A DNA stretch of 64,000 bases, from positions 223,213 through 287,212 of the forward strand of contig JAHEXY010000005.1 in NCBI GenBank assembly GCA_023251875.1. Direction: 5' to 3'. Shown here piece after piece: positions 1 to 64,000 of this stretch (positions are counted from its first letter, which is position 1; each line of letters opens with the position of its first letter). Both the position numbers and the translations under genes were made by a program. This DNA comes from Bacteroidota bacterium (GTDB lineage Bacteria; Bacteroidota; Bacteroidia; JAHEXY01). The notes under the pieces were generated by a model that was not told where the DNA came from, searched no databases, and saw nothing but the letters and a program-made list of their open reading frames with translations.

Positions 1-3000
1 ATGTTCCAGGTGCATGTAATGTAAAAGTAGATTTTACTTATTCTGCATCAAATGGGCAAGTAACAGTAAGCGACAACTCAATAGGTGGCTATTATTATTA
101 TTGGTATTTCTATGATGGAACCAACTATCAATACAGTTACGATGCCAATCCAACCTTTACGTATGATACATTATCGAGCGCCTATTCATCTCCAGCTTTA
201 TATTTAAGTATCTATAGCCAAGACTGGACATGTTATTCCTATGATTACAAAAATGCTAATCTTCCCGGCAAAAGCTATTGCCAAGCTAATTTTGGAACTT
301 ATGTAGATGGTCCTACATTAACAGCTTATTTTACTGATTACTCGTGGGGCCAAAATGGAGGCATGACCCATTGGAACTGGCATTTTGGCGATGGAAGTTA
401 TAGTACAGATCAGAATCCGGTTCATCAATATGCTCAAGGCGGTTATTATAAAGTAAAATTAACGGCTAAGGATAGTGTGAGCGATTGTGTATCCGTTTAT
501 GAAACGGATGTGTATGTGCCCGGTGCATGTAATGTAAAAGTAGATTTTACTTATTCTGCATCAAATGGGCAAGTAACAGTAAGCGACAACTCAATAGGTG
601 GCTATTATTATTATTGGTATTTCTATGATGGAACTAACTATCAATACAGTTATGATGCCAATCCAACCTTTACTTATGATACATTATCGAGTGCCTATTC
701 ATCTCCAGCCTTATATCTAAGTATCTATAGCCAAGACTGGAGCTGTTATTCCTATGATTACAAAAATGCTAATCTTCCCGGCAAAAGCTATTGTCAGGCA
801 AATTTTGGAACGTACGTGGACGGTAATACCTCTATGGCTTATTTTACTGATTACTCATGGGGGCAAAATGGAGGCATGACCCATTGGAATTGGTATTTTG
901 GAGATGGAAGTTATAGTACAGATCAAAACCCAACCCATCAATATGCACAAGGCGGCTATTATAAAGTTAAGTTAACGGCTAAGGATAGTGTGAGTGATTG
1001 TGCATCAGTATATGAAACAGATGTGTATGTGCCCGGTGCATGTAATATAAATGCTTCATTTACATATTCAGTAGATCAAAATAATAATCAAATTCAGTTT
1101 AAGAGCGGTTCAATAGGAACAGGATTGTATTATTATTGGTATTTCTGGAATGGTAATTATTATGAATATAGCTATGATGAAAATCCTGTATTTAATTATA
1201 GTGCAAATGGAATTTCTTCACCTTATGTTTATCTATATGTATATGATGCCAATTGGTGTTCGGCTTATGATTGGGATTATCCGGCAATACCTAATATGAA
1301 TACTTGCCATGCGTCTTATGGATATTATGTTGATGGTAATACAATGACGGGTTATTTTTATGATTATTCTTCAAGTTCTAATGGGGTAATGACAAATTGG
1401 AGTTGGGATTTTGGAGATGGATATTATAGTCACGACCAGAATCCAATTCATCCATTTGCTCAAGGGGGATATTATAATGTAAAATTAGCTGTTAAAGATT
1501 CAGTAAGTGATTGCGTTTCACAATATGAATCTTACGTGTACGTTCCGGGTAGCTGTAATGTAAATGCATCTTTTACATATTCTGTTGACCAAACAAACAA
1601 TCAAATTTTGGTTACCAATCAATCTATTGGTAGTGGTTTAAATTACTACTGGTACTATTGGGATGGAGTTAACTACGAAATAAGTTATGATGCTAATCCT
1701 GTATTTAGCTATAATGGTTCTGTAAATACCTATCCATATATTTATTTATCAGTATATGATAATAATTGTAGTGCTTCTTACGATTTATATGCAGTATTGC
1801 CAAATGTAACGTATTGCAGTACAGATTTTACTTACCTTGTTGATCCTAATACTTCTGAAGTTCAATTTACAAATCTATCTTGGGCAAGTAATGCATCTAT
1901 TAATAAAAGTTACTGGTATTTTGACGATGGAATAGACAGTCATGATAAAAACCCTAAGCATACATTTGCAAGTGGAGGTTACCATTGGGTGTATTTAACT
2001 ACAAGTGATAGTGTGAGTGGATGTTATTCTGACAAGTATGATTACGTTTATATTCCTGTAGCTTCTGCTTGTAATGCTTCCTATTCATATATTGTTGATT
2101 CAAGTATGACAGTATATTTTGCCGATAAGTCCATTGGAAATATTAGTAGTTGGTATTGGTATTTCGATGATGGAGCCTGGAGCTATGATCAAAATCCAAT
2201 GCATCAATTTGCTACAGATGGGTTCCATTATGTATACTTATCAATTTATGATTCCAATACCGGATGCCAAGCTTATACTTATGATAATGTATATATTCCT
2301 GGAGCTACCGTAGCTTGTAATGCAGCATTTGGCTTCTATTTAGATGCTAATAATGATGTTTACTTTACCAATAAATCACAAGGAATATTTACTGATTACT
2401 ATTGGGATTTTGGAGATGTGAATTATTCAAATTCAAACCAACAAAACCCAATGTTTAATTATGGTGGAGCCGGAAATTATTATGTATGCTTAAGTGTATA
2501 CGATTCTGTTAGTGCTTGCCAAGCTTCTTATTGTGATTTTGTAACTATTGTTGATACATCTTCTACTTCTACATTCTGTGCTGCTGAATATATTTATTAT
2601 CCTAATAGTGCTACTAATGAGGTTTATTTTACAGATAAATCTGTAGGTAATGTAAATGCTTGGTATTGGAACTATGGTGATGGTACTGCTGCCGGCTCAA
2701 CACAAAATCCCGATCATTTATATGATCACAACGGATACTATAAAGCATGTGAAACTGTTTGGACTGATAATGGCTGTCAAGAAACATTCTGTGATGTTGT
2801 AGCTGTTGGTGATGTTACTTATAGCTGTTATGCCGAGTATAGTTATTATGCAGATAAAGTAACAAGTACTGCTCACTTTAAAAATTTATCAAAAGGGAAT
2901 ATTACTTCATACTATTGGGATTTTGGAGATGGTTATTCATCAGTACAAAAAACTCCTTCTCATACTTATGCTGATACCGGTTATTATGCTGTATGCTTAA

Positions 3001-4070
3001 CAGTTTATTCGGATTCATGTGTAAATTCTTTTTGTGATATTATTCGCATAGGAAATGCAGTTGCCAATCCTTGCAAGTTTTCTTGCGTATGGCCTGGTGA
3101 TGCTAATAATGACTTAGAGGCTAACCAATACGACTTATTATCTATTGGATTGAACTATGGTTATAGTGGCCCTAAGCGTGATAGTGTAAGCATCATGTGG
3201 TTAGGTCAATCAGGTACTGAGTGGGCTACTTGGCAAACCAATGGCGCCAATAATATGCATGCAGATTGTAATGGTGATGGTACTGTTGATTTAACTGACG
3301 TTGCTGCAATTGACAGTAACTTTGCATACAGTCACCCATATCAAATGAAAAAACAAAAATCAGGCAATGATCTTACATTTGAAGTATTAACTACAAACAT
3401 TTATCCTGGTGCTACTGTAGAAGTTGCAATTGTTGCGGGTGATAGTGCTAATGTTACTATGTATGGAATAGGATGGCAGTTGGGCATGAATACAAAAGCT
3501 GTAGATATGTCGACAGTTACAACAACTTTTGCAAATAGTTGGTTAGGTACTCAAGGAAATGATTTATTAGGGTTCTCTCAAACTGATGTTGCACTTGGTA
3601 AAGTAAATATGTCAACGGTTCGTAATGATCATACTATGAAAACCAATAAAGGTGAAATTGCCAGGGTAACCTTTACTATTGATGCCGATGCCAATGGAGA
3701 AGATTTATCTTTAGAGTTAACAACCTTTGGAGGTGTTACAAATACAGGCGATACAGTTCCTTTTACTAGTGGAGGCAATGATTCAATTGTTGTTACGGGT
3801 ATCATAAATAATATTGGAGAAACTAAATCGATTAAAGTTTATCCAAATCCAACTAGTGGAGATATTGCATTCTCATTACCGTCTGCTTATGGAGATGTAT
3901 TTGATATTAAGATTTACAATAGCTTAAGCCAAGTGGTTTACCAAGAGCGTAATTCAAATGGCGGAGTTGTTAAACTTGATTTAGGAAATGTTGCTGACGG
4001 TATGTATTCTATTTATATTAATTCAAATAATAGTGGTAGGTACTATCAAACATTTGATGTAATTAAGTAG
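1..4070 (+). CDS. Tyr-rich PKD-repeat surface protein with dockerin-like, cohesin-like and T9SS type A parts (5' truncated by window)
   Basis: Partial: the frame is already open from base 3, so the start lies outside the window; the ATG at 363 is internal. The protein is extracellular by inference. It is built of about 171-residue modules, each holding a degenerate PKD-like half (YYYYWYFYDG) and a canonical half (WNWYFGDGSYS), starting at 3, 516, 1029 and 1542. Four shorter single PKD units follow to about 3060. Cysteines recur at module edges (GACN, SDC). Then come a two-part dockerin-like Ca-binding segment (WPGDANND near 3090, DCNGDGTVDLTD near 3262), a cohesin-like beta domain (about 3360-3800) and a type A T9SS sorting domain (VYPNPTSGD) running to the C-terminus. 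Tyr, Trp and Asp content is very high. The ligand is unknown; adhesin or matrix protein is my inference. A terminator follows the stop. Confidence 0.85.
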   Translation, partial: VPGACNVKVDFTYSASNGQVTVSDNSIGGYYYYWYFYDGTNYQYSYDANPTFTYDTLSSAYSSPALYLSIYSQDWTCYSYDYKNANLPGKSYCQANFGTYVDGPTLTAYFTDYSWGQNGGMTHWNWHFGDGSYSTDQNPVHQYAQGGYYKVKLTAKDSVSDCVSVYETDVYVPGACNVKVDFTYSASNGQVTVSDNSIGGYYYYWYFYDGTNYQYSYDANPTFTYDTLSSAYSSPALYLSIYSQDWSCYSYDYKNANLPGKSYCQANFGTYVDGNTSMAYFTDYSWGQNGGMTHWNWYFGDGSYSTDQNPTHQYAQGGYYKVKLTAKDSVSDCASVYETDVYVPGACNINASFTYSVDQNNNQIQFKSGSIGTGLYYYWYFWNGNYYEYSYDENPVFNYSANGISSPYVYLYVYDANWCSAYDWDYPAIPNMNTCHASYGYYVDGNTMTGYFYDYSSSSNGVMTNWSWDFGDGYYSHDQNPIHPFAQGGYYNVKLAVKDSVSDCVSQYESYVYVPGSCNVNASFTYSVDQTNNQILVTNQSIGSGLNYYWYYWDGVNYEISYDANPVFSYNGSVNTYPYIYLSVYDNNCSASYDLYAVLPNVTYCSTDFTYLVDPNTSEVQFTNLSWASNASINKSYWYFDDGIDSHDKNPKHTFASGGYHWVYLTTSDSVSGCYSDKYDYVYIPVASACNASYSYIVDSSMTVYFADKSIGNISSWYWYFDDGAWSYDQNPMHQFATDGFHYVYLSIYDSNTGCQAYTYDNVYIPGATVACNAAFGFYLDANNDVYFTNKSQGIFTDYYWDFGDVNYSNSNQQNPMFNYGGAGNYYVCLSVYDSVSACQASYCDFVTIVDTSSTSTFCAAEYIYYPNSATNEVYFTDKSVGNVNAWYWNYGDGTAAGSTQNPDHLYDHNGYYKACETVWTDNGCQETFCDVVAVGDVTYSCYAEYSYYADKVTSTAHFKNLSKGNITSYYWDFGDGYSSVQKTPSHTYADTGYYAVCLTVYSDSCVNSFCDIIRIGNAVANPCKFSCVWPGDANNDLEANQYDLLSIGLNYGYSGPKRDSVSIMWLGQSGTEWATWQTNGANNMHADCNGDGTVDLTDVAAIDSNFAYSHPYQMKKQKSGNDLTFEVLTTNIYPGATVEVAIVAGDSANVTMYGIGWQLGMNTKAVDMSTVTTTFANSWLGTQGNDLLGFSQTDVALGKVNMSTVRNDHTMKTNKGEIARVTFTIDADANGEDLSLELTTFGGVTNTGDTVPFTSGGNDSIVVTGIINNIGETKSIKVYPNPTSGDIAFSLPSAYGDVFDIKIYNSLSQVVYQERNSNGGVVKLDLGNVADGMYSIYINSNNSGRYYQTFDVIK
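3..2051 (+). repeat. Tandem protein-coding repeat, 513-bp period, four copies
   Basis: Module boundaries (GTTCCAGGTGCATGT and variants) fall at 3, 516, 1029 and 1542, exactly 513 bp apart; the fourth module is 510 bp. Copies 1 and 2 are almost identical, differing mostly at third codon positions, while copies 3 and 4 have diverged. This suggests a recent duplication at the 5' side, and further copies may lie upstream of the window. Confidence 0.9.
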
Positions 4071-4096
4071 AGAAATGTAATAAAGGTTTTATTTTT

Positions 4097-4134
4097 AAAA
4101 CCCTCTCAGTTAAAAAAGCTGAGAGGGTTTTTTA
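4097..4134. terminator. Strong bidirectional intrinsic terminator
   Basis: A perfect 13-bp stem (AAAACCCTCTCAG at 4097-4109 pairing with 4119-4131) with a 9-nt loop is followed by a T run; the upstream side is T-rich on the other strand. It separates the converging PKD gene (+) and LytTR regulator gene (-). Confidence 0.9.
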
Positions 4135-4172
4135 TTATAAAAAATAAGATTGATGAATGAACTTGATGAGGA

Positions 4173-4922
4173 TTAAATTTTTTGCAACCATTGCATTAAT
4201 CCATCTTTTTTTCGAGTTGCAACAGGCACTTTTGATCCATTTGAAAGATTAAGAGAAGTTCCATCCGATTTTTCAAAACTACTTACATATTGCATGTTTA
4301 CAAGATGTGATTTATGTATGCGAAGAAAATTAAACTCCGATAGTAGTTCTTCATATTCTTTTAATGTTTTGGTTACTACAATTTGTTCTCCATTTTGTAA
4401 ATGAAATAGGGTATAGGTATCAGCTGCTTCACATCTAACAATATCCGTAACCTTTAGTACATGAATTTTATCAGCAGTAGATAGGATAATTTTTTTTGAA
4501 GAAAGATAATCCGTACTCACATTTTCTGATAAAGCCCTTACACTTGCCTGTTGGTTTATTTGATTAAAAACAGTTTGTTCGCATTTATTTACGGCTGAAA
4601 CTAATTCAGCAGGATCAATAGGTTTTAAAATATAATCGATAGCACTAAAACGAAAAGCTTTAATGGCATAATTATCATACGCTGTTGTAAATATTATTTT
4701 AAAATAAATTTCATCAAGTCTGTTTAACAAATCAAAGCCGGTTGCATTTTGCAAATGCACATCTAAAAAAACTAATTCAGGTTGGTATTGTTGAATAATT
4801 GAAATACCATCTTCAACATTTTCTGCTTCAGCAAGAATAGTTACTTGCGGACATTTTTTTTCTAAGAGGCTTCTTAGCGTTTTTCTTGAATCTGCTTGAT
4901 CTTCTATAATTATTGCATTCAT
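4173..4922 (-). CDS. LytTR-family response regulator (copy 1)
   Basis: Cytoplasmic two-component regulator of 249 residues, a usual length. The receiver domain (about 1-120) shows the acidic pair E7-D8, phospho-acceptor D54 in LVFLDVHL, TTAYD near residue 82 and YILKPIDP. The LytTR DNA-binding domain (about 140-249) carries FLRIHKSHLVNMQYV. It lies 133 bp downstream of the kinase at 5056-7173, its probable partner, and is closely similar to the regulator at 12087-12839. Targets are unknown; the nearby exported proteins are candidates only by position. Confidence 0.93.
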   Translation of the reverse strand: MNAIIIEDQADSRKTLRSLLEKKCPQVTILAEAENVEDGISIIQQYQPELVFLDVHLQNATGFDLLNRLDEIYFKIIFTTAYDNYAIKAFRFSAIDYILKPIDPAELVSAVNKCEQTVFNQINQQASVRALSENVSTDYLSSKKIILSTADKIHVLKVTDIVRCEAADTYTLFHLQNGEQIVVTKTLKEYEELLSEFNFLRIHKSHLVNMQYVSSFEKSDGTSLNLSNGSKVPVATRKKDGLMQWLQKI

Positions 4923-4926
4923 TTCT

Positions 4927-5060
4927 TTCGTTGTTTGTTGATCGTTGTTTGTTGTTCGTAAGAACCTCTTTCATTTTATCATTTTCAAAATAAAAATAAT
5001 TTACTAAGATTCCGTGGAAGCACCTTTTCTAACAAAAATAACCAACAATGAACAACTAAT
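4927..5060. repeat. Inverted A/C-rich versus T/G-rich tracts between kinase and regulator
   Basis: The + strand reads TCGTTGTTTGTTGATCGTTG onward at 4927-4957 and AACAAAAATAACCAACAATG onward at 5031-5060, roughly complementary low-complexity tracts built from the same short word. The kinase stop codon (5056-5058) lies inside the second tract. A similar pair lies between gldB and gldC (43541-43628). Confidence 0.5.
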
Positions 5061-7173
5061 TATATAAATATTGAAGCGGAAAATTCAACACTCCTTTTGT
5101 TCCTAAGGCATTTCCATCATTATCCTTTAAATCCAACACATCTACTTTTATTTGTTGTTTGTTTTCTTCATTAAAAATATGAATACGTTCTTCTGTAATT
5201 AATAAACCAACTGATTTATGAATACTGTTTAATTGCTGTTTTTGCAACAATGCTTTTTCTCTACCAATACCGTCATCTTCTATTTCAATTTGTATATATT
5301 CCCCTAACGATTTTATTCGTAGTATAATATTTCCTTTTGATGATTTATTGGCAATACCATGTACAATTGCATTTTCGATAAACGGTTGAATAAGCATAGG
5401 GGGAATACCAATGTTTTCAATATCTATTAAGGGGTCTATTTCAATTTTAAAATTGAATTTATTGCCGTAACTCAATTGTTGCAATTCTAAATAATATTTG
5501 AGCATGTTCACTTCATTTTCAAGAGAAATTATTTTTGTTCTTGAATTATCCAGGATCAAACGCATGAGCTTGGCAAATTTTGCCAATAATCTTGTAGCCT
5601 CTTCAGTATTATTGGAAGAAATAAAACTTTGAATGGAATTTAAAGCATTAAAAATAAAATGAGGATTCATTTGCGAACGTAATGCTTTTTGCTCTAGCTC
5701 CATTAATTTGTTTTGCAATTCAAGTTTGTTTTTTTCAGTTTCCACCCTTAATCTCAGCTGATTTCGCTTTGAGATAATAATTAACAATGAGATGATAATG
5801 ATTAGCAATAGTACTCCCGAAAACGCAGTGTAGATAAATATATTTTTTGTTTTTAATTGCTCATTTTTTTCTTTGAGGCTCCAATCTCGGTCTTTTAATT
5901 CTTTTTCTTTTTTTTCAGTTTCATATTTTACATTCATATCTGCAAAAACTTTTTCTTTTTCTTGCTTGTTAATTTCTCCATTTATAGAGTCATACATTAA
6001 TTGGTATCGGTAAGCCTCTTTATAATTATTGCTTTTTGAATATACACTTGCTAAAATCGAATACGAGTCGCCTAAATCATATGTACTATTTATTTGTTTA
6101 AATATTTCTATGCTTTTCAACAACATTAATGTTGAACTTGGTTTATCTCCCATTTTAAAATATATATTCCCCAAATTTTGAAAAGAAAGTCCTTTATACA
6201 AATCCATTTTTAGTTTTTGGTTTATTTGAAGTGCTTTATTTTCGTATTCAATTGCATTTTCATAGTCTCCAATATTTGTATAAATATTGGCTAAGTCTGA
6301 TAAACAAACCATACTTCGCATATCAAAATTAATAGCCTGATAGATAGACAGTGCTTTTAATGCATATTGTTCTGCTTCTTTATAATTATGTTTTAGATTA
6401 CTGGTTTTAGATAATATTTCATAGCAATTGCCCTCATTGGCTTTGTCGCCCAATTGCTCAAATACCTTTAATGCCTTTAATTGATATACCATTGCTAAAT
6501 CAACTTCTCCCTTACCCGATAAAAGATCAGCAATAAATTTATTAGCAAGAGCAATCTTAGATAAATTATTAATTTGCTCTGCTATTTTTAATGCTTTTAA
6601 ATAATAAACATACGATTTATTATAATCGGAGTAATAACTGTATACATTACCCAATTGAGTATATGTATTTATATACCCTACACTATCTTTAATTTGTTTT
6701 TGATAATATAATGCTAACCAATATTCGGCTTCGGCAGAATCAACATTGCTAACATAAAAGTGTGCATTACCTAAAGCAGTATGCAATCTAGCAACATACA
6801 TGATATCATTATTTTCTTCCGCAATTCTTATACACTCGGAAAATATTTTTTTTGCCGAATCAATGGATTCTTTTTGCACATAATAAATACCAATATTATA
6901 TTTTGATCTTAATATTCCCCATGAAAAATGTAAAGAATCAGCCAATTGGTATGCCTTTGTACTCACGTCAAAAAACGAATCTAATTGAGTATTTTGATAT
7001 TTGTTACCCAAATAGATATAGTTTTTTACTTTATTAGTATCATTCGGAGAAAAAGCTATTACCTTTTTCAGACTATCAATTTTATGATTGGATTGAGAAT
7101 AAGCAACAAGAGAAAAGAGTAAAAAGACAAGACGAATAAAAATACTCACAAAATGTTTTTTATTTGGTATCAT
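5056..7173 (-). CDS. TPR-containing LytS-type sensor histidine kinase (HK1)
   Basis: Inner-membrane sensor of 705 residues. It has an N-terminal signal or anchor segment (about 1-26), a periplasmic array of TPR repeats (about 60-400), a short coiled region, one transmembrane helix (about 441-463), then the His_kinase motif QMNPHFIFNALNSIQ with the phospho-accepting His near residue 501, and an ATPase lid with ENAIVHG (near 599) and DDGIGR (near 631). This is the PF06580 architecture that normally pairs with LytTR regulators. The gene begins 3 bp after the stop of HK2 (7177-9273) and is followed by a LytTR gene, giving a HK2-HK1-RR transcript. Its sensor half is more diverged from the other two kinases than its catalytic half, so its stimulus may differ. 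The stimulus is unknown. Confidence 0.92.
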   Translation of the reverse strand: MIPNKKHFVSIFIRLVFLLFSLVAYSQSNHKIDSLKKVIAFSPNDTNKVKNYIYLGNKYQNTQLDSFFDVSTKAYQLADSLHFSWGILRSKYNIGIYYVQKESIDSAKKIFSECIRIAEENNDIMYVARLHTALGNAHFYVSNVDSAEAEYWLALYYQKQIKDSVGYINTYTQLGNVYSYYSDYNKSYVYYLKALKIAEQINNLSKIALANKFIADLLSGKGEVDLAMVYQLKALKVFEQLGDKANEGNCYEILSKTSNLKHNYKEAEQYALKALSIYQAINFDMRSMVCLSDLANIYTNIGDYENAIEYENKALQINQKLKMDLYKGLSFQNLGNIYFKMGDKPSSTLMLLKSIEIFKQINSTYDLGDSYSILASVYSKSNNYKEAYRYQLMYDSINGEINKQEKEKVFADMNVKYETEKKEKELKDRDWSLKEKNEQLKTKNIFIYTAFSGVLLLIIIISLLIIISKRNQLRLRVETEKNKLELQNKLMELEQKALRSQMNPHFIFNALNSIQSFISSNNTEEATRLLAKFAKLMRLILDNSRTKIISLENEVNMLKYYLELQQLSYGNKFNFKIEIDPLIDIENIGIPPMLIQPFIENAIVHGIANKSSKGNIILRIKSLGEYIQIEIEDDGIGREKALLQKQQLNSIHKSVGLLITEERIHIFNEENKQQIKVDVLDLKDNDGNALGTKGVLNFPLQYLYN

Positions 7174-7176
7174 TTT

Positions 7177-9273
7177 TTAGTTATATAAATGCTGCATTGG
7201 AAATTGCAATATTCCTTTTGTTCCGGTTGAATTGCCTTTTTCATCTTTTAAATCCAATACATCAACTTTTATTTGTTGCTGATGTTCTTCATTAAATATG
7301 TCTATGCGTTCTTTTGTTATTAGCAAACCAACCGACTTATGAATGGTATCTAACTGCTTTTTCTGTATCAGCGCTCTTTCTCTTCCAACCCCATCATCTT
7401 CTATTTCTATTTGTAAATATTCTCCTAACAATTTTATTCTAAGAATAATATTACCGCCTTCAACTTTATTAGCTATGCCATGCACAATAGCATTTTCAAC
7501 AAAAGGTTGGATAAGCATAGGAGGAATGCCAATATTTTCAACATCAATTTCAGCATCTAACTCTATCTTAAAATTAAATTTATTGGTATAACTTAATTGT
7601 TGCAATTCTAAATAGTATTGCAACATTTTTATTTCATTTTCGAGAGGGATAATTTTTTCACGAGAATTATCCAATATCAAACGCATCAATTTGGCAAATT
7701 TTGCAAGTAATGCAGTTGCCTCTTCAGAATCATTGGTAGCAATATATCCCTGAATAGAATTTAGAGCGTTAAAAATAAAATGAGGGTTCATTTGTGAACG
7801 AAGCGCTTTTTGCTCTAAGTCCATTAATTTATTTTTAAATTCTATTTTTTTTCTTTCTTCATCTGATTTTAATTTTAATTTATTTCGTCTATTGATCATC
7901 ACAATTAAAGTGATGATAACCACCAATAAGCCAACACCGGAAAATGCAGAATAAATAATAATGCCCTGTTTTTCTAGTTGTGCATTTTGTTCATTTAAAT
8001 TAGCCTTTTGTAAGGCTAACTCTTTGTCTTTTTTTTCGGTTTCGTATTTTGCTTGTACTTCAATCATTCCTTTCTTATTCTTTTCCGTGAATAAACTATC
8101 CTTAAGATGATCTTCCAGTATACGGTAATCATAAGCCTCTTTATAATCAGTACTTAAATAAAAAGCCTTTGAAAGTAATGAATCAGCAACTAGTATATAA
8201 TCTACCCTACCTATAGTCTGTGCTAAAGCAATACATTTTTTCAAATTTTCAATGGCTAAAACAATTCTATTTTGGTTTATATATATACTCCCTAAATTGA
8301 GAAGAGAATTAATTTGCTCATTCTTATCACCTATTTTTTCATTAAACTGAATTGCCATTTTTTCATATTTTTCAGCTTGATCATTTTCGTTCTTTTGTAA
8401 ATAAATATTAGCAAGGGAAGAATAAATAATAGCATTTCGTTGTTCAACGCCCGCTAATTTACAAAGAGACAATTCCTTTAACATTGCCTGTTCTGCTTTG
8501 TTTAAATCCTTAAAGCCATTTAAATAAATAATCGAAAGTGTTTCATAACCTAATGCAGCATCAAAATTACCTCCTAAACGTTCATTTATTGCAATTGACT
8601 TCAAATCATATTTTAATGCCAAATTATAAAAGCCAAGTTCACAATATGGCCTAGATATTGCCCAATAACTATATGCAATCTCTGAAGAGTCTTTTCTTAA
8701 TTCTGCAATTTTTAGAGCAAGAGAATAATAAGATACCGCTTTCATATATTTACCTTGATCATCATACACTCTTCCCATACCTATATATGAATATATAAGC
8801 CCAAGAGAATCATGATTAAATTCTTGGACTTGAACAGATTTGGTCATATAAAACATCCCACTATCTACATTACCCATATTTAAATATTCACCTGCAATAT
8901 TTCCATATAATTTACCTGCAATTTTTGAATTGTTATTTGATGACAAATATGATAAAGCCATTTTACTAATATCTATTGCTTTATTAGGATTCCCTTTTTG
9001 TTCATTATAAAATGAAAGATAGTATAAGGATGAAGCTATACCCTTATTAAACTCAATTTTCCTTGATAGTTTTTCTGCTTGACTAGCAAATTTTTCTAAA
9101 CTATCTAAATTGGTTGAATAGTAATTATTACAAATTTTTATAAGTGTGTTTACTTTATTTGTATCCTCTTTTGAGAAAGACAACACTTTATATAAACTAT
9201 CTGTTTTTGATCTATTTTGACTATAGGATATTATCGAAACAATACTAAACAGAAATAATAATTTTAACCTCAT
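7177..9273 (-). CDS. TPR-containing LytS-type sensor histidine kinase (HK2)
   Basis: Paralogue of HK1 and especially of HK3 (12839-14911), with which it shares an almost identical signal peptide (MRLKLLFLFS). It has 698 residues: signal peptide, periplasmic TPRs, transmembrane helix near 439-462, NPHFIFNALNSIQ near 496, then the ATPase motifs ENAIVHG and DDGVGR. It is the first gene of the HK2-HK1-RR series. A putative -7 box (TAAATTTG, 9323-9330, minus) lies 50 bp upstream, overlapping a fossil of the oxidoreductase gene. Two kinases feeding one downstream regulator suggests heterodimers or signal integration, which is inference. Confidence 0.92.
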   Translation of the reverse strand: MRLKLLFLFSIVSIISYSQNRSKTDSLYKVLSFSKEDTNKVNTLIKICNNYYSTNLDSLEKFASQAEKLSRKIEFNKGIASSLYYLSFYNEQKGNPNKAIDISKMALSYLSSNNNSKIAGKLYGNIAGEYLNMGNVDSGMFYMTKSVQVQEFNHDSLGLIYSYIGMGRVYDDQGKYMKAVSYYSLALKIAELRKDSSEIAYSYWAISRPYCELGFYNLALKYDLKSIAINERLGGNFDAALGYETLSIIYLNGFKDLNKAEQAMLKELSLCKLAGVEQRNAIIYSSLANIYLQKNENDQAEKYEKMAIQFNEKIGDKNEQINSLLNLGSIYINQNRIVLAIENLKKCIALAQTIGRVDYILVADSLLSKAFYLSTDYKEAYDYRILEDHLKDSLFTEKNKKGMIEVQAKYETEKKDKELALQKANLNEQNAQLEKQGIIIYSAFSGVGLLVVIITLIVMINRRNKLKLKSDEERKKIEFKNKLMDLEQKALRSQMNPHFIFNALNSIQGYIATNDSEEATALLAKFAKLMRLILDNSREKIIPLENEIKMLQYYLELQQLSYTNKFNFKIELDAEIDVENIGIPPMLIQPFVENAIVHGIANKVEGGNIILRIKLLGEYLQIEIEDDGVGRERALIQKKQLDTIHKSVGLLITKERIDIFNEEHQQQIKVDVLDLKDEKGNSTGTKGILQFPMQHLYN

Positions 9274-9327
9274 TGCAAAGCAGAAGTATTAGAAATTAGA
9301 ATCGAGTTAAACTAAGGGTGTGCAAAT

Positions 9328-9390
9328 TTAAGCCTTATTATTCTTATTTACATACCTAAAGGCATACACTTCTGGTAATAAATCAGCAGT
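9328..9390 (-). pseudogene. Fossil 3' end of the FAD oxidoreductase gene
   Basis: Read on the minus strand these bases encode ADLLPEVYAFRYVNKNNKA followed by TAA. The intact oxidoreductase at 14963-16102 ends ADLLPEVYAFRHVKENNKK and TAA. The nucleotide match continues with the shared TAAATTTG box beyond the stop. No upstream part of the gene remains here. The fragment sits before HK2 exactly as the intact gene sits before HK3, so it was carried along when the kinase was duplicated. Confidence 0.85.
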
Positions 9391-9483
9391 ATAGGGGTTG
9401 GGAATAATAGAAAAACAATGGGGGGGTAAATAACTAATATTTAGAATATTACTGAATAATAAGAAATTTACCTTTGTGGATTT

Positions 9484-10350
9484 CTATTGTGCATATATTC
9501 CGGCACAATACGAATTCACTATTATTTTTAAATTGTCGGCATTAATTGTTATCCAATGAATAGGATTGCCATTATTGTCTAAAATGGGATTTCCTTTATC
9601 GTCAACTACACATATTCTATCGCCTATTGCTGCTTCATGCCATTCAACACTTGATGTTAAAGAACTCGTATTTGCAGCAAGGGAATAATTTTCAATAATA
9701 TCTCCATTATTATTCTTTACAACAATATTGGAATTTAAGGGGCATTGATTTTCTAATTGATAATAGATTTTACTTGCTTTGTTTTGCTCTACAAATTTAT
9801 CAAGAGAACTATTATTTAAACCTCCATCTTTAAGCATTCCATTTTCTATCATTTCTTGTATTAAATCTGCATAACTTCCTTTAGAAAAATATCGTACTTG
9901 ACTATTTGTGCCTTCAAATTTCAACCAAAATAGAAATCGATGGCCTTGCAACAATTGCAATGCGGTTGAACTGGTTCTTACATTTGCTAATTCTAAATCA
10001 AATAATTTTTGATTGGAAAGAGAAAATAATTTATCCTTTTTTTTAGGTTGTTGTAAGTATAAATAGTGGTATTTATCCTCTAGATATGTTCCATTAGATG
10101 ATGTGCAAAGGCTTGCAAGAGAATCTATATTTACTTTATGAGGAATTGATTTTAGCAAATAAGCCGGTTTACCACAATAGTATACTGTATCCATAAATAT
10201 TTCCGCACTCTTTTTGTCGGAAGATTTTTGAATAATTTTCATTCTTCTTTTTTCATCTTTAGTTTGTGCTAACAGTATGTTTATGTTTGTAAATAGCAAT
10301 ATGCTTAAAATTACTAAAATTGTAAATCTTGAAATAAATTGTGTTTTCAT
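9484..10350 (-). CDS. Exported protein of unknown function
   Basis: 288 residues starting with a hydrophobic signal peptide (about 1-29, ending LLAQ), then a charged KDEKRRMK segment. I recognise no domain. Visible features are a mixed alpha/beta composition, a few cysteines, and a C-terminal part with repeated Asp/Asn/Gly turns (VVDDKGNPILDNNGNP, near residues 249-264). It begins 25 bp after the delta-60 repeat gene and is probably cotranscribed with it from the promoter at 11983-12013. Both lie inside the duplicated kinase cluster. No T9SS sorting domain is visible, so it may stay in the periplasm. Confidence 0.7.
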   Translation of the reverse strand: MKTQFISRFTILVILSILLFTNINILLAQTKDEKRRMKIIQKSSDKKSAEIFMDTVYYCGKPAYLLKSIPHKVNIDSLASLCTSSNGTYLEDKYHYLYLQQPKKKDKLFSLSNQKLFDLELANVRTSSTALQLLQGHRFLFWLKFEGTNSQVRYFSKGSYADLIQEMIENGMLKDGGLNNSSLDKFVEQNKASKIYYQLENQCPLNSNIVVKNNNGDIIENYSLAANTSSLTSSVEWHEAAIGDRICVVDDKGNPILDNNGNPIHWITINADNLKIIVNSYCAGIYAQ

Positions 10351-10375
10351 ATTGTTGTCGATTATTATGTTGCGA

Positions 10376-11938
10376 TTAATTTTTTACTATAACTCTTGTT
10401 GCTTTTCGCTTTTCTTTACCCTCTATCTTTAACGTATAAATTCCTTTAGGGATATTGAAAAGTGAGAGTTCTGTTAGATTACTTAAAATTTCTTTTTGTA
10501 GTATTTGTCGTCCTAACATATCTACAATAGTAATTGTATTTATTGAATTCGTGAATGAACTGCAATTCAGATTTAGTATATCACTAAAGGGATTAGGATA
10601 TACGTTAAGTATAGAGTAAAATTCAAGATCTGGAATACTTGAAACAATAGCATCTCCGGTATATCTGAGCAAGGCAAAGTCCCATTTTGTTCCATTAAAA
10701 GAACTCCCTGCCATTAAAATTTTACCATCTGGTTGAATAATTACAGACGTATTAAATTCATCATTCCCATTTCCAATGTCAGTAGTGATAATACCATTTG
10801 AGCCAAAGCTGTTATCCAGATTGCCAATAGAATCATAACGTATTAAGGCAAAATCATTATCGCTACCATTATTTGAATAACCACCTACTAGTATTTTTCC
10901 GTTTGATTGAACTGCCACTGAAAAACAATAATCATGTATTGTTCCTATTTCTGTAGTTACAATTCCTCCTATTCCAAATGTATTATCGAGGCTGCCATTG
11001 CTATTATATCGTAATAAACTAAAATCATATTTTGATCCATTAAATACTCCTCCTGTTACTAATATCTTCCCGTCTGGCTGAAGCGCAACTCCATAAGCTT
11101 GCTCATTATAATTATTAATGCTAGTAATTAATTTACCTGCAGAGCCAAACATTGTATCTAAACTACCATCGGCATTATAGCGAGCCATGGCCATATCATC
11201 GTCACTGCCATTATTTGAAATGCCAACTACAATAATTTTTCCATCAGGCTGAATGGTCATAAAATTGCCCCAGTCGTTATTATTGCCAAAATCTGTAATA
11301 ACAATGCCATTTAAACCAAAAGTATTATCGGCATTTCCGGATGTATCATAACGCAACAAGGTAAAATCTTTATCAGAGCCATTATGCGAATAACCAAGCG
11401 TTAAAATTTTTTGGTCATTTTGTAAGGCAATTGAAGAACAAAAATTATGCCCTCCACTTCCTATTGCTTTGGTAATAATGCCGTTATTCCCAAAAGAATT
11501 GTCTAAACTGCCATCATCATTATAACGTAATAGTGCAAAGTTCCCTCCTAAGCTATCATTCAAATTAGCTCCAATCAAAATTTTTCCATTCGCTTGGATT
11601 GCAATTCCTCTACCATCACTATTAATTCCAACATTTGTTGTTACAATTCCACTTGAACCAAAAGTTTGATCTAAGTCACCATTAGAATTATATCGTACCA
11701 ATGCAATTCCTTTTTGACTACTATTATAATAAGACTGTCCGGTAACTAAAATTTTTCCATCTGTAGAGAGTAAAATCTCATAAGGATAGTCAGCTTTTCC
11801 TATTGAGGTAGTTACTTTTCCCTTTAGGCCAAATGTGCTATCTAAGATTCCTGCTTGAGCTAAACTTATGGTTATTGAGAGAATCGTAAACGGTATAATT
11901 AAAAAAATGCGCCTAGTCCACTTTAGCTTTGTTCTCAT
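10376..11938 (-). CDS. Delta-60 repeat protein with T9SS type A sorting domain
   Basis: 520 residues: signal peptide (about 1-28, ending SLAQ), seven delta-60 repeats of 50-60 residues recognisable by LD.TFG..G...T (DSTFGLKGKVTT, DQTFGSSGIVTT and so on) alternating with PDGKILV.G and LLRY segments, then a type A sorting domain (LNVYPNPFSDIL, about 440-520). Repeats of this kind form beta-propeller or solenoid surfaces. Exported and probably attached to the cell surface by T9SS. First gene of a pair with 9484-10350; a good Bacteroidota promoter lies 45 bp upstream. Confidence 0.88.
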   Translation of the reverse strand: MRTKLKWTRRIFLIIPFTILSITISLAQAGILDSTFGLKGKVTTSIGKADYPYEILLSTDGKILVTGQSYYNSSQKGIALVRYNSNGDLDQTFGSSGIVTTNVGINSDGRGIAIQANGKILIGANLNDSLGGNFALLRYNDDGSLDNSFGNNGIITKAIGSGGHNFCSSIALQNDQKILTLGYSHNGSDKDFTLLRYDTSGNADNTFGLNGIVITDFGNNNDWGNFMTIQPDGKIIVVGISNNGSDDDMAMARYNADGSLDTMFGSAGKLITSINNYNEQAYGVALQPDGKILVTGGVFNGSKYDFSLLRYNSNGSLDNTFGIGGIVTTEIGTIHDYCFSVAVQSNGKILVGGYSNNGSDNDFALIRYDSIGNLDNSFGSNGIITTDIGNGNDEFNTSVIIQPDGKILMAGSSFNGTKWDFALLRYTGDAIVSSIPDLEFYSILNVYPNPFSDILNLNCSSFTNSINTITIVDMLGRQILQKEILSNLTELSLFNIPKGIYTLKIEGKEKRKATRVIVKN

Positions 11939-11982
11939 TTCTATCTAGATTTTAAAATTTAACATTCTTTTTACTTACATGC

Positions 11983-12013
11983 CAAAAGTATCTTACGATA
12001 AGGAAAGCTGCAA
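11983..12013 (-). promoter_or_regulatory. Bacteroidota-type promoter for the delta-60 gene
   Basis: On the minus strand a TTG (12011-12013) is followed after 20 nt by TACTTTTG (11983-11990), matching the Bacteroidota -33/-7 pattern TTG...TAnnTTTG. It stands 45 bp before the delta-60 start codon. Confidence 0.6.
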
Positions 12014-12086
12014 TCTCGAACTAGTGAACGTTAGGATTTTTATAGTAAACGGAAAGAAATAATAAATTAGAATAAGAAAAAACAAG

Positions 12087-12839
12087 TTAGAACTTATGTA
12101 GCCACTGTAAAACCTCATCTTTTTTTCTAACTGCCACAGGAATTTTTGAACCATTAGATAGTATAACATAACTACCACTTAATTTTTCAAATCCATTCAC
12201 ATATTGCATATTTACAAGATGTGATTTATGGATACGTAAAAAATTATACTCTGAAAGCAGATCTTCATATTCTTTGAGAATTTTTGTTATCAACAGTTGC
12301 TCGCCATTTTTTAAGTAAAATAAAGTATAGGTATTCATGGCTTCACATCTTATTATATCTGCTACTTTTAAAATATGAATTTTTCCACTCGAAGAAAGTA
12401 CAATCTTTTTTTGTGGCAGGTAATCAGTAATTACATTTTCTGACAATGTTTTTACAATGTCTTGTTGATTGGTAATGTTTATATTAATTTGTTCACATCT
12501 TGTAACAGCTTCCTTTAATTCCGTTGGATCAATAGGTTTTAAAATGTAATCAATAGCACTAAATTTAAATGCCTTAATGGCATAATTATCATAGGCGGTT
12601 GTAAAAATGATTTTAAAATTTATTTGTCCAATTTTATTCAGCAAATCAAAACCGGTTGCATCTTTTAAATGTACATCGAGAAAAATGAGTTCAGGTTTAA
12701 ACTCATGAATAATTTTAATTCCCTGTTCTACACTTTCTGCTTCTGCCTCAATAATTACTTGGGGGCAATTCTTTTCCAATAGAATTCTTAGCTTTTTTCT
12801 TGATTCGGCTTGATCCTCTATAATAACAGCTCTAATCAT
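12087..12839 (-). CDS. LytTR-family response regulator (copy 2)
   Basis: 250 residues. Receiver domain with E8-D9, phospho-acceptor D55 (LIFLDVHL), TTAYDNYAIKAF and YILKPIDP; C-terminal LytTR DNA-binding domain with FLRIHKSHLVNMQYV. Closely similar along its whole length to the regulator at 4173-4922. The start codon overlaps the stop of HK3 by one base (TAATG), so translation is probably coupled and HK3 is its partner. Similar DNA-binding halves suggest that the two regulators may bind related sites. Confidence 0.93.
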   Translation of the reverse strand: MIRAVIIEDQAESRKKLRILLEKNCPQVIIEAEAESVEQGIKIIHEFKPELIFLDVHLKDATGFDLLNKIGQINFKIIFTTAYDNYAIKAFKFSAIDYILKPIDPTELKEAVTRCEQININITNQQDIVKTLSENVITDYLPQKKIVLSSSGKIHILKVADIIRCEAMNTYTLFYLKNGEQLLITKILKEYEDLLSEYNFLRIHKSHLVNMQYVNGFEKLSGSYVILSNGSKIPVAVRKKDEVLQWLHKF

Positions 12840-14911
12840 TAATTGTATAAATGTTGTAATGGCAACTGCAAAACCCCTTTTGTTCCTTTGGCATTTCCAC
12901 TCTTATCTTTTAAATCAAGAATGTCAATTTTAATTTGTTGGTTATTTTCTTGGTTGTAGATATCTATTCGTTGACGAGTGATAAGCAAGCCAACAGATTT
13001 ATGAATACTGTCTAATTGTTTCTTTTGTAGTAATGTTTTTTCACGACCAATACCATCATCTTCTATTTCTATTTGCAAATACTCTCCAGCCTGTTTAACT
13101 CTAAGAATAATGTTTCCACTATTTTCTTTATTGGCAATACCATGTACAATAGCATTTTCAACAAAGGGTTGAATAAGCATTGAAGGAATACCGGTATTTT
13201 CAACATCAATTGTTGCATCAATTTCTATTTGAAAAGTAAACTTATTGCTATAGCTTATTTGTTGCAACTCCAAATAATATTGTAACATTTTAATTTCGTT
13301 TTCTAGCGGAATAAATTTTACTCTTGAATGCTCAAGAATCAATCGCATGAGTTTGCCAAATTTAGCAAGCAATAAGCTTGCTTGATCAGCATCATGCATG
13401 ACCATAAAATCCTGAATAGAATTTAACACATTAAAAATAAAGTGTGGATTCATTTGAGAACGCAAAGCTTGTTGTTCAACATCCATTAATTTATTTTTAA
13501 ACTCTAATTTTTTCTTTAGTTTTTCTCTTCTATTAATTGTTACAACTAATAAAACAATTATTATCAATAATACTACTCCCAATAAAGAAAAATATACAAT
13601 ACTATTTTGCCTTTCTATTTTAGCATTTTTCTCATTTAAATCAGCTTTTTGTAATGCCAATTCTTTGTCTTTTTTTTCTGTTTGGTATTTTGCATCAAGT
13701 TCCGCAATAGTATTTTTACTTTTTTCATTTAAAAGACTATCATTGAGTTGATCTGACAAAACACAATATTTGTATGCATTTTCATAATCTCCATTAAGAG
13801 AATATGCTTTAGCAATAGAATGAAAAGCAACTTGTAAACGACTAGGAGTATTTATTGATTTAGCAATTGCAATAGACTCTAACAATTTATTAATTGCTAA
13901 AGGAATTTTATTTAACTGAATATATATATCACCTAGATTAGTTAAAGAACAAGTTTCTTCTTCTTTATCTCCAATTTCTTTATTTAATAAATAAGCTTTT
14001 GTTTCATATTTTTCTGCTTTTGAAAGATCCCCTCGTTTATTATAAACTCTTGCAAGAGTAGAATAAGTTAAAGCAATATAACTTTTAACCCCAGTTTTTT
14101 GGTATAACTCTAAAGCCCTTAATCCTGCTTTTTCTGCCTGTTCTAAATTTATAATTCCTCCGGTATAGATATCTGCAAGTGCTATATAACTGGCTGCTTC
14201 CTCAATGTCATTTCCCAAGCGTTCATATATCTCAATAGATTTAAGATCATTTTTTAAAGCCAATTGAGGCATATCGAGTGAAATATACGTTCTAGCTATT
14301 GCATGATAATTACTAGCAATATGGTTAGAGTCTTTTATAGATTCAGCTAATGAAAGGGAACGAAGAAAAAACATCATCGCATTACGGTAGTCTCCTTTGG
14401 TATCATATACTATCCCAACATTAGTATTTGCAATTATAAGTCCAAGTGTATCGTTAAGCAATTCTCTTTGTTTAATAGTTTTATTAAAATACAAGAATGC
14501 ACTATCAAGTTGGCCATAATTATTATAGGTCGAAGCCATTCCTCCTGTAATTTTTGAAATAATTTTTGCATCAGCAGGTGTTGATAGATTTAGTAGCCCC
14601 TTTTTGTATAATTCTATTGCTTTATCATAATTTCCATTTAAAGCATAGTGCGTTGCTATATAATAAATAGAATTTGCCACTCCTCGTGAATAGTTCAGTT
14701 TTTTCGATATAGCAAGTGCCTCAGAAGCATACTTATCCACACTATCAATATTTATATTAAAATAGTCATGGCATATTTGCAATAAGGTATTTACTCTGTT
14801 CGTATCTATTTTAGATTCCGCTAAAACTTTAAAAGGGCTATCAATCTCTTTATTTTGAGAATACGAAATAGTAGAAACGACACTAAACAGAAATAGTAAT
14901 TTTAACCTCAT
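12839..14911 (-). CDS. TPR-containing LytS-type sensor histidine kinase (HK3)
   Basis: 690 residues: signal peptide nearly identical to that of HK2, TPR array in the periplasm, transmembrane helix near 435-458, NPHFIFNVLNSIQ with the putative phospho-His near 487, ENAIVHG and DDGIGR ATPase motifs. It forms a translationally coupled pair with the LytTR gene at 12087-12839. It lies 51 bp downstream of the FAD oxidoreductase gene; a -7-like TAAATTTG (14958-14965) overlaps the stop codon of that gene, so it may have its own promoter. This HK-RR pair next to the intact oxidoreductase probably represents the ancestral arrangement. Confidence 0.92.
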   Translation of the reverse strand: MRLKLLFLFSVVSTISYSQNKEIDSPFKVLAESKIDTNRVNTLLQICHDYFNINIDSVDKYASEALAISKKLNYSRGVANSIYYIATHYALNGNYDKAIELYKKGLLNLSTPADAKIISKITGGMASTYNNYGQLDSAFLYFNKTIKQRELLNDTLGLIIANTNVGIVYDTKGDYRNAMMFFLRSLSLAESIKDSNHIASNYHAIARTYISLDMPQLALKNDLKSIEIYERLGNDIEEAASYIALADIYTGGIINLEQAEKAGLRALELYQKTGVKSYIALTYSTLARVYNKRGDLSKAEKYETKAYLLNKEIGDKEEETCSLTNLGDIYIQLNKIPLAINKLLESIAIAKSINTPSRLQVAFHSIAKAYSLNGDYENAYKYCVLSDQLNDSLLNEKSKNTIAELDAKYQTEKKDKELALQKADLNEKNAKIERQNSIVYFSLLGVVLLIIIVLLVVTINRREKLKKKLEFKNKLMDVEQQALRSQMNPHFIFNVLNSIQDFMVMHDADQASLLLAKFGKLMRLILEHSRVKFIPLENEIKMLQYYLELQQISYSNKFTFQIEIDATIDVENTGIPSMLIQPFVENAIVHGIANKENSGNIILRVKQAGEYLQIEIEDDGIGREKTLLQKKQLDSIHKSVGLLITRQRIDIYNQENNQQIKIDILDLKDKSGNAKGTKGVLQLPLQHLYN

Positions 14912-14962
14912 TATTTTTAAGGGGTTATTGAAATTGCAATCATGGTAAGAGGGTATACAAAT

Positions 14963-16102
14963 TTACTTCTTATTATTTTCTTTTACATGCCTAAAGGCAT
15001 ACACTTCGGGCAATAAATCAGCATTATTTAAAAGATGGTTTGTAAAATGTTCAGCAAAATAAGGTGCAAGCATTACACCTTTTGTTCCCATGCCATTAAA
15101 AATGCCAATACTAGCATTTTGAGGATGCAAGCCCATTAATGGCCGCCTATCTTTTACTGTTGGGCGTATACCGGAAAATTGACTTGTAACTTCAATATCT
15201 ACATTTAAAACTTTTTTCAATTTTGATAGCAATTCTTCTTTTCCTTTTTCAGTTGGGGTAAAACTTAAATCATCCCAACTATAAGTTGAACCAATAATAA
15301 ATTCATCATTTCCTATGGGAGAAATATTTACACCAGAACTTATTATATAATCTTCCGGAAGTTTTATTTCGTGTTGTCTTTGCTCCCTTCCCTTTGGAGG
15401 GCAAAAGTCCAGTGGACTTTTGAGCCAGTTCGTGTGTGGCAGGGGATGGGCTTTTAATAATTCTCCTTTAGCCAACACAAAAGGCAAATCATTAAAAAAA
15501 GGATTATTATTCAAGGCATAATATCCTTCGCAAAAAATTATTTTTTTTGCTGAAACCCCTTTCCATTTTACTTCACCATCTTCAAAAATAATTTCCTCAT
15601 AATTCAACCTTTCTTCTCGCAATAATTTTTTCAATTTCAAATAATTCCTAAATGCATTTAGCAATAGATGCAGATTTACACTTCCTGCGTTTTTTACACG
15701 ACCATAACCATAAGGGGCATGAATTAGAGGGCTATAATCTTCTACTATTTCATCGTATAAATAATTCCAATAAGCTTCCTCTATACATTTGTTTTGCCAC
15801 AATTTTTTTTCTTGTTCCGAAGCAAAAATTCTAAGTATATCTTTTTTATCCAAAAAATGAATATTTAACAGCTGTTCTAGTTCCGTATAATCACGTATCA
15901 ATTGAGGAAGTAATTTATCTACCATCCATGCCTTGGTAAAACGTTTAAAAATAATGGGGGAATACATACCTCCACCAATTGCCAATGAAGTAGATGAAAA
16001 TGACTGATCAACAACCAATATTTTTTTATGGTGTTTTAACAAGGCATTCGATAGCATTGTGCCTGCTATACCCTGACCTACAATTATATAATCATAATGC
16101 AT
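14963..16102 (-). CDS. FAD-dependent amine/amino-acid oxidoreductase (DAO family)
   Basis: 379 residues with the N-terminal dinucleotide-binding motif YIIVGQGIAGTML and the C-terminal DAO signature (GIRPTVKDRRPLMG, then FNGMGTKGVMLAP). Members oxidise C-N bonds with FAD, for example glycine/D-amino acids or the tRNA-modifying MnmC type; the substrate here cannot be told. It is a soluble cytoplasmic enzyme. Residues about 215-245 (HPLPHTNWLKSPLDFCPPKG and following) are encoded by a GC-rich palindromic element inserted in frame (see 15381-15451). Divergent from dxs. Its last 20 codons are duplicated as a fossil at 9328-9390. Confidence 0.85.
   Translation of the reverse strand: MHYDYIIVGQGIAGTMLSNALLKHHKKILVVDQSFSSTSLAIGGGMYSPIIFKRFTKAWMVDKLLPQLIRDYTELEQLLNIHFLDKKDILRIFASEQEKKLWQNKCIEEAYWNYLYDEIVEDYSPLIHAPYGYGRVKNAGSVNLHLLLNAFRNYLKLKKLLREERLNYEEIIFEDGEVKWKGVSAKKIIFCEGYYALNNNPFFNDLPFVLAKGELLKAHPLPHTNWLKSPLDFCPPKGREQRQHEIKLPEDYIISSGVNISPIGNDEFIIGSTYSWDDLSFTPTEKGKEELLSKLKKVLNVDIEVTSQFSGIRPTVKDRRPLMGLHPQNASIGIFNGMGTKGVMLAPYFAEHFTNHLLNNADLLPEVYAFRHVKENNKK
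15381..15451. repeat. Palindromic repeat element inside the oxidoreductase gene
   Basis: A GC-rich block within otherwise AT-rich coding DNA. It holds the perfect palindrome CAAAAGTCCAGTGGACTTTTG (15402-15422: two 10-base arms round one base) flanked by CTCCCTTCCCTTTGGAGGG-like and CAGGGGATGGG sequence. It resembles the intergenic elements at 19837-19870, 40211-40250 and 41690-41725, and shares CAAAAGTCC with the element in the GH18 gene (27141-27170). Confidence 0.7.
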
Positions 16103-16159
16103 ACAATGCTATTTTGATATTTACCCACAAATGTAGTATTATACTATCGTTAAATCCAT

Positions 16160-16167
16160 TATCTTTG
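16160..16167 (+). promoter_or_regulatory. Putative -7 box for dxs
   Basis: TATCTTTG matches TAnnTTTG in the divergent gap before dxs. No convincing -33 TTG is present at 19-20 nt, so this is a weak call. Confidence 0.4.
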
Positions 16168-16259
16168 CAGCAAGATTCCTGTTATATAAAAAGTGTTCAT
16201 ATTTTTTAGCTTTTTATACTAACAAACCAATATCAAACAACTAATAACGAAATTTGCCC

Positions 16260-18203
16260 ATGTCGATGGTAGAACCAGGTAATTTGTTGAAACAAATTGA
16301 TTATCCCTCTGATTTAAGAAAATTAAAAGTTGAAGAATTACCCAAAGTTTGTCAAGAATTACGTCAATATATTATTGACTTAGTATCCATAAGAGCCGGT
16401 CAGCATTTTGGAGCCAGTTTAGGTGTTGTTGAAATGACTGTAGCCATGCATTATGTTTTCAATACTCCTGTTGATCAATTAGTATGGGATGTAGGACACC
16501 AAGCATACGGACATAAAATACTTACCGGTCGTAGAGATGAATTTCATACCAATCGTTTGTATAAAGGAGTTTCCGGTTTTCCTAAAAGGAGTGAAAGTAC
16601 TTACGATACCTTTGGCGTAGGACATTCTTCTACTTCAGTTTCTGCAGCTCTTGGTATGGCGGTGGCTTCTCGTTATAAAAAAGATAAAAAACGACAACAT
16701 ATTGCTGTTATTGGTGATGGCGCCATGACAGGCGGAATGGCATTTGAAGCACTCAATCATGCAGGAGTTGAAAACTCTAATTTATTGGTTGTGCTAAATG
16801 ACAATTGCATGTCGATTGACCCTAATGTTGGAGCGCTAAAAGAATACTTAACTGATATTACTACTTCAGAAACTTACAATAAAGTAAAGGATGAAGTTTG
16901 GAATTTGTTAGGGAAAGTAAGTAAGTTTGGCCCTAATGCACAAGCCATTGCATCTAAAATAGAAAATGGGGTAAAAGCCACTTTATTAAAACAAAGTAAT
17001 TTATTTGAATCATTAAAATTTAGATATTTTGGTCCTGTTGACGGACATGATGTGATACGTATGGTAAAAGTATTACAAGATCTTAAAAAAATTCCCGGCC
17101 CTAAGTTATTACACTGCCTTACTGTTAAAGGAAAAGGATTTAAACTGGCTGAATTGGATCAAACTTTTTGGCATTCGCCTCCATTATTTGATAAAGCAAC
17201 AGGCGAGGTTGTTAAAATAACTTCTTCAAAACCTAAACCACCAAAATACCAAGATGTATTTGGACATACTTTAGTGGAATTAGCTGAAAAAAATCAAAAA
17301 ATAATGGGGGTTACACCCGCAATGCCTTCTGGTTGTTCATTAAATATTATGATGAAAGCTATGCCTGACAGAGCATTTGATGTAGGTATTGCTGAACAAC
17401 ATGCCGTAACTTTTTCGGCTGGATTAGCAACACAAGGAATGATTCCTTATTGTAATATTTATTCAACATTTATGCAACGGGCCTACGATCAGGTAATACA
17501 TGATGTAGCCATACAAAAATTAAATGTTGTATTGTGTTTAGATAGAGCAGGATTAGTTGGTGCTGACGGCCCTACCCATCATGGAGCTTTTGATATTGCC
17601 TATATGCGTTGCATCCCCAATTTGGTTGTATCTGCACCCATGAATGAAGAGGAATTACGCAACCTTATGTATACGGCTCAGCAAGATGATATGGGTCCGT
17701 TTGTTATTCGTTATCCGAGAGGAGAAGGTGTTATGCCGGAATGGAGAACTCCATTTAAAGCAATAGAAATTGGAAAAGGAAGAAAAATAAAAGATGGAGA
17801 AGGTTTGGCTGTTTTATCAATAGGCCATGTTGGAAATTATGTTACAGAAGCTTTTAAAGAACTTGCTGAACAAGATATTTCTCCTGCTCATTATGATTTG
17901 CGTTTTATTAAACCTCTAGATCAGGAACTACTTCACGAAGTTTGTAAAAAGTATAAAAAAATTGTTACTGTTGAAGACGGTTGCATACAAGGTGGTATGG
18001 GCAGCGCAGTATTAGAATTTATTGCCGACAATAATTATACCGGCATAAGCGTAAAACGCTTGGGTATACCCGATCATTTTATAGAGCACGGAACTCCAAT
18101 GGAATTACATACTGAATGTGGTTATCATCCTCAAGGTATTGCAAAAGCAGTAAAAGAATCAATGGGTATTAGTACTCTTACAAAGCAATTTGTTAGCAAG
18201 TAA
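16260..18203 (+). CDS. dxs: 1-deoxy-D-xylulose-5-phosphate synthase
   Basis: Thiamine-diphosphate enzyme condensing pyruvate and glyceraldehyde 3-phosphate, the first step of the MEP isoprenoid pathway. 647 residues from the ATG at 16260; an in-frame TTG at 16254 lies two codons earlier but the ATG is preferred. Visible motifs are GQHFGASLGVVEMTVAMHYV with DVGHQAYGHKILTGR, the ThDP-binding GDGAMTGGMAFEALNHAG...LNDNCMSI, and the transketolase-like middle and C-terminal domains (DVGIAEQHAVTFSAGLA, DRAGLVGADGPTHHGAFD). Full length. The isoprenoid theme recurs in the polyprenyl synthase at 34191-35168, but the genes are not linked. PuuD follows after 20 bp. Confidence 0.97.
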   Translation: MSMVEPGNLLKQIDYPSDLRKLKVEELPKVCQELRQYIIDLVSIRAGQHFGASLGVVEMTVAMHYVFNTPVDQLVWDVGHQAYGHKILTGRRDEFHTNRLYKGVSGFPKRSESTYDTFGVGHSSTSVSAALGMAVASRYKKDKKRQHIAVIGDGAMTGGMAFEALNHAGVENSNLLVVLNDNCMSIDPNVGALKEYLTDITTSETYNKVKDEVWNLLGKVSKFGPNAQAIASKIENGVKATLLKQSNLFESLKFRYFGPVDGHDVIRMVKVLQDLKKIPGPKLLHCLTVKGKGFKLAELDQTFWHSPPLFDKATGEVVKITSSKPKPPKYQDVFGHTLVELAEKNQKIMGVTPAMPSGCSLNIMMKAMPDRAFDVGIAEQHAVTFSAGLATQGMIPYCNIYSTFMQRAYDQVIHDVAIQKLNVVLCLDRAGLVGADGPTHHGAFDIAYMRCIPNLVVSAPMNEEELRNLMYTAQQDDMGPFVIRYPRGEGVMPEWRTPFKAIEIGKGRKIKDGEGLAVLSIGHVGNYVTEAFKELAEQDISPAHYDLRFIKPLDQELLHEVCKKYKKIVTVEDGCIQGGMGSAVLEFIADNNYTGISVKRLGIPDHFIEHGTPMELHTECGYHPQGIAKAVKESMGISTLTKQFVSK

Positions 18204-18223
18204 ATTTCATTTTTTATTCCTTT

Positions 18224-19696
18224 ATGTTTTTACTTGATTCTCAGTCCAATTTTTCTTTTGCCATTAATCAGGCTTTTTCAGGACCTAATCTAATGTGTAT
18301 TGTAACTACAATAGCAAGCTTATTGATTGTTTCATTTGTATTAAGAAAATCGTATAACAACCTTCTCACTGTTCCTTTGTGCAATGAAAATGAAGATTGG
18401 AAAACAGAAATAATTCCACAACTTAAATTTGCATCCATTGCTTGTTTATATGCTTCTATAGCCATCATCTTCTTTCACTTTATGTATTTCTATGTAAAGA
18501 TAGCAGGATGGGAATCTCATGCTATGGAATGGCTCAACCTAATTGTTCGATGGGCACACATGATTTTAGGTATTGCATGGATTGGAGCTTCTTTTTATTT
18601 TATTTTTCTTGAAAACAGTTTAAACAGAACAGAGAATTTGCGTGATGAACTAGCCGGCAACCTTTGGGCAATACATGGTGGAGGATTTTATTATCTTGAA
18701 AAATACAAAATATCTCCTAAAGAATTACCCCAAAAATTACACTGGTTTAAATTTGAAGCATACTTTACTTGGCTCACCGGATTTTTATTGCTCTGTATTG
18801 TATATTATATGAATGCCAAAGCTTTTTTAATTGATAAAAGTGTAATGGACATTCAACCATCAACTGGAGTAATAATTGGAATAGGAACTTTAATATTAGG
18901 ATGGATTTTTTATGACCAACTTTGTAAATCTACAATAATAGAAAACCAAAAATTATTTACAAGCATACTTTTCGTTTTTATAACAATAGTTTCTTATGGT
19001 TTATGCCATGTATTTAATAGTAGAGCAGCATATATTCACGTTGGAGCCATGTTAGGAACCATAATGGTAGCCAATGTTTTTTTTGTAATAATTCCAGGCC
19101 AAAAGAAAATGGTAAAGGCTGCTTATGAAGGCAAAATACCAGATACTTTGTTAGGTAAAAAAGCCGGACTACGATCATTACACAATAACTATTTTACTTT
19201 GCCCGTGCTTTTTATTATGATTAGTAATCATTTCCCAAGCACTTTTGGTAATCAATTTAATTGGGCTATTTTAATCATACTTTCTTTGGCAAGTATATTT
19301 GTAAAACACTATTGGAATTTATCTGAACGTGGTCAACATCCGGTGTGGATGATTTATGCTGCTATTATAATTGCAATCATTTTATTTTTTGTTACAGGCC
19401 CCAAAAAAAATAATATTGATTTATCTCAACCGGTTTCTTTTGCCCAGGTACAATCAATCATGCAACAACGTTGCATGCCTTGTCATTCTTCTCACCCAAC
19501 TGACAATGAATGGACATCTGCTCCCAATGGGGTAATGTTTGATAATCCTGAAACTATTTTAAATATGGTTGATAAAATAAAAGCCCGTGCTATTGATACG
19601 CAAACCATGCCTCAAGCCAATAAAACAGGCATGACGCAAGAAGAAAGAAATACTATTGCCGCTTGGATTGCTCAAGGCGCCAAAGGCCCCTCTTAA
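18224..19696 (+). CDS. puuD: Membrane urate hydroxylase with C-terminal cytochrome c domain
   Basis: 490 residues. The N-terminal polytopic domain carries the hallmark of the PuuD (DUF989) family: WLNLIVRWAHMILGIAWIGASFYF, IHGGGFYYLEKYK, and HVFNSRAAYIHVGAMLGTIMVANVFF. About nine hydrophobic segments are visible. A C-terminal c-type cytochrome domain begins near residue 408 with the haem-binding RCMPCH (CxxCH). The family oxidises urate to 5-hydroxyisourate and passes electrons to the cytochrome and respiratory chain. No other purine-degradation gene is in the window. The last codons (GAKGPS) and the stop run into a palindromic element (19697-19713). Confidence 0.88.
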   Translation: MFLLDSQSNFSFAINQAFSGPNLMCIVTTIASLLIVSFVLRKSYNNLLTVPLCNENEDWKTEIIPQLKFASIACLYASIAIIFFHFMYFYVKIAGWESHAMEWLNLIVRWAHMILGIAWIGASFYFIFLENSLNRTENLRDELAGNLWAIHGGGFYYLEKYKISPKELPQKLHWFKFEAYFTWLTGFLLLCIVYYMNAKAFLIDKSVMDIQPSTGVIIGIGTLILGWIFYDQLCKSTIIENQKLFTSILFVFITIVSYGLCHVFNSRAAYIHVGAMLGTIMVANVFFVIIPGQKKMVKAAYEGKIPDTLLGKKAGLRSLHNNYFTLPVLFIMISNHFPSTFGNQFNWAILIILSLASIFVKHYWNLSERGQHPVWMIYAAIIIAIILFFVTGPKKNNIDLSQPVSFAQVQSIMQQRCMPCHSSHPTDNEWTSAPNGVMFDNPETILNMVDKIKARAIDTQTMPQANKTGMTQEERNTIAAWIAQGAKGPS

Positions 19697-19713
19697 TCTC
19701 CCCAAAGGGGAGA
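19697..19713. repeat. GC-rich palindrome at the 3' end of puuD
   Basis: TCTCCCC-AAA-GGGGAGA, a perfect 7-bp stem directly after the puuD stop, followed by AAAA. Member of the same small palindrome family as 19837-19870. It may act as a terminator, though the downstream T run is poor on the plus strand. Confidence 0.65.
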
Positions 19714-19836
19714 AAAACTTCTATCAAATCAAATGCTAATTTTAATAATGAGGTTATTTGCTAATTGCTAAATTGATCATCGACACAAGAAATCTTACAA
19801 GAGTATTTCATTAACTTTGCCAAAATAATTCCAAGC

Positions 19837-19870
19837 CTCCCTCTCCTTGGGAGAGGGGTAGGGAGAGGTG
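19837..19870. repeat. GC-rich palindromic element in the mgtE leader
   Basis: Contains CCCTCTCC-TT-GGGAGAGGGG followed by TAGGGAGAGGTG, a hairpin plus a purine-rich tail. It lies between a -7-like box (TAACTTTG, 19812-19819) and the mgtE start, so it would be in the transcript leader. The same design (hairpin plus GGTTAGGG.GAGGT tail) recurs at 40211-40250 and 41690-41725. Confidence 0.65.
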
Positions 19871-19890
19871 ATAAAATAGAGGGCTTCATT

Positions 19891-21282
19891 ATGCAGTTTG
19901 AACTAAGTACAGAATTTCTCAATTCATTAAGAGAAGGCATTCGCAATAATAATCAAGAACAAGTAAAAAAATTAATTGAAGATTTACATCCTGCAGATAT
20001 TGCAGAGATAATGGCCGAACTAGTTTCTAAAGAAGCTTGGTTTATTTATTCTTTGCTTAATGAAAAAGAAGCTTCTGAAGTAGTAATTGAACTGGATAGA
20101 GATTTAAGAAAAAAATTATTCTCCACATTATCATCAGAAGAAATTGCCAAACACGTTGAGAATTTAGATACAGATGATGCTACTGATGTAATTTCGGAAT
20201 TAACAGATGCCAAACAAACTGAAGTACTTTCTCACGTTGATGATCATGAACAAGCCAGTGACATTGTTGATCTTTTAAAATACCCTGAAGATACTGCCGG
20301 TAGTATTATGGGTAAGGAACTCATTATGGCCAATGCCAATTGGACAGTAATGCGCTGCGTGGCCGAAATGAGAAGGCAAGCACAAGATGTAAAATCTATT
20401 TACACTATTTATGTTGTTGATGATAATGAAAAACTGCTCGGAATACTTTCATTAAAAAAATTATTATTGGTTTCTGAAAAAGAAAAAATTGAAAATATTT
20501 ATAATGACGAAGTAATATCAGTAACCATTAAAGAAAAAGTAGAAGATGTTGCCAACATTATGGATAAGTACAATTTGGTTGCCATACCGGTTGTAGATGA
20601 GATTGGGCGATTGGTGGGTAGAATTACTATTGATGATGCCGTTGATATTTTAAGAAAAGAAGAAACCGAAGATGTTCAAAAAATGGCGGGTATGGAAGCG
20701 CTCGATGAGCCTTACATGACTATTCCATTTTTTCAGTTGATAAAAAAACGTGCGGGATGGTTGGTCATCCTTTTTGTTGGAGAAAGTTTAACTGCCACGG
20801 CTATGAGTTTTTTTGAAGGTCAAATTGCAAAAGCAGTTGTGTTGGCATTATTTATTCCCTTAATTATTTCGAGTGGTGGTAATACAGGCTCTCAAGCATC
20901 GTCACTTATTATACGCGCACTTGCTCTTGGTGAGGTAAATATTCGTGAATGGTGGAATATTGTTAAAAAAGAATTTTTTATTGGACTTTCATTAGGCTTA
21001 ATATTAGGATTGGTTGGTTTTTTAAGAGTTGCATTGTGGTCGCAATTTACTACTATTTACGGCCCACATTGGTTAAGTATTGGATTAACCGTTGGCCTCT
21101 CTCTTATAGGGGTTGTACTTTGGGGAAATTTAGCAGGCTCTGTTCTTCCAATTTTATTGAAGCGAGCAGGTCTTGATCCTGCAGTATCCTCAGCCCCTTT
21201 TGTTGCAACACTTATTGATGTAACAGGCTTGATTATTTATTTTACAATTGCCTCTATTATTTTAGCCGGAACACTATTATAA
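19891..21282 (+). CDS. mgtE: MgtE-type magnesium transporter
   Basis: 463 residues, usual length. Soluble N-terminal superhelical domain (about 1-130), tandem CBS domains (about 140-265) that sense cytoplasmic Mg2+, then five transmembrane helices (about 285-463) with the family signature SGGNTGSQASSLIIRALALGE forming the pore. Inner membrane. It converges with the CDF transporter gene, and the two 3' ends overlap by 6 bp. The AT-rich leader contains a palindromic element instead of a recognisable Mg2+ riboswitch. Confidence 0.95.
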   Translation: MQFELSTEFLNSLREGIRNNNQEQVKKLIEDLHPADIAEIMAELVSKEAWFIYSLLNEKEASEVVIELDRDLRKKLFSTLSSEEIAKHVENLDTDDATDVISELTDAKQTEVLSHVDDHEQASDIVDLLKYPEDTAGSIMGKELIMANANWTVMRCVAEMRRQAQDVKSIYTIYVVDDNEKLLGILSLKKLLLVSEKEKIENIYNDEVISVTIKEKVEDVANIMDKYNLVAIPVVDEIGRLVGRITIDDAVDILRKEETEDVQKMAGMEALDEPYMTIPFFQLIKKRAGWLVILFVGESLTATAMSFFEGQIAKAVVLALFIPLIISSGGNTGSQASSLIIRALALGEVNIREWWNIVKKEFFIGLSLGLILGLVGFLRVALWSQFTTIYGPHWLSIGLTVGLSLIGVVLWGNLAGSVLPILLKRAGLDPAVSSAPFVATLIDVTGLIIYFTIASIILAGTLL

Positions 21283-22257
21283 AGAATGCTTTTTATTAGC
21301 CATTACATTTTTCAAATTCCAATCAATTTTAGTTTCAAAAGCATGTTGCCTTACTTTGCAATCTGTAATTTGGCAATGTGAACAAGATATTTCAATGCAG
21401 GGGTCGGTATGAATAAAAAGCTCTACGGGACTTTCAACTTTAGTATTTACTAAATCTTCTATTGCTTTTACTTCTTCGTGTGCTTGTAGCGTAGTGTAAT
21501 ACCAAGGCATGGTAACATGACAATCGATATGAATAACGTGACCAAATTTTATGATGCGCATATTGTGAACATCTATCCAAACATTTTTTCTGTTCTCATT
21601 AAAAAATTTAATAATATTTTCTAATAGTTCATAATCTGTTTCGTCCATAATGCCGGCAATAGATTTTCGCAATACATCATAACCGGTTTTGCAAATGAGT
21701 AAACCAAATAAAATAGCTAAAACACTATCGAGCCATACTATTTTCGAAAAATAAATTATTGCCAGGCCAATAATTAATCCAACAGTGGAATAGGCATCAG
21801 ATTTAAGATGTTTACCACTTGCAATCATGGTTAATGAAGAATGTTGTTCTCCTTTTTTTTCTGTAAAATAACCTAGCCCATAATTTACCATTCCGCAAAA
21901 TGTGGTAAGCACAATACCAATATCTAGTTGACTAACTTGTTCGGGATAAAAAAAATTGTAAGTTGATTTTATGATAATTAAAATTCCTGCAATAGTAATT
22001 AGTATGCCTTCAATACTGGCAGAAATAAATTCAATTTTACCATGTCCGTAGGGGTGATTTTCATCTTTGGGTTGGTTTGCAAGAATAAGGCTATACAAAG
22101 CAAATGCTCCTGCTACAATATTTACAATGCTTTCAAGCGCATCCGTTAAAATTGCATTTGAATGGGTGAAAATATAAGCAGTAAATTTTATCGCCATTAA
22201 CAACAAGCCAATGCAAAGAGAAACAAACTGAAATTGAATATTTGATTTTGTACTCAT
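21277..22257 (-). CDS. Cation diffusion facilitator (CDF) family metal transporter
   Basis: 326 residues with six transmembrane segments in the first 215 or so and a cytoplasmic C-terminal domain. The family metal-binding residues are visible: LTDALESIVNI in helix 2, YGHGKIEFISA after it, and HLKSDAYST in helix 5. The tail has an extra Cys/His cluster (CIEISCSHCQITDCKVRQH). Exports divalent metal such as Zn2+, Fe2+ or Mn2+ against protons; the exact metal is not decidable. The start overlaps the hutI stop by 4 bp (ATGA), so the two are cotranslated although functionally unrelated. Confidence 0.92.
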   Translation of the reverse strand: MSTKSNIQFQFVSLCIGLLLMAIKFTAYIFTHSNAILTDALESIVNIVAGAFALYSLILANQPKDENHPYGHGKIEFISASIEGILITIAGILIIIKSTYNFFYPEQVSQLDIGIVLTTFCGMVNYGLGYFTEKKGEQHSSLTMIASGKHLKSDAYSTVGLIIGLAIIYFSKIVWLDSVLAILFGLLICKTGYDVLRKSIAGIMDETDYELLENIIKFFNENRKNVWIDVHNMRIIKFGHVIHIDCHVTMPWYYTTLQAHEEVKAIEDLVNTKVESPVELFIHTDPCIEISCSHCQITDCKVRQHAFETKIDWNLKNVMANKKHSL

Positions 22258-23486
22258 TGAACAATGCCATTAATAATAACGGTTTCTACCAATCTACTTC
22301 CAAAAGAATAGGGAATAAATGCATAAGATGAAATAGGGTTTGTAATAAAAACATTAGCTTTTTTTCCAATGGCAATGCTTCCTAATTCATTATTTACTTC
22401 CATAGCATAAGCTGCATTAATAGTGGCTGCATTTATTGCTTCTTCCGGTAACATTTTTAGTTTCACACAGGCTAATGATAAAATAAAAGGCATGTTGCCC
22501 GATGGCGATGAACCCGGATTGTAATCCGTAGCAAGAGCAACAGGTAAACCCGCTGCAATCATTTTTCGGGCAGGAGGATAATGCAATCCTAAAAAAAATG
22601 CTGTAGAAGGCAATAGCGTAGGCATGGTATTGGAATGCAATAAAATTTCAATTTCATCATCTCCTGTAAATTCTAAATGATCTACCGAAATGGCTTTGTT
22701 TTTTACACCTACTTGTATGCCTCCGGAATAATCCAATTCATTGGCATGGATTTTTGGTTTTAAACCATATTTAGCCGATGCATTTAAAATTTGATCCGTT
22801 TCTTCAACCGAAAAAAATCCCCTATCGCAAAACACATCACAATAATCAGCTAATTTTTCTTGGGCAATAATAGGAAGCATTTCTTTTATAATCATGTTTA
22901 CATAAGCCTGATGGTTTTGTTTGTATTCAAGAGGAAAGGCATGCGCTCCCAAAAAAGTAGATTTTATAGTAAGATTACTTTTTTCTTTTAAACGTTTAAT
23001 TACCCTTAGCATTTTAATTTCATCTTGTACAGTAAGCCCGTATCCGCTTTTTATTTCAACTGCTCCTGTTCCCATCATTTTAATTTCTTCTAATCGCATC
23101 CAGGCACTTTCAAATAATTCTTGCTCAGATGTATTTTGTAATCGCTTTGCTGAATTTAAAATACCCCCCCCTCGTTTTGCAATTTCTTCATACGATAAGC
23201 CATTTATTTTATCTACAAATTCACTTTCGCGACTACCAGCATATACAATATGAGTATGTGAATCACACCAAGCAGGAAAAACCAATTTCCCGGTGGCATC
23301 AATTATTTTATCTGCATGCTCAAGGCAATTATTCATTGATCCAAAATCAATAATTTTATCTTTTTCGATTAATAGAAAAGCATTCTCAATACAACTAAGA
23401 CTTGCCATAGCTGTACCTGAAACTTTATCCTTATGTTCAGCCACTAGCCCTACAATTTGTTTTATATTTCTGATTAATAACCTCAT
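22254..23486 (-). CDS. hutI: Imidazolonepropionase
   Basis: 410 residues of the amidohydrolase fold; hydrolyses 4-imidazolone-5-propanoate to N-formimino-L-glutamate in histidine degradation. Seen: the metal site CDSHTHIVYAGSR, the substrate-side EIKSGYGLTVQDEIKMLRV, THLG-equivalent FLGAHAFP, HANELDYSGGIQVG, SVDHLEFT, and ATDYNPGSSPSGNMPFILSLAC. Full length. No other hut gene is in the window. Overlaps the CDF gene by 4 bp. Confidence 0.96.
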   Translation of the reverse strand: MRLLIRNIKQIVGLVAEHKDKVSGTAMASLSCIENAFLLIEKDKIIDFGSMNNCLEHADKIIDATGKLVFPAWCDSHTHIVYAGSRESEFVDKINGLSYEEIAKRGGGILNSAKRLQNTSEQELFESAWMRLEEIKMMGTGAVEIKSGYGLTVQDEIKMLRVIKRLKEKSNLTIKSTFLGAHAFPLEYKQNHQAYVNMIIKEMLPIIAQEKLADYCDVFCDRGFFSVEETDQILNASAKYGLKPKIHANELDYSGGIQVGVKNKAISVDHLEFTGDDEIEILLHSNTMPTLLPSTAFFLGLHYPPARKMIAAGLPVALATDYNPGSSPSGNMPFILSLACVKLKMLPEEAINAATINAAYAMEVNNELGSIAIGKKANVFITNPISSYAFIPYSFGSRLVETVIINGIVQ

Positions 23487-23568
23487 AGCAAATAAAAAAT
23501 CATTTCTAAATGTAACCTTTTTATAAAAATACAGTATAAGTAATTATTACCCAAAATCTGACATTGTT

Positions 23569-26025
23569 ATGACGACTTCAATTTTTAAAAAGAATATATT
23601 GTGTGTGCTGCTATATACAGCATATTTAGCTGCATCGTATGCTCAAGTTTGTGATACTTTTTCTATTACCAAAGAAAGACATAACTTGGGAATATATGGA
23701 GGTTTAGCTTCTGACCTTAGTTATTTAAACACCAATAACCGCTTATTTGCAAACGTAGTTTCAGCTTCTACTTTATTATATACTGACGATACTTGTAAAA
23801 CCTGGCATCAAGCATTTCAATTTGATTCATTGGATTATGAATGTGGAACCAGAGGTTGGGGCGGTGGCGGAACAAAAACACTTTGTAATAATAATGGATG
23901 GGTGTTAGTGCATTCTTTAAGAAGCGATGGAACAATGGCCGCTTCTATAATTAGTTATCAAAATGGAGACAGTGGGACTTTTCAAACATTAATGGATTCG
24001 TATTTATTAGATCAATTAGGAGATAGTGCAGTAGTAAATGGTATTGGTTTAACTGATTATTTTGCATACACATTGATGGGGCCTTATATTGTGCAACAAA
24101 CTGCTTCAACAAGAAATATTATTGATATAAATAATTTTATTTCGGGTTTATCTGGCAATACGCACATACTTAAAATTGCAGCAGCCAATAATTCAAATGG
24201 CTATCCCTATTACATCACAATTGATACAACAGGAGAAAATCTTGACGAAGGTCAATTTTTGTATCGGTATGATGGATCTACTTTTTCTAAAATAACATTG
24301 CCTTCAGGAACATCTACCGTTAATGGAGTATTTACACATCCTAACCAACCATTAGGCGATACATTATTTATTTCTATTACCAATACCAGTAATGCTATAA
24401 AATTTTATAGATCGTATAATAAAGGGACTTCATGGACAAATATTACCATACCAAATGGTACCAATGTTAATATTTCTGATGTTGATTATAGTGCAACTTG
24501 GCAATCCCAATATTCACAGGGAAAAGGTATTGTTATTATAGCTCCTGGGAAAGGCATTTCAAAAGATTTAGGAAGCTCATGGGACTTTACAAGTAATATT
24601 ATGGGTAATGGAGAGGCTATACATCCTAAAAATATCAATTATATTGTTGCTTGTAACACTTCTGCAGTAGCATTGAGCACCAACGGGGCTATGGGGCCTT
24701 TTAGTGCTATGGATAATGAAGGTTACAATGCTGTGCAAATAAAAAAAATAGCGCGTACAAAAAATGAAGGCGCATTTTATTTGGCCACCTATTTTGGTTT
24801 AGCATACACAACTGCATACTTAAATAATAATGTTGCCCCTTTTGATAAATGGCAAACACCTTATGGCAGTATTTCCAATACAAGTTATCAATATACTGCT
24901 GTTGCCATAGATTTAAGCGACTCTTTGCATGTTGTTGCCGGATATTCCACCAATGGTTTGGCAAAAGGTTTTAGTGTAAGCACTACGGGTTCTAGTGGTT
25001 TTTCTAGTGTTTTACCTTCTTTTACTACTGCAGATTTTAGTATTAATGATATTGCATTTGTTAATTCATCTATTCTTATAGCAGTTACCGGAGGCAATAC
25101 ATTTTCTCAAACAGCAAGTGGAAATATTTGGAGATCATCTGATGGGGGTAACAATTGGAGCAAACTATCTGTAAGTGGATTTAAAGATGGAAATACAATT
25201 GCAGTTGCTTATTCCGGTGGCGACACCGTAATATATATTGGTACCGGAATGAATGCTATTGATACCGGTTATATATGGAAATCAACTGACTTAGGAATCA
25301 ATTGGAGCATTGTAAATACAGGCCCAAGTAGTATTACAGACCCAAGTGTTACCGGCATTCCTGTTCTTGGCATTACCGTTGATCCAAGAGGAACAGACAC
25401 GCTATATATAGTTGGAGGATATGAATACGAACAAAAAAATGGAGAGTATGATCAGGCTTTTGTTGCCTCTTATGATGGCGGACAAAACTACCATTCAATT
25501 AATATTTCTGGAGAACATTCTTTTTCTGCAGTTGAAATTAATTCCAATAATCCGGATAGTGTGGTATATGTTACAAATGGAAGAAATATCTATTGGTACA
25601 TTCCCGTAATGGATACTGCAGTACAAATTTTTAAAGGTATGCCCGGAGAAGTTATCCCTGACATATCTATTGGATCAATTTTAGTAGGTACTACAACAGG
25701 TTTTTATGGAGTAGAAAATCAAATTACAACGCCTACCATTATTACAAATATCTTAAAAAATAGTATTGACAATACTGTAAATGTTTATCCCAACCCAATT
25801 AATGATATAGCTTATTTTGAATTTAATTCAGAAAAATATGAACAAGTAAATGCTTCTATAACAGATATCACTGGCAGGGTAGTTACAACTATTTTAAGTG
25901 AGAAACTAAATGCAGGTAAACATCATTATAAATTTTCGCTAAGCAATTTACAATATGGCATATACTTTTTAGTAATAACATCTGATAGCAAAAAATATTG
26001 TGAAAAAATATTTATAGCCAGATAA
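23569..26025 (+). CDS. BNR/sialidase-like beta-propeller protein with T9SS type A sorting domain
   Basis: 818 residues: N-terminal signal segment (about 1-25, ending SYAQ), a long all-beta region with Asp-box-like BNR turns (SYNKGTSWTNI, SSDGGNNWSKL, STDLGINWSIV, SYDGGQNYHSI), and a type A sorting domain (VNVYPNPINDIAYFEFNS..., about 735-818). Such proteins form surface or secreted beta-propellers (VPS10/sialidase-like folds). No catalytic sialidase residues could be verified, so an enzyme function should not be assumed. Single gene; the hutI gene is divergent. Confidence 0.8.
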   Translation: MTTSIFKKNILCVLLYTAYLAASYAQVCDTFSITKERHNLGIYGGLASDLSYLNTNNRLFANVVSASTLLYTDDTCKTWHQAFQFDSLDYECGTRGWGGGGTKTLCNNNGWVLVHSLRSDGTMAASIISYQNGDSGTFQTLMDSYLLDQLGDSAVVNGIGLTDYFAYTLMGPYIVQQTASTRNIIDINNFISGLSGNTHILKIAAANNSNGYPYYITIDTTGENLDEGQFLYRYDGSTFSKITLPSGTSTVNGVFTHPNQPLGDTLFISITNTSNAIKFYRSYNKGTSWTNITIPNGTNVNISDVDYSATWQSQYSQGKGIVIIAPGKGISKDLGSSWDFTSNIMGNGEAIHPKNINYIVACNTSAVALSTNGAMGPFSAMDNEGYNAVQIKKIARTKNEGAFYLATYFGLAYTTAYLNNNVAPFDKWQTPYGSISNTSYQYTAVAIDLSDSLHVVAGYSTNGLAKGFSVSTTGSSGFSSVLPSFTTADFSINDIAFVNSSILIAVTGGNTFSQTASGNIWRSSDGGNNWSKLSVSGFKDGNTIAVAYSGGDTVIYIGTGMNAIDTGYIWKSTDLGINWSIVNTGPSSITDPSVTGIPVLGITVDPRGTDTLYIVGGYEYEQKNGEYDQAFVASYDGGQNYHSINISGEHSFSAVEINSNNPDSVVYVTNGRNIYWYIPVMDTAVQIFKGMPGEVIPDISIGSILVGTTTGFYGVENQITTPTIITNILKNSIDNTVNVYPNPINDIAYFEFNSEKYEQVNASITDITGRVVTTILSEKLNAGKHHYKFSLSNLQYGIYFLVITSDSKKYCEKIFIAR

Positions 26026-26037
26026 TTTTTTTTCTTA

Positions 26038-26067
26038 TTGCCGAGAACCTACAAAAACTTACCTTTG
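26038..26067 (+). promoter_or_regulatory. Bacteroidota-type promoter for tatC
   Basis: TTG (26038-26040), a 19-nt spacer, then TACCTTTG (26060-26067): a full match to the -33/-7 consensus, 37 bp before the tatC start codon. Confidence 0.7.
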
Positions 26068-26104
26068 ACATGCCAATTTTACAATTTAGGAGCTTGATTA
26101 AAGC

Positions 26105-26929
26105 ATGTTAAAAAAAATTCTTCAAAAATTAAATCCCAATGCCGAAAAAGAAATGACTTTTCTAGATCATTTAGAAGAGTTGCGTTGGCACCTTATTCGT
26201 TCAGCCATTGCCATTGTTGTTTTTGCCATTGCAGCTTTCTTTTGCAAAGAAATTATTTTTGATGGCATTTTATTAGCTCCCAAACGACCTGATTTTATAA
26301 CTGCACGATTATTATGCCAATTAGGAGATTATTTAAAAGTGGATGGACTTTGTTTAAATCAAAAACCATTTGAATTAATTAGTACAGACATTGCCGGGCA
26401 ATTTACTACTCACATGTTTGTTGCGCTTATAGCCGGATTAATTGTTGCTTTCCCCTATGTATTTTGGGAATTATGGAGCTTTATAAAACCTGCACTGAAA
26501 GAAAAAGAGTTAAAATATACCAGAGGTATTGTATTTTTTGCTTCATCGCTTTTTTTGTTGGGAATTTTATTTAGTTATTACATGATCGTTCCTCTTTCAT
26601 TAAATTTTTTAGGAAGCTATCAGGTAAGTGCCGAAGTAACCAATCGCATTTCACTCGATTCATATATTGATATTGTTACCAATATGTCGCTCGCAGGGGG
26701 CATTACATTTGAACTCCCCATTGTTGTTTTCTTCCTTACAAAAATTGGATTAATTGGCCCAACTTTTATGAGAAACTATCGCAAACATGCAATTGTTGTT
26801 ATGTTTATTTTGGCAGCTATTATAACTCCTTCTACTGATGTAACAAGCCAAACCTTAGTTGCATTACCGCTTATTCTATTATATGAAATAAGTATTTGGG
26901 TAGCAGTTAGCGTAGCTAAAAATAAATAA
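26105..26929 (+). CDS. tatC: Twin-arginine translocase subunit TatC
   Basis: 274 residues with six transmembrane helices. The N-terminal conserved segment MTFLDHLEELRWHLIRSA and the region after helix 1-2 with PFELISTDI and FPYVFWELWSFIKPAL are typical of TatC, which binds twin-arginine signal peptides of folded exported proteins. There is a lengthened first periplasmic loop, as often in Bacteroidota. No tatA is adjacent. Own promoter at 26038-26067; the GH18 gene follows after 27 bp. Confidence 0.95.
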   Translation: MLKKILQKLNPNAEKEMTFLDHLEELRWHLIRSAIAIVVFAIAAFFCKEIIFDGILLAPKRPDFITARLLCQLGDYLKVDGLCLNQKPFELISTDIAGQFTTHMFVALIAGLIVAFPYVFWELWSFIKPALKEKELKYTRGIVFFASSLFLLGILFSYYMIVPLSLNFLGSYQVSAEVTNRISLDSYIDIVTNMSLAGGITFELPIVVFFLTKIGLIGPTFMRNYRKHAIVVMFILAAIITPSTDVTSQTLVALPLILLYEISIWVAVSVAKNK

Positions 26930-26956
26930 TTACCAATGACAAATTATTAATTACTA

Positions 26957-28792
26957 ATGTTGAGATATCTAGCTTTATTGATTACATTATTTTTTGTGCT
27001 AATAGCAAAGGCTCAAAATATTCACCAACAGGAATCTCAATATTACTCTCAATTTCATTTTCAAAAAGAAAAAGATTTTTATTCATTTCAAAAAAAGGAA
27101 AACCAAAATATTCCTGTTTATGATTCAAATACAAATGAACCAAAAGTCCTCTCCTTAGGAGAGGCTTTATTTTCTTGTACACTCAGTTATGAAGTGTATG
27201 GATGGAATCCGTATTGGGAGGGTACAGCCTATCAAAATTATGATTATTCATTGCTTTCAACCGTTTCTTATTTTTCTTACGAAGTAAATCCGAGTACCGG
27301 TAGTTATGACGATATTCATTATTGGAAAACAACCGGAATTGTTGATTCAGCCCATAATCATGGCGTACGGGTTGAATTGTGCGTTACCAATTTTGGAAGT
27401 ACTGATAATGCCACATTATTAGGAAGTTCATCTGCACAACAAACATTAATTGATAGCTTAATTAGTTTGGTGAACTACCGAAATGCCGAAGGTGTATGTA
27501 TTGATTTTGAAGAAGTGTCTTCATCACAAAAATCAAGCCTCACGCAATTTATGAAAAACCTTTGCAATCAAATGCACGCTGCCATTTCCGGTTCTACTGT
27601 AAGCATGACCATTCCTGCGGTTGATTGGAGCAGTGTATACGATGTCGCTTCACTAAATTCTTATGTAGATCGTTTTATTATCATGGGATATGGTTACCAT
27701 TATAGTGGTAGCACAGAAGCCGGACCAACTGCTAATCTCTATAGCGGTACCATTTGGGGATCATACAATCTGGTAAACTCTGTTAATTATTATTTAGATA
27801 AAGGTGCTGCAAAAAATAAATTGCTTTTAGGAATTCCTTATTACGGTTACCAATGGAAAACAATGAGCAGTAGTGTTCCTTCAAGTGCTCTTGCCAGTGG
27901 CAGCGCAAAATATTACAATACAGTTAAAACAAATTATTGGGGAACCTATACACATCAAACGGATGCCGAAAGCAATGCTTCATACTATACTTTTCAATCA
28001 AGTGGTTCGTGGTATCAGTGTTGGGCCGATGATGAGCTGAGTTTAGCTAGAATCTATGATATGGTAAAACAAAAGAACATTGCTGGAATTGGTATTTGGG
28101 CATTAGGCTATGACGATGGCTATACTGAATTATGGGATTTATTAAAAGATAAATTTTCTTCTTGCGCAACAACTGCATGCAGTGATACTATTTATGATAC
28201 AGGTGGGCCTTATGGAGATTATTACAACGATGAAGATTATGTTTTTACTATTGCTCCGGATAGTGCATCTTCTGTAACACTTAAAATTTTCTCGTTTGAT
28301 TTAGAAACGGGTTACGATTATTTAAATATATACGATGGAGCCGATACCAATGCTGCATTACTGGGTAAATACACAGGAGTAATTTCTAAAGGAAGTATTA
28401 CTTCTACAACAGGGCCTATTACCCTACGTTTTATTTCTGATGGAGCTACTACTTCTAGTGGATGGAAATTGGTATATAATTGTAATAAAACCATTACTAC
28501 AAATATGGCAGATATAATTCAAGATAAGAAGATTCAATTAAGCATTGCTCCAAATCCATGTAATACTATTACTGAATTAAAATTAACATCAAACATATAT
28601 GATAAAAATTGTTCCATTGATTTATTTGACTGTATGGGACAATCAATTTCTAATTTATACAATGGAGATATAGTAAGGGGAACAAAAACATTTACTGTAG
28701 ATAAAAACAACCTGCATTTAATAAATGGAATTTATTTTGTAAGATATACTTCCAACGAAACTTTATTATTGAAACGACTTATTGTGAATTAG
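26957..28792 (+). CDS. GH18-family glycosidase with CUB domain and T9SS type A sorting domain
   Basis: 611 residues: signal peptide (about 1-20), variable linker, GH18 barrel (about 75-395) with EGVCIDFEEVSSS corresponding to the catalytic D-x-E motif, YGYHYSGS, LGIPYYGYQWKTM and GIGIWALGYDDGYTELWDLL; then a CUB-type domain (about 400-510, YDTGGPYGDYYNDEDYVF...YDYLNIYDGA), and a type A sorting region (SIAPNPCNTITEL). Likely a secreted chitinase or related beta-N-acetylglucosamine hydrolase; substrate inferred only from family. The linker (residues near 62-72, PKVLSLGEALF) is encoded by a palindromic element at 27141-27170. Confidence 0.88.
   Translation: MLRYLALLITLFFVLIAKAQNIHQQESQYYSQFHFQKEKDFYSFQKKENQNIPVYDSNTNEPKVLSLGEALFSCTLSYEVYGWNPYWEGTAYQNYDYSLLSTVSYFSYEVNPSTGSYDDIHYWKTTGIVDSAHNHGVRVELCVTNFGSTDNATLLGSSSAQQTLIDSLISLVNYRNAEGVCIDFEEVSSSQKSSLTQFMKNLCNQMHAAISGSTVSMTIPAVDWSSVYDVASLNSYVDRFIIMGYGYHYSGSTEAGPTANLYSGTIWGSYNLVNSVNYYLDKGAAKNKLLLGIPYYGYQWKTMSSSVPSSALASGSAKYYNTVKTNYWGTYTHQTDAESNASYYTFQSSGSWYQCWADDELSLARIYDMVKQKNIAGIGIWALGYDDGYTELWDLLKDKFSSCATTACSDTIYDTGGPYGDYYNDEDYVFTIAPDSASSVTLKIFSFDLETGYDYLNIYDGADTNAALLGKYTGVISKGSITSTTGPITLRFISDGATTSSGWKLVYNCNKTITTNMADIIQDKKIQLSIAPNPCNTITELKLTSNIYDKNCSIDLFDCMGQSISNLYNGDIVRGTKTFTVDKNNLHLINGIYFVRYTSNETLLLKRLIVN
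27141..27170. repeat. Palindromic element inside the GH18 gene
   Basis: CCTCTCCT-T-AGGAGAGG (27148-27164) is a perfect 8-bp-arm palindrome preceded by CAAAAGTCC (27141-27149), a word shared with the element inside the oxidoreductase gene. It is read in frame as part of the linker before the catalytic domain. Confidence 0.6.
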
Positions 28793-28854
28793 GAATTAAA
28801 ATGCTAATTATTTGATTAGCCATACACTCATTTAAAATTAACGTTACTGGTTTT

Positions 28855-30192
28855 TTATAATTGTTTAAGAATAGCATCCTCAATTTCCTTGCTATTCCAT
28901 TTTTCATTTATATTATCGATCTGCAAAATCTCATTCATAATTTTATCCTGCTTCTTACCTTCTGCTAGAGCTAATGAGTAGGGAAGATCAGAAAATGTAA
29001 CCATGCTATACAAGGGAATCCATTTATGAGGATGTTTCTCATGAAAAGTTTTCTCAATTTTTTTTCGAAGTAAGAATTGTGGATCAGCAACCAAGTCTCT
29101 CATTTCAATAAAATTAGCAAGTGCTAAATCTGCAATGGCATCTGAATTGGGTTTACGCAGTTGTTGAAATTCATTGCAAATGTTTTTCCAATTATCACCG
29201 TGATTGTCAAGAAGGGTATTTAAAACGGTACAATCTTCAAAACCACAATTCATACCTTGGCCAAAAAATGGAACGATGGCATGTGCAGCATCTCCAATTA
29301 ATAGGGTTTTATCTTCAAAATTCCATGGTTGGCATTTTACAGTTACCAATGAAGATGTTGGGTTATGAAAAAAGTCATGCGCCAAAGTGGGCATTAATGG
29401 AACTACATCAGGAAAATTTTTGTTGAAAAAATCAACTAATTGCTTTTCGGTTTTTAAATTGGCAAAAGATGTTTCTCCATCGAAAGGGAAAAACAAGGTG
29501 CAAGTAAAACTTCCATCCATATTAGGCAATGCAATAAGCATAAAGGATTCTCTTGGCCAAATATGCAAGGCATTTTTTTCTAAAGCCCAATCTCCATTGG
29601 TTTTGGCAGGGATAAGTAATTCTTTATAACCATGCTCAATATAATGTTGAGAATAATTAAATAGATCTGTTTTCATTTGCATGGATAAGCGAAGAGCAGA
29701 AAAAGCGCCATCAGATCCTATTACTAAATCAGATTCTATTTTTGATGTTTTATGAGTTTCAAAATTTTCAAATGAAGTACTGGCATTTTTTAAATCAACA
29801 TCAATACATCTCTCATTAAAAAGAAATCGTACGTTTTCATTTTGTTCTGCCAAACTCATTAATCGGCAATTAAGTTCTCCTCTTGAAACAGAATAAATAG
29901 CTTGATCGTCTTTTCCGTAAGGCAAGAAATTTAATTTACCTTCTATATCATGTACCATACGGCCTCGCATGGGAATCGCAATTTTTTTTATGTCTTCGGC
30001 AATGCCTGCAATTTGCAATGCTTTCCAACCCCGATCAGAGAGAGCAAGATTGATTGATTTACCGGCAGATATAGTTGCTTTACGCATGTCGGGCCTACGT
30101 TCATAAACGTTTACTTTGTTTCCTCGCTTGGCTAATAAAATGGCGAGTAAAGAACCTACAAGTCCGGCTCCAATGATTGTAATTTTTTTCAT
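28855..30192 (-). CDS. kmo: Kynurenine 3-monooxygenase
   Basis: 445 residues; FAD- and NADPH-dependent hydroxylation of kynurenine to 3-hydroxykynurenine in tryptophan degradation or the eukaryote-like NAD route. Seen: N-terminal GAGLVGSLLAILLAKRG, the family segment YERRPDMR...AGKSINLALSDRGWKAL, the DG motif VIGSDGAFSALR, and GDAAHAIVPFFGQGMNCGFEDC. A C-terminal region of about 90 residues matches the KMO length. No other kynurenine-pathway gene is nearby. A -7-like TAACTTTG (30223-30230, minus) lies at the 3' end of the upstream gene, so both readthrough and separate transcription are possible. Confidence 0.95.
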   Translation of the reverse strand: MKKITIIGAGLVGSLLAILLAKRGNKVNVYERRPDMRKATISAGKSINLALSDRGWKALQIAGIAEDIKKIAIPMRGRMVHDIEGKLNFLPYGKDDQAIYSVSRGELNCRLMSLAEQNENVRFLFNERCIDVDLKNASTSFENFETHKTSKIESDLVIGSDGAFSALRLSMQMKTDLFNYSQHYIEHGYKELLIPAKTNGDWALEKNALHIWPRESFMLIALPNMDGSFTCTLFFPFDGETSFANLKTEKQLVDFFNKNFPDVVPLMPTLAHDFFHNPTSSLVTVKCQPWNFEDKTLLIGDAAHAIVPFFGQGMNCGFEDCTVLNTLLDNHGDNWKNICNEFQQLRKPNSDAIADLALANFIEMRDLVADPQFLLRKKIEKTFHEKHPHKWIPLYSMVTFSDLPYSLALAEGKKQDKIMNEILQIDNINEKWNSKEIEDAILKQL

Positions 30193-30213
30193 TAAATAAT
30201 TTGTATTGATGTT

Positions 30214-32316
30214 TTATCTCAGCAAAGTTACGCGTCCAATTTTATTTTCGGTATGCTCAAAGTCATTTTCTATAAGTGAATAAGAAATTTTATATACATA
30301 AACACCCATCATCAGTTCTTGTGAATTCAATTTTCCATCCCAAGCATCATTTAAAGAAGTAGAAGAGAAAATGCTTTGTCCCCAACGATCAAATATTTCC
30401 ATACTGAAATTTTCTACCCCAATGCCTTTAGGAATAAAAAAATCATTTTTACCATCACTATTGGGAGAAAATGTATTGGGAATATAAAAATAACTATCAC
30501 AATCTTGCATGCCTATTGTAATGCTATCGGCATCATTTCCACATCCGGAAATAGAAGTTGCCATTAGCCAATAAGTACCGCTATCTGAAACAGTAATTTG
30601 GCTAGATGTTTCTCCTGTTGACCATAAATAATTTACATCAGCATTGGCAATCCCAATAAGAATAATTGTTTTGCTCGAACAAATAATTGTGTCTTTACCC
30701 AACACAATAGAAGGGGAAATAGTTTTGCTTATATTAATAGTATCTGAAGCAAAGCAATTCCAATTGGATACTTCTACCCAATAAGTGCTACTGTCTATAA
30801 TCGTAATTTGATTAGTTGTGTTGCCGGTTGACCAATTGTAATTTGTTCCATCAGAACCTGCATCAAGTAAAATGGTTGATCCTGTACAAAGAATAGTATC
30901 ATTGCCTAGACTAACTGATGGCGTGTTTGCGATATAAACATTTTTTGAGAGTGTATCTTTTTCGCAAGTATTCTGATAGATGATTTGAATTAAGGCATTG
31001 TTATTAGAACTCTGCGCTTGCAATACAATAGAATCACTATTTTGACTCGATAATAAAGAGAAGTTGTTTGAAAAACTCCAGATATAAGAAGTTGTTGCGC
31101 TATCAGCAGAAATAAAAAATTGAACTTGATCTCCTTCGCACAAACTATCTAAGCCATTTAATTGGGCTGTTGGGTATGAAATAAGTGATGTTGAAAAATC
31201 ATAATGTGTTAGGCAGTTTCCATCAAAAATTTCAACCCAATAAGATCCCGCTGTGTCAATTTGATTAGATGATGCAGATGAATTATCATACCAAGTGTAG
31301 GAAATACCCAATGAAGAAACATCAATGGAAACAGAACTTCCATTACAAAAAGATGTGTCATTTAAATTACTATAAAATAATGTGTCAACTGTAATGCTTT
31401 TTAAAAGTGTATCCGGAACACAACCTCTATTAATAACCAATTGAATTTGATACATTCCAATTGAATCTGCTTTAATGCTTGCAGAATAAGTATTTTGCCC
31501 TGATGTTAAGCTTAGTCCACTGGGAATAATCCACTCATACGAAATAATATCATTGTCTTGAGGCCCGGTATAGGTAGCAGATCCTTTGTAGCAAATGGAA
31601 CTATCACCAACAATAGAATCATCAATAGAATTTAGGGGAACTACACTTACATCATCTATATAATAATAAGAATTGAGCTGGCTTAATGATCCTTGTGGGG
31701 GTAATAAAAATGTGGTTGAATCTTTACTCAAGGGATTACCAATAATAAAATAGGCATAAGCTGAATCTGCTGTAAAGGTTCCTTTTACTTGAACCCAATT
31801 AGCCGTATCGCATATCATAACTGTATCAAGAATATGGTATTTGCCTATATAGGAAAGGCTTTTTATTTTATAATTAACATCGGTAGTAAAATATACCCCA
31901 AAATTATTGGAGCAATTATCATAATCTTCTGCTTGGTTTACATAAAAACTTACTTCATATTCTGTTCCAGAATCTAGTGGACAAATTAAACTACCTCTTA
32001 TGTATTCGCGTCCTTCTAATGAAGGCAAATAATTATCTTTAAAAATACCTGCATAAGCTACTCCTGTACGCGCCTGCTGATAGCCAATAGTATTTTTAGG
32101 TACACCAGCCCCTCCTGTATTGCAAACGTTAAAATAATCAGGTGATTCCTCCATGTCTTTCCAACCTGTTGCATAAGACATGTACTGTTGTATTGCCGAC
32201 ATCCCGGGTGGGCATAAGGTATATTGTTCAAAACTTGGGTTGATAACAAGGTTTTGAGCGCTTATTGATAAGCTAAACAAGATGAAAATAAGTAAATAAG
32301 GTATACAGTTTTTCAT
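30214..32316 (-). CDS. Secreted Ig-like protein with T9SS type B sorting domain
   Basis: 700 residues: signal peptide (about 1-20), a jelly-roll-like carbohydrate-binding type region (about 21-225, beginning NLVINPSFEQYTLCPPG and ending YYIDDVSVVPL), several Ig/PKD-like units including two similar ones (LGNDTILCTGSTILLDAGSD and LGKDTIICSSKTIILIGIAN), and a gliding-motility-associated C-terminal domain (PNTFSPNSDGKNDFF...FDRWGQSIF...AWDGKLN) typical of type B cargo. Surface or secreted; ligand unknown. Ends 21 bp before kmo. Confidence 0.87.
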   Translation of the reverse strand: MKNCIPYLLIFILFSLSISAQNLVINPSFEQYTLCPPGMSAIQQYMSYATGWKDMEESPDYFNVCNTGGAGVPKNTIGYQQARTGVAYAGIFKDNYLPSLEGREYIRGSLICPLDSGTEYEVSFYVNQAEDYDNCSNNFGVYFTTDVNYKIKSLSYIGKYHILDTVMICDTANWVQVKGTFTADSAYAYFIIGNPLSKDSTTFLLPPQGSLSQLNSYYYIDDVSVVPLNSIDDSIVGDSSICYKGSATYTGPQDNDIISYEWIIPSGLSLTSGQNTYSASIKADSIGMYQIQLVINRGCVPDTLLKSITVDTLFYSNLNDTSFCNGSSVSIDVSSLGISYTWYDNSSASSNQIDTAGSYWVEIFDGNCLTHYDFSTSLISYPTAQLNGLDSLCEGDQVQFFISADSATTSYIWSFSNNFSLLSSQNSDSIVLQAQSSNNNALIQIIYQNTCEKDTLSKNVYIANTPSVSLGNDTILCTGSTILLDAGSDGTNYNWSTGNTTNQITIIDSSTYWVEVSNWNCFASDTINISKTISPSIVLGKDTIICSSKTIILIGIANADVNYLWSTGETSSQITVSDSGTYWLMATSISGCGNDADSITIGMQDCDSYFYIPNTFSPNSDGKNDFFIPKGIGVENFSMEIFDRWGQSIFSSTSLNDAWDGKLNSQELMMGVYVYKISYSLIENDFEHTENKIGRVTLLR

Positions 32317-32571
32317 ATTCAGCTTAAAAGATAGCTTATTTTAGCTTTTTTGAAAAGAACAAATTTTGGTGATTATAAGAAAATCGCGTGATTTTATTTA
32401 TTTTTTGTTACTTGTATCAATGCCATTATGGAAATACTTTTAAAACTCAAACCAGATTGAGCATATAGTGTATTCCCCCTATTAATTGATTGCCCCTAAA
32501 TGAAGGGGATTTGTTGTTCCCAATTTTTGGGTATAATGATTGGTAGGTTTATTATATAAAATATAAAAATT

Positions 32572-34152
32572 ATGAACAAACTAGTACTTGTATTATTGCT
32601 ATTGGCAATGATAAAAATTGATGCCAAGGCCCAAGCAGGAGATGTTTCTTCTTTTCAGAAAATTTCTTCTAGCCAGGGTAATTTAAATGTAACCTTAGAT
32701 ACAGATGATGAATTTGGTTTTTCTGTAGCTACCATTGGAGATGTAAATGGAGATGGTATTACCGATGTAGCTGTAGGTTCATTAAAATTTGAAGATTCAA
32801 CGCAAGGTTCTTATCAAACAATTGGAGCTGTTTATATTTTATTTCTTGATGCTAATGGAAAAGTAAAATCAAGTCAAATTATTTCGGAAAATATGGGTGG
32901 CTTTAGTGCTATTTTGCATAATACAGATCGATTTGGTACTTCAGTAGAAGGTATTGGAGATATGAATAATGATGGTATTCCGGATATTGCTGTGGGGCAA
33001 GTAGGTTTATATGGAGAAGGTTATGTATGGATTATTTTCTTGAAAATAGATGGTACGGTGAAAAGCTATCAACAAATTGGCTATGGTAATTTAGGTGGTT
33101 TTACGGGATCAATTACAAGTAAATGTTTTTTTGGATGGTCAATAGCCAATATTGGAGATATTAACAATGATGGTGTTATTGATTTAGCTGTTGGTGAATA
33201 TGGAGATGATGATGGTTATACCGATGCAGGTGCATTTTGGATCTTGAAAATGAATGCAAATGGAACAGTAAAAGCCAATCAAAAAATTAGTGCAACCTCA
33301 GGAAATTTTAAAGCTACAATAACTAATTTCTCCTATATGGGTTATGCAATTGAAGCCTTGCCTGATATCAATAAAGATGGTATATCTGAATTAATTGTTG
33401 GGGAAGTATTGGGAGGCATGTCGTCTTTATCAAATGGAGGAGAAATCTTTCTTGTATCGATAGATTCATCTGGATTGGTTACATCTGCAAAAGATATTTA
33501 TGGATATAAAAACCAGCTGGGTACCGAAATAAAAATAGGAGACTTGTTTGGCTGCTCTATTGCATCTTTGGGCGATGTAAATTTTGATGGAATAAATGAC
33601 ATAGCTGTGGGTGCTTATGCCAGTGATGAAATTCCAAATTCGAGTGGTTCTGTTTTAATATTGTTTCTTGATTCTTTAGCAAATGTGAGCAGTGTGCAGG
33701 AAATAAGTGGAACACAAGGTAACATGAGCGGATTGCATGAAGGAGATTATTTTGGTATTTCACTCTCTCCTCTAGGAGATTTTAATGGAGATGGAACTCC
33801 TGATCTTTTTATAGGAGCCAGTGGCGATGATGATGGAAACTTATATGCAGGTGCAGTATACAGTTGTTATTTATCCGATGGTATTCATACAGGCATAAAG
33901 GAATTGAATCAAGAAGATAATATACTATTGTATCCCAATCCTACTAATGGTATTGTATATTTGACTAATTTAAAATCGAAAAATGCAGTAGCAGATGTAT
34001 ATTCTATTACCGGTGAAAGTATTTTGTCTGATATTCATCTTTATAATAATGCAAGTATTAATTTAACCAACGAACCAGATGGTATATATATTATTAAAAT
34101 TAAAACAGAAGAAGGTAACTTCTTCAAAAAAGCGCAGGTAGTAAGTCATTAA
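32572..34152 (+). CDS. FG-GAP repeat (integrin-alpha-like) protein with T9SS type A sorting domain
   Basis: 526 residues: signal peptide (about 1-21), then about six to seven FG-GAP repeats recognisable by GDVNGDGITDVAVGS, GDMNNDGIPDIAVGQ, GDINNDGVIDLAVGE, PDINKDGISELIVGE, GDVNFDGINDIAVGA and GDFNGDGTPDLFIGA, each with Asp/Asn side chains suited to binding Ca2+, forming a beta-propeller; then a type A sorting domain (ILLYPNPTNGIVYL). Exported to the surface. Partner unknown. The housekeeping polyprenyl synthase follows after 38 bp. Confidence 0.9.
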   Translation: MNKLVLVLLLLAMIKIDAKAQAGDVSSFQKISSSQGNLNVTLDTDDEFGFSVATIGDVNGDGITDVAVGSLKFEDSTQGSYQTIGAVYILFLDANGKVKSSQIISENMGGFSAILHNTDRFGTSVEGIGDMNNDGIPDIAVGQVGLYGEGYVWIIFLKIDGTVKSYQQIGYGNLGGFTGSITSKCFFGWSIANIGDINNDGVIDLAVGEYGDDDGYTDAGAFWILKMNANGTVKANQKISATSGNFKATITNFSYMGYAIEALPDINKDGISELIVGEVLGGMSSLSNGGEIFLVSIDSSGLVTSAKDIYGYKNQLGTEIKIGDLFGCSIASLGDVNFDGINDIAVGAYASDEIPNSSGSVLILFLDSLANVSSVQEISGTQGNMSGLHEGDYFGISLSPLGDFNGDGTPDLFIGASGDDDGNLYAGAVYSCYLSDGIHTGIKELNQEDNILLYPNPTNGIVYLTNLKSKNAVADVYSITGESILSDIHLYNNASINLTNEPDGIYIIKIKTEEGNFFKKAQVVSH

Positions 34153-34190
34153 TTAAATGCTTAATTTGGTGGGAGAATTATTATGCTCTC

Positions 34191-35168
34191 ATGCTAACGA
34201 TAGACCAAATAAAAAAACCTGTAGAAAAGGAAATGCATGTATTTGAAGATAAATTTAAATCTTCAATGAAAAGTAGCGTTCCTTTATTGGATAAAATAAC
34301 CCATTACATAATAAAAAGAAAAGGCAAACAACTTCGTCCTCTTTTTATTTTTTTATCTGCCAAAGCCTGTGGCGAAATTTCTGAAGCCACTTATACTGCC
34401 GCATCTCTTATTGAATTATTACATACTGCTACATTGGTGCATGATGATGTGGTGGATGAAGCCTATGAACGCAGAGGTTTTTTTTCTATTAATTATTTAT
34501 GGAAAAATAAAATTGCAGTATTGGTAGGAGATTATCTGCTCTCAAGAGGTTTACTGCTATCTGTAGATAATAATCAATTTGAATTACTGAAAATTGTTTC
34601 TACAGCAGTTCGTGAAATGAGTGAAGGGGAGTTGTTGCAAATTGAAAAAGCGAGAAGACTAGATATAGACGAGAAAATTTATTTTGATATTATCCGGCAA
34701 AAAACAGCTTCACTTATTGCGGCTTGTTGTGCGTCAGGTGCTGCTTCATCAGTAAAAGATGAAAACAAGATTGCCCTTATGCGCATTTTTGGAGAAAAAA
34801 CCGGAATTGCTTTTCAAATTAAAGACGATCTTTTTGATTATGAAAATGATCATTCCATTATTGGAAAACCTACAGGCATTGATATCAAAGAGCGTAAAAT
34901 GACACTTCCCTTAATTTATGCACTTAACAATACATCCTACTTGCAAAAAAGAAAAATTATAAATATTGTAAAGAATCACAATACCGAAGAAAAAAAAGTA
35001 GCTGAGGTTTTAAGTTTTGTTCATGCAAGTGGAGGTATAGAATATGCCAAACAAAAAATGGAAGAATATAGGATAGAAGCTCTAACTCTTTTGCATCAAA
35101 TTCCGGATTCTCCTTCTCGCACTTCATTAGAGCAATTGGTTTGGTTTACGATTAATAGGAAAAATTAA
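34191..35168 (+). CDS. Polyprenyl diphosphate synthase (octaprenyl type likely)
   Basis: 325 residues, all-helical prenyltransferase. First Asp-rich motif LVHDDVVDEAYERRG (DDxxD), second DDLFDYEND, lysine/arginine motif GKQLRPLFIF. Condenses isopentenyl diphosphate units onto allylic diphosphates; the long-chain family supplies the quinone side chain. Product length cannot be read reliably; homology to the IspB group favours C35-C40. Followed after 11 bp by the racemase gene, probably in one transcript. Confidence 0.92.
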   Translation: MLTIDQIKKPVEKEMHVFEDKFKSSMKSSVPLLDKITHYIIKRKGKQLRPLFIFLSAKACGEISEATYTAASLIELLHTATLVHDDVVDEAYERRGFFSINYLWKNKIAVLVGDYLLSRGLLLSVDNNQFELLKIVSTAVREMSEGELLQIEKARRLDIDEKIYFDIIRQKTASLIAACCASGAASSVKDENKIALMRIFGEKTGIAFQIKDDLFDYENDHSIIGKPTGIDIKERKMTLPLIYALNNTSYLQKRKIINIVKNHNTEEKKVAEVLSFVHASGGIEYAKQKMEEYRIEALTLLHQIPDSPSRTSLEQLVWFTINRKN

Positions 35169-35179
35169 TACTTATTTAC

Positions 35180-35869
35180 ATGAAAACTCTTGGACTTATT
35201 GGCGGTATTAGTTGGATTTCAACAGCAGATTATTACAAATTCATCAATGAAGGAATCAATGAGAAATTAGGCGGACTCAATTTCTCAAAATGCATCATTT
35301 ATTCCTTTAATTATGCCGATATAAAAAAGAACAACGATAACAATGATTGGGAATCAACATTTAAAATGCTTTCTGAGGCCTGTGAACATTTAAAGCAAAG
35401 TGGCGCAGAAGCAATTATTCTATGCGCTAACACTATGCATTTACTTGCCGATAGAATTCAACAAAAAATTAATTTACCTGTTATTCATATTGCTATTGAA
35501 ACTGCAAAAGAAATAAAGAAAAGTAATTTAGCTAAGGTTGCCTTGTTGGGTACAAAATTTACAATGGAACTTGATTTTTTTAAAATAAAACTTGCTGAAC
35601 AAAATATAGAAACTTTAATACCCGAAGCCGAAGACAGGGAATTTATTCATTCTACAATTGCTTATGAATTAGGAAAGGGAATCATTAACCAAGAAACAAA
35701 AAAACGCTATTGTGCCATTATAAAAAAGTTGGCGGATAAGGGTGCTGAAGGAGTTATTTTGGGATGTACAGAAATACCTTTGTTAATTCAACAAGAAGAT
35801 GTGTCTGTACCCATATTCAACACAACATTAATTCATTCTGCTGCTGCAGTTCAATTTGCTTTAGCATAA
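35180..35869 (+). CDS. Aspartate/glutamate racemase family protein
   Basis: 229 residues with the two catalytic cysteines of the family in ILCANTMHLLAD and ILGCTEIPLLI, plus the N-terminal LGLIGGISWISTADYYKFIN. Converts L- and D-forms of aspartate or glutamate, cofactor-independent. The canonical first motif GGMSWEST is here GGISWIST, so substrate preference (amino acid racemase of the YgeA/RacD kind) is uncertain. A role in D-amino acid supply for the wall is possible, but a murI function should not be assumed. Confidence 0.88.
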   Translation: MKTLGLIGGISWISTADYYKFINEGINEKLGGLNFSKCIIYSFNYADIKKNNDNNDWESTFKMLSEACEHLKQSGAEAIILCANTMHLLADRIQQKINLPVIHIAIETAKEIKKSNLAKVALLGTKFTMELDFFKIKLAEQNIETLIPEAEDREFIHSTIAYELGKGIINQETKKRYCAIIKKLADKGAEGVILGCTEIPLLIQQEDVSVPIFNTTLIHSAAAVQFALA

Positions 35870-35903
35870 TAAAGAGAGAAATGTAATTTTTGAAAGAGAT
35901 TCT

Positions 35904-36251
35904 TTATTTTATCACAACAGTTTCTTCTGAAGTTTCACCCAAGGTTAATCTTATAATTCCACTTCCTGAAAGAGTATCATTATAAGCATCAATGAATAGA
36001 ATGGCTTCTAAATCAAAAGTAAAAGTGGCTTCTCCATTCGCATCTGTTATCTGTGTTTCGTCAATAGTACCAGCTGATCCATTTGAACTGGTATCAGTAT
36101 AGTATAATCTTACCGTAGCGCCCGACATCTTATTACTTAATTCATCAGTAACAGTAATTACAGCGGTACATTCTTTTTTCTTTTTGCAAGATGAAAGAAT
36201 TAGTCCTGATGTTATTAAAAAGGCTAGTATTAAATTAAGGTATAGCTTCAT
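35904..36251 (-). CDS. Small lipoprotein with one carboxypeptidase-regulatory-like domain
   Basis: 115 residues. Lipoprotein signal (about 1-21, LILSSC with lipidation Cys), followed by KKKKE, then a single beta-sandwich unit (TVTDELSNKMSGATVRLYYTD...TDANGEATFTFDLEA) like CarboxypepD_reg/Ig-like domains of Bacteroidota. Positive charge after the Cys does not match a surface-export signal, so periplasmic location is likelier. Function unknown; stands alone between converging and diverging neighbours. Confidence 0.75.
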   Translation of the reverse strand: MKLYLNLILAFLITSGLILSSCKKKKECTAVITVTDELSNKMSGATVRLYYTDTSSNGSAGTIDETQITDANGEATFTFDLEAILFIDAYNDTLSGSGIIRLTLGETSEETVVIK

Positions 36252-36347
36252 TTTTAGCTTATTATTTACTATAATTGCTACCCATTATAAAAATGGCTTA
36301 CAATATGTAATTGCTAAAGATAGTGAATAAATAAAAATTTAAAAAAC

Positions 36348-37019
36348 ATGAGAAAGATAATTTTTACAGTTGCTGCACTTAGTTTGCTTACAATTCTTCT
36401 TTCATTAACATTTAAAAAGAAAGAAAAAGAAACATTAGTGCTTATAAAAACCAGCTATGGAAACATAAAAATTAAGCTTTACAATGAAACGCCCAAACAC
36501 AGAGATAATTTTATAAAACTAGTTCAGGAAAGTTATTACAATGGAACGCTTTTTCATCGTGTTATTAATGGATTCATGATTCAAGGCGGTGATCCTGATT
36601 CGAAAACAGCTAAACCAGGACAAATGCTGGGTAATGGGGGCCCCGGATATACCGTTCCTGCAGAATTTGATACAACATTGTACCATAAAAAAGGAGCATT
36701 GGCAGCGGCTCGTTTGGGCGATAACATGAACCCTCAAAAAGAATCTTCGGGTAGTCAATTTTACATTGTACAAGGAAAAACATATAAAAATGAAGACTTA
36801 GATATGCTTGAAAAACGAATGAAAATTCATTTTTCGGCAGCACAAAGAAAAATGTATACTACTGTTGGTGGTACACCCATGCTCGATCAAAATTATACTG
36901 TATTTGGAGAAGTTATTGAAGGTCTTGATGTGATTGATAAAATTGCAGCAGTTAAAACAGCTCCTGGAGATAGACCACTTGAAGATATAAAAATGGAAAT
37001 TACAATTGTTAAAAAGTAA
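36348..37019 (+). CDS. Cyclophilin-type peptidyl-prolyl cis-trans isomerase, membrane-anchored
   Basis: 223 residues. One N-terminal hydrophobic segment (about 1-21) then the cyclophilin fold: TSYGNIKIKLY, catalytic-region FHRVINGFMIQGGDP, and SSGSQFYIVQG with GEVIEGLDVIDKIA at the end. An insertion of about 30 residues (KTYKNEDLDMLEKRMKIHFS onward, near 145-175) interrupts the core, as in several Bacteroidota homologues. Exported or membrane-tethered foldase in the periplasm. Confidence 0.93.
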   Translation: MRKIIFTVAALSLLTILLSLTFKKKEKETLVLIKTSYGNIKIKLYNETPKHRDNFIKLVQESYYNGTLFHRVINGFMIQGGDPDSKTAKPGQMLGNGGPGYTVPAEFDTTLYHKKGALAAARLGDNMNPQKESSGSQFYIVQGKTYKNEDLDMLEKRMKIHFSAAQRKMYTTVGGTPMLDQNYTVFGEVIEGLDVIDKIAAVKTAPGDRPLEDIKMEITIVKK

Positions 37020-37113
37020 AAACGAAAAACGCTGGTTTCTCTGATTATGAGATCATCGTAGATTTTTTCTGCGATCATCATAAAAATCGGCCTTATCTGC
37101 GTTCTATTTTCTT

Positions 37114-38133
37114 ATGCAAACAAAAATTGATGAATATAAAAAGGAAGTAGATTTATTTGAGCCATCAAATAAAGAAGCATTAGAACAATTCCGAATACGT
37201 TTTTTAGGAAAAAAGGGAATTCTCACCGATTTATTTGCCGACTTTAAAAATGTAGCACCTGATCAAAAGAGGTTGATGGGTCAACTTATTAATGAGTTAA
37301 AAAATAAAGCTGAGCAAAAATTAGAAACGTATAAAGAAAGTTTTGAAAGTTTAGTTGTAGTTGGTAATACATTTGATTTATCTCGTCCGGCTGAGCCTAT
37401 TAAATTAGGAACAAGGCATCCATTGTCGGTAGTACGTAACGAAATTATTAGCATATTTTCTCGATTGGGTTTTACTGTTTCCGATGGGCCTGAAATTGAA
37501 GATGACTGGCATAATTTTTCTGCATTAAATTTTCCGCAAGAACATCCTGCAAGAGATATGCAGGATACCTTTTTTATCAATAAAAATCCGGATATAGCAT
37601 TGCGTACTCACACATCATCTGTGCAGGTACGCGTAATGGAAAATAGCAAACCTCCTATTTGTACCATTTCTCCCGGAAGGGTATTTAGAAATGAAGCTAT
37701 TTCTGCTCGTGCGCATTGTCTTTTTCATCAAATAGAGGGTTTGTATGTTGATAAAGATGTTTCCTTTATTGATCTCAAACAAACGCTCCTTTATTTTGCA
37801 AAAGAAATGTTTGGAGAAAAAACCAAGATTCGTTTGAGACCTTCCTATTTTCCCTTTACCGAACCATCTGCCGAAATGGATATTTCATGCAATATATGCG
37901 GAGGCAAAGGTTGTAATATTTGTAAATATTCAGGTTGGGTTGAAATTTTGGGATGCGGTATGGTCGATCCCAATGTATTTACCAATTGTGGTATTGACAG
38001 TAACGTTTATACCGGTTTTGCTTTTGGAATGGGAATAGAACGTATTACCATGCTCAAATATGAAATAAACGACCTCAGATTGTTTTTCGAAAATGATATT
38101 CGGTTTCTAAAGCAGTTTTCTTCGGCTGTGTGA
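37114..38133 (+). CDS. pheS: Phenylalanyl-tRNA synthetase alpha subunit
   Basis: 339 residues, full length. N-terminal coiled-coil arm (about 1-90, with RFLGKKGILTDLF), then the class II core: GTRHPLSVVRNEI, motif 2 FRNEAISARAHCLFHQIEGL, FTEPSAEMDI, the Cys-bearing CNICGGKGCNICKYSGWVEILGCGMVDP, and motif 3 GFAFGMGIERITMLKY. Charges tRNA-Phe together with PheT, which is not in the window. Cytoplasmic. Confidence 0.97.
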   Translation: MQTKIDEYKKEVDLFEPSNKEALEQFRIRFLGKKGILTDLFADFKNVAPDQKRLMGQLINELKNKAEQKLETYKESFESLVVVGNTFDLSRPAEPIKLGTRHPLSVVRNEIISIFSRLGFTVSDGPEIEDDWHNFSALNFPQEHPARDMQDTFFINKNPDIALRTHTSSVQVRVMENSKPPICTISPGRVFRNEAISARAHCLFHQIEGLYVDKDVSFIDLKQTLLYFAKEMFGEKTKIRLRPSYFPFTEPSAEMDISCNICGGKGCNICKYSGWVEILGCGMVDPNVFTNCGIDSNVYTGFAFGMGIERITMLKYEINDLRLFFENDIRFLKQFSSAV

Positions 38134-38174
38134 AAGTGTAAAATCTGTTTTGATTAAAAACTCATTTAAAAGTT

Positions 38175-39350
38175 TTAGGAAGAAAGCTCTGAATCAAGAA
38201 GCTTGTTAATATTTCTCCAGCTTAGCAATGTTCCATATTTAGTTTCTAGTGATTTTTCACCTCCATATATTACGTAAAAATGTTCTGTTTTATTTGATAA
38301 ATTCTTCCAATACTCAAAATTTGTAAAGTATGAAGTGTTTTGAGTTTCTCCGGATTTTATTTCAATGGCAATCGTTTTGCTTCCATTATCAATAATACAA
38401 TCTATTTCTTTGCCTTTATGATCGCACCAAAAATACATATCAAATGAAAGATTATTATTGAATTTATGCTTGTATAGTTCGGCAAGAATAAAGTTTTCGA
38501 AAATAGCTCCTGTTGAATAATGATTATACAATTCAGCATTGTTTTTTATTCCAAGCAAGTAAGATAATAAGCCCGTATCATTAAAGTATAATTTTGGACT
38601 TTTTACCAGGCGCTTATCAAAACTTTTATGATAGGGTTGTAATAAAAATATAATGTACGAAGCCTCTAAAACAGATAACCATGACTTTACGGTGTTGACA
38701 CTTATTCCTGCATCATTTGCCAATGATGACATGTTTACTAATTGCCCAGCTCTTCCTGCACATAATTTTAAGAAGCGATGAAAAGTATTGAGATTTTCAA
38801 TATTGGTTATTATCCTCACATCTTTTTCTAAATACGTTTCAACATAATTTGAATAAAAAATAGAAGGGGGCGTTTTTTTGTCATATATAGCAGGATAAAA
38901 TCCTTTGTATAATAATTCAGTATGATGAATATCTTTTAGTTTACTTATACTTTGTATTTCAGCTATAGAAAACGGTAAAAGTTTTAAAATGCCAACCCTA
39001 CCGGCAAGGCTTTGTGATATTTTTTCGGAAAGTAAAAAATTCTGTGAGCCGGAAATATAATATTTAAGCTTTTTATCATTGTCGACAAAGCCTTGGATGT
39101 ATGAAAATAATTCAGGCCCCCTTTGTATTTCATCAATAATAAGCCCATTGGGATAATTATTTAAAAATTTTCTAGGATCATCAGTTGCTATGGTTCTGGT
39201 ATCAGGATCTTCTAATGAAACGTAAGGTAAATTAGAAAACATTGAACGTAACAAAGTAGTTTTGCCCGATTGGCGAGGCCCCGTAAGCGAAATAACCTGG
39301 AAGTATTTACTTAGTTCTTTTATGTTAGGCTCAATTTCTCTTTTTACCAT
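38175..39350 (-). CDS. AAA+ ATPase with DUF4143 C-terminal domain
   Basis: 391 residues. Walker A GPRQSGKTTLLRS, Walker B NGLIIDEIQRGPELF, sensor-like YISGSQNFLLSEKISQSLAGR (AAA_14), helix-turn-helix-like middle segment (VNMSSLANDAGISVNTVKSWLSVLEA) and a DUF4143 nuclease-like C-terminal fold containing EIDCIIDNGSKTIAIEIKSG (restriction-endonuclease-like D...ExK pattern). The family is widespread and sporadically distributed in genomes; biological role unknown. Solitary gene with a 15-bp-arm palindrome just upstream (39359-39393). Confidence 0.9.
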   Translation of the reverse strand: MVKREIEPNIKELSKYFQVISLTGPRQSGKTTLLRSMFSNLPYVSLEDPDTRTIATDDPRKFLNNYPNGLIIDEIQRGPELFSYIQGFVDNDKKLKYYISGSQNFLLSEKISQSLAGRVGILKLLPFSIAEIQSISKLKDIHHTELLYKGFYPAIYDKKTPPSIFYSNYVETYLEKDVRIITNIENLNTFHRFLKLCAGRAGQLVNMSSLANDAGISVNTVKSWLSVLEASYIIFLLQPYHKSFDKRLVKSPKLYFNDTGLLSYLLGIKNNAELYNHYSTGAIFENFILAELYKHKFNNNLSFDMYFWCDHKGKEIDCIIDNGSKTIAIEIKSGETQNTSYFTNFEYWKNLSNKTEHFYVIYGGEKSLETKYGTLLSWRNINKLLDSELSS

Positions 39351-39358
39351 ATATTAAA

Positions 39359-39393
39359 GGTACAAATTTGCAATTGGATTGCAAATTTGTACC
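39359..39393. promoter_or_regulatory. Long perfect palindrome upstream of the DUF4143 ATPase gene
   Basis: GGTACAAATTTGCAA (39359-39373) and its exact complement (39379-39393) flank a 5-nt loop, TTGGA. It starts 8 bp before the ATPase start codon. It could be an autoregulatory operator or an RNA hairpin. No matching sequence is found at the other end of the gene. Confidence 0.6.
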
Positions 39394-39467
39394 AACAAAA
39401 ATGTTGTTGTATTAAAAATTCACTGATGATTTTGAAGAAAAAACAGGATACATTTTCTGTGTTTATT

Positions 39468-40151
39468 TTAATTTTCTAATAGATTGCATTGTGCTTGCCC
39501 ACATTTACAATATATTGAATCTGTTATATGATCAGTTTGTAAACACTGTAATATAAATTGTTTTATTTTTTGATGATTATAAAAAGCATAAGAACAGCCC
39601 GTGTTGAGCCAATATATTTTCCTATCTGTTTTAATAACATAATCATTGCTATATGTGAGTCCAGGCGTCCAGTCATAGCCGGTGCGTTTTCCTTTCTCAT
39701 AAGCATCATTTTGTAATTCAAAGAATGCTTTAGTTGCTGAAATAGTATCTTGGTAAGTAACTTCAAGAAACCATAAATCCAATTTTCTGTTACCTTTTCC
39801 CGGGCTAAAACTATATCGTTTAGCAGTTGTATTATTGGATGTAAAAAGTGCATTAAAAAAACGTCCAGATTGATCCGCTGTTATTGTATCAATACTACAA
39901 CTTAAATGTATTGGCTGGCCTTGTAAAGTAGTTAAAAGAGAATCGCTAAGTTTAATGAATTTAGCGATTTCAAAGTCAGATTTGAGAATTGATGCAGTTT
40001 TGTCAAACGTTGCTGTATCGTTTTTTGATTTATCAATAGCTGCAAAAGAAATCGTTTTATTCTCTAACTGATTACTTGAATTCTGACTACAGCTTATAAT
40101 TGCAAAACCAATAAAGATGATTGATATAATTTTAATAGCGAGACTTTTCAT
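39468..40151 (-). CDS. Lipoprotein of unknown function
   Basis: 227 residues from the ATG at 40151, chosen because it gives a compact lipoprotein signal (KIISIIFIGFAIISC, lipidation Cys near 21); an in-frame start 12 codons upstream (40187) would put hydrophilic residues in front. The mature part has SSNQLE after the Cys and four cysteines near the C-terminus (CSYAF, CLQTD, CKCGQAQC). I recognise no family. Weak -33/-7 sequence only. Neighbours are unrelated housekeeping genes. Confidence 0.7.
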   Translation of the reverse strand: MKSLAIKIISIIFIGFAIISCSQNSSNQLENKTISFAAIDKSKNDTATFDKTASILKSDFEIAKFIKLSDSLLTTLQGQPIHLSCSIDTITADQSGRFFNALFTSNNTTAKRYSFSPGKGNRKLDLWFLEVTYQDTISATKAFFELQNDAYEKGKRTGYDWTPGLTYSNDYVIKTDRKIYWLNTGCSYAFYNHQKIKQFILQCLQTDHITDSIYCKCGQAQCNLLEN

Positions 40152-40210
40152 GTTTCTAATCATAGTGAATAAGAGTATTCTCAACAAATTAAAATACCAA
40201 GTCTAATCAA

Positions 40211-40250
40211 GGCATTCCTCTCTTTCGGAAAGGGGTTAGGGGAGAGGTCA
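40211..40250. repeat. GC-rich palindromic element at the 3' end of fumC
   Basis: CCTCTCTTTCGGAAAGGGG followed by TTAGGGGAGAGGT, the same hairpin-plus-tail design as 19837-19870. The fumC stop codon (40248-40250) touches its edge. Confidence 0.6.
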
Positions 40251-41642
40251 TAAACTCCCCACCATTTTCTCCGGCTTTACCCATTCATCAAATTGTACAT
40301 CGTTTACAAGTCCTAAATCTTTTGCCGCTTGTCGCAACGTAGAATTTTCTTTGTGTGCTTTTTTAGCAATTTTGGCTGCATTTTCATAGCCAATTTTTGT
40401 ATTGAGAGCGGTAACAAGCATTAAAGAATTATCTAAATGCTGCTTGATGGCATCATAATTGGGTTCAATACCTTCAGCGCATTTATCATTAAAGGAAACA
40501 CAGGCATCGCCAATTAAACGAGCAGATTGTAAAACATTAGCTGCAATTACCGGTTTAAAAACATTTAATTCAAAATGACCGGTTGCTCCGCCAATACTAG
40601 CCGCAACATCATTGCCCATTACCTGAGCGCACACCATGGTTAAAGCTTCTGGCTGGGTTGGATTTACTTTACCCGGCATAATAGATGAGCCAGGTTCATT
40701 ATCAGGAATAATAATTTCTCCAATGCCGCAACGCGGGCCAGAGCTCAACATACGCACATCATTGGCAATTTTCATTAATGAAACGGCTGAGCGTTTTAAT
40801 GCACCTGATAGTTCAATCATGGCATCATGTGCTGCCAATGCTTCAAATTTATTTGGGGCAGTTACAAATGGTAAGCCTGTGAGTTCAGCAATTTTTTTGG
40901 CAACCAATACATCATAACCTTTTGGTGTGTTCAATCCGGTTCCAACTGCTGTTCCTCCCAAGGCTAATTCGCTTACTGCTTCTAATGCATTTTTAATGGC
41001 TCGTATGCTATTGGTAATTTGCTGTACGTAACCAGAAAATTCTTGCCCTAATGTTAATGGCGTTGCATCCATAAAATGGGTACGGCCAATTTTTACTATT
41101 TCTTTAAATTCTTTTGCTTTTTTGTCTAAGGTATTTCTCAATTTCTCCATTCCGGGAATAGTAACTTCAACTACTTGTTTGTATGCTGCAATGTGCATAG
41201 CCGTTGGAAATGTATCGTTTGATGATTGTGATTTATTTACATCATCATTAGGGTGCAAAACTTTTTCTGCATCACTTAATTTTCCTCCTTTTAATACATG
41301 TGCACGGTAAGCCACTACTTCATTCACATTCATATTCGATTGTGTGCCCGACCCTGTTTGCCAAATTACCAATGGAAATTGATCATCTAATTTTTTTTCT
41401 AAAATTTCATCGCAAACTTTTCCAATTAAATCACTTTTGTCTTTTGTTAAAACACCTAATTCCATATTAGCTAAAGCAGCGGCCTTTTTTAAATAGGCAA
41501 AAGCATAAATAATTTCCTTTGGCATAGATGCTTCCGGACCAATTTTAAAATTATTGCGAGAACGTTCTGTTTGTGCTCCCCAGTATTTATCTGCAGGTAC
41601 TTTTACCTGGCCCATGGTGTCGTGTTCAATTCTAAATTCCAT
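40248..41642 (-). CDS. fumC: Fumarate hydratase, class II
   Basis: 464 residues, usual length. Reversible hydration of fumarate to L-malate in the citric acid cycle; iron-independent. Seen: [19 protein letters not shown], the catalytic region [13 protein letters not shown] and [39 protein letters not shown], and the superfamily signature [16 protein letters not shown]. Homotetramer by family. Single gene; palindromic elements flank both sides (40211-40250 and 41690-41725). Confidence 0.97.
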
Positions 41643-41689
41643 ATAAGTTTAAAGTTTAATAGTTCAAGGTTTAAAAAAATAATTTCAAA

Positions 41690-41728
41690 CGCCTTCTCCT
41701 TTTTAAGGAGTTGGTTAGGGTGAGGTTA
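41690..41728. repeat. GC-rich palindromic element at the 3' end of the barrel-protein gene
   Basis: CTCCTT-TTT-AAGGAG (41696-41710) followed by TTGGTTAGGGTGAGGTTA. The element touches the stop codon of the outer-membrane protein gene, as its relative does for fumC. Confidence 0.6.
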
Positions 41729-42382
41729 AAAAATTATCCCCACATTTAAAGCCATATAATGAGAATTGGCTTGCTCATCAATTTTAGTTGCGTCACTATT
41801 TTTTAAAATATTTACAAATCCGTTGTTAAACGTTAAGCCTGCTACTAATGATGTATTGCCAACAAAATTATATTCACATCCTAATCCCACTATTAGTCCA
41901 AGCCTTAATGGAAACATCTGGCTTTTTATATTTACATCATTTTGAATACTGCTAGAGCTTATCAAACTAGAATCTGTTTGGATATCGGCCATGCCTTTTA
42001 TCATAAAAGAAGGATCGATACCAAACTGACCAAAATATTTAAAATAGCCAATTTGATTGGTTTTCATTTTTATGGTAAGTGGAAGTGAAACATAATTTAA
42101 ATGGTATTTAGTATGTTGGTCATAAAGCGTATCTGTTACCAATAAGTTTACGCCATTGTATAAAAACTCTAAACTTGGAGCAAAATAATAGTTCTTGGTT
42201 AATTGGTAATCAGCAAAAACGCCCCAGCCCCAGCCTAGTTTTAGTCCATCATTTGAATAGGTACTTACATTTGATTTGAGCCAATTAATATTGGTTGAAA
42301 TTTTTAATCCTCCCTGTATTTTTTGGGCTTGAGAAAATAAAGTACTTGCAACAAGCATAGTTAAAATAATGGCTTTTCTCAT
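41726..42382 (-). CDS. Outer-membrane beta-barrel protein (porin-like)
   Basis: 218 residues: signal peptide (about 1-19, ending SQAQ), then alternating amphipathic strands with GGLKISTNINWLKSN..., KLGWGWGVFADYQLTKNYYFAPSLEFLY, HLNYVSLPLTIKM, FPLRLGLIVGLGCEYNF, ending in the aromatic NVGIIF typical of BamA substrates. This matches the outer membrane beta-barrel family common in Bacteroidota. Function unknown. Divergent from gldB, sharing a 148-bp region with a nested dyad. Confidence 0.85.
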   Translation of the reverse strand: MRKAIILTMLVASTLFSQAQKIQGGLKISTNINWLKSNVSTYSNDGLKLGWGWGVFADYQLTKNYYFAPSLEFLYNGVNLLVTDTLYDQHTKYHLNYVSLPLTIKMKTNQIGYFKYFGQFGIDPSFMIKGMADIQTDSSLISSSSIQNDVNIKSQMFPLRLGLIVGLGCEYNFVGNTSLVAGLTFNNGFVNILKNSDATKIDEQANSHYMALNVGIIF

Positions 42383-42461
42383 ATATTTGTCGGTTTTTAT
42401 ACCATGTGTAATTACAAATTAGTTCTAAATTTTTTGGTATAATGCCGATAGGATAGTCGTT

Positions 42462-42481
42462 TAGTCCAAATGTTTGGACTA
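42462..42481. promoter_or_regulatory. Nested dyad between the barrel-protein gene and gldB
   Basis: TAGTCCAAA-TG-TTTGGACTA, a perfect 9-bp-arm palindrome, sits inside a larger imperfect dyad (AATGCCGAT near 42442 and ATCGGTATT near 42495). It lies 49 bp before the gldB start and 80 bp before the barrel-gene start. An operator is inferred. Confidence 0.5.
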
Positions 42482-42530
42482 TTACGAATATCGCATCGGT
42501 ATTAGAAACGTAAAACTACTTATTTTTTAA

Positions 42531-43538
42531 ATGTTAAACATTAGAATTTCGCTTTTATTGTTTTGTTGTTTGTTGTTTATGGCTTCTTGTCATAATGATC
42601 ATAATAAACCCGATATATCAAATAGTAAAGTTGGTATTAAAATTGAGCGTTTTGAACAAGATTTGTTTTCTCATACACAAGATAGTGCTATGTTATTGCT
42701 CCCATCTGTACTTTCTAATAAATATGGGAGTTTTTGGAAAGTGTATGTAGGCAATATAATGCGATTAGGTAATCCTAATGATGCAAATATTTCTATGGCT
42801 CTTTCTCGATTTACTGCTGATCCATCCATGAATGAATTATATGGCGATTGTGTTAAAAAATATCCTGATTTAAGTAAAGAGGAAAAAGAATTAAGTACTG
42901 CATTTAAATATTACCACTATTATTTTCCCGACAAATTAATTCCTAAAGCACTTAGTTTTGTTTCAGGATTTTCATTGGCCATTGCATCCCTTGATTCTAC
43001 CATTGGAATTGGTTTAGATATGTATTTGGGTAGTGATTATGCAAAATATCCTTTTCCGGAATATCAGAAAAAAAGAATGAGGCAAGAAAATATTGTTCCT
43101 GATTGTATGTACAGTTGGCTGAGTTCTGAATTTGAATTTAATGCTGATAAGGACGATTTGCTTAGTAACATGATATATGCTGGAAAAATGATGTATCTGA
43201 TGGATTTAGTATTACCGGATACGGAAGATTCTCTTAAAATAGCCTATTCTCAAAACCAAATGGAATGGTGTGAGAAAAATGAAAAAGAGGTTTGGAAATA
43301 TTTTATCAATAACAATTTATTGTACTCAACAGACAAAACTCTGTTTTATAAAAAGTATTTTGCCGAAGCTCCCTTTACATCCGGATTTTCTCAAGATTCT
43401 CCTAGTAAAATAGGAGTCTGGCTGGGCTGGCAGATTGTAAGATCCTATATGAATAACAATGCTAATGTTGGTATTTCAGAATTGATCAATCAAAATGATG
43501 CACAATTAATATTAAAAGAATCGAAGTATAAACCATAG
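42531..43538 (+). CDS. gldB: Gliding motility lipoprotein GldB
   Basis: 335 residues. Lipoprotein signal (LLFCCLLFMASC, Cys near 20), then the family features: VGIKIERFEQDLFS, LSNKYGSFWKVYVGNIMRLG, YYHYYFPDKLIPKALSFVSGFSLAIAS and GIGLDMYLGSDYAKYPFPEYQKKRM. GldB is an envelope lipoprotein needed for gliding and T9SS function in Flavobacterium johnsoniae and is conserved also in non-gliding Bacteroidota. gldC follows after 93 bp, the conserved neighbour order, which strengthens the call. Confidence 0.9.
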   Translation: MLNIRISLLLFCCLLFMASCHNDHNKPDISNSKVGIKIERFEQDLFSHTQDSAMLLLPSVLSNKYGSFWKVYVGNIMRLGNPNDANISMALSRFTADPSMNELYGDCVKKYPDLSKEEKELSTAFKYYHYYFPDKLIPKALSFVSGFSLAIASLDSTIGIGLDMYLGSDYAKYPFPEYQKKRMRQENIVPDCMYSWLSSEFEFNADKDDLLSNMIYAGKMMYLMDLVLPDTEDSLKIAYSQNQMEWCEKNEKEVWKYFINNNLLYSTDKTLFYKKYFAEAPFTSGFSQDSPSKIGVWLGWQIVRSYMNNNANVGISELINQNDAQLILKESKYKP

Positions 43539-43540
43539 TT

Positions 43541-43628
43541 TCGTTGTTAGTTTTTCGTTATTTTTGTTAGGTAAAATCAATTTCTAATAATCTTCGAATA
43601 ACTAATAACGAACAACCAATAACTAATA
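43541..43628. repeat. Inverted low-complexity tracts between gldB and gldC
   Basis: CGTTGTTAGTTTTTCGTTAT onward (43542-43571) is roughly complementary to CGAATAACTAATAACGAACA onward (43593-43628). Same vocabulary as the tracts at 4927-5060 and 16222-16248. Confidence 0.5.
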
Positions 43629-43631
43629 TGT

Positions 43632-43958
43632 ATGAAGACATCTGAAATTAAATTTTCCGTTACACTTGATGAAAACAGTTTACCCATTGCAATCAATTGG
43701 GAGGCCCAAGATCAAAAAGAAAAAGGTGAATGTAAATCTGTACTTATTTCAATTTGGGATAAAAATGAAAATAATACACTAAAAATAGATTTATGGACTA
43801 AAGATATGATGGTGGATGAGATGAAAATATTCTTTCACCAAACCTTACTTTCTATGGCCAATACTTTAGAAAAAGCTACTGCCGAAGAAAAAATGGCCAA
43901 GCAATTACGCGAATTTTGTGAAAATTTTGCCGAAAAATTAAACCTCATTAATAAATAG
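43632..43958 (+). CDS. gldC: Gliding motility protein GldC
   Basis: 108 residues, soluble, no signal peptide. Whole-length match to the short GldC family: KTSEIKFSVTLDENSLPIAINWEA, CKSVLISIWDKNENNTLKIDLWTKDMMVDEM, FFHQTLLSMANTLEKATAEE. In F. johnsoniae gldB and gldC are neighbours and GldC improves gliding, though it is not strictly needed. Start taken at the ATG at 43632; another ATG four bases earlier is out of frame. Confidence 0.93.
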   Translation: MKTSEIKFSVTLDENSLPIAINWEAQDQKEKGECKSVLISIWDKNENNTLKIDLWTKDMMVDEMKIFFHQTLLSMANTLEKATAEEKMAKQLREFCENFAEKLNLINK

Positions 43959-44182
43959 GTATTTTATTGTTTATCAAATAATTAATAATTTGATAAAAAG
44001 GTTTTGAACAATGCTTTTCATTGCCAATCTCCATTTTGTAATTATTCTATCTGATTTTATTAAAAAAAAGTAATCGTTAATGCGCTAGAATTCAAATAAC
44101 TTTAGCTTGTTGCAATACCCCTAAATGATAAGTTTTAATTCTAATAACGAGTAAAAAAGACTAGCTCCTAATTAATTATAGG

Positions 44183-44212
44183 TTGCTTTTCAATAATAAT
44201 TTTATAACTTTG
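44183..44212 (+). promoter_or_regulatory. Bacteroidota-type promoter for the PKD/type B cargo gene
   Basis: TTG (44183-44185), a 19-nt spacer and TAACTTTG (44205-44212), 31 bp before the ATG at 44244. Confidence 0.7.
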
Positions 44213-44243
44213 TGATCCCTTTTTTATCAAATAATTGAATCAA

Positions 44244-46025
44244 ATGAAGAATAAAAATCTACAAACCTTGTTTTTTGCCTTATCTGTAGGCCTTGTTTCC
44301 TCCTCCGCTTATTCTCAAGTGTTTTTTAATAATGGTGCTGACATTATGGTTAGCTCAGGTGGTTTAGTTCAAATCAATGGTGGTTTTGAAAATGCCGTTA
44401 TTGGTAATTTAACCAATGATGGAGAAATGCATGTTGATAGTGCTGTTTCTAAAGGAGATTTTTGGAACAATGTAGGAACTGTTGATGGAAGTGGTGATTT
44501 GTATGTTGAAGGAGATTGGATTAATGATGGTCAATTTACTGCTGATGCAAGCAATACCAGCCATGTATATTTATATGGAACAAGCCAATTAATTACCGGT
44601 GGTAATGAAAGTCATTTTTGGGATTTAGAAACTGCAGGCTCAGATGTAAAAACAATGAAGCTAAATGCTTTTGTTCAAAATGATCTTACACTTAATCAAA
44701 ATACAGAATTAGCAACGGATGCTTATATGATGTATGTTGAAAATACAGATCCTTCTGCCATTTCAAATAATGGTTCAAAAGGTAGTGAAGGTTTTGTAAG
44801 TAGTGGTATCGGTTATTTATCTTGGGCTATGAATCAATCTGCAGATTATGTATTTCCTGTAGGTTCAAGTTTAGGAACAAAAAGATACCGTACAGTAACA
44901 CTTAAACCAACAACGGCTAGTTCTTGTAGGTTTTTTGTAAGTATGGAAAATGTGAATGCAACAACTGATGGTTATGATGTAAATAAATTTGATTCCGTTA
45001 CTATTTGTAAAATAAATGATCAATTCTACCACAGAATTGTTAGAGATAATGGTTCTACTTCTGCAGATATAGGAATATCTTTTGATAAACTAGCTGATGG
45101 CGGATGGGCAAGTAGTGCACAATGGCAAACCAAATGGGAAAAAACAGGAACAACAACAATGACAAGTGCTACTTATGAAACAGTTACTGTGGCAGCATAC
45201 AATAATTTTACAACCAATCCATTTGCATTAGCGGGTATTGCTCCGGATGCCCCGGTAATAGATGGTGCTAATGGTTTATGTGCCGGTGATGTAGATGCGG
45301 GCATGTATAATGCTACCGGAGATGCAAGTTCATCTTTTTCATGGAGTGTTAGTGGAGGTTCAATTGTAGGAGCATCTACCGGTTCAACTGTTAATGTTGA
45401 TTGGAGTGGAACAAGTACAGCAACAGTTTCAGTTGTACAAACAGATGCTTTAGGTTGTTCAAGTGTACCGGCTACTATGAGTGTTAATGTATTTCAAAAA
45501 CCAATTGCAGGTTTTGTTGGCGATTCAGCAGCATTTTCATATACCTTATTTAGTTTTGAAGATACAACTATTGGAAACAATGGTGTAGCCAACTGGCAAT
45601 GGGATTTTGGTGATGGATATACTTCATCTCAAGAAAATCCATACCACCAATACAGTGGTCCTGGAACTTATAGCGTACAGTTAATTGTTACAAATGAAAA
45701 TGGTTGTGTTGATACAATCTTGTCTGATGTAACTATTCACGAAGGTTTATTAATCTCAAATACATTTACACCAAACGGTGATGGTATTAATGATTATTTT
45801 ATGGTACCAAGTTCTGGTATTACTGAATATCACATAATGATTTACAATCGTTGGGGAACATTGGTTTTTGAATCAGATGCACCAAGCGTAACTTGGGATG
45901 GAAAAACAAAAGCTGGTTTAGTATTACCTTCAGGAACTTATTTTTATACTGTAGCTGCTAAAGCAGGTGAAATGGATCATTCTTCACAAGGTTATGTTGA
46001 ATTGCTAAGAGGAGATAACCAATAA
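44244..46025 (+). CDS. PKD-domain surface protein with T9SS type B sorting domain
   Basis: 593 residues from the ATG at 44244; a TTG three codons earlier is not preferred. Signal peptide (about 1-26, ending SAYSQ), a long beta-helical or filamentous N-terminal region rich in Asn/Gly/Asp (about 27-330), an Ig-like unit (VIDGANGLCAGDVDAGMYNATG...), one PKD domain (WQWDFGDGYTSSQENPYHQYSGPGTY, about 420-500), and the gliding-motility-associated C-terminal domain (SNTFTPNGDGINDYF...YNRWGTLVFE...WDGKTKAG). T9SS cargo at the cell surface. Own promoter at 44183-44212 and strong terminator at 46047. Next to gldBC but not obviously cotranscribed. Confidence 0.87.
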   Translation: MKNKNLQTLFFALSVGLVSSSAYSQVFFNNGADIMVSSGGLVQINGGFENAVIGNLTNDGEMHVDSAVSKGDFWNNVGTVDGSGDLYVEGDWINDGQFTADASNTSHVYLYGTSQLITGGNESHFWDLETAGSDVKTMKLNAFVQNDLTLNQNTELATDAYMMYVENTDPSAISNNGSKGSEGFVSSGIGYLSWAMNQSADYVFPVGSSLGTKRYRTVTLKPTTASSCRFFVSMENVNATTDGYDVNKFDSVTICKINDQFYHRIVRDNGSTSADIGISFDKLADGGWASSAQWQTKWEKTGTTTMTSATYETVTVAAYNNFTTNPFALAGIAPDAPVIDGANGLCAGDVDAGMYNATGDASSSFSWSVSGGSIVGASTGSTVNVDWSGTSTATVSVVQTDALGCSSVPATMSVNVFQKPIAGFVGDSAAFSYTLFSFEDTTIGNNGVANWQWDFGDGYTSSQENPYHQYSGPGTYSVQLIVTNENGCVDTILSDVTIHEGLLISNTFTPNGDGINDYFMVPSSGITEYHIMIYNRWGTLVFESDAPSVTWDGKTKAGLVLPSGTYFYTVAAKAGEMDHSSQGYVELLRGDNQ

Positions 46026-46046
46026 TAGCATTTATATAAAAAATAG

Positions 46047-46083
46047 AAAACCTGTTTGAAAATATTTCAGACAGGTTTTTTTG
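46047..46083 (+). terminator. Intrinsic terminator after the PKD/type B gene
   Basis: AAAACCTGTTTGAAA (46047-46061) pairs with TTTCAGACAGGTTTT (46065-46079) with one G-T pair and a 3-nt loop, followed by a T run. Confidence 0.88.
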
Positions 46084-46272
46084 TTTAGAGTAAAGAACAG
46101 TTTCTAATTTTTTTTTTTGACTTCCTCTTCATTAATCTCTTGCTTGAAGAGAGAGATAAATTTTAATTCTTGGAACTGCCCTAAAGCGATTTACTCATCA
46201 TAGATAAGTATTAAAGAAAGAAATTTGTGCTTATTAATGTAATTCGTGTCTTATTTTAAATGAGCAATAGAG

Positions 46273-47247
46273 TTATAACTTCAAATTCTTAATTTCTTTT
46301 CCAATCCCCACAAAAGAGTGATAGTTTAATGGAAATTCAAGAAATACATGTAGCACGCTTAATAGATATAAACATCTTAATCCAAAACCATAATCATAAA
46401 AATAAAGCCCAACAGATGCAGCCCACAATACAATTACAACCATAAGCTGTATAAAAGGAACATTATGCCATTTAATTACTGATGTTTTTGAAAACCAATT
46501 TAAATAGTGATATGTATAGGCAAATGCAATAAATCGCATAACGATATATCCATTATCAGAATGAAAAATAGAGATAATGGAAGCCTTATCATAAAGATCT
46601 CCCAATTTATCTAAATGTAAAATATTGATGAGTTCATAGTTTAACATCATCATGTCGGCATATTTTTTTTTGATATCGAGACTTAAATTATATACAGAGA
46701 GTTTAGGTACGTAAATGAAAAAACAGGCTGTACAAAGAATAAAAACTATTAATGATAAAATACCTGTTGCGCTTTTATTTTTTAAGGCTCCTAATAAAAT
46801 AAATGCTCCCGTAAATAAATACACATGAACCAATGTGGGAAGAAAAACACTCACAAATATTTTATAAAAATCAACTTTATAGGATAGTAAACAACCCAAT
46901 GTGATTATTGCTATGGCAATGTATCTGTTTTGTTTTTCTTTAATAAATGCCAAGGCGATAGCACTAATCAATGCAATGAGTATTAATGCAGGAGCAATAT
47001 CAATAAGTGAAGTAGCAAAAAAACTAATAAATGTAATAAGCACTGCTAATATGGAAAGATACATGAAGTCGTATTTTCCGTACGAAAAATAATTGCGTTT
47101 ATGCAACCATGAAATTTCAGTAAGATAATGCAGAGGACCTAAAACGGCATACGAAAATAAAAACAACTCAAATGGTAAAACATAGGCTGCCATGCATGAA
47201 ATGAGCATGAGGCCTATGTTTAAAAGGTCGATGTTTTTAGTATTCAT
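46273..47247 (-). CDS. Polytopic membrane protein of unknown function
   Basis: 324 residues with about nine hydrophobic segments and few charges, inner membrane. Histidines lie close to membrane segments and look family-defining: GPLHYLTEISWLHKRNYF near residue 37, LPTLVHVYLF near 136, YTYHYLNWFSKT near 245, SVLHVFLEFPLNYHSF near 295. Such His placement could bind a metal or haem, an inference. No family name can be given with certainty. The gene lacks a visible promoter but has a 12-bp-arm hairpin abutting the start codon (47247-47279). Confidence 0.7.
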   Translation of the reverse strand: MNTKNIDLLNIGLMLISCMAAYVLPFELFLFSYAVLGPLHYLTEISWLHKRNYFSYGKYDFMYLSILAVLITFISFFATSLIDIAPALILIALISAIALAFIKEKQNRYIAIAIITLGCLLSYKVDFYKIFVSVFLPTLVHVYLFTGAFILLGALKNKSATGILSLIVFILCTACFFIYVPKLSVYNLSLDIKKKYADMMMLNYELINILHLDKLGDLYDKASIISIFHSDNGYIVMRFIAFAYTYHYLNWFSKTSVIKWHNVPFIQLMVVIVLWAASVGLYFYDYGFGLRCLYLLSVLHVFLEFPLNYHSFVGIGKEIKNLKL

Positions 47248-47279
47248 TGGCTTAAATAGGATCTTTATATTTAAGCCAA
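47247..47279. promoter_or_regulatory. Perfect hairpin abutting the membrane-protein start codon
   Basis: TTGGCTTAAATA (47247-47258) and its exact complement (47268-47279) surround a 9-nt loop. On the minus strand the last paired base is the A of the ATG. The structure could control ribosome access or terminate transcription from 47303-49000, though it lacks a T run. Confidence 0.55.
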
Positions 47280-47302
47280 GATAGTAAAACAGCCTTTAAA
47301 TA

Positions 47303-49000
47303 CTATCGTGAAATAATTAATTTTTGATAGGTACTTCCTGATTCAGATTGCATAGCAATAAAATACAAACCGCTTGGTATTTTATTTAGAGAAATAACAT
47401 GTGTGGTTTCTGAATTTGATATTCTAGAATTATATACTTCTCTTCCTTGCATATCTATTAATTGAATAAAACTATTGGGAGAAATCGGCTCTGAAAAATG
47501 AAGTGTTACATCATCTTTTGCAGGATTTGGAGAAATTGTAAAACTCAAATTGGATAAATTCATTTCTTCAATATTGCTGGTTTTTGCAGATGATGCTATT
47601 GTAAGTACATAATCTTCTACTTCTCCTCTTGAAAAAGCCTCACACGAGCTTGGATAAGCACCATATTTCATTGAAACACGCATACGTGTATTGCCTGATT
47701 TTGTATTTGCAGGTATGGTTAAAGAGTATTTATATGGTTTTCCATTACTAATTCCTTTGCAAATTTCTTCTCCCGTATCATCAAAATCTCCATCTTGATT
47801 ATAATCAATCCAGATTGTAAAATATTCCTTTTGCATTTTAGAAATAAATCCTGGTTTTACAGATAGCGAATACAACACTCCGGGGTTAACATTAATTGGA
47901 TTTGAAGTAAAATCACCATAGCCATTATTATTTCCTGAATTATTGATAGATGAACCAAATGACACGCTATTAATAAATTCAGAGCTAGTATTTCCAGTTG
48001 AATTACAATACACAATAGTTGAAGTGGGTATTGAATCTACTGAGCTTTCTACTGATAATGAGTCACAATCTAATGTAAATGGATTTGAAGCATAATCATT
48101 TTTCCACTTCTCAATTACTTCTGGTATAAACAACCATTCCACTTCACCTTTTCCAACATAATTATTTATAGAGTCCATAAGTTCCGGAAGCATAAGATCA
48201 ATAAAATCTGATTTAAAAAGGCTTGCTTCTTCAAAAAACAAACTTGTGCAATAAAATCCATTACTTGGGGCAGTACCATTTTTAATTGCATTTACTGCTT
48301 TTTTAATTATAGCCAAAACCGTAGCAGCACTGGTTGTATCATTCATTTCTATTCTGCAACCGTTCCCGTAAGAAATAAGATGATTGTTTGCATTATGACT
48401 AAAAAAATCTGTCATTGAATTGGGTTTCCAAACTCCGTATAACTCCGGATCATCTAAATGCTGTAAAGTACCTGCCCCCCAAATAATTTCGGGAGCCCAT
48501 ACATATTGAGGATAATATTTTCCCGCAACAGGATTTTGATAAGATTGCCAGTCAGTGCCTCCTGCCATTACATGATCATATACCAAACCTCCCATTACAA
48601 CACCCGGGTCTAATCCTAGCGTAGTCATCATATAGGCGAGATCAGGGTAATTGTATTTGCTTTCATGGCTATGCAGTTCACATTGTACGTTATTGGGATA
48701 AGTTTGAACAATATATTTTAAAACATTTAATCCTCCGGTATTACTGGTAATAGAACCTACGTCTTGGGCAGCAACTGCTTGAAGTAATGTATAGTCACTT
48801 TGCATATCCCACTTAACTGCTTTTGTTTGGCAAAGCTGAGCCATCTTCAGCAGTTTATCACGTGTATTTGGGTAGGTACTTGAATTATAAACATAATTAT
48901 CCTCATTATGTGACACAAAATTGAGGTACACTTTGGGGGTAGATTGGGAGAAAAGCTGAGTACAATAAAGTACAAGAACCAATAGGGTAATTTTTTTCAT
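47303..49000 (-). CDS. Secreted protein with polysaccharide-deacetylase-like N-terminal part, GEVED domain and T9SS type A sorting
   Basis: 565 residues: signal peptide (about 1-19, ending LFSQ), a globular domain (about 20-325) containing VKWDMQSDYTLLQ and CELHSHESKYNY, which resemble metal-site Asp/His motifs of the deacetylase/amidohydrolase-like folds but were not confirmed, then a GEVED domain (about 385-470, FTIWIDYNQDGDFDD...AFSRGEVEDYVLTI) and a type A sorting domain (FTISPNPAKDDVTL). The GEVED domain is typical of secreted Bacteroidota proteins and gives no catalytic role. Surface-attached. Confidence 0.82.
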   Translation of the reverse strand: MKKITLLVLVLYCTQLFSQSTPKVYLNFVSHNEDNYVYNSSTYPNTRDKLLKMAQLCQTKAVKWDMQSDYTLLQAVAAQDVGSITSNTGGLNVLKYIVQTYPNNVQCELHSHESKYNYPDLAYMMTTLGLDPGVVMGGLVYDHVMAGGTDWQSYQNPVAGKYYPQYVWAPEIIWGAGTLQHLDDPELYGVWKPNSMTDFFSHNANNHLISYGNGCRIEMNDTTSAATVLAIIKKAVNAIKNGTAPSNGFYCTSLFFEEASLFKSDFIDLMLPELMDSINNYVGKGEVEWLFIPEVIEKWKNDYASNPFTLDCDSLSVESSVDSIPTSTIVYCNSTGNTSSEFINSVSFGSSINNSGNNNGYGDFTSNPINVNPGVLYSLSVKPGFISKMQKEYFTIWIDYNQDGDFDDTGEEICKGISNGKPYKYSLTIPANTKSGNTRMRVSMKYGAYPSSCEAFSRGEVEDYVLTIASSAKTSNIEEMNLSNLSFTISPNPAKDDVTLHFSEPISPNSFIQLIDMQGREVYNSRISNSETTHVISLNKIPSGLYFIAMQSESGSTYQKLIISR

Positions 49001-49157
49001 AAGATATTTTGTTTTAGATATTAAGGGATATTAAAAACAATATATCTGTCCAGAAGAATGAAGACAAACAGATTTTTAGAGGAAATTTACCAGTCTGGCA
49101 TTAAATATAAGCCGGTTTTTAATGGATAGAAAGCAATAATTAATTTATTAGAAACGG

Positions 49158-49742
49158 CTAATGCAAGGCAGCCGTAAAAGTAAGTGTGGAAATAATTTCA
49201 CCTTCTTTTTTATTGAGTTCTTCTAATCTTTTGTACACTAAAGTCTCGTCAAAGTATTGTAATGCAAAGCCCACAAAAATATGGCCATGCTTGGCTTCGG
49301 AAGCCCATAGTAAATGATAAAAGTTTTTAAGTTCAGCATCATCTAAAGCTTCATATACCAGTCTAAATCTTTCTGCTCCTCTACATTCAATTATTGAAGC
49401 CAGTAATAAACGATCCATAAATCTTTCATCGCGACCTGAGCGGCATAAACCAATCAATTGTTTTACATATAAGTCTTCTGAAATTTCATGTTTTAAAGGG
49501 ATGCCTCTTTTTTGCATTATCTTGTATACATCCCTAAAGTGTTCTAGTTCTTCAATAGCAGTATCAATTAAATCGGGAATAATGGCTAAGCGGTCGGGAT
49601 ATTTTGCAGCAAGGCTCATGGCCATTGCAGATGCCTTGCGTTCACAATTGGCATGATCTTGTAAAAAAGAATTGAAATCATTCATTACTGCTTTTATCCA
49701 TAATGGGTTTGATGCTTGTACAAGATCTAGGCTTAGTTTCAT
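49158..49742 (-). CDS. miaE: tRNA-(ms2io6A)-hydroxylase
   Basis: 194 residues, helical ferritin-like di-iron protein. Iron ligands are seen in HANCERKASAMAM, DTAIEELEHFRDVYKIM (ExxH pattern), SIIECRGAERF and WASEAKHGHIFVGFAL (ExxH pattern). Hydroxylates the isopentenyl group of the modified adenosine at tRNA position 37. Full length for the family. A -7-like box (TACTTTTG, 49770-49777, minus) lies upstream; the 1612-residue PKD gene is divergent. Confidence 0.93.
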   Translation of the reverse strand: MKLSLDLVQASNPLWIKAVMNDFNSFLQDHANCERKASAMAMSLAAKYPDRLAIIPDLIDTAIEELEHFRDVYKIMQKRGIPLKHEISEDLYVKQLIGLCRSGRDERFMDRLLLASIIECRGAERFRLVYEALDDAELKNFYHLLWASEAKHGHIFVGFALQYFDETLVYKRLEELNKKEGEIISTLTFTAALH

Positions 49743-49876
49743 TGAATGAATGGTTTGTATTTATTTCAACAAAAGTACAATTTATGCTACAAGTTTTTTG
49801 AATATGATGTTATGGATTTGTAAAATATTTATACATTGTAATTTACCCCTAGTACCCCATCAATTAAAAATGGCGA

Positions 49877-52800
49877 ATGAGAAAACGAATACTTTTTTTG
49901 TTTTTATTATTTCCTGTTTTATTATTTGCCCAACTCTCGGCTGATTTTACTTCAAATGCTACAACAGGCTGTGATTATTTAACGGTTAATTTTTCTGATC
50001 TTTCAACAGGGGCAATTAAATCTTGGAAATGGACCTTTGGTAATGGCAATACTTCTACCCTGCAAAATCCAACAGTAGTTTATAGTAGTCCGGGAAAATA
50101 CACTGTTGTATTAACCATAACTGATAGCACAAACAATACATCTACCATAACAAAAAAAGATTACATTCAAGTTTATGTGCCGGCTACTGTTAATTTTTCA
50201 TCAGACAAAGCTGGAGGATGCACACCCTTAGATGTTAGTTTTTCTGATTTATCTGTAATAGGTGATACAACCATAGCATCGTGGAAATGGGATTTAGGCG
50301 ATGGGAATTTTAATTACCAACAAAACCCATCTCATACGTATACTACCATTGCCGGTAGCTACCAGGTTTCACTTGAAGTAACGGATAATAATGGATGCAA
50401 ATCAAAAACCATCAAACCATCATTTATTACTGTAACAAATCCCCCCATTTCTTATTTTTATATTGACTCCTCTCAAGTATTAGGTTGTAGTATTCCATAC
50501 ACACTTCCATTTACAAATTCAGAAATTGCATCCGATACCTATTTATGGAATTTTGGAGATGGAAATACCTCTTCTCAACAAAATACTTCTAATACCTATA
50601 CCAATTATGGTACTTATAATATTTCTTTAACTGTAACAAATATTTATGGATGCTCAAGCTCTTATGGTACTAATTATTGGTATGTAACTATAATACCTTT
50701 TAATGCCGATTTTATTTTAGATTCAAGTGTAATTTGTAAAAATACAGGGATAACATTTATACACAATTCTGCTTTAAATGAAGAAGCTTGGAAATGGGAT
50801 TTTGGAGATGGAAATAATATTTACTCCGTTATTGATGATACTTTATGGCTTTCTGCTACAGATTCTATTTCCGATACCTTATACACTTTTCCAATCTATG
50901 GAACATATACGCAACCTTTTTATAATTATGATAGCGCAGGAACTTATTCTGTAACATTATATGCCTATGATACCGTTGCTTTTAATAATAAAAGATGTAT
51001 TGATACTGTTTCAAAAATAGTAACAGTATTGCCATTGCCAAAAATTGATTTTACTATAAGTGATTCCATTGCTTGTATGGTTCCATTTGCTGTTCAATTT
51101 ACTGATAATACTACAAACATTTCTTTACACACATGGGACATAAATTTTAGTATGGATAACATGATTTTTGTGATCGATACTTCAATAACAAATAATGTAT
51201 TGGCATATACATATCTCAATACCGGTATTTATTCCATTTCATTAACCGATATAGATATAAATGGATGTAGAGATACATTACTAAAAGATAGTCTTGTTTA
51301 TATTATCCCACCTGATGCGGAACCTTATAGTAAAGGGTTTTGGAATGACACAACCCATAAAGGTGATCCTAATTATAATTATTGGTTCCCATATAATTAT
51401 TATGAATTTAGTGCTTGTGCCCCGGCAACTATTCCTTTCGAAGACGTTTCATATTCAAATGAACAAATAAACTATTGGCATTGGACTTTTGGAGAACCAT
51501 CAACAGGTTCATTAGATACCTCATTTTTGCAAACACCCTCTCACTTATATGCCGATTCCGGTATTTATACAGGTTCTTTATATATAGAAACTGTGAGTGG
51601 TTGTAAAGACTCCACTAAATTTTATGTTTATTTAGGAATTAAACCTACGGCTTCTTTTTCTTTACCCAGTGATACTATTTGCCACGGATCATCTACAATA
51701 TTTATAGACTCTGTAAGTAGTAATGTAAACCATTGGGAGTGGCATGTTTATTATCAAATAAATTTAGATTCAATATATTCCCATTGGGATACAATTAATA
51801 ATTCAGTAGTTTATACATACGATACTGTTGTTTATGTTGAAAAAAATGATGATTATTTAAATAATCCCTCTTATTCTTGTGTTTTTAAAGATACCGGATA
51901 TTTTGCAGCTAGTTTGCAATCCTATCATTATGGATGTGCATCTGATATTTTTTTATTTGATTCAATGGTTTATATTTTAGAACCCCATCCCTATTTTACA
52001 ATTACCGGGGCAAATAATCATATTTTACCGGATGGAACTGAAGAATATGTTTTTTGTCCTTCAAATCTTCCTCCATACACTATTTCTCTTAAAGATTATT
52101 CAAAAGGAGCGCATCATTGGTATTGGGATTTTGGAGATACCACAGCAGGTTCGGTCAATTATTATGATGGACAATATCCACCACCTTTTACGTACGCAAA
52201 ACGAGGAAATTATACTGTTACTCTTACTTGTGTAAACGATTCAACAGGCTGTTCTGATTTTTTTTCATATCCTATAATATGGTCAGATCTGAGTACTGAA
52301 ATTGCTATTGATTCAACTTTATTATATAAACAATGCGCACCAGCCAATTTACCATTTATAAATGCATCTACTTCTAGTGATGCCATGTGGTGGGAATGGA
52401 ATTTTGGAGATTCTACCCAAGCGGTAATTTATAATACGGGTTCTTCTTCCGATTCTATTTTAACAAATCCCGGTTATAATACTATTGATTCTTATACCTA
52501 TGGCACTTATATCGAACCGGTTCATATTTATAATAAGGTTGGTAACCATACTATAACATTAATGGTATATAATGATAAAGGTTGTAAATCTTCAGATACT
52601 TTTGATTTGATAGAAGTGTATCCTCAACCTAGTATAAATTTTGTAGGAGATAAATTAGGAGGCTGTGTTCCTTTTGATGTTAACTTTACTGACAAGAGTA
52701 TTTCTGATACAAGCCTAAGCAGTTGGAATTGGAATTTTGGTGATAAAAAATCGACAATAAATAACACTTCTATTCTTCAAAATCCAACTCATACTTTTGC

Positions 52801-54715
52801 CGATACAGGCGTTTTTAATATTCGTTTAATCGTGAATGATCAAAACAGTTGTAAAGATACACTCATAGATACTGCTTATATAACAGCAACAACTGCAATT
52901 GCAAATTTCGGTTTCGGAGGATCAAGTAATTGCCATGATAAACCATTAAGTATATATAATTATTCATTAGGAAAAGGGCTTTCATATCAATGGAATTATG
53001 GTGATAATACTCCCATTGATACTTCATCTATCCCTTCTCATTATTATTCTTCAATTACATCGTCTCAAACTGTAACTGTAACATTAATTGTGAATAGTAG
53101 TTACGGTTGTTCCGATACGCTTTCTGCCAAAGAAGATATTCTTAAAACAATTGGCAATTTTAGTATAGACCAAAACATAGGTAATTGCCCTCCTTTTTTT
53201 GCTTCCTTTTTAGATTCATCATCTAATGATATAACTATTTGGGAATATGATTTTGGTGATGGAAATAAGTCAACATTTTATTATACCATTCCGGATACCA
53301 TTTCTCATGTTTATAATAATCCCGGAACTTATGATGTTATGTTAATAGTAACCAATTATATTAGTTGCATCGATACTGTATACCTACCCCAAGCTTTGTT
53401 TATTCAAGGCCCTCAGGGAAGTTTTTCTTATAGTCCTCATGAAGGCTGTCCTCCCATTGATGTTACATTTATTCCATCAAACATTTCAAATGTGGCTCAA
53501 TATTATTGGGTATTTGGAGACGGCTATACTTCAAAAACTGATACTGTTGTGCATACCTATGATCAAGCAGGATATTTTTTTCCAACCTTAATTATTACTG
53601 ATTCCATTATTACATTAATTGGTGATACCGAAACCTGTACTATTACAATAATAGGAGATAGCTCCATTTATGTTCCGGGGCCTCAAGTTGATTTTCAATT
53701 ATCTAAAACGGATACTGCTTGTAAGGGAGAACTCATTAGCTTTATAAATAATACAGACTCAACTGATATAAATGAATGGAGATGGTATTTTGGCGATGGG
53801 GATACTGCTGTTGATTATAATACATGCCATCAATATAACTCCTCCGGTTTTTATGATGTATCATTATATGGGTTTACTTATTTAAGTTCCGATACATGCA
53901 TTTATTATTATACGCAGCCAAATGCAATCAATATTTTTCAGTCGCCTGATATTCTTATTTCTGATCAATACCAAGAAGGTTGTCCCCCTGTTGCTGTTCA
54001 ATTATTCATAGATTCACAAAGCATTGCTTATACTATCGACTCATTGCAATGGAACTTTAATAACCAAACTTCATACGGAGATACGGCACTGTTTTTTGTT
54101 AATAATTCAGATTCATTTCCAACTTCATTAAAGGTTATTTTTACTAATGGTTGTGAAGAAGTTTATACAGATACATTTGGTTTTTTTGTTTATCCTTCGC
54201 CAATTGCCGATTTTTCAATAATTGGAGAACAAAATACTTTAGGGGCGTACAAACAATTTATTCAGTTAAACAATACTTCTCAAAATGCAGTTTCATATTT
54301 ATGGAATTTTGGTGATAGTACTGTAATTGATACCACAATAAATCCCAAACACAATTATGATACAGATGGTAATTTTTCTGTTCAATTAATTGCAGTTAGT
54401 GATTCGGGATGTATAGATACATTGCTAGTTCCCATTAAAATATATTTAGGAGCTGATGTGCCTAATACTTTTAGCCCTAACGGAGATGGAATAAATGATG
54501 CCTTTGTATTGAATTTAAGTGGCGAATATAGCGATAATCTATCTATAGAATTTTTTAATAGATGGGGAAAACGTATTTATAAAAATGACGATTATCAAAA
54601 TAACTGGGATGGAAAAGACAAAAACAATAAGTTGGTTCAGCCTGATACATATTATTATATTCTTAAATATAAAAATAAAAAAGTATGGGCAGGTTGGCTG
54701 AGAATTATTTATTGA
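49877..54715 (+). CDS. Giant multi-PKD surface protein with T9SS type B sorting domain
   Basis: 1612 residues: signal peptide (about 1-20, FLFPVLLFAQ), then about sixteen PKD or PKD-like units through the whole length, seen by W.W.FGDG cores (WKWTFGNGNT, WKWDLGDGNF, YLWNFGDGNT, WKWDFGDGNN, WYWDFGDTTA, WEWNFGDSTQ, WNWNFGDKKS, WEYDFGDGNK, YYWVFGDGYT, WRWYFGDGDT) each ending G.Y.V.L.. strands; several units lack the FGDG core. C-terminus is a gliding-motility-associated domain (VPNTFSPNGDGINDAF...FNRWGKRIY...NWDGKDKNN). Large extracellular fibre-like cargo, probably an adhesin. The glycosyltransferase gene starts one base after its stop. Confidence 0.92.
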   Translation: MRKRILFLFLLFPVLLFAQLSADFTSNATTGCDYLTVNFSDLSTGAIKSWKWTFGNGNTSTLQNPTVVYSSPGKYTVVLTITDSTNNTSTITKKDYIQVYVPATVNFSSDKAGGCTPLDVSFSDLSVIGDTTIASWKWDLGDGNFNYQQNPSHTYTTIAGSYQVSLEVTDNNGCKSKTIKPSFITVTNPPISYFYIDSSQVLGCSIPYTLPFTNSEIASDTYLWNFGDGNTSSQQNTSNTYTNYGTYNISLTVTNIYGCSSSYGTNYWYVTIIPFNADFILDSSVICKNTGITFIHNSALNEEAWKWDFGDGNNIYSVIDDTLWLSATDSISDTLYTFPIYGTYTQPFYNYDSAGTYSVTLYAYDTVAFNNKRCIDTVSKIVTVLPLPKIDFTISDSIACMVPFAVQFTDNTTNISLHTWDINFSMDNMIFVIDTSITNNVLAYTYLNTGIYSISLTDIDINGCRDTLLKDSLVYIIPPDAEPYSKGFWNDTTHKGDPNYNYWFPYNYYEFSACAPATIPFEDVSYSNEQINYWHWTFGEPSTGSLDTSFLQTPSHLYADSGIYTGSLYIETVSGCKDSTKFYVYLGIKPTASFSLPSDTICHGSSTIFIDSVSSNVNHWEWHVYYQINLDSIYSHWDTINNSVVYTYDTVVYVEKNDDYLNNPSYSCVFKDTGYFAASLQSYHYGCASDIFLFDSMVYILEPHPYFTITGANNHILPDGTEEYVFCPSNLPPYTISLKDYSKGAHHWYWDFGDTTAGSVNYYDGQYPPPFTYAKRGNYTVTLTCVNDSTGCSDFFSYPIIWSDLSTEIAIDSTLLYKQCAPANLPFINASTSSDAMWWEWNFGDSTQAVIYNTGSSSDSILTNPGYNTIDSYTYGTYIEPVHIYNKVGNHTITLMVYNDKGCKSSDTFDLIEVYPQPSINFVGDKLGGCVPFDVNFTDKSISDTSLSSWNWNFGDKKSTINNTSILQNPTHTFADTGVFNIRLIVNDQNSCKDTLIDTAYITATTAIANFGFGGSSNCHDKPLSIYNYSLGKGLSYQWNYGDNTPIDTSSIPSHYYSSITSSQTVTVTLIVNSSYGCSDTLSAKEDILKTIGNFSIDQNIGNCPPFFASFLDSSSNDITIWEYDFGDGNKSTFYYTIPDTISHVYNNPGTYDVMLIVTNYISCIDTVYLPQALFIQGPQGSFSYSPHEGCPPIDVTFIPSNISNVAQYYWVFGDGYTSKTDTVVHTYDQAGYFFPTLIITDSIITLIGDTETCTITIIGDSSIYVPGPQVDFQLSKTDTACKGELISFINNTDSTDINEWRWYFGDGDTAVDYNTCHQYNSSGFYDVSLYGFTYLSSDTCIYYYTQPNAINIFQSPDILISDQYQEGCPPVAVQLFIDSQSIAYTIDSLQWNFNNQTSYGDTALFFVNNSDSFPTSLKVIFTNGCEEVYTDTFGFFVYPSPIADFSIIGEQNTLGAYKQFIQLNNTSQNAVSYLWNFGDSTVIDTTINPKHNYDTDGNFSVQLIAVSDSGCIDTLLVPIKIYLGADVPNTFSPNGDGINDAFVLNLSGEYSDNLSIEFFNRWGKRIYKNDDYQNNWDGKDKNNKLVQPDTYYYILKYKNKKVWAGWLRIIY

Positions 54716-54716
54716 A

Positions 54717-55955
54717 ATGAGTAATTTCTATCTTCAAAAATATGCTTATTGCCAAGAGCAAATTAAAGCCAGACCTTGTGAGGGATTAGGAATAATAGTT
54801 GTTATACCATGTTTTAACGAACCTGATTTAATTTCTACTTTAAAAAGTATACATGCATGTGATAAGCCTAAATGTGCTGTTGAAGTTATTGTAGTAATTA
54901 ATGCTCCTGAAAATGCAGATGAAAATGTTAGGCTGCAAAATAGTTCGACCTATGATGAGGCTATAGCGTTTAGCAAAGAGGTAAAATCGAATCATTTTTT
55001 ATTTCATATTCTCAATGTGGAATTGCCAATACGAGATGCAGGCGTGGGCTTGGCACGCAAAGTAGGAATGGACGAAGCAGTAAGCCGATTTGAGAAAATT
55101 AGAAATCATGAGGGTTTAATTGTTTGCTTAGATGCAGATAGTTTAGTTGATAATCATTATTTAACTGAAATTGAAAAGCATTTTGAGATAAATAAGAAAA
55201 GTGTTGCTGCCTCCATTTATTTTGAACATCCTCTTGAAGGAAAATTGGAAAGTAAAGTTTATGAAGGCATTGTTTTGTACGAATTATTTTTGAGGTATTA
55301 TGTAAATGCATTACGATATGCAGGCCATCCCTATGCTTTTGAAACAATAGGATCGAGTATGGTGGTTCGTTCAAATGCTTATCAGGCACAAGGAGGAATG
55401 AACAAACGAAAAGCCGGAGAAGATTTTTATTTTTTGCAAAAAATGATTGCATTAGGAAAGTATACTGAAATAAATGCCACACGAGTTATTCCTTCTCCCC
55501 GAATTTCAAACCGAGTTCCATTTGGTACAGGTAGGGCTATTGGCGATTTTACTAATGGAAAAGAAATTTTATTTTATGATTTCAGGATATTTACAGCACT
55601 TAAAAAATTTATTGAATCTGTTTCAGATTTGTATCGTATTCAAAAAATGGAAACGTATTTAAGTACGCTCCCCGAATGTGTGCTTAATTTTCTTAAGAAA
55701 AATGAATTCGAAAAAGTACTGGAGGAAATTAAAACCAATACCTCAAATCAAGAGAATTTTGAGAAGCGTTTTTTTAATTGGTTCAATGGGTTTTTAGTAC
55801 TCAAATATGTGCATTATGCTACTGAGCATTTTTATAATCGAGTAAGTGCATTAGAAGCCACACATGATTTAATGCTTGTGATAAATAAAAATGAAAAAAT
55901 TAAATCGGAGAAAGAGGCATTATTGTATTGGAGAGATTCTGATAAAAATTCTTAG
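54717..55955 (+). CDS. Family 2 glycosyltransferase
   Basis: 412 residues, GT-A fold. Seen: IIVVIPCFNEPDLISTLKSI, NAPENADE, the DxD-like LIVCLDADSLVDNHYL, GSSMVVRSNAYQAQGGMNKRKAGEDFYFLQK with the catalytic ED pair, and IPSPRISNRVPFGTG. No transmembrane segments. Donor and acceptor unknown. The 1-bp spacing to the PKD gene implies cotranscription, so a role in modifying that protein or surface polysaccharide is plausible, which is inference. Few dedicated homologue names exist; annotate by family. Confidence 0.9.
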   Translation: MSNFYLQKYAYCQEQIKARPCEGLGIIVVIPCFNEPDLISTLKSIHACDKPKCAVEVIVVINAPENADENVRLQNSSTYDEAIAFSKEVKSNHFLFHILNVELPIRDAGVGLARKVGMDEAVSRFEKIRNHEGLIVCLDADSLVDNHYLTEIEKHFEINKKSVAASIYFEHPLEGKLESKVYEGIVLYELFLRYYVNALRYAGHPYAFETIGSSMVVRSNAYQAQGGMNKRKAGEDFYFLQKMIALGKYTEINATRVIPSPRISNRVPFGTGRAIGDFTNGKEILFYDFRIFTALKKFIESVSDLYRIQKMETYLSTLPECVLNFLKKNEFEKVLEEIKTNTSNQENFEKRFFNWFNGFLVLKYVHYATEHFYNRVSALEATHDLMLVINKNEKIKSEKEALLYWRDSDKNS

Positions 55956-55985
55956 GTTTTGCTAAATCCTACTCGTCTTAATTTT

Positions 55986-56990
55986 TTAAACAATTCCTTC
56001 TTTCATTAAATCATGAATATGCACTACACCTACATATTTACCTTCTTGTTCAATAAGTACTTGTGTAATTTTATTTTTTTTCATCATGCTTAAAGCATCT
56101 ACTGCTAATGTACCTGCTTCAAGCATTCTTGGCTTTGGCGACATAATATCTTTTGCTTTTAGCGCTTCAATATTTACCTCAGATTTTTCGAGCATACGTC
56201 TAATATCTCCGTCCGTAATAATTCCAATTAATTGATCATTTTGCATAACAGCCGTTGCTCCCAAACGTTTTGAAGATATCTCAAAAATGACTTGCCTAAC
56301 AGAATCTTCTGCGTTTACTTTGGGCACTTCATTGATGGGGTAAATATCATCAACTCTTAGGTACAATCGTTTTCCGAGTGAACCTCCGGGATGAATTTTC
56401 GCAAAATCCATAGGTGTAAAATCTTTACAAGCCAAAAGGCACATGGCAAGTGCATCTCCCATTACCAATTGTGCAGTAGTGCTTGAAGTAGGAGCTAAAT
56501 TATTGGGACAAGCCTCTTTTTCAACACTTGCATTTAAAACATAATCAGCATGAATAGCCAAATATGAATTTACATTGCCTGTAATGGCTACAATTTTATT
56601 GCCCATGTTTTTTATAAGCGGAACCAGTACTTTAATTTCTGAAGTATCACCACTCTTAGATAAACAAAGCACCACATCATCTGCTTGAATAATTCCTAAA
56701 TCGCCATGAATGGCATCAGCAGCATGCATAAAAATAGAAGGGGAGCCGGTAGAACTTAGTGTACCAACAATTTTACGTGCGATTTGAGCACTTTTTCCCA
56801 CTCCTGTGGCAACAATTCTTCCCTTGCTTTTTGCTAAATATTCAACACAGCGAATAAAGGAATCGTCAACATATTTGATTAAATCTTGAATGGATTGCGC
56901 TTCAATTTTTATAGTTGATACGGCTATGTTTTTTATTTCTTCTGCAGATTTCAAATCAGTAAGATTTAATTTTCCACTAAAATAAGTCAA
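55986..56990 (-). CDS. kdsD: D-arabinose-5-phosphate isomerase (KpsF/GutQ family)
   Basis: 334 residues: SIS domain (about 40-180, GVGKSAQIARKIVGTLSSTGSPSIFMHAADAIHGDLG, CLSKSGDTSE) and two CBS domains (about 210-325). Interconverts ribulose 5-phosphate and arabinose 5-phosphate, precursor of KDO for lipopolysaccharide. The start is a TTG (56988-56990) with AAGGAAA just upstream; an in-frame stop at 57003-57005 excludes any farther ATG. Single gene, not linked here to other KDO genes. Full family length. Confidence 0.92.
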   Translation of the reverse strand: MTYFSGKLNLTDLKSAEEIKNIAVSTIKIEAQSIQDLIKYVDDSFIRCVEYLAKSKGRIVATGVGKSAQIARKIVGTLSSTGSPSIFMHAADAIHGDLGIIQADDVVLCLSKSGDTSEIKVLVPLIKNMGNKIVAITGNVNSYLAIHADYVLNASVEKEACPNNLAPTSSTTAQLVMGDALAMCLLACKDFTPMDFAKIHPGGSLGKRLYLRVDDIYPINEVPKVNAEDSVRQVIFEISSKRLGATAVMQNDQLIGIITDGDIRRMLEKSEVNIEALKAKDIMSPKPRMLEAGTLAVDALSMMKKNKITQVLIEQEGKYVGVVHIHDLMKEGIV

Positions 56991-57058
56991 ATTTCCTTCT
57001 CTTTATAGTTTCGAAAATTTCTATATTTGTGGTCTTTAAAATATTTAAATAAAATTGC

Positions 57059-57736
57059 ATGAAGAAATTTTTACTCCTCATCACTTTATTGAGTACAATT
57101 GGATCTCTTTTCTCTCAAAATAAAAGTACGTTCGTTTTTGAAAGTATTCAATCTGTAAGTGAGAAATTAAAGGCGACAGATGCCAATACCAATATCTCTA
57201 TTGAAACAGAAAAAAACAAAAATACCTCTAATAAAACCACTTTTGGTGCAGGTACTATTATTTGGTCAGAAGATCTTGGAAATGGATTTCCTGTTGGTTG
57301 GAAAATAAACGATGTTTCCGGTATTTGCCCTTGGGTATATTCACAAGATGGGTCATGGGGGTATTATAATGGCAATAGTGCTACTAAAGCCGGAACGGCA
57401 ATAAAATCTACTACGGCATCCAATGGATTTTTACTTTCAAATCCGGATTCTGCCAATTATGTAAACTATGGTTTGCCATCAGAAACTACGTATCAATATC
57501 TGGAAACATATATTACAACAAGCATTAATTATTTCTTGAGTGCGGCTTCGGAACATGTTGTAATCAATATTTATAATTCACTTGGAGAAAAAGTTGATAC
57601 CTATGATGAAGGAGCTAAATTGGCAGGAAGATATACACTTGCAATCAATGCCGATCATCTTTCAAGTGGGGTTTATCATTACACACTTATTAGTGGTAAA
57701 AATAACATAACTAAAAAAATGACCATTTCTAAATAA
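57059..57736 (+). CDS. Short T9SS type A cargo, probable internal deletion
   Basis: 225 residues: signal peptide (about 1-20, SLFSQ), a region (about 60-150, GTIIWSEDLGNGFPVGWKIND, ...ATKAGTAIKSTTASNGFLLSNPDSANY) that begins like a jelly-roll/MAM-type domain but ends after only 90 residues, then directly a sorting-like tail (AASEHVVINIYNSLGEKVDTY...GVYHYTLISGKNNITKKMTISK) lacking the usual YPNP. Such domains are normally longer, so an in-frame deletion between the two halves is inferred. The frame is open and a -7-like TATATTTG (57022-57029) and a terminator are present, so it may still be expressed. Confidence 0.65.
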   Translation: MKKFLLLITLLSTIGSLFSQNKSTFVFESIQSVSEKLKATDANTNISIETEKNKNTSNKTTFGAGTIIWSEDLGNGFPVGWKINDVSGICPWVYSQDGSWGYYNGNSATKAGTAIKSTTASNGFLLSNPDSANYVNYGLPSETTYQYLETYITTSINYFLSAASEHVVINIYNSLGEKVDTYDEGAKLAGRYTLAINADHLSSGVYHYTLISGKNNITKKMTISK

Positions 57737-57753
57737 ACTATCCCTTAACCCAG

Positions 57754-57789
57754 AAAAGCCGGTTATGTTTTTACATGCCGGTTTTTTTT
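57754..57789 (+). terminator. Intrinsic terminator after the short T9SS cargo
   Basis: AAAAGCCGGTTATGT pairs with ACATGCCGGTTTTT (one bulge and G-T pairs), followed by a run of T. Confidence 0.7.
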
Positions 57790-57841
57790 AATGAGACTCA
57801 GATTTTAGGAGCGATTGCGAAAAAAATCTGTAGGTCGAATT

Positions 57842-57866
57842 AATCCCGATTTTTTATCGGGATATT
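57842..57866. repeat. Short perfect palindrome upstream of the dehydrogenase
   Basis: ATCCCGAT-TTTTT-ATCGGGAT stem-loop near 57843-57863, a common Bacteroidota intergenic hairpin. It lies 26 bp before the dehydrogenase GTG start. Confidence 0.5.
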
Positions 57867-57888
57867 ATTTGTAATTAAATTTTATTTT

Positions 57889-58827
57889 GTGAAAATACTT
57901 TTTGCTGATTACGTACATGCTTCTCTTGCTCATGAACTCCAAAAATGCGGACATGTGTGTGACAATTTTTCAAAAAAAAGTGCAGATGAAGTATTGACAG
58001 CTATTGGTCAATATGAAGGGATTATTATTAGAAGTAAAATTAAGCTCGACAAAAAAAATATTGATAAGGCTAATCAATTAAAATGGATTGCTCGCGTAGG
58101 AGCAGGCATGGAAAGCATTGATGTAGATTATGCAAAGTTAAAAGGAATAATTTGCCTGAATGCTCCCGAAGGAAACAGAAATGCAGTAGCAGAACATACT
58201 TTAGGCTTATTACTGTCTTTGTTTAATAATATTTGCAAGGCCAATAATGAAGTTAAAAGTGGTAAATGGTTGAGGCCCGAAAACAGAGGGATTGAATTAA
58301 GTGGAAAAACAATTGGAATAATTGGTTGTGGAAATACAGGTTCTGCATTTGCACGTTGTTTAAGAGGTTTTGATGTAAGAATATTGGCTTATGACAAATA
58401 CAAACAAGGCATTTCCAACGAATTTATTAGGGGAGTTGATTTAGATATTTTATTTGACCAAGCCGATATAATAAGTTTGCACTTACCCTTAACGGATGAA
58501 ACACATCAAATGGTAAATACCAATTTTATCAATAAGTTTAAAAAAGATATTTATTTGTTGAACACTGCTAGAGGAAAAATAGTTTGTACTGATGATCTTG
58601 TAAAAGCATTACAATCATGCAAAATTAAAGGAGCTGCATTAGATGTTTTGGAATATGAGGATATTTCTTTTCAGTCCATATACAATCAAGAACTTGCCCC
58701 TGCTTACCAATACCTATTAAACACTCCTAATGTTATTCTTACACCACACATTGCCGGTTGGACAAATGAAGCTGAAGAAAAAATGGCGTCTGTTTTATTT
58801 CAAAAAATCATCAAAATAGTTGGGTGA
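57889..58827 (+). CDS. D-isomer-specific 2-hydroxyacid dehydrogenase (phosphoglycerate dehydrogenase-like)
   Basis: 312 residues starting with GTG. Seen: WIARVGAGMESIDVDYA (Arg of the active site), the NAD-binding GIIGCGNTGSAFARCLRGFDV, LHLPLTDETHQMVN, NTARGKIVCTDDLVKAL (Arg), LDVLEYED (Glu) and PHIAGWTNEA (His). Oxidises or reduces 2-hydroxyacids with NAD; substrate likely 3-phosphoglycerate or a related acid. It lacks the C-terminal ACT domain of long SerA. Single gene converging on the M23 peptidase gene. Confidence 0.9.
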   Translation: MKILFADYVHASLAHELQKCGHVCDNFSKKSADEVLTAIGQYEGIIIRSKIKLDKKNIDKANQLKWIARVGAGMESIDVDYAKLKGIICLNAPEGNRNAVAEHTLGLLLSLFNNICKANNEVKSGKWLRPENRGIELSGKTIGIIGCGNTGSAFARCLRGFDVRILAYDKYKQGISNEFIRGVDLDILFDQADIISLHLPLTDETHQMVNTNFINKFKKDIYLLNTARGKIVCTDDLVKALQSCKIKGAALDVLEYEDISFQSIYNQELAPAYQYLLNTPNVILTPHIAGWTNEAEEKMASVLFQKIIKIVG

Positions 58828-58835
58828 TTTTTTTC

Positions 58836-59720
58836 CTAAAATGTCATGTAGTCTTCCGGATTTAAGGCATAGCCATTAAACCATAATTCGAAATGAAGAT
58901 GTGGGCCTGTAGTAATTTCACCTGTATTACCAATAATCGCAATGGGTTCACCTGCTTTTACAATATCACCTTCTTGTTTTAACAAAACAGAATTGTGTTT
59001 GTAAAGAGAAAATAAATTGTTGCTGTGTTGTATGCAAATAAGGTAGCCCGTTTCTAAAGTCCATGTGGCAATAATTACGGTTCCATCTAAAACAGATTTT
59101 ATGGGTTCATTCTCGGGAGCAACAATATCAACGCCAAAATGTTTTTTCTTAGCATCGTAACTATCCGTAATAGTGCCATGAAGTGGTGAGAAAAAGAAAA
59201 ATCCGCTTACACTGGATGCGTTTGCAGCATTATTGGCAGAGGGATTTTGAGTAATATTAAACATATCTTCTTGTTCTACTTCTGCCCTTAAAACGGAATC
59301 TTCTTTTGAAGAAGCATAGTGAATATTGCTCTTTATCTTTGCTACAGTATCTTTTGTTGTATTATCGGATAGTGTAGTATCATTACCTGCTATAATACTA
59401 ACAATGTTTTTAATATAGGTGTCTTTATTTGCCATTGAAGTTTGAAGAGAATCGGCCTTGTATTTTAATGCAATCATCTGTTTACGCATGGTTACATCTG
59501 CATAACCGGGTATGTATTCTCGCAAATCTGTAAAAGCAATTACACTTACAATAATGGCTACAAAAACTATTGTGCTTATCACAAAAGTCACAAAAATATT
59601 CATGGGAGAAAGAATGAAAGAAGCCTTTTCTTCTAAAGTAGCATCGTTCATAATTACCATTCTGAACTTACTTTTAAAGGTTCGGTATAATTTTCGTTTT
59701 ATGAGCTTTTTGTGATCCAT
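58836..59720 (-). CDS. M23-family metallopeptidase, membrane-anchored
   Basis: 294 residues from the ATG at 59720; an in-frame TTG at 59741 seven codons earlier is not preferred. One transmembrane helix (about 35-58, MNIFVTFVISTIVFVAIIVSVIA), coiled linker, and a C-terminal LytM/M23 domain (about 185-294) with zinc motifs HFGVD and HLHFEL and YKHNSVL. Cleaves peptide cross-links of peptidoglycan or acts as a scaffold; all visible metal ligands are present. Periplasmic. The CotH-like gene stops 49 bp upstream on the same strand, so the two are probably cotranscribed. Confidence 0.92.
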   Translation of the reverse strand: MDHKKLIKRKLYRTFKSKFRMVIMNDATLEEKASFILSPMNIFVTFVISTIVFVAIIVSVIAFTDLREYIPGYADVTMRKQMIALKYKADSLQTSMANKDTYIKNIVSIIAGNDTTLSDNTTKDTVAKIKSNIHYASSKEDSVLRAEVEQEDMFNITQNPSANNAANASSVSGFFFFSPLHGTITDSYDAKKKHFGVDIVAPENEPIKSVLDGTVIIATWTLETGYLICIQHSNNLFSLYKHNSVLLKQEGDIVKAGEPIAIIGNTGEITTGPHLHFELWFNGYALNPEDYMTF

Positions 59721-59768
59721 CCTATTTTGTTGCCTTTGCAAATATCGGAAATTAAATTTTGCGAAGAA

Positions 59769-62144
59769 CTACTCCCTTATCGTCATTTTCTTCTTCCGTT
59801 TTTCATTAAACAAAAGTAAGAGACCTAAAAGTAAAAGAATGGCAGATGCAATAGTGGCATACAAACGGTATTGATTCCATCTTTCTTGCTTCATTTTCTG
59901 AAGCATGGCTTCTTCATAAGTTTTATTGATTAAAGAGGTATTCATCATACCGGGAGTTCCTTTATTGTTATAGGCAATCCAGTTTTCCATATTGGTATTT
60001 GATAGTAAGGGATCTCTTAATGAAAGGGATTTTATTAAGGAATCTGCATTTGTAATATTTGAAACGTTATAGGTAAGAGAATCTATAAAATCTCCATTTT
60101 TATCAAATAAGCGCAAATTGCCGTATTGCTTGTTTAATTCAAACGGAAAATTACCGATAGCATTAATAACATTTGGAAATACATTTTCAAAAGCATCTAC
60201 ATTACTGCACAAAACAAGATATTGATTGGGTTGTAAAATTAAATTGCTAGGCAAAAGAAATGCATTATTGTCGGTATTACCTTTAAAGGTACAGCCCGAT
60301 AAATCAATTTTTTTAGAAGAGGTATTTACGAGTTCAATCCAGTCACCTGCATCATTTTTTTTATGAGCATGAAATGCAATTTCATTGATACTTACACTAT
60401 CGTATAATGGGCTTAAAGGAATGGCTTCGAAAATAGCAGTGATTGAAGTATCGCTATTAAAGCTTGCCATGCAAGATGCATTTTTATCATTTATGCCTTT
60501 CCATCTAACAAACCTGTAATTTGTTTTTGCAATGGCAGAAAATGGAATTGGGATATCATTAAAATATATTCCCATCCAAGGAAATTTATCAAGAACAAGA
60601 GAATTGATTTTGACATTTCCTCCTTCTGTTGCATCAAGAGTGAGGGTAAGCGTATCGTTTAAATGAAAAAAATCAAGCATTTGTTTTCTAATATACATTG
60701 GCCGATGCACCGCAAAATCATTCATGATATCAATATGTTTTTGCCAGCGCGATAAAGTCCATCCCCACTTTTTTTGATGGCGATCCATTTCCGGTTCTAA
60801 TAAGGCTTTGAAATAAGTAATTCTATTTAAAACCGTATCCGGGTAAAAAATAGAATTCAAATTGTCACACATTTGATTGATAAAAGCAATTTTGTATGCA
60901 TCACTTTCAAACATTTTACGCAATAAAAAAGTCGACCATGGAGGATTAGGCCAATTGGGTCCCTTAGGATCGGTGCAAAATTTAAAGGAATTTTCTGTAT
61001 AAGCTTCTTTATTAAAACGCCCATAGCCCAAATCAACATCATACATAATCCAACGCCATTTTGATGTATCGGCAAAACTTTTCCAACAACGTGTATTGCC
61101 ACCTGCATCACGGTTTTGAAAATAGACTTGCGCTACACTAAATTTTAAATAATTATTCCAATCCATTAAGGTTTTAACATGGGCAAAATTTGAAGAATCA
61201 TGTAAGTCGTGTTTCTTTAAATAATCCAGCAATACATTATAACTTTTTAAAGTACCGCATTTAGGGATGTTATTTTTTTCGATCATGTCTAGGCTGTCTT
61301 TATCAACATGATGATTTTCGGCAATGAAATATTCATCTACTTTTTCTCGAATAAAATAAATGCCCCAATATTGTCCGTTTAAAAATACAACGGCAGGTCT
61401 GTAAGCTTGTATGTCAATACCACTGTTTTTCATCATACCAATCATAAACTCATCTCTAAAATGAGAACCATCGCAATCGCTTCCTCCATTACGCAATGCA
61501 ATACGTTTGTATTTTTTTATCGGTTTATCCGGAAATATAGGATATTTCATATACGCATCACCGTATTCTTCTTTGGCATACAGCTTAAATGATTTTTGAG
61601 GAAATGTTCTGCTCCATCCTCCAAATATTCTTATTCCTATGTCTTGACTAAATCCTAATACACTGTTGGTATCCCAAAACTCAACATGTCCTCGTTTTTC
61701 CCAATTTTTCCAATAATTAGCACCGTAGTGCGGATGTTTGGCACTTGCATGCGGCCCTTCAACATAAATTCCTGTTTTCTCATCCCATAAATCTTCAGGA
61801 TTAAGGCTTAGTGAAACAACCGCATAAGGAAAATGTTCATGAATGAGATAACTTGCAGTTGCAGTATTGCTGGCCAAATAATCTTTTTTAAAAGCTTTGG
61901 CTCTTATAACCTGAGAAGTGTCTATTGTAATAGCCCTCTTGTACTCTTTCGATTTTTGTGAGGGTTCAGATCCGTCTGTAGTATAATAGATAGTAACGTT
62001 TGCAGTATTTTCGGTAATGTTTAATTCTATTTTAGTAGTATACAAACCAGCAGGATATGAGAATGAAGGGGGCTCCAGTTTGTTTTTCTGAGCCCAAGCC
62101 GTATTGCATATTAAAATAAAAATAATGAGAGTAGAATACCTCAT
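59769..62144 (-). CDS. CotH-kinase protein with chitobiase-type, lamin-tail and C-terminal membrane anchor
   Basis: 791 residues: signal peptide (about 1-18, ending AWAQ), a chitobiase/hexosaminidase C-terminal-type beta domain (about 25-98, ATNVTIYYTTDGSEPS-like core), a CotH kinase-like domain (about 100-480, RIFGGWSRTFPQKSFKLYA, LRNGGSDCDGSHFRDEFM, NQYWGIYFIREKVDEYFI-like segment, NRDAGGNTRCWK and WIMYDVDLGYGRF), a lamin-tail domain (about 590-700) and a C-terminal transmembrane helix with a basic tail (about 765-785, ATIASAILLLLGLLLLF then KRKKK). CotH kinases phosphorylate extracytoplasmic proteins. Here a membrane anchor replaces the usual T9SS tail. The substrate is unknown. Confidence 0.87.
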   Translation of the reverse strand: MRYSTLIIFILICNTAWAQKNKLEPPSFSYPAGLYTTKIELNITENTANVTIYYTTDGSEPSQKSKEYKRAITIDTSQVIRAKAFKKDYLASNTATASYLIHEHFPYAVVSLSLNPEDLWDEKTGIYVEGPHASAKHPHYGANYWKNWEKRGHVEFWDTNSVLGFSQDIGIRIFGGWSRTFPQKSFKLYAKEEYGDAYMKYPIFPDKPIKKYKRIALRNGGSDCDGSHFRDEFMIGMMKNSGIDIQAYRPAVVFLNGQYWGIYFIREKVDEYFIAENHHVDKDSLDMIEKNNIPKCGTLKSYNVLLDYLKKHDLHDSSNFAHVKTLMDWNNYLKFSVAQVYFQNRDAGGNTRCWKSFADTSKWRWIMYDVDLGYGRFNKEAYTENSFKFCTDPKGPNWPNPPWSTFLLRKMFESDAYKIAFINQMCDNLNSIFYPDTVLNRITYFKALLEPEMDRHQKKWGWTLSRWQKHIDIMNDFAVHRPMYIRKQMLDFFHLNDTLTLTLDATEGGNVKINSLVLDKFPWMGIYFNDIPIPFSAIAKTNYRFVRWKGINDKNASCMASFNSDTSITAIFEAIPLSPLYDSVSINEIAFHAHKKNDAGDWIELVNTSSKKIDLSGCTFKGNTDNNAFLLPSNLILQPNQYLVLCSNVDAFENVFPNVINAIGNFPFELNKQYGNLRLFDKNGDFIDSLTYNVSNITNADSLIKSLSLRDPLLSNTNMENWIAYNNKGTPGMMNTSLINKTYEEAMLQKMKQERWNQYRLYATIASAILLLLGLLLLFNEKRKKKMTIRE

Positions 62145-62270
62145 TTATATAGAATTATTGCTAAAAGTAAATCAAAAGCCTAAACTATCAAAACTACACA
62201 CATTTCTAAATATTTTAAATGTGTGGCACTATTATTGCTAATTTTGAGGGTCAAATTTAAATTTTTAACC

Positions 62271-62807
62271 ATGAAGAAAGTATTCTTTTTTATTGGCGCA
62301 ATTGCAACATTTGCGGCCTGCTCACCAAAAGTACCATTTACAGAAGCGATTCGTCAAAATTACAACCTAACTACTGATGAAATAAAACAGATTCAGTTTT
62401 ATACCAGTGGCGATATTGTTTTGGTAAGAGGTACAAAAGAAAATGATAAAGATACTTACAATCATACCTTAACAGTAACGCAAGGTAAGCGTGTTGAAGA
62501 AGTTGATATCCCTAAAGGAACACCAGGCTTGGCTGAAATTGTAAACGATCATTCCATAAAAGTAAGCTTTGAAAATGGTTCAGGAAAAAGTATAACATTT
62601 GGTGTAAAAATGAACAGCGATAGCACCTATAAATTTATTGCTGAAGAATGGAAAGACGATAAAGGAAAAATATTGTATGATGGCCGTACTTTTTTTGCTT
62701 TAAAAGGTGCAGAAAATGTGCAACTGCTTTTTAAGCTTAAAAGCCTGGATAAAAATACTACTAAACGCAGAGTTGTGGGAGGGAAAAGTTATAATATCTT
62801 ATATTAG
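62271..62807 (+). CDS. Lipoprotein of unknown function
   Basis: 178 residues from the ATG at 62271; a GTG at 62223 sixteen codons upstream would add non-signal residues, so it is rejected. Lipoprotein signal (FFFIGAIATFAAC, Cys near 17). Mature part is basic and all-beta looking with KVSFENGSGKSITFG and a C-terminal RRVVGGKSYNILY. No family recognised. A -7-like TAATTTTG (62239-62246) precedes it; the CotH gene is divergent and the DUF423 gene follows after 23 bp. Confidence 0.75.
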   Translation: MKKVFFFIGAIATFAACSPKVPFTEAIRQNYNLTTDEIKQIQFYTSGDIVLVRGTKENDKDTYNHTLTVTQGKRVEEVDIPKGTPGLAEIVNDHSIKVSFENGSGKSITFGVKMNSDSTYKFIAEEWKDDKGKILYDGRTFFALKGAENVQLLFKLKSLDKNTTKRRVVGGKSYNILY

Positions 62808-62830
62808 TAATTTATAATTGCTAATGTATT

Positions 62831-63229
62831 ATGGATAAAAAATTCCTTTCCTCAGCTGCCATTTTAGGAGCCTTAAGTGTAATCTTTGGCGCCTTTGGTG
62901 CACATGCCCTTAAAGCCAGATTAGAACCAGATCAGCTTCAAATTTTTGAAACGGGAGTGCGATATCAAATGTATACTGCTTTAGCAATGTTAGGTTTGGC
63001 TGGTTTTTCAGAAAAACTTTCATGTAAATATTTAAACTATACCTTTTGGTGTTTCTTAGTGGGTATCAGTTTTTTCTCCGGATCTATTTATTTACTTTCT
63101 ATGCGCACAATATTGGGCATTGAAAATCTTACTTCAATTTTAGGCCCCATTACCCCAATGGGAGGTTTGCTTTTAATTTTAGGATGGGTATTTATTTTTA
63201 TCTCCACATTCAAATTAAAATCCAATTAA
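62831..63229 (+). CDS. DUF423 family membrane protein
   Basis: 132 residues with four transmembrane helices and the DUF423 pattern: ILGALSVIFGAFGAHALKARL, VRYQMYTALAMLGLAGF, FLVGISFFSGSIYLLS, GPITPMGGLLLILGWVFI. Small inner-membrane family of unknown function, widespread. Possibly cotranscribed with the preceding lipoprotein. Confidence 0.92.
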   Translation: MDKKFLSSAAILGALSVIFGAFGAHALKARLEPDQLQIFETGVRYQMYTALAMLGLAGFSEKLSCKYLNYTFWCFLVGISFFSGSIYLLSMRTILGIENLTSILGPITPMGGLLLILGWVFIFISTFKLKSN

Positions 63230-63459
63230 AAAGGCCTTATAAATACATTTTTTGTTTACTTTATGTTTTAATTGTAATTAATTGATAATTATCATTTTAA
63301 ATATATTTTAATTCTTCAAATTTTAATAAATAGCATTATTTTTTGTTAAAATAGTCTTTTATTCAAATCGTGTTTACTGTTACTTTTCGTATGTATATAA
63401 TTTGATTTTTAAGTGTCATATGGTATACGCCATGTTCATGTACTCATGTTTGAGTGCGT

Positions 63460-63490
63460 TTGGTGCATGGCTATTTCACTAATATATTTG
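63460..63490 (+). promoter_or_regulatory. Bacteroidota-type promoter for the M32 peptidase
   Basis: TTG (63460-63462), a 20-nt spacer, then TATATTTG (63483-63490), 30 bp before the ATG at 63521. Confidence 0.65.
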
Positions 63491-63520
63491 TTTCACTCTT
63501 TCAACCTCTCATCTCTGCGC

Positions 63521-64000
63521 ATGAATCACAACTACGAAAATTACGTAAAACATTTACAAAAGATATCGGATTTAAACCATTCAGGGGCTGTATTAACGTG
63601 GGACCAAGAGGTGAATATGCCTGAGAAAGGCGCACAATTTAGAGCTCGACAATTGGCTACTTTAGCGGGGATTTCGCATGAAATGTTTACTTCGGAAGAT
63701 TTTGGAATGCTCTTACAAAAGCTTAGCATAGATCAGACTCTTACTTTTGAAGAATCAAAAAATGTAGAAGAATCGTATCGAATTTATAAACGTGATAAAA
63801 AATTCTCTATTCAGTTTATAGAAGAAAGGAGTATTGCCATTTCTAATGCTTTTACGGCTTGGGCCAATGCAAAAGAAGAAAGCAATTTTAGTTTATTTGA
63901 ACCCTATCTTAAAAAAGTTGTTGAAAATGTTCGTCAAGAAAGTATCATTATAGGTTTTGAGAATCATCCTTATGATGCCATGCTCGAGCTTTATGAGCCG
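63521..64000 (+). CDS. M32-family carboxypeptidase, 5' part
   Basis: The first 160 residues are present and the frame stays open to the window end, so the gene is 3' truncated by the window. Sequence SDLNHSGAVLTWDQEVNMPEKGAQFRARQLATLAGISHEMF is the characteristic N-terminus of M32 (thermostable carboxypeptidase 1-like) metallopeptidases; the zinc HExxH site would lie beyond the window. Removes C-terminal residues from peptides, cytoplasmic. A promoter is visible just upstream. Confidence 0.9.
   Translation, partial: MNHNYENYVKHLQKISDLNHSGAVLTWDQEVNMPEKGAQFRARQLATLAGISHEMFTSEDFGMLLQKLSIDQTLTFEESKNVEESYRIYKRDKKFSIQFIEERSIAISNAFTAWANAKEESNFSLFEPYLKKVVENVRQESIIIGFENHPYDAMLELYEP

Follow-up and report, generated by a model that had tools for sequence, protein, structure and literature searches.

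The kinase locus and the oxidoreductase tail copy

The window, a stretch of 64,000 nucleotides, lies on contig C7; the genome, of 4.8 Mb, is the sole member of its order in the comparison set. The genes and features considered here (Table 1) all lie on the minus strand. In the order of transcription they are an intact oxidoreductase, the kinase HK3, the regulator RR3, a delta-60 gene, a gene for a 288-aa protein, a copy of the oxidoreductase tail, the kinases HK2 and HK1 and the regulator RR1. HK1, HK2 and HK3 each combine TPR, His_kinase and HATPase domains in Pfam, and homologues of the oxidoreductase are present in 44 of 60 genomes, its own genome included.

Table 1. Positions of the genes and sequence features in the window
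Feature	Coordinates	Strand	Basis or remark
Intact FAD-dependent oxidoreductase (DAO, PF01266)	14963..16102	-	Pfam; parent of the tail copy
HK3 -7 promoter box TAAATTTG; its first bases are the TAA stop of the oxidoreductase	14958..14965	-	
HK3, TPR/LytS kinase, sister of HK2	12839..14911	-	Pfam and trees
RR3, Response_reg and LytTR regulator, overlapping the HK3 stop	12087..12839	-	Pfam
Delta-60/DUF5122 beta-propeller protein with Por secretion tail	10376..11938	-	Pfam
288-aa protein, downstream of the delta-60 gene	9484..10350	-	Pfam: no match
Copy of the oxidoreductase 3' end and stop, 60 nt; probable HK2 promoter/operator region	9328..9387	-	
Best-preserved block: candidate -33 region with a putative operator upstream of it	9351..9387	-	
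HK2 -7 promoter box TAAATTTG; its first bases are the TAA stop of the remnant	9323..9330	-	
Presumed HK2 5' UTR, diverged from its HK3 counterpart	9274..9322	-	
HK2, signal peptide, TPR sensor and LytS-type kinase (His_kinase PF06580)	7177..9273	-	Pfam
HK1, older paralogue, beginning 3 nt past the HK2 stop	5056..7173	-	Pfam and tree
RR1, Response_reg and LytTR regulator	4173..4922	-	Pfam

The original prediction placed the last residues and the stop of the oxidoreductase at 9328-9390. Alignment confirms this and tightens it to 9328-9387, where 51 of 60 nt, stop included, are identical to the end of the intact gene (14963-15022, minus strand). The peptides of copy and parent, ADLLPEVYAFRYVNKNNKA and ADLLPEVYAFRHVKENNKK, both run to the same terminal TAA, and six codons of the copy are altered, two of them synonymously. 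Aligned at the nucleotide level, as had been proposed, the two kinase regions are contiguous: tail, leader and HK2 match tail, leader and HK3 in one unbroken alignment of 2.2 kb (E 5e-168) with its left edge at 9387/9388. Searched against all 4.8 Mb of the genome, a 78-nt stretch gives an E value of 3.7e-18, and a 26-mer of the tail has two occurrences and no more when up to three mismatches are allowed, the reversed control giving no match. The tail match is therefore not a chance one, being the end of a 2.2 kb alignment with a significant genome-wide E value and a two-copy 26-mer.

The homology ends sharply at this left edge. No oxidoreductase homology was found further upstream in 9388-9483, where alignment scores are no better than those of shuffles, and a stretch of decayed oxidoreductase sequence upstream of 9388 was rejected, as none is detectable. 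For the right junction, the segments before the tail, after RR3 and after RR1 were compared and have no mutual homology. The TAG stop of the 288-aa gene is in frame with the tail copy across 32 open codons (9388-9486, minus strand), and read-through of this one TAG would append the tail to the 288-aa protein; an open stretch of this length has a chance probability of about 0.16 by composition and is probably accidental. A third site, on contig C17 (18547-18582; about 1500-1540 in locus L102), is 86% identical over 36 nt to the tail and -7 region (E 7e-5). This site closes a penicillin-binding-protein-like gene, with another FAD/NAD oxidoreductase-like gene immediately downstream, and is possibly a similar arrangement of stop codon and promoter, or a chance match in A+T-rich DNA.

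Paralogy of the kinases and regulators

HK2 and HK3 are 57% identical in protein sequence, compared with 48% for HK1 and HK2 and 43% for HK1 and HK3. Trees place HK2 and HK3 as sisters for the full length (support 100/97), the kinase core (96/92) and the sensor (98/96), with HK1 branching next outside the pair and a kinase of contig C5 outside all three. The signal peptide that the original prediction regarded as common to HK2 and HK3 is indeed shared (18 of 20 aa, 83% of nt). All 13 same-class loci examined contain a single such kinase followed by its regulator; downstream of the pair, four of them show an additional match to a regulator fragment. A duplication in which the 3' end of the oxidoreductase was copied along with the kinase is well supported by the sequence, because the alignment is contiguous, HK2 and HK3 are sisters and single kinase-regulator pairs are found in 13 of 13 same-class loci. 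The 60-nt match is not isolated, and the kinases flanking it are closer to each other than to distant homologues. This part of the original prediction stands. The claim that the edge marks where the duplication began is not supported, since a second full oxidoreductase gene later deleted down to its promoter would leave an identical edge.

The further proposal of one event spanning kinase and regulator is not borne out: HK1 is older, no regulator belongs to HK2 itself, and the divergence of RR1 and RR3, which are 70% identical and sisters at 99/100, fits the split of HK1 and HK3 at least as well as that of HK2 and HK3. The kinase-core identity predicted from RR1 and RR3 is 66%, nearer to HK1/HK3 (71%) than to HK2/HK3 (75%), with a spread among relatives too wide to decide. 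Since HK1 is the oldest branch, a single duplication of tail, kinase and regulator needs an ancestral HK-HK1-RR array followed by the loss of one HK1. An alternative history is an older duplication of a kinase-regulator pair and then a duplication of tail and kinase inserted upstream of HK1. Site sharing hinted that HK2 might be a chimera of the HK3 sensor and the HK1 core, an origin rejected on the core-only tree, which keeps HK2 with HK3 (96/92); the chimera-like sharing is attributed to unequal rates on HK3 and HK1. Branches are longer for the HK3 core than for the HK2 core (0.22 against 0.086) and for RR3 than for RR1 (0.29 against 0.15), and HK3 and RR3 could have diverged together, insulating the two systems.

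No oxidoreductase is found near the kinase in the 13 same-class kinase loci and no such kinase in 20 oxidoreductase neighbourhoods, and a scan of genome contigs for close relatives found distant kinases only. As far as shown by the genomes compared, all of them distant relatives, the three-kinase array and its link with the oxidoreductase are lineage-specific. The nearest paralogous cluster (contig C5; 4561-11007 in locus L118) encodes a LytTR regulator, 51% identical to RR1, as well as a TPR/LytS kinase. Genes for apparently secreted proteins or lipoproteins separate kinase from regulator there, resembling the secreted-protein genes between the kinase units of the window.

Promoter box and conservation of the tail

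Primary promoters of Bacteroidetes have the -33/-7 elements TTTG/TANNTTTG (PMC6847099), and the -7 consensus is also given in PMC9723704. The box TAAATTTG is situated 49 nt before the ATG of HK2 and 46 nt before that of HK3, and in both copies its first three bases are the TAA stop codon, so that both kinases have a TAnnTTTG box at a plausible distance from the start codon. The 155 upstream regions in 464 kb of the genome contain TAnnTTTG 58 times, where 17.8 occurrences are expected and the reversed motif has 18, and a TTG upstream of the box peaks at a spacing of 20 (10 of 56 boxes). Neither copy has TTTG or TTG about 20 nt upstream; both read ATG-N20-TAAATTTG, and the -33 element is the weaker one in this genome generally. 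A scan of the cluster located -7 boxes before the oxidoreductase, HK3, the delta-60 gene (its own box, TACTTTTG, 44 nt before the ATG), HK2 and RR1, and none before RR3, DUF and HK1, each of which follows tightly on the gene upstream of it. This distribution suggests four transcription units: the oxidoreductase alone, HK3-RR3, delta-60-DUF and HK2-HK1, the last perhaps with RR1. A search for a structured RNA gave no Rfam match, and a terminator or a sigma-70-type promoter was sought on the minus strand and none was found.

Conservation between the two copies is uneven. Silent sites of HK2 and HK3 are near saturation, with dS about 1.47 (NG86) and 42 of 109 fourfold sites (39%) identical against 34% expected from composition, whereas the tail is 85% and the adjacent 5' UTR 57% identical. 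The UTR value comes from a leader alignment with one gap that is continuous with both flanks; when gaps were cheap the leader scored 35/46, a level that shuffled sequences also reach. By segment, the upstream block with the -33 position has 34/37 identical bases, the spacer 14/20, the -7 box 8/8 and the 5' UTR 26/46. With segment boundaries drawn after the alignment had been viewed, upstream block and box together differ from the UTR at p=6.6e-5 (Fisher) and the whole tail at p=0.0018. The probability of at least 51 of 60 identities is 2.7e-13 at a neutral identity of 39% and 1.5e-8 at 50%, in tests that are coarse, with 60 nt and two sequences. Codons for the same amino acid are identical at 13 of 15 positions in the tail and 212 of 369 in the kinases (p=0.019). 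The block of the intact copy (14986-15022, minus strand) also contains a 6-bp dyad, ATGCCT-TT-AGGCAT, which recurs in the HK2 copy with a single change in one arm.

A general protein constraint does not account for this pattern of DNA conservation. Across 20 relatives of the oxidoreductase, E and R are the sole invariant residues of the tail, and neither YAF nor the C-terminal extension is common to them; and the HK2 copy is under no oxidoreductase constraint because no oxidoreductase remains there. A pseudogene fragment should decay at the neutral rate, and the tail, at 85% against 39% for fourfold sites and 57% for the UTR, has not done so. To describe the tail as a fossil, if an inert relic is meant, is not supported: the sequence is much better preserved than synonymous sites and 5' UTR and carries a -7 box.

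Origin of the tail copy and comparison with known systems

The tail copy is probably the promoter/operator of HK2, retained by selection after the duplication. The promoter of HK3 would span the 3' end of the oxidoreductase, with the TAA stop opening the -7 box and the upstream element lying in the last codons. Given an HK3 promoter inside the end of the oxidoreductase, the duplicated unit of the HK2/HK3 ancestor would have included the oxidoreductase tail, and the rest of that gene, missing from the HK2 copy, was either never copied or deleted. Selection on the promoter/operator would then have held the 60-nt tail at 85% while 5' UTR and silent sites diverged far. The tail most likely drives the operon HK2-HK1, possibly with RR1, and the LytTR regulators may themselves control it. 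Promoter activity, operator and autoregulation are inferred from a sequence in which the duplication, its sharp edge, the uneven conservation and the presence and position of the -7 box are directly seen. Further copies of the upstream block were sought in the genome and only two weak matches with three mismatches were found, comparable to the reversed control; without other genome copies of the block, no regulon supports the operator. A private two-site operator, through which the paralogous RR1 and RR3 control both kinase operons, is an unlikely, speculative extension. If it were true, a coding piece of an enzyme would have turned into a regulatory switch that is conserved at two sites and connects the duplicated signalling systems.

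Other origins of the conserved tail can be weighed against the same evidence. Contiguous, sharply bounded homology and the sisterhood of HK2 and HK3 would also follow if the tail were the inert by-product of a recent tandem duplication that started inside the oxidoreductase and is too young to have decayed. With silent sites near saturation and the 5' UTR at 57%, however, an unconstrained 60-mer should not stay at 85%, and such an origin is highly improbable. The tail might instead only look young, as a result of gene conversion that homogenised an old duplication from the oxidoreductase tail through the kinase signal peptide. The first ten kinase codons are unusually alike (8 of 9 same-amino-acid codons identical against 212/369, p=0.055) and identity falls past the signal peptide, but a single conversion tract should cover the 5' UTR, which at 57% lies between two better-kept blocks. 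Conversion is on balance a rather improbable source of the whole pattern, though at the 5' end it could add to part of the excess identity of the tail. Since then the tail would still have been more constrained than the UTR, and retention of a promoter would apply regardless.

A somewhat better, though still doubtful, proposal concerns the origin of the edge only and is compatible with promoter retention: the whole unit of oxidoreductase and kinase, perhaps with the regulator, would have been copied entire, the second oxidoreductase being lost afterwards by deletion or by replacement with the delta-60/DUF segment. Those two genes occupy its place, and the left edge falls where the conserved promoter block ends, as it should if selection had fixed the edge. 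Against it, 9388-9483 retains no more trace of an oxidoreductase, and one extra event is required.

Selective retention of the HK2 promoter would amount to a tidy, though fairly ordinary, instance of genome evolution. It would illustrate how a duplicated bacterial gene keeps its expression: where the promoter lies inside a neighbour, some of that neighbour has to be duplicated and retained as well. Before an apparent gene fossil is called a neutral breakpoint marker, it should be examined for a promoter role.

In relation to primary sigma promoters of Bacteroidetes, both copies of TAAATTTG agree with TANNTTTG and with its refined form TAHHTTTG, and the genome has the same motif enrichment and N20 spacing to TTG; the differences are a -33 element of ATG rather than TTG or TTTG and a box that shares bases with the stop codon of the gene before it. 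With LytS/LytT-like systems (His_kinase PF06580 and LytTR PF04397, with TPR sensors) the locus has in common the domains and the adjacency of kinase and regulator seen in the 13 same-class loci, whereas three kinases and two regulators interleaved with secreted-protein genes replace the one kinase-regulator pair. Tandem duplicates may keep a truncated neighbouring gene at the junction. Here, likewise, a partial copy of the flanking gene lies upstream of the duplicated kinase, but in contrast to such remnants it appears to be constrained and contains a promoter box.
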